IMG/VR virus record: IMGVR_UViG_3300000116_000041
Coordinates: 9,543 to 44,713 of that record
From: a virus
DNA: 35,171 nt
Direction: 5' to 3' (one strand)
Made by a program: the position numbers and the translations under genes. Of this stretch, positions 1 to 35,171 are shown piece after piece. The number at the start of each line of letters is the position of its first letter. The first letter of the stretch is position 1. The notes under the pieces were generated by a model that was given only the letters and a program-made list of their open reading frames with translations, searched no databases and was not told the DNA's origin.

Positions 1-254
1 TCATAATAGTATTCTTTTACTCTGTTTATTAAATGTCTGCCTGTAGCAGTGTTAAAGCCGTAGCTGTGCGTGTTGAAGCCGTGTATAGCATCGTTGAAGC
101 ACACAAGCTTTAGCATGTCAAGAGCATTATCATTACCGAACTCAAGCGTAGCTTGATTACAAGCGTGAGCTAACCTATCAGCGTCGTGCTTTAATGGCTC
201 GTCAGTTCTGTTTTTCATATACTCTATTAGTTTTTTAGTTGTTAGTTTTTTCAT
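1..254 (-). CDS. Hypothetical small phage protein, 3' end cut off by window edge
   Basis: An open frame runs leftwards from an ATG at 254 to the window edge without a stop, giving at least 84 codons. The product starts MKKLTTKKLIEYMKNRTDEP and holds a repeated 'GFNT' element (HGFNTHSYGFNTATG). I do not recognise the family. Its ATG overlaps the TGA of the next upstream gene in an ATGA arrangement, so the two are probably translationally coupled. The frame is consistently open and the coupling is typical of this gene cluster, so I regard it as real. Its function is unknown and its C-terminus lies outside the window. Confidence 0.65.
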   Translation of the reverse strand, partial: MKKLTTKKLIEYMKNRTDEPLKHDADRLAHACNQATLEFGNDNALDMLKLVCFNDAIHGFNTHSYGFNTATGRHLINRVKEYYY

Positions 255-814
255 ATTACGTTATATCTATGCCCATCTATTATCACTTTTATTTCACGAT
301 GTGGTTTATGTGAGCTGTATGCGTTAGTAACATGCTCCAGAGCTTTTGCTGATTTTTTTAAGTCATCATATTTCCACTTTGGTACAAAATCTGTTTCTAA
401 CATTTTCGCACGCTTTATAAACTCATTTTTAACAATATACTTCATCAAATACTCTAATCTGTCAATTTCTATTGGTATTGTAACACATTTCTTAGTGTAA
501 TATCTGTTAAACTTACCTGTTTTTACACTTTGATTTGTTTTATCACACCATACATAGTCAGGATAATATTGAGGTTCACCGATATATCTTTTGTTAATTT
601 GCCAATTAGAGTGACACTGATTACCTTGATTTCTTACATATCCACTTGCGAAAGCACCATATTCTACGTAATTACCTCTTGATTTGTATGGTAATCGCCA
701 CACTATTGTACCATTTAGCACTTGTCTTTCAGTAGTTACATCAGTAATACCGAGTAAATCCATCTGTTCTTTGATTTTTTCATAGCGATCATCGCCTTCG
801 TATATTGTTTTCAT
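251..814 (-). CDS. Hypothetical phage protein, 187 aa
   Basis: This is the longest gene of the minus-strand cluster. The start ATG sits behind an A/T leader (AAATAAATAATAAT), as in its neighbours. The protein is rich in Tyr, Lys, Asn and Trp, with several aromatic clusters (for example YYPDYVWCDK near residues 83-92) and two separated cysteines in its middle part. No signal peptide, membrane segment or known catalytic motif is visible. It ends with a TGA that overlaps the ATG of the downstream gene by one ATGA unit. I do not recognise the family. Its position among tiny genes opposite the structural block suggests an early, host-takeover type role, but that is inference only. Confidence 0.7.
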   Translation of the reverse strand: MKTIYEGDDRYEKIKEQMDLLGITDVTTERQVLNGTIVWRLPYKSRGNYVEYGAFASGYVRNQGNQCHSNWQINKRYIGEPQYYPDYVWCDKTNQSVKTGKFNRYYTKKCVTIPIEIDRLEYLMKYIVKNEFIKRAKMLETDFVPKWKYDDLKKSAKALEHVTNAYSSHKPHREIKVIIDGHRYNVI

Positions 815-818
815 ATTA

Positions 819-1070
819 TTATTTATTTAGTAGCACATTTTCTAAATACTCTTCGCTGATTTTCATCGGCTTTGGACAGTATTTGTTGTGTAGTTGAACA
901 AACTCGTCACACCATCCGCCTAATTCTTCGATTTTAGCGTTAATTGTTTCGCGCTGTTTTCTACCTTGCTCGTACCATCGATTGTCATCAGCGTACATAT
1001 AAGTGTAGTCGTGTTGTTTTAGCATATCTTCTAGTGATAGCTCGTGATAGTATTTAGGCATAGTTTTCAC
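819..1070 (-). CDS. Hypothetical phage protein, about 80 aa
   Basis: The frame can start at a GTG at 1070 or at an ATG at 1061, which begins MPKYYHELSLEDML. The ATG looks likelier because the other genes here use ATG. Either start overlaps the end of the upstream 49-aa gene (stop at 1054-1056). The product is hydrophilic, with an acidic-aromatic N-terminal half (YTYMYADDNRWYEQGRKQR) and one or two predicted helices. No known domain is recognisable. It lies four bases from the next gene, so the two are likely co-transcribed. Confidence 0.6.
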   Translation of the reverse strand: MKTMPKYYHELSLEDMLKQHDYTYMYADDNRWYEQGRKQRETINAKIEELGGWCDEFVQLHNKYCPKPMKISEEYLENVLLNK

Positions 1071-1203
1071 CGTTTATAGTTATGTATGATTTGTATTGTG
1101 CTACATAGTTAATTCTGTTGTAGTAGTCTTTACCGTTTAGTATAACTGTTTTTGGTTTGCCAAATATATCTGGATTTGTAAATTTAAGTTTATTCATATT
1201 CAT
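1054..1203 (-). CDS. Hypothetical small protein, 49 aa
   Basis: This short gene runs from an ATG at 1203 (a second ATG lies at 1197) to a TAA at 1054-1056. It reads MNMNKLKFTNPDIFGKP and continues to ...YKSYITINGENYA. It overlaps the start of the next gene. A copy of the cluster's promoter-like motif ends only about ten bases before its ATG, so a message from that site would be almost leaderless. The 'YKSY' segment with following T/N residues recalls the C-terminal half of the 75-aa protein encoded at 1944-2171. The function is unknown. Confidence 0.55.
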   Translation of the reverse strand: MNMNKLKFTNPDIFGKPKTVILNGKDYYNRINYVAQYKSYITINGENYA

Positions 1204-1213
1204 TATTTAATTA

Positions 1214-1233
1214 TATTATCTTACTTTGTTCGT
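1214..1233 (-). promoter_or_regulatory. Promoter-like motif ACGA-N8-AGATAATA, copy 1
   Basis: Read on the minus strand, ACGA is followed after exactly eight bases by AGATAATA. It stands about ten bases before the ATG of the 49-aa gene. Four more copies with identical spacing occur in the cluster. Confidence 0.55.
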
Positions 1234-1425
1234 ATTTAAATCGTAACAGTGCTTATATACTTCATCTCTGCACTCTTGACTTAAACCAATCCAGTTCTTC
1301 CACTGCTTACCATCTTCGCGAGGAAAGAGTTGATTAGTCATCGCCATTTCGCGTTTATGTTTTGCCGCCATTTCATTTACTTGAGCAAACCCTTGCTCCC
1401 ACGTCATATATCTTCTGTAACTCAT
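1216..1425 (-). CDS. Hypothetical small protein, 69 aa
   Basis: The product begins MSYRRYMTWEQGFAQVNEMA and is hydrophilic, probably helical, with two cysteines and several Trp residues (KQWKNWIG). No family is recognised. Its ATG overlaps the TGA of the upstream 44-aa gene in an ATGA unit, so translation is probably coupled. The end of the gene overlaps the promoter-like motif at 1214-1233, which would serve the next gene. It probably belongs to the early minus-strand cluster. Confidence 0.6.
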   Translation of the reverse strand: MSYRRYMTWEQGFAQVNEMAAKHKREMAMTNQLFPREDGKQWKNWIGLSQECRDEVYKHCYDLNTNKVR

Positions 1426-1556
1426 TTGTTTGTATTTTTATAGAACTCTATTCTTTTAAGAACATCCGCTCTTGTTATTTTCTTTTCCATTTGTAATAGT
1501 ATGTAGTGTGACATATCTATTTTTTTACCGTTTTCACATTTTAATATCCACTGCAT
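1422..1556 (-). CDS. Hypothetical small protein, 44 aa
   Basis: The frame starts at an ATG at 1556 and reads MQWILKCENGKKIDMSHYIL, ending ...KRIEFYKNTNK with a TGA that shares bases with the next ATG. The compact spacing to both neighbours (stop/start overlap downstream, three bases from the 55-aa gene's stop upstream) supports a real gene despite its size. It is a basic, amphipathic peptide with no recognised domain. Confidence 0.5.
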   Translation of the reverse strand: MQWILKCENGKKIDMSHYILLQMEKKITRADVLKRIEFYKNTNK

Positions 1557-1558
1557 GA

Positions 1559-1726
1559 TTATATAGTTAAGTTGTTAAACACTACTTGATAAGACATGAA
1601 GCAGATACCTACTACTGCTAGTGGCATTAAGAAACCAAAAGCGATCGCTTCGAATATTATTTCTGATACTGGTTTACCTTTTACATAGTTGTACAGTTTG
1701 TTGTACGTTACTTTAATTTTACTCAT
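1559..1726 (-). CDS. Small single-pass membrane protein, 55 aa
   Basis: The frame opens at an ATG at 1726 behind an AAATAAATAACT leader. The product has a charged N-terminal part (MSKIKVTYNKLYNYVKGKP), then a hydrophobic stretch at about residues 23-50 (IIFEAIAFGFLMPLAVVGIC...) that should span the membrane, and a short polar tail. Small membrane peptides are common in early regions of phages, where they may alter the host envelope or exclude other phages. Nothing in the sequence points to a specific role, and no family is recognised. Confidence 0.55.
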   Translation of the reverse strand: MSKIKVTYNKLYNYVKGKPVSEIIFEAIAFGFLMPLAVVGICFMSYQVVFNNLTI

Positions 1727-1736
1727 AGTTATTTAT

Positions 1737-1793
1737 TTATTTGTTATTTTTATTCTTATTATATTCTATCCAGTGTTCTATTGCTTCGTACAT
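1737..1793 (-). CDS. Possible micro-ORF, 18 aa
   Basis: A tiny frame begins at an ATG at 1793 and encodes MYEAIEHWIEYNKNKNNK. It has the same AAATAAAT leader as accepted genes and lies about 17 bases downstream of a promoter-like motif (1811-1830). It could be a real micropeptide or a leader read before the 55-aa membrane protein. At this size the frame alone proves nothing. Confidence 0.3.
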   Translation of the reverse strand: MYEAIEHWIEYNKNKNNK

Positions 1794-1943
1794 ATTTATT
1801 TATTTATATATATTATCTTGCTAACTTCGTGTTAACATTGTATTGTAGTAGCTTGCGAATCGAACGCACCTATGCACCATGACTACTTGACTGTTCATAT
1901 TTGATTATACGAGGGAACAGTGAACTAACTCGACTTTTGGAGA
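1794..1943. other. Intergenic stretch with a T-arm-like fold
   Basis: No convincing gene is visible here. On the minus strand, around 1852-1869, a short stem closes the seven-base loop TTCGATT, which looks like a tRNA T-arm. The pentamers GTAGT (about 1881-1885) and ACTAC (about 1846-1850) could pair to enclose it. An arm pair ACTGTTC/GAACAGT (about 1890-1921) lies on the other side. The remaining arms of a tRNA cloverleaf could not be found. A promoter-like motif occupies the left end. Confidence 0.35.
1811..1830 (-). promoter_or_regulatory. Promoter-like motif ACGA-N8-AGATAATA, copy 2
   Basis: The minus strand shows ACGA, eight bases, AGATAATA, then TATATAAATAAATAAAT and the ATG at 1793. 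It would drive the 18-aa and 55-aa frames and the genes beyond. Confidence 0.55.
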
Positions 1944-2171
1944 TTATACTAACTTCTCATTTCTTAGTATTAATGGAATATTGTTAGTTGCAGTGTACGA
2001 TTTGTACTTTGTCCAGCAAGCTAAGTTAGTTAAAGTGTCTTTCATTATTGAAAATACTTTGTCGTGATTGTAAGTGATTTTGTCACCTTTTTTATTAGTG
2101 AATTCAAATGTTACATTTTTTCCGATTAGTGATTGTCTTACAACAAATCTTTTAGTGATTAAGTTACTCAT
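1944..2171 (-). CDS. Hypothetical small protein, 75 aa
   Basis: The gene starts at an ATG at 2171 behind a long run of AAAT units. Its product begins MSNLITKRFVVRQSLIGKNV and looks like an alpha/beta domain ending in NLACWTKYKSYTATNNIP. The 'YKSY' element recurs in the 49-aa protein encoded at 1054-1203. A promoter-like motif lies at 2211-2230, about 40 bases upstream of the ATG, and another at 2336-2355, so this could be one of the first genes read in the cluster. The family is not recognised. Confidence 0.6.
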   Translation of the reverse strand: MSNLITKRFVVRQSLIGKNVTFEFTNKKGDKITYNHDKVFSIMKDTLTNLACWTKYKSYTATNNIPLILRNEKLV

Positions 2172-2210
2172 AGTTTATTTATTTATTTATTAATTATTTA
2201 GTTACGTTTA

Positions 2211-2230
2211 TATTATCTGTTATGTGTCGT
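2211..2230 (-). promoter_or_regulatory. Promoter-like motif ACGA-N8-AGATAATA, copy 3
   Basis: On the minus strand ACGA, eight bases, AGATAATA, about 40 bases in front of the 75-aa gene. Spacing is identical to the other copies. Confidence 0.55.
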
Positions 2231-2335
2231 TTTTAGTTTGTAAAAGTAGTTGTTTTGTTTAAGTGTTGATTTAGTGTTAATAGTATTCCGCACTGTCTCT
2301 CTTTGTCTACTAGTTTTATTAACTTGTTACATATC

Positions 2336-2355
2336 TATTATCTTCATATCGTCGT
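2336..2355 (-). promoter_or_regulatory. Promoter-like motif ACGA-N8-AGATAATA, copy 4
   Basis: This copy has the same two blocks and spacing, and its flanks resemble copy 5 at 2696-2715 (both have ACTACGA upstream and AGATAATAG downstream). It lies about 165 bases upstream of the 75-aa gene, so it may be a second promoter for it. Confidence 0.5.
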
Positions 2356-2396
2356 AGTAAGCTTGTATGAAAATGCTATACATATTTAAATAATAG

Positions 2397-2442
2397 TGTG
2401 ACAATAGCTTATAGAATAGCTATAGTAATAGGCAACTGTCAC
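2397..2442 (+). repeat. 46-bp direct repeat, copy A
   Basis: By eye it aligns without gaps to 2891-2936 at about 34 of 46 positions. Shared blocks are TGTGACA, TAGCT, TAGTAATAGGC and TGTCA. It also contains its own inverted pair ATAGCT...AGCTAT (2404-2423). Confidence 0.6.
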
Positions 2443-2446
2443 AGTT
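2434..2446. promoter_or_regulatory. Palindromic operator-like site
   Basis: A perfect inverted repeat, AACTGT-C-ACAGTT, overlaps the right end of direct repeat A. Its size and symmetry suit binding of a small dimeric regulator. No regulator can be assigned to it. Confidence 0.35.
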
Positions 2447-2519
2447 ATATGTAGCGAGGAGATGCTATACACACTAGCCCCCTGTCACTGGTTAATATCA
2501 TTAGTATGATGTATAGATA

Positions 2520-2666
2520 TTAGAACTGAGCTGGTCCATACTGTATCATGTGCACGACAGTCGTCACTAAACCTATTGCGAATGTAAGCACAAGGCCAAT
2601 AGTAATTAGGTTCATTACTGTGTTAGTTATTCTAGTTGAGATCGGTGTTACATTTTTATTATTCAT
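2520..2666 (-). CDS. Small single-pass membrane protein, 48 aa
   Basis: The frame starts at an ATG at 2666 and ends at a TAA at 2520-2522. The product reads MNNKNVTPISTRITNTVMNL, then a hydrophobic segment at about residues 18-38 (ITIGLVLTFAIGLVTTVV), then a short tail HMIQYGPAQF. A single membrane span with a polar N-terminus is expected. A copy of the promoter-like motif lies about 30 bases upstream. It is the gene closest to the divergent switch, so it could be among the first expressed. The family is not recognised. Confidence 0.6.
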   Translation of the reverse strand: MNNKNVTPISTRITNTVMNLITIGLVLTFAIGLVTTVVHMIQYGPAQF

Positions 2667-2695
2667 GTGTATTATTTATAGATTATTTACATTAC

Positions 2696-2715
2696 TATTA
2701 TCTACATCGTATCGT
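2696..2715 (-). promoter_or_regulatory. Promoter-like motif ACGA-N8-AGATAATA, copy 5
   Basis: The motif lies about 30 bases upstream of the 48-aa membrane protein gene with the same spacing as copies 1-4 and an ACTACGA upstream block shared with copy 4. Confidence 0.55.
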
Positions 2716-2890
2716 AGTTAGTCAGTATATCTCAACATATATTATAGTAGTCTAAGTAAAACCTAAAAACTTCTGACGAATAAGGTCAAAAAAGGGGGCC
2801 GTGGGGTTTATAGGTTGCGTTTTGCTATGGTAGGCTAGTGCGGGAGAAGAGGAGCAACACTTTACTCCAATACATCTAACGTACTTTTTT

Positions 2891-2936
2891 TGTGACACTA
2901 GCTATTAAAGTATATTTAGTAATAGGCTTATGTCAT
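2891..2936 (+). repeat. 46-bp direct repeat, copy B
   Basis: This is the second copy of the repeat found at 2397-2442, in the same orientation. It ends about 58 bases before the first plus-strand ATG, so it may include part of a rightward promoter or an activator site. Confidence 0.6.
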
Positions 2937-2994
2937 TACTTTAAATTTCACCAACTTCGTGTAATTATCTAACCATACATGTAATATATAGATT

Positions 2995-3228
2995 ATGCCT
3001 AAACAGAAACTTAGCAAGAAAGCTGCTGCAGATAAAAAGAAGAGAGATCTGAAAAGAGCTAATAGACCTGACAGAAAAGCTAAAAGGGCTGAAAACCAAA
3101 GATTACGTAGAGCCGCTATAAAAAAGGGCAGAAACCTTAAAGGTTTAGACTACGACCATAAAACTGGTAGATTTACCACAGTAAAAAAGAACCGTGGAAA
3201 CAGAGGACACGGAACTAAGAAAGAATAA
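2995..3228 (+). CDS. Small highly basic protein, 77 aa
   Basis: The product begins MPKQKLSKKAAADKKKRDLK and is dominated by Lys and Arg up to about residue 46. A short motif follows (LDYDHKTGRF, near residues 51-60) and then KNRGNRGHG. The order 'DHK ... N..NRG' is reminiscent of small phage proteins related to HNH endonucleases, but the Asn/His pattern is incomplete. I would call it a probable nucleic-acid-binding protein and not an enzyme. It is the first gene of the rightward unit, followed after 31 bases by a hypothetical gene. Confidence 0.6.
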   Translation: MPKQKLSKKAAADKKKRDLKRANRPDRKAKRAENQRLRRAAIKKGRNLKGLDYDHKTGRFTTVKKNRGNRGHGTKKE

Positions 3229-3259
3229 CTATACCTCTGCAACCTAATAAAAAACCAAT

Positions 3260-3550
3260 ATGAATTATTTTTATTACAAAACCACAACCTGGGACGACTC
3301 CAACCCTAGTGTGCCCGAGCAAACCAAGGAAATTTGGAAAAGTCTCGCTGAGAAAAAGAACTGGAGAATTGTACAACTACCTAACGGTTATTATCAAACA
3401 GAGTATAAAGATCATAAAGACGACTGGATTGATGTAACAAGACGAGAAACTATGGAAAGTGCTGAGTCTGCTATTGATGGCAGTATTGATCACTATAAGA
3501 AGAGGCTCGAGTTCTTGAAAGGACCTAAAGTAGTTAAAACATTTAAGTAA
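3260..3550 (+). CDS. Hypothetical protein, 96 aa
   Basis: The product begins MNYFYYKTTTWDDSNPSVPE. It is hydrophilic and rich in aromatic residues, with a probable beta-rich N-terminal half (WRIVQLPNGYYQTEYKD) and a helical C-terminal part (AESAIDGSIDHYKKRLEFLK). It lies 18 bases before the chaperonin gene, so the two are probably co-transcribed. No family is recognised. Confidence 0.6.
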   Translation: MNYFYYKTTTWDDSNPSVPEQTKEIWKSLAEKKNWRIVQLPNGYYQTEYKDHKDDWIDVTRRETMESAESAIDGSIDHYKKRLEFLKGPKVVKTFK

Positions 3551-3568
3551 CAACTAAAATATAATTTA

Positions 3569-5143
3569 ATGGAATTTAATCAACCAAGCCAAATTGTCAA
3601 AAGTTTAAACTTTGGCAACGACGCTAAAAGTAAAATAATCGAGGGTGTAGAGAAACTTAACAATGCAGTTAAGTCTACCCTCGGTGCTTCTGGTAAATGT
3701 GTAATTTACGAGGATGCACTTGGAAAACCGGTGATAACAAAAGACGGTGTAACCGTTGCGGAAAGCGTAGTCTTATATGATCCGGTTGAGAATATTGGAG
3801 CAACCTTAATAAAGGAAGCTGCCAAGAACACAGTGAAGGAAGCAGGTGATGGTACTACAACAGCTACCGTCCTTGCTCACTCACTTCTAAATGTCGCCAA
3901 CGATACTGAATATAAAGACGCATCGATAAGAGATATTAAAGAAGGCATTAAATCTGGCATGAATAAGGTGATAGAATACTTAGACAGTAATGCAATAAAG
4001 GTAGATGATAAGCTTTTAGAGCAAGTTGCCTCAATATCCTGTAACAACGATGTTGAACTTGGTAAGCATATATCAGATGCTTATAAGAAAGTAGGTACAG
4101 ATGGTGTTGTTTTAATGGAACAGTCTTTAACTGGACAAACATATATAGATGTAGTAGACGGTGTGCAAATACATTGCCCACTTAAATCTAAGTATCTTAT
4201 AACAGATAAAGACAAAGGTGTAGCTGAATTAGATAATCCTTATATATTGATTTCTTCTACAGCAATACCTAACGTTAGAAAAATACAAACAGTGTTAGAG
4301 CACTGTATAAAACAAAATAGATCTTTATTAATCATTGGAGAGCTAGAACAACAACCTAAAGCTGCGTTATTAGCTAATAAGGTTAAAGGTAATATAAAGG
4401 TTAACTTTATTGATCTACCTGGTTTTGGACCTACAAAAGAAGATACAGTAGCTGATTTAGCTGTAGTAACTGGAGCAAAAGTAATAAATGAAGAACTTGG
4501 TGATGATTTTGATTTAATAGAACCTGATTGTTTAGGTGAAGCTGTTAAAGTCATAACAAATGATAAGCATACTGTTTTTACAGTAGATAAGACAGGTTCT
4601 GATTTAAAAGAAAGAATAGCTCAAGTTAAGAGGTTAATAAAAAAAGAGGATAAAAATCCTTATATAAGAAAGAAGCTAGAACAAAGACTAGCTATATTAG
4701 CAGGTAGTGTAGGTGTTATATATGTAGGCGCTGATTCTGAAGTAGAGTATAAAGAAAAGAAAGATAGAGTTGAAGACGCTGTATACGCTACAAAAGCTGC
4801 TTTACAAGAAGGTATAGTGCCAGGTGGAGGTGTTGCTTTATTAAATGCAGCACTTAATATAGAAGAACATGGAGTTGGTGAAAAGATACTAACTAAAGCT
4901 ATAATAGCACCTTTCTGTACAATACTAGATAACGCTGGTTTAGAAAAAGTTAATCCAGAGAAAATAGGTTATGGTATAGATGTTGTAACTGGTAAAGAAG
5001 TAGATATGATAAAAGCTGGAATTATTGATCCGGTTTTGGTAACAAAATCGGCGCTGCGAAATGCAGTATCAGTAGTTTCTACTATAATCTCAGCTGATTG
5101 TGTAATTAATAACATAAGAGTACTACCAGATGAAAGCAATTAA
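3569..5143 (+). CDS. groEL: Phage-encoded GroEL-type chaperonin (Hsp60), 524 aa
   Basis: The protein would form the ATP-driven folding chamber in the host cytoplasm, together with the GroES-like product encoded next to it. Group I chaperonin signatures are clear: VITKDGVTVA around Asp59 (equivalent of E. coli Asp52), the ATP loop GDGTTTATVLA at about 93-103 with Asp94 (equivalent of Asp87), and RVEDAVYATKAALQEGIVPG with Asp403 (equivalent of Asp398) followed by GGG at 419-421. All three residues needed for ATP hydrolysis are kept. The protein is about 20 residues shorter than E. coli GroEL and lacks the C-terminal Gly-Gly-Met tail, ending ...RVLPDESN. The last 14 bases overlap the next gene. 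The 5' part has a higher G+C content than the middle. It probably folds phage capsid or other large virion proteins. Confidence 0.95.
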   Translation: MEFNQPSQIVKSLNFGNDAKSKIIEGVEKLNNAVKSTLGASGKCVIYEDALGKPVITKDGVTVAESVVLYDPVENIGATLIKEAAKNTVKEAGDGTTTATVLAHSLLNVANDTEYKDASIRDIKEGIKSGMNKVIEYLDSNAIKVDDKLLEQVASISCNNDVELGKHISDAYKKVGTDGVVLMEQSLTGQTYIDVVDGVQIHCPLKSKYLITDKDKGVAELDNPYILISSTAIPNVRKIQTVLEHCIKQNRSLLIIGELEQQPKAALLANKVKGNIKVNFIDLPGFGPTKEDTVADLAVVTGAKVINEELGDDFDLIEPDCLGEAVKVITNDKHTVFTVDKTGSDLKERIAQVKRLIKKEDKNPYIRKKLEQRLAILAGSVGVIYVGADSEVEYKEKKDRVEDAVYATKAALQEGIVPGGGVALLNAALNIEEHGVGEKILTKAIIAPFCTILDNAGLEKVNPEKIGYGIDVVTGKEVDMIKAGIIDPVLVTKSALRNAVSVVSTIISADCVINNIRVLPDESN

Positions 5144-5387
5144 CTTCTACCTAGTAATAGAGAAAATAAAAGAAAAACCTAAAGATAACGGTGGATTTGT
5201 TTTAACGGAAACGCAAAACGAAGACATTAGGTATTTAAAAGGTCGAGTGATTAGTGTTGGAGATCAAGTAAACGGTATTATCGAAGGTGATATTGTTCAT
5301 TACGATAAACACGCTGGTCACGGAATAGAATTCGATAAAAAGTACTACTTCGTTATAAAGCACGCGGATGTAGTAATTATCGAGTAG
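5130..5387 (+). CDS. groES: Phage-encoded GroES-type co-chaperonin, 85 aa
   Basis: GroES caps the chaperonin ring and binds it through a mobile loop. The product starts MKAINFYLVIEKIKEKPKD and continues NGGFVLTETQ, in which FVL (residues 23-25) matches the hydrophobic tripeptide (IVL in E. coli GroES) that contacts GroEL. The segment RYLKGRVISVGD corresponds to the conserved 'GxVxAVG' strand, and GDIVHYDK to the 'GDxVxF' strand. It is about 12 residues shorter than E. coli GroES. The gene begins inside the end of groEL, giving the order groEL-groES, the reverse of bacterial operons. The overlap implies coupled translation and a dedicated chaperonin pair. Confidence 0.85.
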   Translation: MKAINFYLVIEKIKEKPKDNGGFVLTETQNEDIRYLKGRVISVGDQVNGIIEGDIVHYDKHAGHGIEFDKKYYFVIKHADVVIIE

Positions 5388-5450
5388 TTAACAATTCAAA
5401 TTTAATTTAGTCGTGCTGAAATTATTGTTTAACCCTTAAAAATTATCAAA

Positions 5451-5780
5451 ATGTCAAAATTACATGAAAAAATGTTGTACTTTAGTGCTGGCGCTGATAA
5501 CTCTTTTGCTTATCCATTATCAAAACTAGTGAACATGAAAAACGCAAGTTCTACTAGATTGGATCTATTTTTCCACCCAGGAGCAGTTGGTGGCGGAACT
5601 GATGGTAAGGATCAACTGAAATTAACTATTGTTGATGGAAGTGAAAAAGCTGTTATTGCATCAATATCTAAAGCTATAGCAGACGCTTATGGCGACGCAT
5701 TGGTTGTTATTGCAGATGACGAGAATGATGTTTACATCAACTCGAATATTACTGGAGTTGCATACTCTGCTGGTGCATAA
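5451..5780 (+). CDS. Small phage protein, possibly virion-associated, 109 aa
   Basis: The product begins MSKLHEKMLYFSAGADNSFA. It is predicted to have beta strands and one helix (SEKAVIASISKAIADAYGDA), ends in a small-residue tail (ITGVAYSAGA) and has no cysteine. Proteins of this appearance (an 'xYPLSKLxxM' segment, then a strand-rich part, then a helix) are, as I recall, common and uncharacterised in marine phage genomes, often near structural genes. No enzyme motif is present. Its stop overlaps the next start as TAATG, so the two are probably coupled. Confidence 0.6.
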   Translation: MSKLHEKMLYFSAGADNSFAYPLSKLVNMKNASSTRLDLFFHPGAVGGGTDGKDQLKLTIVDGSEKAVIASISKAIADAYGDALVVIADDENDVYINSNITGVAYSAGA

Positions 5781-6220
5781 TGAGACTAAGCGCTCAAGAT
5801 CTTCGTGATCTTAACATCTTTAAGTATTACAGGCTCACTAGAAAGTGGGCTTGTAAAACTTACGGATTAACAGACTCTGATTTAGAGTTATTGATCTATC
5901 TTGATTGTAAAGGTAGATTTTCAAGAAAAGAATTTATTGATGGAACATACACGTACTCATGGGATAAAACTCGATGGGAAAGACTCAGACAACAAGGTTG
6001 GATTGAGGTATGGAGACATCGCAACCGCACTTCAATCAAATACAGCATTTTTAATACATCATATAAATGCTCCCAATTAATAAGTAGAATATATAGAGTA
6101 CTACTAGGTGAAGAAGACTTACCAACTAGCGACAGAAGTGTGTTCTATGATAACAAGTCATATACAGATAAAGTCTATAATAAAGCTATAGATGATATGA
6201 TACATGACAATCAACGCTAA
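5780..6220 (+). CDS. Winged-helix DNA-binding-like protein, 146 aa
   Basis: The sequence pattern suggests a MarR-like winged helix. It has helix-rich residues about 1-40 (KYYRLTRKWACKTYGLTDSD), a helix with the motif LELLIYLDCKGRFSRKEF, a likely recognition segment (SWDKTRWERLRQQGWIEVWR) and a basic wing (RHRNRTSIKYSIF). The C-terminal part (SYTDKVYNKAIDDMI) is helical. I recall similar proteins in phages of Bacteroidota, where their role is unknown. It could be a late-gene regulator or a DNA-binding protein involved in packaging. The gene is translationally coupled to its upstream neighbour. Confidence 0.55.
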   Translation: MRLSAQDLRDLNIFKYYRLTRKWACKTYGLTDSDLELLIYLDCKGRFSRKEFIDGTYTYSWDKTRWERLRQQGWIEVWRHRNRTSIKYSIFNTSYKCSQLISRIYRVLLGEEDLPTSDRSVFYDNKSYTDKVYNKAIDDMIHDNQR

Positions 6221-6232
6221 AAATTCAAAGAC

Positions 6233-6502
6233 ATGTTTAAAATTCCTGGTATCGATCAATTATTTAACTTAAATAAGATGAAAGAAAATAAAGATAGTAT
6301 GGGTTATAAAGAAACTATTGGTGATCATAACGAGGTCAATGATGGTCCATTTAAACCTTTTGTTAAGCCTACTAACTATGCTAAAGTAGATTTTCTTAAC
6401 CGTATTGTGAAAAACAATGAAAGCTTAGAAAAACCTCTTAGAACAGTTGGTTCGGATAATAATTACAAAGCCCAAGACGACAACAGTCAAAAAATGAAAT
6501 AA
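6233..6502 (+). CDS. Hypothetical protein, 89 aa
   Basis: The product begins MFKIPGIDQLFNLNKMKENK and looks largely disordered, being rich in Asn, Asp, Lys and Gly, with one possible helix around residues 51-65. It is located between a winged-helix-like gene and a tiny lysine-rich gene in an unbroken rightward series. No family is recognised. Confidence 0.55.
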   Translation: MFKIPGIDQLFNLNKMKENKDSMGYKETIGDHNEVNDGPFKPFVKPTNYAKVDFLNRIVKNNESLEKPLRTVGSDNNYKAQDDNSQKMK

Positions 6503-6523
6503 TAACTAAATAAAACAAAAATT

Positions 6524-6610
6524 ATGCCTTACGGAAAAAAATCCTCAGTTAAAAAAGTAATGAAAAAGAAAAGTAGAAAGAAAAAAATATCTAAAAAAGG
6601 AAAAAAATAA
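6524..6610 (+). CDS. Lysine-rich micropeptide, 28 aa
   Basis: A short frame from an ATG at 6524 to a TAA at 6608-6610 encodes MPYGKKSSVKKVMKKKSRKK followed by KISKKGKK. More than half of the residues are Lys or Arg. The next gene starts four bases later. Small 'MPYGKK' basic peptides are, in my recollection, recurrent in marine phage structural regions. It could bind packaged DNA, RNA or acidic virion proteins. The conserved-looking start and tight fit between genes support it, but there is no direct proof. Confidence 0.55.
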   Translation: MPYGKKSSVKKVMKKKSRKKKISKKGKK

Positions 6611-6614
6611 ATAA

Positions 6615-6977
6615 ATGGCAACATTAAACCCAACACTAAAATTAATAAGTGCTGATACTGCCTCTGACGCTTTAGCGTTTACTGTAACTGATGCTTTGAG
6701 TGTAACTCAACCTATGGTTGATATAGCTCAAGTAAATTTAGGTACAGGTATAACAAAGCTAGTTCCAATTACTGCGTCAGCTATAACGTATTTTTATTGT
6801 AAAAACAATAGCACCACTGAAACAGTTGTTATTCAACAAACAGCGGCTGCTCAAGATTTTGCAGACTTAAGTCCTGGAGAATTTATGATTTATCCAGTAA
6901 AAGGACTAAAAGGCGTTAATGCTAGATCAGCTGCCAATACTGCTGTACTTGAGTATGGTTATTGGACAAAAGCATAA
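6615..6977 (+). CDS. Small beta-rich, probably virion-surface protein, 120 aa
   Basis: The product starts MATLNPTLKLISADTASDAL. It is strand-rich, with Thr/Ala/Val repeats and no cysteine motif except one Cys near residue 63. Features such as TETVVIQQTAAAQDFADL and GEFMIYPVKG suggest a compact beta sandwich typical of phage decoration or fibre-associated proteins. It precedes the holin-like gene by three bases. The fold is an inference from the sequence pattern; I cannot assign a precise family. Confidence 0.55.
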   Translation: MATLNPTLKLISADTASDALAFTVTDALSVTQPMVDIAQVNLGTGITKLVPITASAITYFYCKNNSTTETVVIQQTAAAQDFADLSPGEFMIYPVKGLKGVNARSAANTAVLEYGYWTKA

Positions 6978-6980
6978 GAT

Positions 6981-7379
6981 ATGAGTAAAATATTAGCAAA
7001 GCTTTTTGGCGATGCTGCTGGTGGAGTAGTTTCAAAACTAGCAGGTGTAGCTGATAAATTTATACAAACAAAAGAAGAGAAAGCTGCTTTTCAAAAAGAA
7101 ATGACTCAGATATTAATTCAAGCTGAAGCTGAAATGCAGAAAAATGTAACTGAAAGGTGGAAAGCTGATTTAGAACATGGAAATTGGCTAACACGCTCAG
7201 TTCGTCCTATAGTTTTAGTATTTCTTATAGTAGCAACTGTACTCATGGTATTTATCGATAGTGGATCATTAATATTTAATGTAGAAGAAAAATGGACAGA
7301 TCTTTTGCAATTAATACTTATGACAACTATTGGTGCGTACTTTGGTGGTCGAAGTTTTGAAAAATTTAAAAAGAAATAA
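6981..7379 (+). CDS. Holin-like membrane protein (3TM/GTA-holin type), 132 aa
   Basis: The N-terminal part has a glycine-containing amphipathic helix (MSKILAKLFGDAAGGVVSKL) and a charged helical section that includes WKADLEHGNWLTRSVRP. Two strongly hydrophobic segments follow at about residues 75-92 and 106-122, and then a short basic tail (EKFKKK). This order, with 'NWLTRSVRPIV' just before the first span, matches what I know of the holin family annotated '3TM, for gene-transfer agent release'. Such proteins permeabilise the inner membrane so that an endolysin can reach the wall. No endolysin gene is seen in the window. Confidence 0.65.
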   Translation: MSKILAKLFGDAAGGVVSKLAGVADKFIQTKEEKAAFQKEMTQILIQAEAEMQKNVTERWKADLEHGNWLTRSVRPIVLVFLIVATVLMVFIDSGSLIFNVEEKWTDLLQLILMTTIGAYFGGRSFEKFKKK

Positions 7380-7385
7380 GAACTT

Positions 7386-8273
7386 ATGCCTAGAATTAAG
7401 AATATAGATAGAGATTTTGTCATACATGACAATGACAAGGTTGTAGGATCTGACGCAATTAATAATGGAGCAACTAGAAACTATACAATAGGATCTATTG
7501 CTGCACATTTTGTAGCAACAAACGCAACAGGATCTTCAACGAGTTTAGCTTGGTTACTACGTGATACCGCTGATGAAAAAGGTGAGTTTCACATGAGTGA
7601 CAATGCTAGCTGGTCAAATACTGTTACTATAACCGTAAGTGAGTACGTTCACAATAATATTACTGACGATCATACAAACGCTATACAACTGTTAAAAAAT
7701 AGAGATATAGTAATAGTAGAAGCCGGTGATAAAAACGTTTACGCTGTTTATGATTGTCAAGTTTTAACTGATAATACTCCTGCTGCTGGTTTTTTAACTA
7801 TGAATTTAGTTTTAAAACAATCTGCCGGTGCTCCTACAGAAGGTTTGGTCTATATATTTGATTCGATGCCTACGGACAAGACTTTTACTGATACCGTAAC
7901 AATACAAAAAGATTTAAAAAGAACCATTACAACAGTTGTTGGATCTGGTACTACCCCAAAAAATCACGAGTGTGATTTAAATAAAAATGATAACTTTCTA
8001 ATTAATGCCCATAACGGAACAAATAGTATTGACATAAAAGTCAATAGTAATAGTGATGTTGGGCAAACTGGAAATATATTGATACAAAACCCATCAAGCG
8101 TAGGGTCTTTAGCCTTTAATGCTTTGCCAAGTTACATTAAAACCCCATTTGGAGCCACAGTAAACTTTGACCTAACAGCTAATAGAATTGCTGTTATTTC
8201 CTTCATTGTATTAGAATACGATGCTGGGGGAAACCACAAAGTGCTTATTAACTATATAGGTGACTTCTCATAA
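7386..8273 (+). CDS. Putative tail or fibre structural protein, 295 aa
   Basis: The product starts MPRIKNIDRDFVIHDNDKVV and continues GSDAINNGATRNYTIGSIAA. In my recollection this kind of opening ('D.VVG.D....TKNYTI..IA') is common in fibre or tail-associated proteins of marine phages. The rest is beta-rich and Asn/Thr-rich, with no catalytic motif, and ends in a strand pattern (HKVLINYIGDFS) like phage fibre C-terminal domains. The gene lies just before the giant repeat protein, so both may be virion fibre components. Confidence 0.55.
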   Translation: MPRIKNIDRDFVIHDNDKVVGSDAINNGATRNYTIGSIAAHFVATNATGSSTSLAWLLRDTADEKGEFHMSDNASWSNTVTITVSEYVHNNITDDHTNAIQLLKNRDIVIVEAGDKNVYAVYDCQVLTDNTPAAGFLTMNLVLKQSAGAPTEGLVYIFDSMPTDKTFTDTVTIQKDLKRTITTVVGSGTTPKNHECDLNKNDNFLINAHNGTNSIDIKVNSNSDVGQTGNILIQNPSSVGSLAFNALPSYIKTPFGATVNFDLTANRIAVISFIVLEYDAGGNHKVLINYIGDFS

Positions 8274-8284
8274 AACACTAAGAA

Positions 8285-11200
8285 ATGGCAAAATGGCTAG
8301 GATTTTTCAAAAAGGTTATTTGGAATACAAATACCTCGACATCCACTAGTACTACTAGAGGCACGAATACTGTTTGGGCCACAAGCAAAAACACTACTAG
8401 CACATTTACCACAACTAAATCTACAACTACTCAGTTTGAAACAACCGTTTCAACAACTACAGAATTTAACACTTCAACTAGTACACAAACACAATTTAAC
8501 ACAAGTACTGCAACTCAAAGAGCTACATCTACAGAAGTAACAACTATTAAATCTACTAATACTATTTTTAATACTAGTACAACAACACAAACAGCATACA
8601 ATACTAGCACTTCAACAACAAGATCAACACAAACCACAATAACCACATCAAAAGCAACCGCAACGGTGGTTCAGACAACGAAAGCCACTAGTACAACGTT
8701 TAACACGTCTACCAACACAACCACAACGTTTAACACTTCAACTTCTACTACAAAATCAACTAACACTGTAGTTGAAACAACTAAAACAACTAGTACGTTA
8801 TATAACACCACAAAAAGTACTACAACCGTGTTTAATACCTCTACTAATACTACCACTGTATTTAACACTAGCACAGACACTGTAGTAACTACGTCAACAA
8901 CCGTTGAAACAAATAAGAACACTACTACAACGTTCAATACTTCTACATCTACAAATACTGAGTATACTACATCTTGGAACACGAGTAGAACAACTATATT
9001 TGTTACATCTAAAACAACAACAAGATCTACTAATACTATAGTTCAAACTAGTAGATCAACAACCACCGCTTTTAATACTAGCACATCTACTACAACAGTA
9101 GTCGAAACAAACAAAAATACTACAACAGAATTCAATACTAGTACAAGTACGAGCACGGAGTATACAACAACTGTCTCAACAACAAAATCTACTAGTACGG
9201 TAGTACAAACCACAAAAGCCACAGCTACGGCTTACAATACTACAAAATCAACCACAACTACTTTTAATACTAGTACTTTAACAACTGCGTCAACCACTAC
9301 GACAGTTTCTACAAGTAAAGCTACAACTACTGTAGTGCTTACTAGTAAAAGCACAGCTACAGTTTATAATACTACTACAACAACTCAAACTGCTTTTACA
9401 ACGACATGGAGTACGAATAAAAACACAACAACAACTTTTAACACTCAAACCTCAACTACAACAGAGTTTAATACCTCGACAGCTACAACCACTATTTTTA
9501 ATACCGCAACAACAACCACTGTAGAAACAACAAAAAACACCACAACGACATATGAAACAACAAAAGCCACCGCAACAGTAGTCGAGACAAACAAAAACAC
9601 AAGTACTGCTTTCAATACTCAAACAGCTACTTCTACTCAGTTTAATACGTCTACTACAACAACAACTACTTTTAACACGTCAACAAGCACAACGGTTGAA
9701 ACCACTAAATCTACTTCCACTGTTGTTGAAACTACTAAAAACACAGCTACAGTTGTTGAAACAAATAAAAACACTAGTACAGTATTTAATACTAGCACCA
9801 ACACTACAACAACGTTTAACACGTCAACCAATACACAAACAGCTTATAACACATCCACCAGTACAGTAGTACAAACAACCAAATCAACATCTACCGAAGT
9901 TGCTACATCAAAAGCAACATCTACAACAGTAGAGACAAATAAAAACACTAGCACGATATATAATACAACAACCGCTACTGTTACTATTTTTAATACATCT
10001 ACAAATACTACAACGATATTTAATACGTCTACAACTACTACAGTTGAAACGACTAAATCTACATCAACAGTAGTCGAAACAAATAAAGCCACTTCAACCA
10101 CAGTTCAAACATCAAAAGCCACATCAACAGATTACAATACACAGACCGCGACAACTACTGCTTTTAATACTAGCACAGCAACAAGTACTACTTTTAATAC
10201 AGCAACTACAACGACTATTGAAACAGACAAATCTACAGCAACTGTTGTGTCAACGTCAAAATCTACGGCTACTGTAGTTCAAACAACAAAAGCAACCACG
10301 ACTACCTTTAATACTTCTACAAATACAAGTACAGAGTTTGAAACTAACAAAAGTACCACAACTGTATTTAACACAAGTACTACAACTACTATACAAACTA
10401 CAAAAAGTACGTCAACTACGTTTAATACGTCTACAACAACATTAACGGTTTATAATACTAGTAGAAGTACTAATACAGTATACAATACGACTAAAGCAAC
10501 TACAACAACCTTTAATACATCAACTAATACAGTTGTTTCAACAACAAAAGCAACTTCTACTACAGTATCAACAAGTAGATCAACAAACACAGTAGTTCAA
10601 ACCAATAAAAGTACGAATACCATATATAATACCAGCACCGCAACAAGCACCACTTTTAACACCACTACCGCGACTTCCACGACATTTAATACAAGTACAA
10701 CAACTGAAGTTAGTACAAGTAAATCAACCGTAACTACTGTAGAAACAACAAGAGCCACAGCAACGGTGGTTCAGACTAGTAAGAGTACAAATACAGTTTA
10801 TAATACGTCAACTGCTACTAACACAGTGTATAACACTACAAAAGCAACAACTACGACGTTTAACACTAGTACGTCTACCACAGTATCAACAAGTAGATCA
10901 ACTTCTACTGTAGTGCAAACTACAAAAGCAACATCTACTGTAGTGCAAACAAGTAAGTCTAGCAACACTGTATATAATACCTCTACGGCAACTAATACGG
11001 TTTACAACACTACAAAAGCAACAACCACAGTATTTAATACATCGACTACAACAACTATATCGACAAGTAAATCAACAGCGACTGTAGTATCAACAAGCAA
11101 AGCAACATCTACTGTTGTGTCAACCAACAAGTCTACTAGCACCGTATACAATACAACTACTGCTACTAGCACAACCTTTAATACCACAAAGTCTACTAGC

Positions 11201-13288
11201 ACAACGTTTAACACTAGTACATCAACCACTGTGTCAACTAGCAAGTCTACGTCAACAGTAGTTAGCACAAGTAAATCAACTAGCACTGTTGTATCAACAA
11301 GTAAAGCTACTAGTACTACAGTATCAACAAGTAAAGCTACTAGTACAGTGTATAACACAAGTACTAATACAGTATATAATACAACAAAGCTAACTAATAC
11401 TGTTTTTAATACAACTACCGCTACGTCTACGGTATTTAACACCGCAACTACCACCACGTATAATACATCTACTAATACAACAACCACTTACAATACAGCT
11501 ACGTCTACAGTCGTGTCAACAAGTAAAACAACAAATACTATTGTATCTACATCAAGATCTACAGCTACAGTTGTAGCAACAAGTAGAAACACTAATACAG
11601 TTTATAATACGTCTACAAATACAGTTTTTAATACAACAAAGCTTACACAAACAGTATTCAACACAACCACTGCTACAACCACTACGTTCAACACTAGTAC
11701 TGCAACTACAACAACATTTAACACAACTGTTTCAACACAAAAATCAACACAAACCAACAGAGCAACACAAACAATATTTAGTACTACAACTCAGTTCAAT
11801 ACAACCACTAGTACAACTACAACATATAACACAAGTACAAACACTACAACCACATTCAATACAACTACTAGTACGGTTTTCAATACTTCAACCAATACAA
11901 CCACTACGTTTAACACGGCAACTACAACAACTTTTCTAACATCTACAACAGTTTCTACAAGTAAAAATACCACTACAACCTATAATACAAATAGAAGTAC
12001 TAACACCACGTACAACACTACAAAAGCTACAACTACAATTTTTAATACTTCTACAAACACTACGACAACGTTTAACACGACAACGACAACAGTAGTATCA
12101 ACCCAAAAACAAACAACAACAACATATAACACAACAACTAGGTTTTTAACAAGCACTACAGTTTCAACAAGCAAAAATACCACAGAACAAAGAAGCACTA
12201 CTACTGTTTATACCACAAGCACTGCCTATACAACTAGTAAAAACACTACAGAGGTAAGAAACACAGTAACACAATTTAACACCACAACAGCTTATACAAC
12301 AAGTAAAACTACTACAGAGTCAAGAAATACAACTACTGCGTATACTACTAACACAGTGTATAACACCAGCACTGCAACCACAACAACATTTGTTACTATT
12401 ACGGCTTATACAACAAGTACTGCATATAATACAAGTACAAACACTATAACCATATACAGTACAACAACAACGTTTAATACTGTTACAAGTAAAAACACTA
12501 CAGAGTCAAGAAGTACAACAACTGTTTACAATACCTCTACAAATACCACTGTGTCAACAAGTAGAACGACACACTACAACACTAGTAAAAATACAGTTAC
12601 TAATTACTCAACAACCACGGCGTATACAACAAGCACTGTATTTTCTACAACTACTACGTATACTACCAGCACCGCATATAATACTACAAGAAATACCACT
12701 ACTACGTTTAGCACAACCACTATTTATTCAACTTTAACGGCTTACAATACAAGCACCACAACAACGTTTACAACAGGTAGAAGCACCGTGGTTTCAACTT
12801 CAAAATCAACGCAAGAACAAAGAAACACGACTACATTATATACTACTAGCACAGCATTCAATACTAGTACAAGCACAACAACAACATTTACTACAGTAAC
12901 AACATTTAACACCACAACAGTTTTTAACGCGCAATTGCTTACTACGTTTAACACAACTAAAAACACAACCACAAACTTACCGTATAACACACTTACATTT
13001 AGAGTAACGGCTACATCAAAAACTACAAGCACAAAGTATAACACAAGTACCGCTACCACTACCACGACTACATACACCACGTTAACAACATTTAATACAA
13101 GCACTAACACACAAACCTCTAGAGCCACTACCACAATATATAACACAACAACACGATTCAATACAACAACCGTATTTAACACAAGCACTTTGACTTACTA
13201 CAACACAATCTTCAATACTAGCAGGAACACATCTACAGACGGTGATGAACCTTGTTTAAGAGGTTGCGAGGGTGGCAATAGACCTTAA
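8285..13288 (+). CDS. Giant Thr/Ser/Asn decapeptide-repeat protein A, 1667 aa
   Basis: After a short hydrophobic/basic start (MAKWLGFFKKVIW) nearly the whole protein is a repeat of about ten residues. The commonest form is FNTSTNTTTT, alternating with variants such as VETTKSTSTV, VSTSKATSTV and YNTTKATTTT. Position 1 is F, Y, V or I, position 2 N, E, S or Q, position 3 Thr, position 5 Thr, Lys or Arg, and T-x-T usually follows. The regular hydrophobic position suggests a long beta-structured rod or fibre. It ends with a different, cysteine-containing tail (EPCLRGCEGGNRP). In the last 1.1 kb, repeats carrying ESR, EQR or EVR appear. There is no signal peptide and no enzyme motif. It may be a fibre or capsid-surface adhesin; the function is inferred only from composition and neighbours. 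Confidence 0.8.
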   Translation: MAKWLGFFKKVIWNTNTSTSTSTTRGTNTVWATSKNTTSTFTTTKSTTTQFETTVSTTTEFNTSTSTQTQFNTSTATQRATSTEVTTIKSTNTIFNTSTTTQTAYNTSTSTTRSTQTTITTSKATATVVQTTKATSTTFNTSTNTTTTFNTSTSTTKSTNTVVETTKTTSTLYNTTKSTTTVFNTSTNTTTVFNTSTDTVVTTSTTVETNKNTTTTFNTSTSTNTEYTTSWNTSRTTIFVTSKTTTRSTNTIVQTSRSTTTAFNTSTSTTTVVETNKNTTTEFNTSTSTSTEYTTTVSTTKSTSTVVQTTKATATAYNTTKSTTTTFNTSTLTTASTTTTVSTSKATTTVVLTSKSTATVYNTTTTTQTAFTTTWSTNKNTTTTFNTQTSTTTEFNTSTATTTIFNTATTTTVETTKNTTTTYETTKATATVVETNKNTSTAFNTQTATSTQFNTSTTTTTTFNTSTSTTVETTKSTSTVVETTKNTATVVETNKNTSTVFNTSTNTTTTFNTSTNTQTAYNTSTSTVVQTTKSTSTEVATSKATSTTVETNKNTSTIYNTTTATVTIFNTSTNTTTIFNTSTTTTVETTKSTSTVVETNKATSTTVQTSKATSTDYNTQTATTTAFNTSTATSTTFNTATTTTIETDKSTATVVSTSKSTATVVQTTKATTTTFNTSTNTSTEFETNKSTTTVFNTSTTTTIQTTKSTSTTFNTSTTTLTVYNTSRSTNTVYNTTKATTTTFNTSTNTVVSTTKATSTTVSTSRSTNTVVQTNKSTNTIYNTSTATSTTFNTTTATSTTFNTSTTTEVSTSKSTVTTVETTRATATVVQTSKSTNTVYNTSTATNTVYNTTKATTTTFNTSTSTTVSTSRSTSTVVQTTKATSTVVQTSKSSNTVYNTSTATNTVYNTTKATTTVFNTSTTTTISTSKSTATVVSTSKATSTVVSTNKSTSTVYNTTTATSTTFNTTKSTSTTFNTSTSTTVSTSKSTSTVVSTSKSTSTVVSTSKATSTTVSTSKATSTVYNTSTNTVYNTTKLTNTVFNTTTATSTVFNTATTTTYNTSTNTTTTYNTATSTVVSTSKTTNTIVSTSRSTATVVATSRNTNTVYNTSTNTVFNTTKLTQTVFNTTTATTTTFNTSTATTTTFNTTVSTQKSTQTNRATQTIFSTTTQFNTTTSTTTTYNTSTNTTTTFNTTTSTVFNTSTNTTTTFNTATTTTFLTSTTVSTSKNTTTTYNTNRSTNTTYNTTKATTTIFNTSTNTTTTFNTTTTTVVSTQKQTTTTYNTTTRFLTSTTVSTSKNTTEQRSTTTVYTTSTAYTTSKNTTEVRNTVTQFNTTTAYTTSKTTTESRNTTTAYTTNTVYNTSTATTTTFVTITAYTTSTAYNTSTNTITIYSTTTTFNTVTSKNTTESRSTTTVYNTSTNTTVSTSRTTHYNTSKNTVTNYSTTTAYTTSTVFSTTTTYTTSTAYNTTRNTTTTFSTTTIYSTLTAYNTSTTTTFTTGRSTVVSTSKSTQEQRNTTTLYTTSTAFNTSTSTTTTFTTVTTFNTTTVFNAQLLTTFNTTKNTTTNLPYNTLTFRVTATSKTTSTKYNTSTATTTTTTYTTLTTFNTSTNTQTSRATTTIYNTTTRFNTTTVFNTSTLTYYNTIFNTSRNTSTDGDEPCLRGCEGGNRP
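8330..13230 (+). repeat. Protein-level tandem repeat array A (about 30-bp period)
   Basis: About 160 decapeptide units would fill this span. The codons vary strongly between units (for example TTTAACACTAGT, TTTAATACGTCT, TTCAATACTAGC), so the period is clear in protein but blurred in DNA. The coding strand is nearly free of G. Confidence 0.8.
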
Positions 13289-13299
13289 AATTAATAACA

Positions 13300-14337
13300 A
13301 TGGCATATCATTCACATAGAGATCCTTACTTAGCGGCTGACTTAACATTCACAAATGATAAGATTACATGGGTGCACGATGGCGAAACCTTAGAGGTTAT
13401 GATGTCGTGGGAAAAACCTATTATGGCTAAAATGGCAGAGCTTACTGTTTCTGAAGGTGATAAAGTTTTAGAGTGTGGTTTTGGTATGGGTATACTGTCT
13501 GATGAAATACAAAAAAGAAACCCAGGCCATCACACTATTGTTGAATCTCACCCGCAGGTTATTGTAAAAGCAAGAGCTTGGGCTGTTGGTAAATCTAACG
13601 TGAAAATTATTGAGGGTGATTGGATAGATTTAAAAGACGTACCTGGTAGGTTTAACGCTATATTAATGGACACTTATTGCGATGGTGATTTACATCGTAC
13701 GTTTAACTGGTTTTGTAGAAATAAAGGGCATCATAATTGCAAGGTTAGCTGGTGGAATTTTAGCGGAGGAACAACAAGTGCCTTTATGAAACTTAACTGG
13801 GAAGACGTTGAGTTTACAGAGGTAACAGGTCTTGACGCGCCAGAAAATAGCTATTACAATAGAAATAACTATTACGTTCCAGTAAAAACTTTACCACGTA
13901 CTCCAGCTACATATGGTGTTTTATTATCCTCAAATATTAGTATATCTAATACAGAAACTATGCACATTAGAAAAGTGTATGGAGATACGGTATTATTAGT
14001 ATGTTCTGATCCTAGTAATCCTAATTTAGAAATTCAAGATGTTTCTGGAAAGAGCGTTATGTTTAAATGCAAAGGTGTGTATAGCATAAATGACGGACTA
14101 TTAGTAATGACAGGTGGAAACAATATGATTGTAAAGAGAGGTGGAACTTGGGTAGATAAAAAAGCAAACGAACTAGTTGTTGGTGACATGCTTTACAAAT
14201 CTGATAACACAGAGGTTGAAATAACTAAAATAGAGTTTGATAGTTCAGATACAGTATACGATATGTTTAAAGTAAATATTGATAATAATTATTTTGTTAA
14301 CAATATTCTAATAAGAAAAGGAGAAGATCATGCCTAA
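13300..14337 (+). CDS. GAMT-like methyltransferase fused to a degenerate Hint-like domain, 345 aa
   Basis: The N-terminal half (about 1-150) resembles guanidinoacetate N-methyltransferase/arginine N-methyltransferase (RmtA-type) enzymes: EVMMSWEKPIM at 32-42, the SAM-binding loop VLECGFGMGI at 56-65, TIVESHPQVI at 79-88, and ILMDTY at 121-126, where Asp124 matches the catalytic 'DTYP' region of GAMT. The C-terminal part (about 225-338) looks like the second half of a Hint (hedgehog/intein) domain: WVDKKANELVVGDML, then VYDMFKVNIDNNYFVNNILI. Residues needed for Hint self-splicing appear lost: the 'TxxH' position reads TGGN and the terminal His-Asn is replaced by IRKGEDHA. The gene sits between the two giant repeat proteins and overlaps the second by eight bases, so it may methylate their side chains. 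That role is inference. Confidence 0.7.
   Translation: MAYHSHRDPYLAADLTFTNDKITWVHDGETLEVMMSWEKPIMAKMAELTVSEGDKVLECGFGMGILSDEIQKRNPGHHTIVESHPQVIVKARAWAVGKSNVKIIEGDWIDLKDVPGRFNAILMDTYCDGDLHRTFNWFCRNKGHHNCKVSWWNFSGGTTSAFMKLNWEDVEFTEVTGLDAPENSYYNRNNYYVPVKTLPRTPATYGVLLSSNISISNTETMHIRKVYGDTVLLVCSDPSNPNLEIQDVSGKSVMFKCKGVYSINDGLLVMTGGNNMIVKRGGTWVDKKANELVVGDMLYKSDNTEVEITKIEFDSSDTVYDMFKVNIDNNYFVNNILIRKGEDHA
14319..14323 (+). promoter_or_regulatory. Shine-Dalgarno-like AGGAG before repeat protein B
   Basis: AGGAG stands six bases before the ATG at 14330, inside the end of the methyltransferase/Hint gene. Other genes of the window lack such a sequence, so this start is unusual. It could help reinitiation across the eight-base overlap, or it may be chance. 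Confidence 0.35.
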
Positions 14338-17300
14338 TACTACTACCACATTTGCTACATCTAAAACTACTAAGCACTCTACTAGCCTTGGTGCTACGTT
14401 GCGAAATACACAAACAACTCGAACCACTCAAGAATCACGCAGTACAACAACCACATTTAATACCTCTACATCGTTCAGTACTTCTAGAAACACTACAGAG
14501 TCAAGAAGTACGAGTACTACTACCGTGGTTGGAACATCAAAAAACACTACAACAAATTACACCACAACAACCATATATTCAACATCTACAAGTACCATAC
14601 ATACTTTTTCTACAACTTACAACACAAGTACACAAACAAATAGTGTTGTATCAAGATCTACGTTAAAAACAAGAAATACAGCAACCACTAGATCAACAAC
14701 TACAACTTGGGCAACTAGTAGGAACACATCAGAGCAAAGAAATACAACTACAACATATAACACCACGACAGTATATAATACAGCAACTAGTACATTCTAT
14801 ACAACATCGAGAAGTACAGTTATAATTACTTCAAAAAATACTTTAGAACAACGAAGTACAAGTACAAATAGAAATACTACAACTACATTTAATACTAGTA
14901 CTACTACCACGGAACAAAGAAGTACAACAACTAGTAGAAACACTATTGAACAAAGATCTACTGTAACTCAGAGAAACACAAGTACAGTATTTAACACTAC
15001 AACAACCACGGTTTACAATACTAGTACTTCAACAGTTGTTCAGACTAGTAAGTCTACAACAACAACTTATACTACTAGTACAGCTTTTACAACCGCTACG
15101 TCAAGATCAACACTTACCTCTAGATTGACCAGTACTACTGTTGCAACAAGTAAAAATACTATAGAGCAAAGAACTACGTCAACTTCAAGATCTACTAATG
15201 AAACTGTATCAACTAATAAAAATACTACAGAACAAAGAAGTACGACTACTACATATTCAACTACTACTGTATATAATACCAGTACACTTACTAATACTTT
15301 TAGAGCAACACAAACAACTTATACTACTAGTACTGTATATAACACAAGTACATCTACTGTTGAAAGTAGAAGTACAACAACAACGTATACTACCAGTACT
15401 GTTTTTAATACCAGCACAAATACATTAACTGAAAGATCTACACAAGAAGAAAGAACTACAGAAACAATATACAACACATCAACATTAACGAAATGGGCAA
15501 CAACTAGAAGCACATCCACTGTTGTTTCAACAACAAGATCAACAACAACTACATATAATACAGCTCGAAGTACTAATACTGTATTTAACACTACAAAGTC
15601 TACAACAACAGTATACAACACTAGTACTAATACTTTAACTAGTAGAACAACAACAATATCTACATCAAGAGCAACTTCTACAACCGTTTCTACAAGCAGA
15701 AACACAACGGTATCGACAAGTAGAGCTACATCTACAGTTGTTCAAACAGAAAAAGGTACAACAACTACATTTAACACGACAAAGTCTACGTTAACAAATA
15801 GATCTACCACGACTTATTTCTCTACAACAACTACGTTTAATACTTCTACAGCAACAACAAGATCAACTAATACTGTTGTAGAAACAACTAGAGCTACAAA
15901 CACGCAATACAATACAGTCACAGCTACTACAACTGAGTTTACTACTAATAGAACTACTGAGTTTAATACAACAACAGCTACTCAAACAAATTTCAATACT
16001 AGTACAAACACAACTACAACGTTTAATACAACAACGGCAACAACTACAACGTTTAATACTGCTACAGTTACAGTTGTTTCGACAACAAAAGCTACAGCTA
16101 CAGTTGTATCAACGAATAGAACAACCACTGTGTCAACTAGCAAGAATACTAACACGGCATATAATACTCAGACTGCAACAACAACTCAATATAATACTAA
16201 TAAAACAACAGAGTTTAATACTAGTACTAACACTACAACCATTTTCAACACGTCGACTAACACTACGACAACATTTAACACGTCTACTAATACTACGACT
16301 ACTTACAATACAGCTACTAATACTACAACTACTTATAATACATCAACTAATACTACTGTATCAACTAGCAAAAATACTACGACTACTTTTGAAACTAGCA
16401 AAAATACCAACACAGTTGTTGAAACAAATAAAAATACAAATACTGTATACAATACCGCTACAAATACCACTACAACTTTTAATACGTCAACCAATACTAC
16501 TACCACGTTTAATACGGCAACCGTAACAGTTGTTTCAACAAGTAAAAGTACAACTACTACTTTTGAAACTAGTAAGAATACAAATACAATAGTACAGACA
16601 AATAAGAGTACAACCACCGTATATAACACAGCTACAAACACTGTAACTACTTTTAATACTTCAACTAATACAACTACGACTTTTAATACAAGTACAACTA
16701 CAACGTTTGAAACAACTAAAAGCACAACTACAACATTTGAGACTAGTAAAAATACTAACACTGTAGTACTTACTAATAAAAATACTACAACAACGTATAA
16801 CACCTCGACAAATACTGTTACAACATTTAATACAAGCACTAACACAACTACTACTTTTAACACTAGCACGTCAACAACTGTCGCAACTAGTAAGAACACA
16901 AATACTGTCGTGTCAACTAGTAAAAATACCAACACTGTTGTATCAACCAATAAGAACACCAATACTATTTATAATACGCAAACAGCAACCACTACAACTT
17001 TCAACACTAGTACTAATACTACAACTACTTTCAATACTAGTACATCTACTACTGTTGAAACTACAAAGAGTACTACGACTACTTATAATACAAACAGAAG
17101 TACAAACACAGTATACAATACAACAAAAAATACAACTACTACTTGGAGCACTAACAAGAATACAACAACAACATTCAACACGGCTACAACAACAGAGGTT
17201 AGTACATCAAAATCTACTAACACGATTTATACTACATCGAAATTAACAGCAACTGTAGTTGAAACAACTAAGTCAACAACTACGACTTTTAATACAAGTA

Positions 17301-19315
17301 CTAATACAACGACTGTTTATAATACTAGTACTAATACAACCACCACGTTTAACACAGCTACTTCAACAGTAGTTTCGACATCTAAAAATACAAACACAGT
17401 AGTAGCAACAAGTAAAAATACAAACACAGTAGTTGTAACGAGTAAATCTACAACTACAATATTTAATACTAGCACGAATACTACTACTACATTTAACACT
17501 AGTACTAATACGACTACTACATTTAATACTTCAACAACTACTACTGTACAAACAAGTAAGGCAACAGCAACTGTAGTACAAACACAAAGCGGTAGAAGTA
17601 CACATATTCAAACTAATAAATCTACTAATACGGTTTATAACACTAGCACAAACACTACTACTTTGTTTAATACTAGTACCAATACTGTTACCACTTTTAA
17701 TACTGCTACAACAACAACGGTAGAAACGGTAGTATCAACAGCAACTGTAGTTCAAACAAACAAAGCTACTAGTACTGAAGTTAGCACGTCAAAATCAACT
17801 AATACTGTATTTAACACGTCTACTAATACTGTTACTACTTTTAACACTGCTACCAATACAACCACTACATTTAATACTAGTACGTCTACTGAATACAATA
17901 CTTCAACCGCTACGACAACTGTTGTTGCTACGTCACGAAATACAAATACTGTTGTTGCAACTACTAAGTCAACGAACACAGTGTATAATACTAGTACAAA
18001 TACTACAACTACATTTAATACTTCTACTAGCACCACAACAACATTTAACACCGCTACAACTACTACTGTACAAACGAGTAAATCAACAAATACCATTGTA
18101 GCTACTACAAAAGCAACAAATACCATTGTACAAACAACAAAAGGAACTTCTACCGTGTTTAACACTGCTACTATTACTACAATAGGCACAAGCACTACAT
18201 TTAATACAACTAAAAACACAAGTACTGAGTTTAACACTAGCACTAACACAACCACTACATTTAATACTGCTACATCTACTACAACAGAGTTTGGTACAGC
18301 TTGGGCAACAACAAAAGCTACAACAACTACATTTAACACGTCAACCAATACCACAACAACATTTAACACAAGTACTAACACAGTAACTACTTTTAACACA
18401 AGCACAATTACTAGTAAAGCTACAAATACAGAGGTTCAGACAAGTAAATCAACAAGTACTGTATTTAACACAAGCACGGCAACAACTACTGAGGTAGCAA
18501 CAAGCAAAGCCACAAGCACAGTGTTTAACACAACAACTAGCACGAGTACAGAGTATACAACTAATTTTGAAACTAGTAGAACTACTATATTTAATACAAG
18601 CACAACAACCATTAAAGCGACAACTACTGAGATCCAAACTACTAAGTCTACTAATACTGTATTCAACACAAGTACAAACACTCAAACTACTTTTACAACA
18701 GAGTACGAGACAAATGTAACTACTAGTACTGAGGTTCAAACTAATAAAGCTACTAACACACAATTTAATACAAGTACCGACACTACAACAACTTTCAACA
18801 CAACTACAGCAACCACTACTACTTTTAATACAGTTTGGGCTACAACAAAAGCTACAGCTACAATTTATAACACTAGTACAAATACTACAACAACGTTTAA
18901 CACAACCACAAATACTACAACAGAGTTTAATACTAGTACTGCAACAAGTACTGTATTCACAACTGCTTACGAAACTGTTGTTTCAACAAGCACTGAGGTT
19001 CAAACAAACAAAGCAACAAATACAGAGTTTAACACAAGTACTAATACACTAACGGTATTTATTACAGTAGTACAAACACAAAAAGCAACAACAACTTTAT
19101 ATGTAACTAGTAAAGCAACTAATACAATTTATAACACTAGTACATCAACAACAACTACTCAAGTAATAAGTACCACTACGACTACTACGTTTAATACGAG
19201 CACTACCACTACAACTACATTCACAACAGTAACAGTTATGGAAACACAAACGTCTTGGTACAGCACGTATAAAAAAGACTACTCTACAGAGCGATTTGAT
19301 ATTAACTATCAGTAA
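14330..19315 (+). CDS. Giant Thr/Ser/Asn decapeptide-repeat protein B, 1661 aa
   Basis: The protein begins MPNTTTTFATSKTTKHSTSL and consists of the same decapeptide repeat as protein A almost from the first residue, without the hydrophobic start of A. The first 1.1 kb is rich in units with ESR, EQR or ERS. The remainder is dominated by FNTSTNTTTT and VETTK/VSTSK/VQTNK units. It closes with a non-repeat tail (METQTSWYSTYKKDYSTERF...). The near-equal length to protein A (1661 against 1667 aa) and shared repeat type indicate paralogy, or two parts of one former gene. It is followed by a GT-B-like gene. It is most likely a fibre or surface protein of the virion. Confidence 0.8.
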   Translation: MPNTTTTFATSKTTKHSTSLGATLRNTQTTRTTQESRSTTTTFNTSTSFSTSRNTTESRSTSTTTVVGTSKNTTTNYTTTTIYSTSTSTIHTFSTTYNTSTQTNSVVSRSTLKTRNTATTRSTTTTWATSRNTSEQRNTTTTYNTTTVYNTATSTFYTTSRSTVIITSKNTLEQRSTSTNRNTTTTFNTSTTTTEQRSTTTSRNTIEQRSTVTQRNTSTVFNTTTTTVYNTSTSTVVQTSKSTTTTYTTSTAFTTATSRSTLTSRLTSTTVATSKNTIEQRTTSTSRSTNETVSTNKNTTEQRSTTTTYSTTTVYNTSTLTNTFRATQTTYTTSTVYNTSTSTVESRSTTTTYTTSTVFNTSTNTLTERSTQEERTTETIYNTSTLTKWATTRSTSTVVSTTRSTTTTYNTARSTNTVFNTTKSTTTVYNTSTNTLTSRTTTISTSRATSTTVSTSRNTTVSTSRATSTVVQTEKGTTTTFNTTKSTLTNRSTTTYFSTTTTFNTSTATTRSTNTVVETTRATNTQYNTVTATTTEFTTNRTTEFNTTTATQTNFNTSTNTTTTFNTTTATTTTFNTATVTVVSTTKATATVVSTNRTTTVSTSKNTNTAYNTQTATTTQYNTNKTTEFNTSTNTTTIFNTSTNTTTTFNTSTNTTTTYNTATNTTTTYNTSTNTTVSTSKNTTTTFETSKNTNTVVETNKNTNTVYNTATNTTTTFNTSTNTTTTFNTATVTVVSTSKSTTTTFETSKNTNTIVQTNKSTTTVYNTATNTVTTFNTSTNTTTTFNTSTTTTFETTKSTTTTFETSKNTNTVVLTNKNTTTTYNTSTNTVTTFNTSTNTTTTFNTSTSTTVATSKNTNTVVSTSKNTNTVVSTNKNTNTIYNTQTATTTTFNTSTNTTTTFNTSTSTTVETTKSTTTTYNTNRSTNTVYNTTKNTTTTWSTNKNTTTTFNTATTTEVSTSKSTNTIYTTSKLTATVVETTKSTTTTFNTSTNTTTVYNTSTNTTTTFNTATSTVVSTSKNTNTVVATSKNTNTVVVTSKSTTTIFNTSTNTTTTFNTSTNTTTTFNTSTTTTVQTSKATATVVQTQSGRSTHIQTNKSTNTVYNTSTNTTTLFNTSTNTVTTFNTATTTTVETVVSTATVVQTNKATSTEVSTSKSTNTVFNTSTNTVTTFNTATNTTTTFNTSTSTEYNTSTATTTVVATSRNTNTVVATTKSTNTVYNTSTNTTTTFNTSTSTTTTFNTATTTTVQTSKSTNTIVATTKATNTIVQTTKGTSTVFNTATITTIGTSTTFNTTKNTSTEFNTSTNTTTTFNTATSTTTEFGTAWATTKATTTTFNTSTNTTTTFNTSTNTVTTFNTSTITSKATNTEVQTSKSTSTVFNTSTATTTEVATSKATSTVFNTTTSTSTEYTTNFETSRTTIFNTSTTTIKATTTEIQTTKSTNTVFNTSTNTQTTFTTEYETNVTTSTEVQTNKATNTQFNTSTDTTTTFNTTTATTTTFNTVWATTKATATIYNTSTNTTTTFNTTTNTTTEFNTSTATSTVFTTAYETVVSTSTEVQTNKATNTEFNTSTNTLTVFITVVQTQKATTTLYVTSKATNTIYNTSTSTTTTQVISTTTTTTFNTSTTTTTTFTTVTVMETQTSWYSTYKKDYSTERFDINYQ
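14340..19235 (+). repeat. Protein-level tandem repeat array B (about 30-bp period)
   Basis: This is the counterpart of array A, again with many synonymous codon choices and a G-poor coding strand. Units of the form NT[ST] recur about every ten residues. Local near-identical DNA runs occur (for example around 16210-16350 and 17460-17530), so some recent unit duplication is possible. Confidence 0.8.
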
Positions 19316-19322
19316 AAATGTA

Positions 19323-19350
19323 GAAAGCGGTAAAAATATGTAATAATATA
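19323..19350 (+). promoter_or_regulatory. Putative late promoter, copy 1
   Basis: This 28-bp stretch matches 20287-20314 at about 20 positions, with AAAGCG at the left and ATAATATA at the right. It lies 29 bases before the ATG of the glycosyltransferase-like gene. The ATAATATA block also resembles the right half of the minus-strand motif. Confidence 0.4.
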
Positions 19351-19378
19351 TATACTAATAACAATTAAATTTAATAAT

Positions 19379-20284
19379 ATGGAAATGTTTAATAGAAAGG
19401 AACTAGATAAAAGAATAGGACCTTTAAAAAAGAATAAAAAATTATATGATCTTGAAGCAGTAGAAGGTTATGTGATTAGAAAAGCAAGTGAAAGAGGTAT
19501 AGAGTATAGCTACGATGTTCTAGCTGAAGAAATGCCCTACTTTAAAACATTAGCTTATACAGAGTTTGCTACTTGTTTTTACATACAACCGCTAAACGTT
19601 AAGCTTAGAAATGAGCAAATGTTAGATGCTTATGCTGACAATGTTAAAGACGTGAAAGACTGGGCTTCTTATTTTGTTAGTAACATAACAAACAAGCATG
19701 CTAATAAGTATCAAAATAGAAAAGAAAAGTTTGATAAAAACCCAGCTAAAGATTTTTTAGTTGTATTGCCTGGTTCAAATAAAGTTAAAACTAACGTGTG
19801 TTTAAATAGAATGAAAAACATATCTAACTCACACGGTAACAATATAAACTTTAAACCACATCCAATAACAACACATCAAATTGTTGGTGAGCTAAAAGAT
19901 TTCTTTGGAGAAGACAATATACTACCAAGAGATGTTGACATGTATTACTATATGCAGAAAGCGAAACACGTATACACTACTCATATTAGTGAAAGCGCTA
20001 TCTACGCTGCAATGTTAGGTAAAACAATATCGCCAATTGATGTTTGGAATAATATACAGCAAGGATCTTTTTATTGTATAAACAATCATTTGTTTACTAA
20101 CCAACATCATATTAAGGAGTGGGTGAACCAAGCGTTTTCTAGTCCTAAATCAGGTATTATTAACCCTGCAGTAGATGATAATTGGAAAGAAAAAGTAGAT
20201 CAATACTTTGATTATATATGTAAAAAAAGAGAGGTATATAAAAATTGGTTTATAGATAGTAGAAAACCAAAAGAGAAAAAATAG
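19379..20284 (+). CDS. GT-B-type glycosyltransferase-like protein, 301 aa
   Basis: The C-terminal half carries two features of GT-B polysaccharide/glycerophosphate transferase-type enzymes: the KPHP motif at 159-162 (NINFKPHPITTHQ) and, after DVDMYYYMQKAKHVYT, a donor-site-like segment THISESAIYAAMLGKTIS at about 201-218, matching the known pattern 'S...EA...GK.' near the sugar-nucleotide site. The strand FLVVLPGSN (126-134) would start the C-terminal Rossmann-like domain. The N-terminal 120 residues are not recognised and are shorter than a full GT-B domain. No membrane segment is seen. It follows directly after repeat protein B, so the abundant Thr/Ser/Asn side chains there are plausible acceptors. 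Alternative targets are phage DNA or host envelope glycans. Confidence 0.55.
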   Translation: MEMFNRKELDKRIGPLKKNKKLYDLEAVEGYVIRKASERGIEYSYDVLAEEMPYFKTLAYTEFATCFYIQPLNVKLRNEQMLDAYADNVKDVKDWASYFVSNITNKHANKYQNRKEKFDKNPAKDFLVVLPGSNKVKTNVCLNRMKNISNSHGNNINFKPHPITTHQIVGELKDFFGEDNILPRDVDMYYYMQKAKHVYTTHISESAIYAAMLGKTISPIDVWNNIQQGSFYCINNHLFTNQHHIKEWVNQAFSSPKSGIINPAVDDNWKEKVDQYFDYICKKREVYKNWFIDSRKPKEKK

Positions 20285-20286
20285 TA

Positions 20287-20314
20287 AAAAGCGTGACAAT
20301 TGCGTGATAATATA
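20287..20314 (+). promoter_or_regulatory. Putative late promoter, copy 2
   Basis: This partner of 19323-19350 has AAAGCG at the left and GATAATATA at the right. It lies 46 bases before the ATG of the next gene and would start transcription of the packaging and head genes. Confidence 0.4.
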
Positions 20315-20359
20315 ATTGAAACGTGTATAGCAAAAATAAAATTAAATTAAATATAAATT

Positions 20360-20629
20360 ATGGCAAAGATTAAAAAATTATCTAAAAAGATAACAGAAGA
20401 AGAATTACTAAACTTACAAGGTTTAGTAAAAGCAATTAACAGTTTACAGATCGACATAGGAGGTTTAGAGGTTCAAAAAGCACAAATGCTTAGTGGTATT
20501 TTAAATTTCAGAGGTGATCTACAGAAAAATCAATTACAATTAAAAGAGAAATACGGAGATGTACATATTGACATCGCTGATGGCTCAATAACAATGAAAA
20601 AAGATGGCGAAATTAATAAGAAAAATTAG
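20360..20629 (+). CDS. Coiled-coil phage protein, 89 aa
   Basis: The product begins MAKIKKLSKKITEEELLNLQ and forms a long predicted coiled coil over about residues 12-65 (heptads with Leu/Ile and Gln), followed by a short strand pair KYGDVHIDIADGSITM. I recall similar small proteins near terminase genes in phages of Bacteroidota. The function is unknown; a scaffold or adaptor role is conceivable. The end overlaps the next gene by 26 bases. Confidence 0.6.
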   Translation: MAKIKKLSKKITEEELLNLQGLVKAINSLQIDIGGLEVQKAQMLSGILNFRGDLQKNQLQLKEKYGDVHIDIADGSITMKKDGEINKKN

Positions 20630-20825
20630 CATAGGTAGAGATTATAAAAACGAAGCCATGCATTATTCTGTTGGCCAAGAAGTATATGGAGGTCACACTA
20701 TATGTGATATTATTGAAAACGATGATAAGTATAGTGTTTTTATATCAAAAAAAGACGACGTAATGCCTTGGAAAGATTTTAATAAAAACATGGCTATATC
20801 TGTGGAATATAATCTCGAGTACTAA
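20604..20825 (+). CDS. Conserved small phage protein near terminase, 73 aa
   Basis: The product begins MAKLIRKISIGRDYKNEAMH and continues YSVGQEVYGGHTI. Its end, MAISVEYNLEY, looks like a strand closing a small beta-rich domain. In my recollection this 'IRKISIG.DYKNAMHY.VGQ' protein recurs upstream of terminase in crAss-like and related marine phages, which supports the overall assignment. No activity can be read from it. It overlaps the previous gene and shares one base with the next. Confidence 0.6.
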   Translation: MAKLIRKISIGRDYKNEAMHYSVGQEVYGGHTICDIIENDDKYSVFISKKDDVMPWKDFNKNMAISVEYNLEY

Positions 20826-21403
20826 TGAAAGGAATGTTTTATTTTTTAATAAAACCTAAAGCAAAGCGGTATAACAATACTAAAAAAGTAGGTGACAAAG
20901 AACTTATTTTAAACTCAGAAATATTTAACCATAAAAACGTTAGCCGACAAGCTATCATTGTGGGTTTACCTTCTGGGTTTACAGGACCAGTAAAAGAAGG
21001 AGACGAGATAATAGTACATCACAACGTTTTTAGAAGATGGCATAATGCTAGAGGTCAAGAAAAAAACTCAGGTAGTTATATATCAGAGAATTTATACAAA
21101 GTAAGTGTTGATCAAGTTTTTGCATATAAAAAAATAACTAAATGGCACGCGTTGCCAGGTTATAGTTTTATAAAACCAATACAAAACGAGTATGGTAACG
21201 AAGCAAAGCAAATAGGTATTGTAAAGTATTCAGATGGTAGTTTTAAAGAAGGAGAGTTAGTAGGTTATAATCCTGCAGGTGAATACGAGTTTATTATTGA
21301 TGATGAAAGGTTTTATCGATTAAACAATAAATTTATTGAAATTAAATATGAATATCAAGGAAAGGAAAAAGAATATAATCCAAGCTGGTTACAAAGCTGT
21401 TGA
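20825..21403 (+). CDS. Conserved phage protein with GroES-like barrel features, 192 aa
   Basis: The product starts MKGMFYFLIKPKAKRYNNTK. Its central part (RQAIIVGLPSGFTGPVKEGD, then EIIVHHNVFRRWHNARGQEK) follows the strand-loop pattern of a small beta barrel like GroES, where 'V.EGD.I.VH' corresponds to the 'GD.V.F' strand. A later segment (HALPGYSFIKPIQNEYGNE) may be a second barrel start. I rate relation to Hsp10 as possible only. If right, it would be the window's second co-chaperonin-like protein. It stands among conserved pre-terminase genes and overlaps the next one. Confidence 0.5.
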   Translation: MKGMFYFLIKPKAKRYNNTKKVGDKELILNSEIFNHKNVSRQAIIVGLPSGFTGPVKEGDEIIVHHNVFRRWHNARGQEKNSGSYISENLYKVSVDQVFAYKKITKWHALPGYSFIKPIQNEYGNEAKQIGIVKYSDGSFKEGELVGYNPAGEYEFIIDDERFYRLNNKFIEIKYEYQGKEKEYNPSWLQSC

Positions 21404-21623
21404 GGAATTAGTTAAAGTAGCTAAAGAAGCTATAGTTGATTCAGGCGATGATATAACTGCAGATAGACTTAAGAACGCCGCTGCAACTAAAAAACTAGCT
21501 ATATTTGATGCTTTTGAAATACTTAATCGTATAGAAGACGAACAGAATATGCTAGATGGTAAAACTAAAGAAACTCAACAAGAAGAAAGTTTTGGAGGTT
21601 TTGCAGAAAAAAGATCTAAGTAA
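21348..21623 (+). CDS. Small helical protein before TerL, candidate small terminase subunit, 91 aa
   Basis: The best start is the ATG at 21348 (MNIKERKKNIIQAGYKAVEE); an upstream in-frame TTG at 21336 is less likely. The product is almost fully helical: VEELVKVAKEAIVDSGDDIT, then ADRLKNAAATKKLAIFDAFE and a Gln/Glu tail. Genes of this size and pattern precede TerL in crAss-like genomes, in my recollection, and the position fits a small terminase subunit. No helix-turn-helix is clearly visible. It shares one base with the TerL start (TAATG). Confidence 0.5.
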   Translation: MNIKERKKNIIQAGYKAVEELVKVAKEAIVDSGDDITADRLKNAAATKKLAIFDAFEILNRIEDEQNMLDGKTKETQQEESFGGFAEKRSK

Positions 21624-23830
21624 TGTACAAGCAAAGCTTATATGAGGTCGTAAGACCTATTAAAATAAACACCATTAAAAGACTTAACAAGTCTAAAAAA
21701 TGGAAATATGGATATAATAAAGAACATGACGTTGTTGTTATATCTAAAACCGGTATGATAGGTGAGATATACGAGATACAAAATCTTAGGATAGCTTTAC
21801 CCCAACAACCTAAACAAGTTCATAAATTTAAAAGTGACAAGTGGGAAGTGACAGAATATCCTAAAGAGTTAAATAGAATTAAAACTATATTTGATTGGAA
21901 AGAATATCCTAAAGACTTTAAAAGTAAATATATAGATTATATAGAAAATGAGTTCAAAAAAAGAGAAGAGGGTTTTTGGTATATTAATAAAGGTAAGTCT
22001 ACTTACATTACTGGTACTCATTATATGTACCTGCAGTGGTCCAAGATTGATGTTGGGAAACCAGACTTTCGAGAAGCAAATAGACTTTTCTATATATTCT
22101 GGGAAGCTTGCAAGGCAGACGTACGATCGTACGGATTGTGCTACCTTAAGAATCGTCGATCAGGCTTTTCCTTTATGGCATCAGGAGAGGTGGTTAACTT
22201 GGCAACCATATCTAGCGACTCCCGATATGGTATTTTATCTAAGTCTGGACCCGATGCGAAAAAGATGTTCACAGATAAAGTGGTTCCGATATCCGTTAAT
22301 TACCCATTCTTTTTCAAACCTATCCAGGACGGAATGGACCGTCCAAAGACCGAGCTTGCCTTCCGCGTCCCCGCGTCCAAGCTCACAAGACGGAACATTG
22401 TCAGTTCCGACAAACCCGAAGCCTTACAGGGTCTCGATACCACGATCGACTGGAAAAACACCGGCGATAACTCCTATGATGGTGAGAAACTCAAACTCCT
22501 CGTCCACGATGAGAGTGGTAAGTGGGAACGCCCGAACAACATCCTCAACAACTGGCGTGTTACGAAAACCACCCTTAGATTAGGTTCTAAAATTATTGGT
22601 AAGTGTATGATGGGATCAACATCTAACGCTTTAGATAAAGGTGGTGATAACTTTAAAAAACTATATGAATCATCAGATGTTACACAACGAAACCGAAACG
22701 GCCAAACAAAATCTGGATTATATTCTTTTTTTATCCCAATGGAGTGGAACTACGAAGGATTTATTGATGAGTACGGAATTCCAGTATTTGATAATCCAGA
22801 CAATGATGTCCTCGGACCAGATGGGGAGTTAATATATGTAGGTGTTGTAGAACACTGGCAAAATGAAGTTGATGGTTTAAAAAACGATCAAGATGCTTTA
22901 AACGAATTTTATAGACAGTTTCCAAGAACCACTGAACATGCGTTTAGAGATGAAACTAAAAACAGTATATTTAACTTAGTAAAAATATACGAGCAAATAG
23001 ATTATAACGAAACACATCCAACGCCTATAGTTGGAAGTTTTGTTTGGGAAGGCGGAATAAAAGATTCAAATGTTAAATTTTATCCAAATGCAAATGGCAG
23101 GTTTAATTTATCATGGGTACCACCTATAAGTTTACAAAATAATTATTTTTTAAAAAATGGAATACGACATCCAGGAAATGATCACATCGGTTCGTTTGGC
23201 TGTGACAGTTACGATATTAGTGGTACTGTTGATGGTCTTGGATCTAAAGGAGCGTTACATGGACTAACTAAGTTCAGTATGGAAGATGCACCTCCAAATA
23301 CGTTTTTCTTAGAGTATATAGCTAGACCACAAACAGCCGAGATATTCTTTGAGGACGTTTTAATGGCATTAGTATTTTACGGAATGCCTTTACTCGCAGA
23401 GAACAATAAACCTCGTCTATTGTATTATTTAAAAAGAAGAGGTTATAGAGGCTACTCAATGAATAGACCTGATAAAATGTGGAATAAACTATCAGTAGCT
23501 GAAAAAGAAGTTGGAGGCATTCCAAATTCAAGTGAAGATATTAAACAAGCTCATGCAGCAGCAATAGAAAGTTATATTCAAGATCACGTGGGAGTAAAAG
23601 AAGATGGTGAGTATGGTAATATAAGTTTTAACGATACTTTAAACGACTGGGCAAAGTTTGATATTAACAATAGAACAAAATTTGATGCTGCTATTAGCTC
23701 TGGTCTAGCAATTATGGCATGTAATAAGAATTTATACCGACCAAAACCACAAAGAACTGAAACTACTGTAAACTTTGGGTTTACAAAATATAACAACAAA
23801 GGTATGTTATCAAAAGCAATAAACAAATGA
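21623..23830 (+). CDS. terL: Terminase large subunit (packaging ATPase-nuclease), 735 aa
   Basis: TerL pumps phage DNA into the prohead and cuts the concatemer. The ATPase half shows a Walker A-like loop LKNRRSGFSF at 175-184, Walker B LKLLVHDES at 290-298 with Asp296-Glu297, and a coupling-type motif MMGSTSN at 329-335. The nuclease half has FGCDSYDIS with Asp528, PLLAENNK with Glu593 and RTKFDAAIS with Asp688, a plausible RNase H-type triad. The length is usual for the crAss-like family, which is longer than many TerL proteins. Positions about 22030-22570 are far richer in G+C than the flanks (near 54% at 22321-22560 against about 28-30%) and coincide with the ATPase core, while the frame stays open. 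The end overlaps the portal start as ATGA. Confidence 0.92.
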   Translation: MYKQSLYEVVRPIKINTIKRLNKSKKWKYGYNKEHDVVVISKTGMIGEIYEIQNLRIALPQQPKQVHKFKSDKWEVTEYPKELNRIKTIFDWKEYPKDFKSKYIDYIENEFKKREEGFWYINKGKSTYITGTHYMYLQWSKIDVGKPDFREANRLFYIFWEACKADVRSYGLCYLKNRRSGFSFMASGEVVNLATISSDSRYGILSKSGPDAKKMFTDKVVPISVNYPFFFKPIQDGMDRPKTELAFRVPASKLTRRNIVSSDKPEALQGLDTTIDWKNTGDNSYDGEKLKLLVHDESGKWERPNNILNNWRVTKTTLRLGSKIIGKCMMGSTSNALDKGGDNFKKLYESSDVTQRNRNGQTKSGLYSFFIPMEWNYEGFIDEYGIPVFDNPDNDVLGPDGELIYVGVVEHWQNEVDGLKNDQDALNEFYRQFPRTTEHAFRDETKNSIFNLVKIYEQIDYNETHPTPIVGSFVWEGGIKDSNVKFYPNANGRFNLSWVPPISLQNNYFLKNGIRHPGNDHIGSFGCDSYDISGTVDGLGSKGALHGLTKFSMEDAPPNTFFLEYIARPQTAEIFFEDVLMALVFYGMPLLAENNKPRLLYYLKRRGYRGYSMNRPDKMWNKLSVAEKEVGGIPNSSEDIKQAHAAAIESYIQDHVGVKEDGEYGNISFNDTLNDWAKFDINNRTKFDAAISSGLAIMACNKNLYRPKPQRTETTVNFGFTKYNNKGMLSKAINK

Positions 23831-26250
23831 TTAAAACACAAGTAAAATCTGGATTTCCTAGTCAGGCAGTGCCTGATGTAGAGAAGTCTGGTCAACAATA
23901 TGGCCTGCAAGTTGCAAAAGCTATAGAATCTGAGTGGTTTAGTAGTGATAACGGAAGTGATAGGTATTACGATACACAACTTCGTTTCCACGAACTAAGA
24001 TTATACGCTCGTGGAGAACAAAGTATACAAAAATATAAAGATGAGTTATCAATTAATGGTGACTTAAGCTATTTAAACTTAGACTGGAAACCAGTGCCTA
24101 TTATACCTAAGTTTGTAGATATAGTTGTTAATGGTATTAATGAAAGAATGTATGATATTAAAGCATTTTCAGTTGATCCTGCTTCTGCACAAAGAAGAAC
24201 AAAGTATATTGAAGATGTTGTAGAAGATATGCAGTTTAAAGGTTTCAAACAAAATGTTCAAGAACAAACTGGTATTAACACGTTTAATAATCCACCAGAA
24301 GCTTTACCAAAAGATGATGAAGAGTTAACTGTTCACATGCAACTGGAATATAAACAAGCTATTGAAATAGCTGAAGAAGAAGCTATATCAAACGTTATGA
24401 ATATTAATAAGTATGACTTATTGAAAAAACGTTTAGATTATGATTTAGCAGTTCTAGGTATTGCTTGTGTTAAAAATGGATTTAATACAGCTGAAGGTAT
24501 AACTATAAATTATGTAGATCCTGTTAATATTGTTTATTCTTATAGTGAATCACCTTACTTTGACGATCTATGGTATGTTGGTGAGGTTAAAAGATGTAAA
24601 ATAAAAGATCTTAAAAAAGAATTTCCAGAAATAACACTAAAGGAAATAGAAGAGATAGAAGGCAAATACACAACACCTTCAAATGACAAGTATAATTATT
24701 ATCAAAAAGATGATAATAACAATAACAAAGGTTATGTAAATATTTTATATTTTGAATACAAAACGTTTAACGATCAAGTTTATAAGTTAAAGAAAAATGC
24801 AAGTGGTGGAGATAAAGCTATTAAAAAAGATAATACATTTAATCCACCAAAAGATCAAAGAGCAAGATTTGAAAGAGTAAAAAGATCGATAGAGGTTTTA
24901 TACTCTGGAGCTAAAATTGTTGGTCACGATGTTTTATTTGAATGGAAAAAATGTGAAAACATGACTAGGCCAAAGTCAGATATTACAAAAGTAGCAATGA
25001 GTTACAATTTAGTTGCTCCTCGTATGTATAAAGGAAGAGCTGAGTCTTTAGTAAGTAGAATGATAAGTTTTGCTGATATGATTCAAATAACTCATTTAAA
25101 ACTACAGCAAGTAATGGCAAGAGTAGTTCCAGATGGTGTTTACTTAGATGCTGATGGACTTGCTGAAATTGATTTAGGTAACGGAACAAACTATAATCCA
25201 CAAGAAGCTTTAAACATGTATTTTCAAACTGGTAGTGTTATTGGTAGATCAATGACGCAAGACGGAGACTTTAATCAAGGTCGTATGCCAATACAAGAAT
25301 TACAATCTAACGGTAGTCAAGGTAAAATTAATAGTTTAATACAGTCTTACAACTATTATATACAAATGATGCGTGATGTAACTGGATTAAATGAAGCTAG
25401 AGATGGTAGTATGCCAGATAAACAATCATTAGTTGGTTTACAGAAACTAGCAGCAGCGAATAGTAACACAGCAACAAGACATATACTTCAATCTGGTGTT
25501 TATTTAGCTTTAAAAACAGCTGAAGCGGTTTCTCTTAGAATATCTGATGTTTTAGAATACTCTAACACAAGAAATCAATTTGTTTTATCATTAGGTAGAT
25601 TTAATGTAGGTACTTTAAATGATGTTAAACACTTACACATACATGATTTTGGTATATTTTTAGAATTAGCACCTGATGAAGAAGAAAAACAAAGATTAGA
25701 AAACAATATACAAATGGCTATGCAGCAACAAGCTATTAACCTAGAAGATGCTATTGATATACGAGAAGTTAAAAACTTAAAACTAGCTAATCAATTGTTA
25801 AAAGTTAGAAAAAGGAAAAAACTAGAACAAGACCAAGCACTTCAACAACAGAACATACAAGCTCAATCTGAATCTAATGCTCAAGCAGCACAAGCATCAG
25901 CCCAAGCTGAAATGCAGAAAGAACAAGCACTTGCTGAAACTAAAATTAGTATAAATCAAGCACAATTAGAGTTTGATATTAAAAAGCTTGAAAAAGAAGC
26001 CGCTATTAAGTTTGATTTGATGCAAAAAGAATTTGATTTGAATATGCAGCTTAAAAATGCTGAAAGTAGTGTAATTAAAGATAAGGATAGACAGAAGGAA
26101 GATCGTAAAGATGAAAGAACAAGAATACAAGCATCTCAACAGTCTTCATTGATAGAACAAAGAAAAAACGACGGACCTTCTAAGAAATTTGAGTCAAGAG
26201 GTATGGACAACTTAGGTGGGTTTGATTTAGAACAATTTGAACCAAGATAA
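23827..26250 (+). CDS. Portal protein, 807 aa
   Basis: The portal forms the dodecameric gate at one capsid vertex, through which TerL drives DNA. It directly follows TerL and is large, as in crAss-like podoviruses. The middle is a mixed alpha/beta domain (WKPVPIIPKFVDIVVNGINE around residue 80; QLEYKQAIEIAEEEAISNVM). A region near residues 510-565 (MRDVTGLNEARDGSMPDKQS...) matches what is typical of portal proteins in this group. From about residue 615 on, the protein becomes a long Gln/Ala/Glu coiled coil (QALQQQNIQAQSE...). It ends with a charged DRQKEDRKDERTR stretch that I recall from crAss-like portals. The coiled coil probably lines the capsid interior. Confidence 0.85.
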   Translation: MIKTQVKSGFPSQAVPDVEKSGQQYGLQVAKAIESEWFSSDNGSDRYYDTQLRFHELRLYARGEQSIQKYKDELSINGDLSYLNLDWKPVPIIPKFVDIVVNGINERMYDIKAFSVDPASAQRRTKYIEDVVEDMQFKGFKQNVQEQTGINTFNNPPEALPKDDEELTVHMQLEYKQAIEIAEEEAISNVMNINKYDLLKKRLDYDLAVLGIACVKNGFNTAEGITINYVDPVNIVYSYSESPYFDDLWYVGEVKRCKIKDLKKEFPEITLKEIEEIEGKYTTPSNDKYNYYQKDDNNNNKGYVNILYFEYKTFNDQVYKLKKNASGGDKAIKKDNTFNPPKDQRARFERVKRSIEVLYSGAKIVGHDVLFEWKKCENMTRPKSDITKVAMSYNLVAPRMYKGRAESLVSRMISFADMIQITHLKLQQVMARVVPDGVYLDADGLAEIDLGNGTNYNPQEALNMYFQTGSVIGRSMTQDGDFNQGRMPIQELQSNGSQGKINSLIQSYNYYIQMMRDVTGLNEARDGSMPDKQSLVGLQKLAAANSNTATRHILQSGVYLALKTAEAVSLRISDVLEYSNTRNQFVLSLGRFNVGTLNDVKHLHIHDFGIFLELAPDEEEKQRLENNIQMAMQQQAINLEDAIDIREVKNLKLANQLLKVRKRKKLEQDQALQQQNIQAQSESNAQAAQASAQAEMQKEQALAETKISINQAQLEFDIKKLEKEAAIKFDLMQKEFDLNMQLKNAESSVIKDKDRQKEDRKDERTRIQASQQSSLIEQRKNDGPSKKFESRGMDNLGGFDLEQFEPR

Positions 26251-26266
26251 AAAACAATAAAAAACT

Positions 26267-26623
26267 ATGGGAAACAGAATTAAAACATTTCCGGGAAATA
26301 TAGCCGGATCAGTATTCACTGCTGCAAGTAGTGATGCTATTAAACCTCCAGTTGGTCATTTATTTGTTGCATTTACTGTTTTAACACAAGCAACATTTGA
26401 TGCTAGTGGAGGATTAGTTAGTAACAAGCCAGAGCAGTTTGCAAATACAGAAGATGCTGCTGGTGATTTAGTTAATGACGCAGAAACAACATCTGAAGGA
26501 TCTGGTGGTGTACAGATTACAAACTCAAACACAACTTTTCCTGCTGGATCAACTATTTATGGTAGTTATACCGAAATAGATTTAGCTGGAGGAACAATTT
26601 TAGCATATTACGCTAAACAATAA
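26267..26623 (+). CDS. Small beta-rich virion protein, 118 aa
   Basis: The product begins MGNRIKTFPGNIAGSVFTAA and contains the motif FPAGSTIYGSYTEIDLAGGT near the end, which resembles the 'GxTIYGRWTxxxLxSGxVIAY' ending of small uncharacterised proteins beside phage capsid genes. It is Ala/Gly/Thr-rich, free of cysteine and probably a beta sandwich. Its place between portal and scaffold-like genes suggests a head-decoration or minor head protein. Confidence 0.6.
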   Translation: MGNRIKTFPGNIAGSVFTAASSDAIKPPVGHLFVAFTVLTQATFDASGGLVSNKPEQFANTEDAAGDLVNDAETTSEGSGGVQITNSNTTFPAGSTIYGSYTEIDLAGGTILAYYAKQ

Positions 26624-26653
26624 TTATTTTTAACAATTTTATAATATTATATT

Positions 26654-27814
26654 ATGGCAAATGAAAAACAACAAGAAGAGGTTGTTGAACAAGTAGTGGA
26701 GGCTAAAGAAGTCGAAACTAAAGAACAACCAACAAAACTATCTGGCTTTCAAGAGAAAGAAGAAATGTACAAAGTGGATATAACCAAACCACCTGCATCA
26801 GAAACTACTGAAGAAAAAGTAGAAGAACCTGTTAAAGAGGAAGAAGTTACTCCTGTTGAAGAAACAGAGGTAAAAGATACTCCCGTTTTACAAGAGATAA
26901 CAGAAGAAGAACAAACTGAAGAACCTGTTGAAGAAGCAGAAGAAACAGTTGAAGAAGAAATTAAAGATAAAACTCCAGAAGTGGAGCTACCAGAAAACAT
27001 TGAGAAACTCGTAGAGTTTATGAATGAGACTGGTGGAACGCTAGAGGATTACGTTCGCCTCAATGCGGATTACTCAAACGTGGACGGAGAAGCTCTTTTA
27101 CGAGAGTTTTATAAATCTACAAAACCTCATCTCTCTTCAGACGAAGTTAATTTTATGTTGGAAGACAATTTTAGCTTTGATGAAGAATCAGATGAACCTA
27201 GAGACGTAAAAAGAAAAAAACTTGCTTATAAAGAAGCAGTTGCACAAGCCAAAACGCATTTAGAAACTCTAAAAGGTAAATACTACCAAGAACTCAAGTT
27301 GGGTTCAAGGTTGTCTAAAGAGCAACAAAAAGCTATGGACTTTTTCAACCGCTATAATGAGCAAGAGAATACGGCAAGCGAGCTAAACGCAAAACAACAA
27401 AAACATTTTAACAAAGAAACTGAAAAAGTTTTTAATAAGAATTTCAAAGGTTTTGATTTTCAAGTTGGGGACAAAAAATATCGTTACAACGTTAAAGATG
27501 TGCAGGAAACAAAAGGTGCTCAAAGTGATGTGCTAAAAGTTTTTAGTAATTACATTGGTGAAGATAATTTGCTGAAAGATGCTAAGAGTTACCACAAATC
27601 TTTGTTTGCTGCGAGAAACGCTGACGCTTTAGCAACTCATTTTTATGATCAAGGCCGAGCAGATGCTATTAAGAATATAACTTCAGAAGCTAAAAATATT
27701 AATTTAGGTGATAGAAAAAGTCCTGATGGCAATGTAAAGGTTGGTGATAAAAAGTATAGAGTTGTAAGCGGCGATAATAGTTCTAGCCAAAAATTTAAAC
27801 TAAAAAATTATTAA
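26654..27814 (+). CDS. Putative capsid scaffolding protein, 386 aa
   Basis: The first 115 residues are very acidic and Val/Glu/Pro/Thr-rich (VEEPVKEEEVTPVEETEVKD), probably extended and disordered. They are followed by a helical part (LEDYVRLNADYSN, REFYKSTKPHLSSDEVNFML, RKKLAYKEAVAQAKTHLETL) and a more mixed C-terminal region (FDFQVGDKKYRYNVKDVQET). An acidic, helical protein immediately before the major capsid gene is the usual position and composition of phage scaffolds. No protease domain or obvious cleavage site is seen. The first 350 bp encode mostly Glu, so base composition is skewed to GAA. Confidence 0.6.
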   Translation: MANEKQQEEVVEQVVEAKEVETKEQPTKLSGFQEKEEMYKVDITKPPASETTEEKVEEPVKEEEVTPVEETEVKDTPVLQEITEEEQTEEPVEEAEETVEEEIKDKTPEVELPENIEKLVEFMNETGGTLEDYVRLNADYSNVDGEALLREFYKSTKPHLSSDEVNFMLEDNFSFDEESDEPRDVKRKKLAYKEAVAQAKTHLETLKGKYYQELKLGSRLSKEQQKAMDFFNRYNEQENTASELNAKQQKHFNKETEKVFNKNFKGFDFQVGDKKYRYNVKDVQETKGAQSDVLKVFSNYIGEDNLLKDAKSYHKSLFAARNADALATHFYDQGRADAIKNITSEAKNINLGDRKSPDGNVKVGDKKYRVVSGDNSSSQKFKLKNY

Positions 27815-27838
27815 CAAAACTATTAAAAATTATTAATT

Positions 27839-29275
27839 ATGGCAACAGTCAATTTTTCGGGACCAGGTTCTGCTTCAGTAATTTCACCATCGTATCAACA
27901 GATGACGTTGGCTCAAAATTACTTAGACATAGCAAGCGGTGGTTGGGCTCAACAATATCTTCCAGATTTATACGAGAAGGAAGTAGACAGATATGGTAAC
28001 AGAACCATTTCTGGATTTTTATCAATGCTTAGTGCTGAAATGCCTTTACAATCTGACCAAGTAGTTTGGTCTGAACAAGGTAGATTACACTTAGCATACA
28101 ACGGAGAGATTAATCCTGTAACAGGAGCAATCGATGCGATTACTAACGTTGATGGTGCGGGCTCAGAAGCTCATGCTGTTAGAGTTGGTGCAACATTAGT
28201 ATGTGAAATAGGAGGCGTAGTATTCAAAGCAATATGTACGGCTGGTATTGAAACATCAACAGCTGCATTAACAATCAGACCTTATACTGCACAGAACGTA
28301 GATGACATCGCGGGAATCGCTGTTACAGATAACCAAGTTATCAAGTTCTTTGTATATGGTTCTGAATTTGCAAAAGGTCAAGATACGATGAACGGTTCTA
28401 TCGAGCCAAGATTCGAGACTTTTACAAATAGACCAATGATCTTAAAAGATCACTTTGAAATTAACGGATCAGACACAGCGCAAATTGGCTGGGTTGAAGT
28501 TTCTGGAGAATCAGGACAAGGTGGGTACTTATGGTACTTAAAATCTTCTGGTGATATTAGAGCTAGATTCAATGATTACTTAGAGATGTCTATGGTTGAA
28601 GCAGAAAACGCTTCTGGTACTAACGTATTTTCTGGCATGACTACTGCAGCTGGACACGAAGCTCCTGAGGGATCTGAAGGTTTATTTGCAGCTGTTGAAG
28701 CAAGAGGTATCGTAGCTACTAACTTAGTTGATAACGCGGCAGATGCACTAGCAGATTTCGATTTATTATTAGCTGAATTAGATAAGCAAGGTGCTATTGA
28801 AGAAAACATGCTTTACTTAAATAGAGCTGGTAACTTAATCTTTGACGATATGCTAGGTCAGCTAAACGCAAACTACGATGGTGGTTCATCATTCGGTGTT
28901 TTCGAAAATAGCAAAGACATGGCATTAAATCTTGGATTCTCTGGCTTTAGAAGAGGTTCATATGACTTCTATAAAACTGATTGGAAATACTTAAACGATT
29001 CTTCTACAAGAGGACACGTTGGAGGTGTCAAAGGTATTATTATACCAGCTGGTACTTCTTCAGTATACGATCAGCAAGTAGGAGCTAACGTACGAAGACC
29101 ATTCTTACACGTTAGATACAGAGCTGGACAAGCTGATGATAGAAAGTTGAAATCTTGGGTTACAGGTTCCGTTGGTGGAGCTTCTAGTTCAAGCATTGAT
29201 AAAATGGAAATTCACTATTTATCTGAAAGATGTTTGGTTACTCAAGCTGCGAACAATTTCGTATTACTTAAGTAA
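27839..29275 (+). CDS. Major capsid protein, HK97-fold candidate, 478 aa
   Basis: The gene follows the portal and scaffold-like genes and has the length usual for crAss-like capsid proteins. The start MATVNFSGPGSASVISPSYQ leads into a helical segment (YLDIASGGWAQQYLPDLYEK) and a loop with SAEMPLQSDQVVWSEQGRLH. Later parts are strand- and Gly-rich with a long alpha segment (AADALADFDLLLAELDKQGA). The sequence has more G+C-rich codons than its neighbours, as expected of a highly expressed gene. There is no transmembrane or signal segment. A strong intrinsic terminator follows the stop. The HK97 fold itself is inferred. Confidence 0.82.
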   Translation: MATVNFSGPGSASVISPSYQQMTLAQNYLDIASGGWAQQYLPDLYEKEVDRYGNRTISGFLSMLSAEMPLQSDQVVWSEQGRLHLAYNGEINPVTGAIDAITNVDGAGSEAHAVRVGATLVCEIGGVVFKAICTAGIETSTAALTIRPYTAQNVDDIAGIAVTDNQVIKFFVYGSEFAKGQDTMNGSIEPRFETFTNRPMILKDHFEINGSDTAQIGWVEVSGESGQGGYLWYLKSSGDIRARFNDYLEMSMVEAENASGTNVFSGMTTAAGHEAPEGSEGLFAAVEARGIVATNLVDNAADALADFDLLLAELDKQGAIEENMLYLNRAGNLIFDDMLGQLNANYDGGSSFGVFENSKDMALNLGFSGFRRGSYDFYKTDWKYLNDSSTRGHVGGVKGIIIPAGTSSVYDQQVGANVRRPFLHVRYRAGQADDRKLKSWVTGSVGGASSSSIDKMEIHYLSERCLVTQAANNFVLLK

Positions 29276-29291
29276 GATTACTATTAAAAGA

Positions 29292-29325
29292 ACCGGGGCT
29301 TCGGCCTCGGTACTTTTATTTTATT
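29292..29325 (+). terminator. Rho-independent terminator after the capsid gene
   Basis: An eight-pair stem (ACCGGGGC / GCCTCGGT, one G-T pair) closes a TTCG tetraloop and is followed by a T-rich tract (ACTTTTATTTTATT). This is a textbook intrinsic terminator 16 bases after the stop. Partial read-through would give fewer transcripts of the following tail genes. Confidence 0.88.
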
Positions 29326-29348
29326 AAAAATTTATATTATATCATATT

Positions 29349-30152
29349 ATGGAAAAAACAAAAAAAGTGGCAGAAAAGCCACAAGTGGTTGCTGCTAAAG
29401 TAGTAGAGCCAAAAACAAAACCTAAAAAAGAAGGTTGGATTATAAAAGATAGATTGTACGAACTGGATATACAAAGAATACCTCCAGTTTATATAATGAA
29501 ATCTAAAAACTTGTTTTATTTTGACGAAGAAAAAGGTTACGAAAGAGAAATAAAATATTGCAGAAATCAACAAACAGTTTTTGTTGATGAAATGAAAGGT
29601 CCACAAAGACTTGGTCATATCATATTTAGAAACGGATCATTGTTTGTAGATAAAGAGCAAGTAATGTTACAGAAATTTTTATCTTTATATCACTCAGATC
29701 GAAACAGAGTATATAGTGAGTTTAATGCAGAAAAAGAAGCTGAAGCTGATATTGACATATTAGAATTACAGTTAGAAGCTATGAATGCTGCTAAAAACTT
29801 AGATATTGATAGAGCTGAGGCAATAATGAGAACAGAGTTAGGCGATAGAGTTGCTAAGATGGCTTCTAAGGAGCTTAAGCGAGATGTAATGATATTTGCG
29901 CAAGAAAACGCTGCACTATTCTTAGAGCTTGTTAATGATGAAAATATTAATGTTAGAAACATTGGTATTAAATCAGTTGAGCAAGGAATAATTAAGCTTT
30001 CAGGCGATCAAAGAACATTTATGTGGGCATCTAATGACAGGAAGTTGTTTACAGTACCATTTGACGAAAACCCATACTCAGCATTAGCTGTTTGGTTTAA
30101 AACAGATGAGGGTATTGAAGTTTTTCAACAAGTTGAGAAAAAACTAAAATAA
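29349..30152 (+). CDS. Conserved phage protein downstream of capsid, 267 aa
   Basis: The N-terminus is basic and disordered (MEKTKKVAEKPQVVAAKVVE), followed by a beta-containing domain (LYELDIQRIPPVYIMKSKNL, then FYFDEEKGYEREIKYCRNQQ) and a long helical region (AEADIDILELQLEAMNAAKN). I recall similar proteins, with a 'FDEEKGYxREIRYxxNQ' core, next to capsid genes of crAss-like and marine phages. It could be a head-completion or capsid-vertex protein. No known activity can be read. Confidence 0.6.
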   Translation: MEKTKKVAEKPQVVAAKVVEPKTKPKKEGWIIKDRLYELDIQRIPPVYIMKSKNLFYFDEEKGYEREIKYCRNQQTVFVDEMKGPQRLGHIIFRNGSLFVDKEQVMLQKFLSLYHSDRNRVYSEFNAEKEAEADIDILELQLEAMNAAKNLDIDRAEAIMRTELGDRVAKMASKELKRDVMIFAQENAALFLELVNDENINVRNIGIKSVEQGIIKLSGDQRTFMWASNDRKLFTVPFDENPYSALAVWFKTDEGIEVFQQVEKKLK

Positions 30153-30167
30153 CAAAACTTTATAGAG

Positions 30168-30192
30168 GTAGTCATCTCTATGAGGTGACTAC
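30168..30192 (+). terminator. Strong hairpin between tail genes, possible weak terminator
   Basis: Eleven pairs (GTAGTCATCTC / GAGGTGACTAC, one G-T) close a three-base loop, with TATAG/CTATA able to extend the stem after an internal loop. No clear T-tract follows, so it may act as a processing, stability or attenuation element and not as a full terminator. Confidence 0.4.
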
Positions 30193-30214
30193 TTACTATA
30201 AATAAAAATAAATT

Positions 30215-31270
30215 ATGGCGATTCCAGTAAACAGAGTATACAAAACAGTATTATCAATACTAAATAAAGAGCAGAGAGGTTATCTTAATCCTTATGAGTA
30301 TAATAATCTAGCAATACAAGCTCAAAAAGAAATCTTAGAAAAGTTGTTTTATGACTACAACAAGTTTTTAAATTTAGATAACTTTAATCGTATAAATGAA
30401 GGTTTAGCTGACTTACCAGTTAAAATACAAGAACAACTAGATGAATTTTATGCTTTTACAGACATAACATTATCAAGTGCAGGCGTTGGTACTTTGCCAA
30501 CAGACTTATATAAAGTAATAGATTTGACTATAACAAGTCAAACTGTAAAATTAGAAAAAGTTGAAAAAAATAGAATACCTTATTTAAAATCCTCACCTTT
30601 AACAGCACCATCAACATTATTTCCAATATATTATCAAAGAGAATCAGATTTTGTAGTAGAACCTGCGGCAACAGATGGCTCGTGGGCACTAGGTGCTATA
30701 AGATTACAATATATACAACACCCTTCTGATCCACGATGGGGTTACACAATAGATTCAAGCTACGGTGTTAACATCCATGACATTAACCCATTTGTAGCAG
30801 GAGGAGTGATAATTGGTAACAGACCTATGACACTCGTAACAACAAATGATACTATCGGTTTAACAGATGGTAGTTATCCAATTACTATTGGAACTGATGG
30901 AGTAACAACAAGTGGTAGTGGAACAGGTATAGGAATTACACTAACAATAACAGGTGGAAATACAGCTACAGTAACAGCTTTAAACGTTACATCAGCTGGA
31001 ACTGGCTTTAACGCTGGTGATACAATAACAATACCGGCATTAAATAATTATTGGCTAGGTGCTAATGATATAGTAATAACATTAAGAGCTCAAGATCTAT
31101 ATAGTAGTAGCACTGAAGGTTCAAATGATTTTAGATTACATATATCAAACGAAACAGAGTTGATTATAACAATATTGGGATATGCTGGTCTTACAATTAA
31201 AGATCCTCAAGTATTACAAAGTGCTGTTCAGTTAAGTCAAGCAGCAACAATGTCTAAATCACAACAATAA
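30215..31270 (+). CDS. Putative head-tail ring/connector protein with inserted beta domain, 351 aa
   Basis: The N-terminal half is helical (VYKTVLSILNKEQRGYLNPY, EYNNLAIQAQKEILEKLFYD). The middle has strands (TDLYKVIDLTITSQTVKLEK). A Gly/Thr/Ser-rich segment at about 207-291 (TLTITGGNTATVTALNVTSA, GTGFNAGDTITIP) looks like a separately acquired beta domain of the kind seen in many phage structural proteins. The C-terminal region resumes with helices (LRLHISNETELIITILGYAG-like). The position after the capsid gene and before the muzzle-type gene fits the ring/connector proteins of crAss-like podoviruses. This role is inferred from synteny. Confidence 0.55.
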   Translation: MAIPVNRVYKTVLSILNKEQRGYLNPYEYNNLAIQAQKEILEKLFYDYNKFLNLDNFNRINEGLADLPVKIQEQLDEFYAFTDITLSSAGVGTLPTDLYKVIDLTITSQTVKLEKVEKNRIPYLKSSPLTAPSTLFPIYYQRESDFVVEPAATDGSWALGAIRLQYIQHPSDPRWGYTIDSSYGVNIHDINPFVAGGVIIGNRPMTLVTTNDTIGLTDGSYPITIGTDGVTTSGSGTGIGITLTITGGNTATVTALNVTSAGTGFNAGDTITIPALNNYWLGANDIVITLRAQDLYSSSTEGSNDFRLHISNETELIITILGYAGLTIKDPQVLQSAVQLSQAATMSKSQQ

Positions 31271-31275
31271 AAAAT

Positions 31276-32427
31276 ATGAGTTTACTAGGAACAACAACAG
31301 CTGAGCAATATTACAACGTCAGTCAATCATTTACAACTACGGCAGCACAAGCTTCTGGTGGTGTTTCACAAGGTATATATGATCTTACTGTTACTAGACT
31401 ACCTAGTGCTGAAACTGATTTTTTAATATACTTAAACGGTACTGAAATAAATAGAAGTACCTATAGTTACATAGCCACAGGAGTAAACGCTGGTAGAGTA
31501 ACTATTGATGTATCAGCACAACCACTAGTTGTTAGCGATGCTATTGTAATTGAATTTATTGATAGATCATTAGGTGATTATAGGTTTGTTAGTTTAGTAA
31601 ATATAGTAAATAACTTTATGTATGGTTACACTGGTAACGGTAAGGTGTTAAACAACGTTAGTAAAACAGACGTTTTATTTCACGCTAGAAGAGGTGTGCA
31701 AGAGTTTTCATACGAAGTATCAAGAGTAGAAAACATACAGGAGGTTGATGTTCCTCCAACACTAACACTACCTTTTCCTCAAGACTACGTTAACTACGTG
31801 CGATTATCTTGGGTAGATACAGCTGGTGTTGAACACCCTATATTTCCAGCAAGATATACGTCAAGACCTTCTGAATCTATAGCTCAAGACGATCAAGCTG
31901 GATATTTGTTTGACGAAGAAGGTGGTACGTTACAAATAACACCAAGTATAACACAACAAAGATTTGAAAAATTTAAATTAGATAATATTAACGGTAAAGG
32001 TAGTCAAGATGATTACTATTTATTTTCACATTACTTATCAAATATATATCACACATCATCTGCGAGACCAGGATCAGATCCTGAGTTAAATAACTACAAT
32101 GGTATTTTTACAATAGACGAAGCTAACGGTCAGTTTGGTTTTGACAGCTCAATGTCAGGTAGAACAATTACTATAAAGTATATTTCAGATGGTAATTCTC
32201 CAAAGTTAGAAAATATTAAAGTACATAAGATGGCTGAGGATGCTATGTATAAATACATATACCACGCTATATTATCTACAAAGCTTAACATACCTGAGTA
32301 TCAGATTATGAGAGCTAAAAAAGAAAGAAGAGCAGCTATGCGTAATGCTAAACTTAGGTTATCAAATGTTAAATTACATGAACTTACGCAAGTTATGAGA
32401 GGTAAATCTAAAATTATTAAACACTAG
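31276..32427 (+). CDS. Putative tail/ring structural protein, 383 aa
   Basis: The N-terminal 100 residues resemble an Ig-like or fibre-type beta domain (YDLTVTRLPSAETDFLIYLN, VTIDVSAQPLVVSDAIVIEF). A central part follows with the segments DVPPTLTLPFPQDYVNYVRL and SWVDTAGVEHPIFPARYTSR, which I recall in structural proteins of marine and crAss-like phages. The C-terminus is helical and basic (MAEDAMYKYIYHAILSTKLN, IMRAKKERRAAMRNAKLRLS). It is a likely ring or tail-tube component. It lies five bases after the previous gene and four before the next. Confidence 0.6.
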   Translation: MSLLGTTTAEQYYNVSQSFTTTAAQASGGVSQGIYDLTVTRLPSAETDFLIYLNGTEINRSTYSYIATGVNAGRVTIDVSAQPLVVSDAIVIEFIDRSLGDYRFVSLVNIVNNFMYGYTGNGKVLNNVSKTDVLFHARRGVQEFSYEVSRVENIQEVDVPPTLTLPFPQDYVNYVRLSWVDTAGVEHPIFPARYTSRPSESIAQDDQAGYLFDEEGGTLQITPSITQQRFEKFKLDNINGKGSQDDYYLFSHYLSNIYHTSSARPGSDPELNNYNGIFTIDEANGQFGFDSSMSGRTITIKYISDGNSPKLENIKVHKMAEDAMYKYIYHAILSTKLNIPEYQIMRAKKERRAAMRNAKLRLSNVKLHELTQVMRGKSKIIKH

Positions 32428-32431
32428 TTAA

Positions 32432-35171
32432 ATGCCAGAAATTAAAAATAGTTTTGTAAAAGGTAAGATGAATCAAGATCTTGACGAAAGGTTGATTCCA
32501 AAAGGTGAATTTAGATTTGCTCAAAATTTATCTATTTCTGAATCTGAAGATAGTGATACTGGTGCTGCAGAAACAATCAAAGGAACATTACCGAGAACAA
32601 CAGCTTCTGAAATTATTGATCATCACACAAATGGAACACCACCTTTATGGAACAACGTAGGCACAGGGTTTGAACCTGTTGTTATTGGTTTTGTTGAAGA
32701 TGTTAAAGAAAAAAGAGTTGCATATTTTTTAACAAACCACCAAAACGGTAACGATACTGATGACATAAGATCTATACGAAGAGCAAAAGGTATGGGCTCT
32801 AGCATAGTAGGTGGTACAACATACGACGCAAGTTCCGCTACTAATTGTGCGATTGTATTATACAATTTTGAATCAGGTAGTGTAAGTACACTTATATCAG
32901 GTGCTTGGTTAAATTTTAGCACAAAACACATTATAACTGGCGCAAAGATAATAGATGATTTGTTATTCTGGACAGACAATTTTAATCAACCAAGAAAAAT
33001 AAACATACAGAGAGCTATTGATGATCCAAAACATTATATATATGAAGAGCAAATTTCTGTTGCAAAGTATGCACCGTACACTCCAATAAGATTAATTAAT
33101 CGTAATGGTTATTGGGCAGATGATAACAATGCAACTGCGGATGTTTATGCAGATAAAACAAGTGGTAATATTACATCAAAATATTTAAGAGATAAATTTG
33201 TAAGATTTTCTTATAGATTTAAATACGAGGATGGTGAATATTCTTTAATGGCACCTTTTACTCAAGTTGTTTTTGAACCATTAAACAACTCAGAACTAGA
33301 TGGAGACGAAAACGCAACTTTAGATAACACCGTATATCCAAATCAAGTTGAAGGTAACAACAATAAACTTGCAGTAGACATACATAGTGTGTGGAGAACA
33401 GGTAAAGTTAATATAATGCAAAACGCTATTAATACGGTTGTATTAAGAATACCTGTGCCTAACTATGATGAAAGAAGTTCAGCTAGTTATACTAGCGGTG
33501 TGTATAGCAACAAGTTTAAAATTGATGAAATTGAAATACTAGTTAAAGAATCTGATGGTTTAGCTGTTAAATCTTTAAGATCAATAAAAATAGAAGACAC
33601 ATCTACTAGTGATTTTGATTACTACACTATAAAACCTTCTTCTACATCAACTCCTTTTAATAGACAGTGTTTTAAATATGTTTATAAATCAGAAGAACCT
33701 ATAAAGGTTTTACCAGAAGACCAATTAATAAGGGTTTACGATCAGGTTCCTTTAATGGCAAAGGCATTAGAAATATCTGGTAACAGAGTAATATACGGAA
33801 ATTTTGTTGAAAACTACGAGTTTCCTTTAGATGAAGCTGGTAAAAAAGGTATTAATTATATACTAGGTGTTGATGAAAAAGGTGATACAGAATATGGTGC
33901 AACACATGGTTTACAACAAGATCTTCACAGACAATACAAACACCACTCAGTAAAACAAAGGCGTACTTATCAAGTAGGTATTGTTTTTGCTGATAAGTAT
34001 GGTAGACAATCACCAGTTATATTATCTTCTAGTGATGACAATGATGCTGATACTGTTTACACAGACCCAATTACGGCTGATCACAAGAATAAAACAATTG
34101 TAACATCAGCGCAGAGTAATAGTGGTGCCACAGGAAATGGATCATCTTCATCAACAATAGTTTTAGATGGTGTTTACCCTGTTGAAGTAGGTATGCTAGC
34201 TACAGGTACAGGTATTGCAGCAAATAAAACAGTGTTTAGCGCTACTAACACTGTTGTAAATGGTAATTTAAGAACAGTTGTTGTAATAACAGGTGGACCT
34301 TATACTATGTCAAATGTTTCAATAGTATTTTCAACTAGAAGTTGGTCATCAAATCAAGTAGCTTACGGTCAAGCTTTAAAAATTATTTTTAATAACTCGC
34401 AGCTTTTCAGTGGTAACAAGCAAGTTTATGATCCACGACAAGATCAAAACTATAACCCTCACGGTTGGTACTCTTACAAAATTGTTGTTAAACAAACAGA
34501 ACAAGATTATTATAATATATATGCTTCACATCCTTACCAAGGTTGGGATAATATTACAAATAAACAAACCGTTTCAACCGTAGGTGGTAAAAGCTGGTTA
34601 GCTTTAAGTGGTGATAACATAAACAAAGTGCCTAGATCTTTAAAAGAAACAGATTTTAGTAGAGATGGCGTTATGGGATCTGAAGAAAACTTATATCCAA
34701 AAGTTGTTCCAAAAACAGGTGCAATTAATGACTACATGGATTCAGTGCAACAAGACCAATATCACGAACTAACACCCGTACTTACACTAGGTGATGCATT
34801 TGAACAAAGTTTGTTTGTATCACCAGAGCATAGTGGTGATGGAACAGGAGGTTTTCAAGTTTACAACTGGGTATTTGATAGAGAAAGAAACCCTTTAATT
34901 GCGGAACTACCAAACATGAAAAACTACATGTCAAGCGGTGCTGCTGGTCTTTATAACAGTAGTGTTATAGTTGCGTATGTAACTACCGACACTACAGATA
35001 GTCTTACCGCTCTTGTTACTAGCAACTCAAACGTTGCAACGGTTGCAGACCCAGGAGACGTAGATGGTTATTTAGTTAACGGCTCAAATATTAAAGCAAG
35101 TAAAACACCACTAAGAGTTGCAAGCACAACAGTTTCTGCACCGCAAAGAACAGTGACTTTTGAAAGCAAAC
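32432..35171 (+). CDS. Muzzle/tail stabilisation-type protein, C-terminus outside window
   Basis: The frame starts at an ATG at 32432 and is open for 913 codons to the window edge. The opening (MPEIKNSFVKGKMNQDLDER, then LIPKGEFRFAQNLSISESED) is the signature I know from large tail 'stabilisation' or muzzle proteins of crAss-like and marine phages. Further family-like segments are FNQPRKINIQRAI, RFSYRFKYEDGEYSLMAPFT, YDQVPLMAKALEISGNRVIY, RTYQVGIVFADKYGRQSPVI and GWYSYKIVVKQTEQDYYNIY. A Gly/Ser-rich beta segment at about residues 553-638 interrupts this core and looks inserted. Such proteins surround the tail tip and seal the DNA channel. The function is by family recollection. Confidence 0.75.
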   Translation, partial: MPEIKNSFVKGKMNQDLDERLIPKGEFRFAQNLSISESEDSDTGAAETIKGTLPRTTASEIIDHHTNGTPPLWNNVGTGFEPVVIGFVEDVKEKRVAYFLTNHQNGNDTDDIRSIRRAKGMGSSIVGGTTYDASSATNCAIVLYNFESGSVSTLISGAWLNFSTKHIITGAKIIDDLLFWTDNFNQPRKINIQRAIDDPKHYIYEEQISVAKYAPYTPIRLINRNGYWADDNNATADVYADKTSGNITSKYLRDKFVRFSYRFKYEDGEYSLMAPFTQVVFEPLNNSELDGDENATLDNTVYPNQVEGNNNKLAVDIHSVWRTGKVNIMQNAINTVVLRIPVPNYDERSSASYTSGVYSNKFKIDEIEILVKESDGLAVKSLRSIKIEDTSTSDFDYYTIKPSSTSTPFNRQCFKYVYKSEEPIKVLPEDQLIRVYDQVPLMAKALEISGNRVIYGNFVENYEFPLDEAGKKGINYILGVDEKGDTEYGATHGLQQDLHRQYKHHSVKQRRTYQVGIVFADKYGRQSPVILSSSDDNDADTVYTDPITADHKNKTIVTSAQSNSGATGNGSSSSTIVLDGVYPVEVGMLATGTGIAANKTVFSATNTVVNGNLRTVVVITGGPYTMSNVSIVFSTRSWSSNQVAYGQALKIIFNNSQLFSGNKQVYDPRQDQNYNPHGWYSYKIVVKQTEQDYYNIYASHPYQGWDNITNKQTVSTVGGKSWLALSGDNINKVPRSLKETDFSRDGVMGSEENLYPKVVPKTGAINDYMDSVQQDQYHELTPVLTLGDAFEQSLFVSPEHSGDGTGGFQVYNWVFDRERNPLIAELPNMKNYMSSGAAGLYNSSVIVAYVTTDTTDSLTALVTSNSNVATVADPGDVDGYLVNGSNIKASKTPLRVASTTVSAPQRTVTFESK

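Follow-up and report, generated by a model that had tools for sequence, protein, structure and literature searches.

A threonine-repeat protein and a KpsC-like transferase encoded side by side in diverse phages suggest a dedicated fibre-glycosylation module

Flagellin is glycosylated with nonulosonic acids in systems that use Maf or FlmG. Among phages, mycobacteriophage virion proteins carry glycans, according to Freeman et al. 2023 as cited in PMC12619734. On the enzyme side, sialyltransferases and retaining Kdo transferases have a CMP-binding motif, (K/R)XHP, in common (PMC12887879). In KpsC, the surroundings of the Kdo site include K133 and Y134, which lie 26 residues before D160, the nucleophile of the QXXXD motif (PMC10148158). 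Here we describe a phage locus in which two giant Thr-repeat proteins are paired with a putative transferase resembling these enzymes. That such a pairing occurs in very different phages suggests that phages have a dedicated and so far unrecognised means of coating an attachment fibre with sugars.

The window, the whole stretch of 35,171 nucleotides that was analysed, is part of a 44.7-kb uncultured viral record. Among its genes, those for the terminase, the portal and the major virion proteins have matches in PHROG families for head and packaging. With Flavobacterium elemo phages and a Manatee Spring podovirus the terminase shares about 45-63% identity, and Cellulophaga phages are also among its matches. 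A host in the Flavobacteriales is suggested by a relative of the transferase, whose contig was binned with a MAG of this order. The structural operon starts with phage genes for GroEL (524 aa) and GroES (85 aa; window 3569-5387), which the Manatee Spring and elemo relatives carry too. A first-pass annotation had placed four consecutive genes in the window, REP1, a methyltransferase-Hint gene, REP2 and a GT-like gene (hereafter GT), and all four were confirmed at the positions of Table 1. Their neighbours are a holin-like gene, a fibre-type gene and the terminase.

Table 1. Features of the repeat/GT locus in the window
Feature	Description	Position	Strand	Evidence
Fibre-type protein	295 aa, directly 5' of REP1	7386..8273	+	ORF, relatives, domain HMM
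REP1	Thr-repeat protein, 1667 aa, ~107 decapeptide units, C-terminus CLRGC	8285..13288	+	
Methyltransferase	GAMT-like, with C-terminal Hint-like remnant, 345 aa; optional module member	13300..14337	+	
REP2	Thr-repeat protein, 1661 aa, starts MPNTTTT, ~104 decapeptide units, 58-aa super-repeat	14330..19315	+	
GT	GT-B-type transferase (KpsC/sialyltransferase-like), 301 aa	19379..20284	+	PHROG 26179 E=9e-33, 30602

REP1 contains 748 Thr, 215 Ser and 161 Asn residues, and REP2 contains 741, 193 and 190, respectively. Thr makes up 45% of each protein, and the earlier description of two giant Thr-repeat proteins in ten-residue units proved correct, their lengths being 1667 and 1661 aa. The units counted in Table 1 (107 in REP1, 104 in REP2) are those that fit the simple pattern Phi-x-T-x-x-x-T-x-T-x; a spacing of 10 is the commonest, followed by 8 and 6. 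The commonest unit reads Phi-N-T-S-T-N-T-T-T-T or Phi-x-T-x-K-x-T-x-T-V, with Thr recurring at positions 3, 7 and 9 and a mix of S, T, N and A at the adjoining positions. In the super-repeat (174 nt), three neutral F-N-T-S units are followed by three V-x-T-x-K units (10, 10 and 8 residues). The invariant Thr positions use all four Thr codons, which shows that Thr is conserved at the protein level and that the units are not fresh DNA copies. Moreover, even lags are over-represented among Thr-Thr distances (z = 39.0 and 38.5 versus residue shuffles), an alternation that looks beta-strand-like. For a 232-aa repeat segment, AF2 gave a model that is too weak to interpret (pLDDT 48, pTM 0.36) and has one strand of ~7 residues per decamer. 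Pfam and PHROGs searches of the repeat proteins returned nothing useful; the N-terminus of REP1 carries a short signature common to its relatives. Pro is nearly absent. Since only 3 Pro occur in REP1 and 1 in REP2, the proteins are Thr/Ser-rich and not Pro/Thr/Ser-rich, and the label "mucin-like" given to them earlier is doubtful.

The repeat and GT genes nearly always occur together, in both directions of search and across unrelated phages. With the GT as bait in viral contigs, 54 close relatives were found, and a Thr-repeat ORF lies upstream in 41 of the 42 that could be evaluated. A profile search gave 312 GT relatives, 80 of which were kept, and the same arrangement is seen in 75 of 76 evaluable cases. 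Combined, a Thr-repeat gene was scored directly upstream of GT in 116 of 118 evaluable relatives, a count that, like those of the reverse test, does not consist of independent cases because many contigs are near-identical. Both misses have a technical explanation: in one (L008), the ORF of GT is frame-split into two parts and begins at base 48, at the contig edge; in the other (L082), separate inspection showed the repeat at a distance of 30 nt. Caulobacter phage Cr30 (L072) was scored via its neighbouring fibre gene, and its short repeat protein, gp254, was identified by eye. For comparison, Thr-rich ORFs number only 9 among the 731 that follow GT on the same strand.

The reverse test relied on a degenerate DNA pattern for the decapeptide alone, GT not being used; this pattern replaced a tblastn scan with REP2, which found no relative. 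Among the 80 loci listed, 77 contain a Thr-rich ORF. GT lies within the locus in 51 of these 77 and elsewhere in the record for 18 of 22 further records. Of the loci left with a repeat and no GT, two are chance matches, one is a real candidate exception and the others are fragments. The chance matches, a TPTPTP stretch (L180) and a T-run (L188), were discarded. The only candidate true exception (L182, 1-5181) encodes a 1726-aa Thr-repeat protein followed by structural genes, and a KpsC-like GT was not found in its 23-kb record, which is a fragment. In the Manatee Spring and elemo phages, which are without the GT, Thr repeats are absent from the genes inspected. Among bacteria, a search of 84,980 species gave one match to the GT, on a Flavobacteriales MAG contig carrying the same phage genes; judged by this search, bacteria do not commonly carry the GT. 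Co-occurrence had been anticipated for all four genes. It was borne out for the repeat and the GT, and not for the methyltransferase as an obligate partner, its slot being refilled or empty in relatives.

The pair is also present in isolated phages. By tblastn, the GT is found in the Caulobacter phages Lullwater, Quill, DCM, BL198, BL199, ERS and Cr30, in KVP40-like Vibrio phages and in Stenotrophomonas phage DLP_6. In Lullwater, Quill, DCM and Cr30, a short Thr-repeat gene lies directly upstream of GT and is itself preceded by a tail-fibre-type gene; in Lullwater, the repeat protein is gp41 and the GT is gp42. In KVP40, D484, F86, D479 and QD01, a Thr-repeat protein with a structural-looking N-terminus (KVP40.0254, PHROG 30374) is encoded just upstream of GT. 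In the public records of Lullwater, Quill, DCM, Cr30 and the KVP40-like phages, the pair is annotated "hypothetical". Most Thr repeats of isolated phages have a tetrapeptide period (lags 4, 8 and 12 enriched) instead of a period of ten. Since the pair is kept at a GT identity of 21-26% in the unrelated Caulobacter Autographiviridae, Cr30 and KVP40-like Vibrio phages, inheritance of one operon in one lineage would be insufficient to account for it. The exception is DLP_6, where no Thr-repeat protein was found beside GT and where GT adjoins a fibre with Ig-like and Hint-like parts. This unannotated Ig-like ORF of >1000 aa, with a Hint-like C-terminus, spans the terminal repeats (L070:7860-10490 with L066:1-1640). 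In KVP40, the pair is followed by a QueC-like gene, a nicotinate/nicotinamide phosphoribosyltransferase-type gene and two radical-SAM genes (KVP40.0257-0261; L063:6803-11085), which suggests further chemistry on the same product.

An alignment of 33 GT sequences shows that R34, D46, K110-Y111, L130-x-G132-x-N134, K159-x-H161-P162-x-T164, G177 and E205 are kept. The (K/R)XHP motif corresponds to K159-P-H161-P162 in the window GT, with K, H and P invariant in all 33 sequences, in agreement with the KPHP-type glycosyltransferase annotated behind REP2. N134 is preceded, at a distance of 23 residues, by an invariant Lys-Tyr; the correspondence of this pair with the Lys-Tyr of KpsC, like the other GT-KpsC correspondences, is based on sequence spacing and not on residue-level superposition. 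The aligned stretch at the nucleophile site reads L-[PC]-G-[ST]-N and lacks the QXXXD motif, Asn (N134) standing there in every aligned member. Because Asp is replaced by Asn throughout, GT cannot use the KpsC mechanism in unaltered form, and a loss of activity is conceivable.

A PDB sequence search with the GT profile and the Quill GT gave no meaningful match; the fold assignment consequently relies on AF2 modelling (pLDDT 72.8) and structural alignment. The four best alignments are to KpsC (Z 7.4-7.8) and the next two to WbbB, ranks 1-6 having Z values of 7.1-7.8; the tool itself advises caution for values below 8. KrkA follows WbbB, and sialyl- and polysialyltransferases rank lower still. 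Foldseek alone retrieved generic GT-B matches with low TM-scores (about 0.26-0.34). In addition, PF05159 (Capsule_synth) matches the Quill GT relative (E = 6e-4). The GT may thus be described as a CMP-acidic-sugar GT-B by resemblance and not by membership: it was not placed in GT99, GT107 or GT140, because the defining QXXXD motif is absent. Of the donors earlier proposed for a GT-B enzyme at this locus, a sugar is favoured by these CMP-sugar-type features, and glycerophosphate appears less likely.

The surroundings of the repeat genes point to a fibre. The C-terminal ~95 aa of the 295-aa upstream protein, which has no Pfam or PHROG match, form a domain that is also present in genes located 0-13 nt before the Thr-repeat genes of relatives. 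With an HMM, this domain is detected with E-values down to 1e-35 directly upstream of the repeat in 19 of 99 loci that have upstream DNA; as a universal part of the module it was rejected on this count. Many REP1 relatives end in an S74-like domain with an S-[DQ]-R-x-x-K pattern, although their matches to PF13884 (Peptidase_S74; E = 0.004-0.007, 17-18 bits) fall below the cutoff of 22. A Ser...Lys pattern is typical of self-cleaving fibre chaperones. Such an end is absent from REP1 of the window. In the Caulobacter phages, the gene upstream of the Thr-repeat gene is a T7-type tail-fibre gene. Because a fibre-like gene lies 5' of REP1 and S74-like ends occur on many relatives, the gene context points to the repeat protein being a component of a tail fibre or adhesin, in line with the fibre role first suggested for it, and speaks against a free mucin.

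We favour, with modest confidence, a two-part fibre-glycosylation module in which Thr residues of a tail-fibre protein are O-glycosylated by a dedicated transferase. The Thr-repeat protein, encoded right after the fibre gene, would be an elongated attachment or tail-fibre component, and its strictly spaced Thr residues would form an acceptor array. The phage-specific GT-B would bind a CMP-activated acidic sugar of the Kdo, sialic, pseudaminic or legionaminic type, drawn from the Gram-negative host, and would O-glycosylate the repeat Thr in the cytoplasm, before assembly. GAMT-like or other methyltransferases would probably decorate the glycan or fibre further, as would GT8-like, GT29-like or radical-SAM enzymes in the phages that have them; the glycosylated fibre would then be assembled on the tail. 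We infer GT catalysis, Thr as acceptor, the donor, the virion location and a role in attachment or shielding.

Two other readings of the pair have to be weighed. The repeats could form an unmodified beta-fibre with a Thr ladder, GT being a non-catalytic assembly chaperone with Asn for Asp. This is unlikely, though not negligibly so: the even-lag Thr parity extends over the whole protein, the weak AF2 model has its short strand in each decamer, REP1 relatives have S74-like chaperone ends and the catalytic Asp is replaced. However, the CMP-binding KXHP, K-Y and D46 are all invariant, which would not be required of a pure chaperone; extra GTs and methyltransferases gather in the same cassette; and the confidence of the repeat model is only pLDDT 48. 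It is unlikely, to a similar degree, that GT modifies a host surface glycan (LPS, capsule or O-antigen) for superinfection exclusion or progeny release, next to the repeat gene only as another late gene. KpsC/WbbB-type enzymes do normally act on LPS or capsule (PMC10148158, PMC12887879), and DLP_6 has a GT and no repeat, but the near-obligate two-way coupling and the adjacency of GT and repeat in unrelated phages argue against a host target, and no host-directed partner is equally constant.

In the proposed fibre-glycosylation module, the methyltransferase appears to be an accessory. In the window, METHYLTRANSFERASE is a GAMT relative plus a Hint-like remnant. The methyltransferase domain is GAMT-like (about residues 33-208; 3orh, E = 6e-17 in a PDB profile search, 39-208). 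The Hint-like part (about residues 251-340) has a weak intein match (9hth, E = 0.003) and has lost the His of its T-x-x-H block (TGGNN), which is kept in four full-length relatives (TGNHP). The methyltransferase half of the annotated fusion therefore stands, and the Hint half does not as an intact domain. At least five close relatives resemble the window in having a GAMT-like enzyme encoded between their two repeat genes. In other relatives, an unrelated methyltransferase of about 185 aa (profile match to a class I methyltransferase, E = 0.0014; PHROG methyltransferase, E = 1e-4) occupies this slot between REP1 and REP2, and in L041 the slot is empty. C-x-R-G-C ends most REP1 proteins that have a GAMT-type methyltransferase behind them (window 13231-13288, L007, L011, L018, L019, L022, L212), and the S74-like domain ends many of those accompanied by the other methyltransferase. 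GAMT-like methyltransferases also adjoin fibre genes that have no Thr repeats; these enzymes, in a 634-kb phage (L062:11980-12564) and a viral contig (L004:1327-1926), are without the Hint part. The Arg content of the repeats is 2.5% in the GAMT group, the lowest value, versus 3.5% and 4.5%. Because the methyltransferase is optional and Arg is rarer, not richer, beside the GAMT-like enzyme, the methylation of repeat guanidino groups proposed in the first-pass annotation is unsupported; of its view that the enzymes modify the repeats, the link between repeat and GT is retained, through their two-way co-occurrence, and the methyltransferase as a repeat modifier is not. A methylated and glycosylated mucin-like fibre with a GAMT/RmtA-like enzyme acting on those groups is thus very improbable, real as the GAMT homology and the position between the repeat genes are, given the refilled or empty slot, the low Arg, the same enzyme beside fibres without Thr repeats and the near absence of Pro.

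Other enzymes accompany the pair. In L127 (1317-6876), a Thr-repeat gene is followed by genes for a methyltransferase, a GT29-like enzyme, a methyltransferase, a GT8-like enzyme and the KpsC-like GT, as expected of a compact glycan-building cassette. A methyltransferase gene lies beside the repeat/GT pair in L185, and a radical-SAM gene in L142 (4823-5863). From this gene content, we infer that the extra enzymes decorate the glycan or fibre and are interchangeable, the KpsC-like GT being the constant step. A broader formulation, plausible but tentative, is that of a widespread phage glycosylation system, including KVP40, Cr30 and Lullwater, in which a divergent CMP-ulosonate transferase would load a Thr-repeat scaffold from host CMP-Kdo or nonulosonic acid, giving a densely acidic fibre with added phage sugars and methyl groups.

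If the proposal is true, many marine and freshwater phages, as well as some culturable ones with genes listed as hypothetical, encode both a dedicated sugar acceptor protein and the enzyme that loads it. The giant Thr-repeat genes of viral metagenomes would then be explained, PHROGs 26179, 30602 and 30374 would be assigned a function, and laboratory Caulobacter would allow a direct test of virion glycosylation in Gram-negative phages. It would also define a new branch of CMP-sugar transferases acting on protein Thr, possibly with a changed mechanism (Asn for Asp). Literature searches on Thr-rich phage repeats, the KVP40 glycosyltransferase, Caulobacter phage fibres and phage O-glycosylation, which covered the main text of openly accessible papers, gave no description of such a system, in which a Thr-repeat protein serves as dedicated acceptor for an obligate transferase.

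Compared with known systems, the proposed module has parts in common with several of them. Mycobacteriophage virions also carry glycans on phage proteins; however, the acceptors named in the source cited above are the C-termini of capsid and tail-tube subunits, whereas the acceptor proposed here is a dedicated protein that contains hundreds of Thr and belongs to phages of Gram-negative hosts. KpsC (GT107), WbbB (GT99) and KrkA (GT140) give the best structural alignments of the phage GT and share with it (K/R)XHP and a Lys-Tyr at a similar distance before the nucleophile site. Unlike these enzymes, the phage GT has LPGSN and not QXXXD, its identity to them is about 7-17% in structural alignment, and its gene is tied to a fibre-like protein and not to capsule or LPS. 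(K/R)XHP is also common to the phage GT and sialyltransferases (PMC12887879), a likeness to CMP-sialic/pseudaminic acid transferases. Tail fibres and spikes that bear S74 chaperones (PF13884) resemble the many REP1 relatives with S74-like ends and the S-[DQ]-R-x-x-K pattern, but the Pfam score of these relatives is sub-threshold, and REP1 of the window ends in CLRGC. Finally, as a dedicated enzyme that modifies Ser/Thr of a surface filament, the phage GT would have a functional analogue in the Maf and FlmG systems of flagellin; the phage acceptor, in contrast, is a low-complexity Thr repeat, and the two are likened by function, not by sequence.
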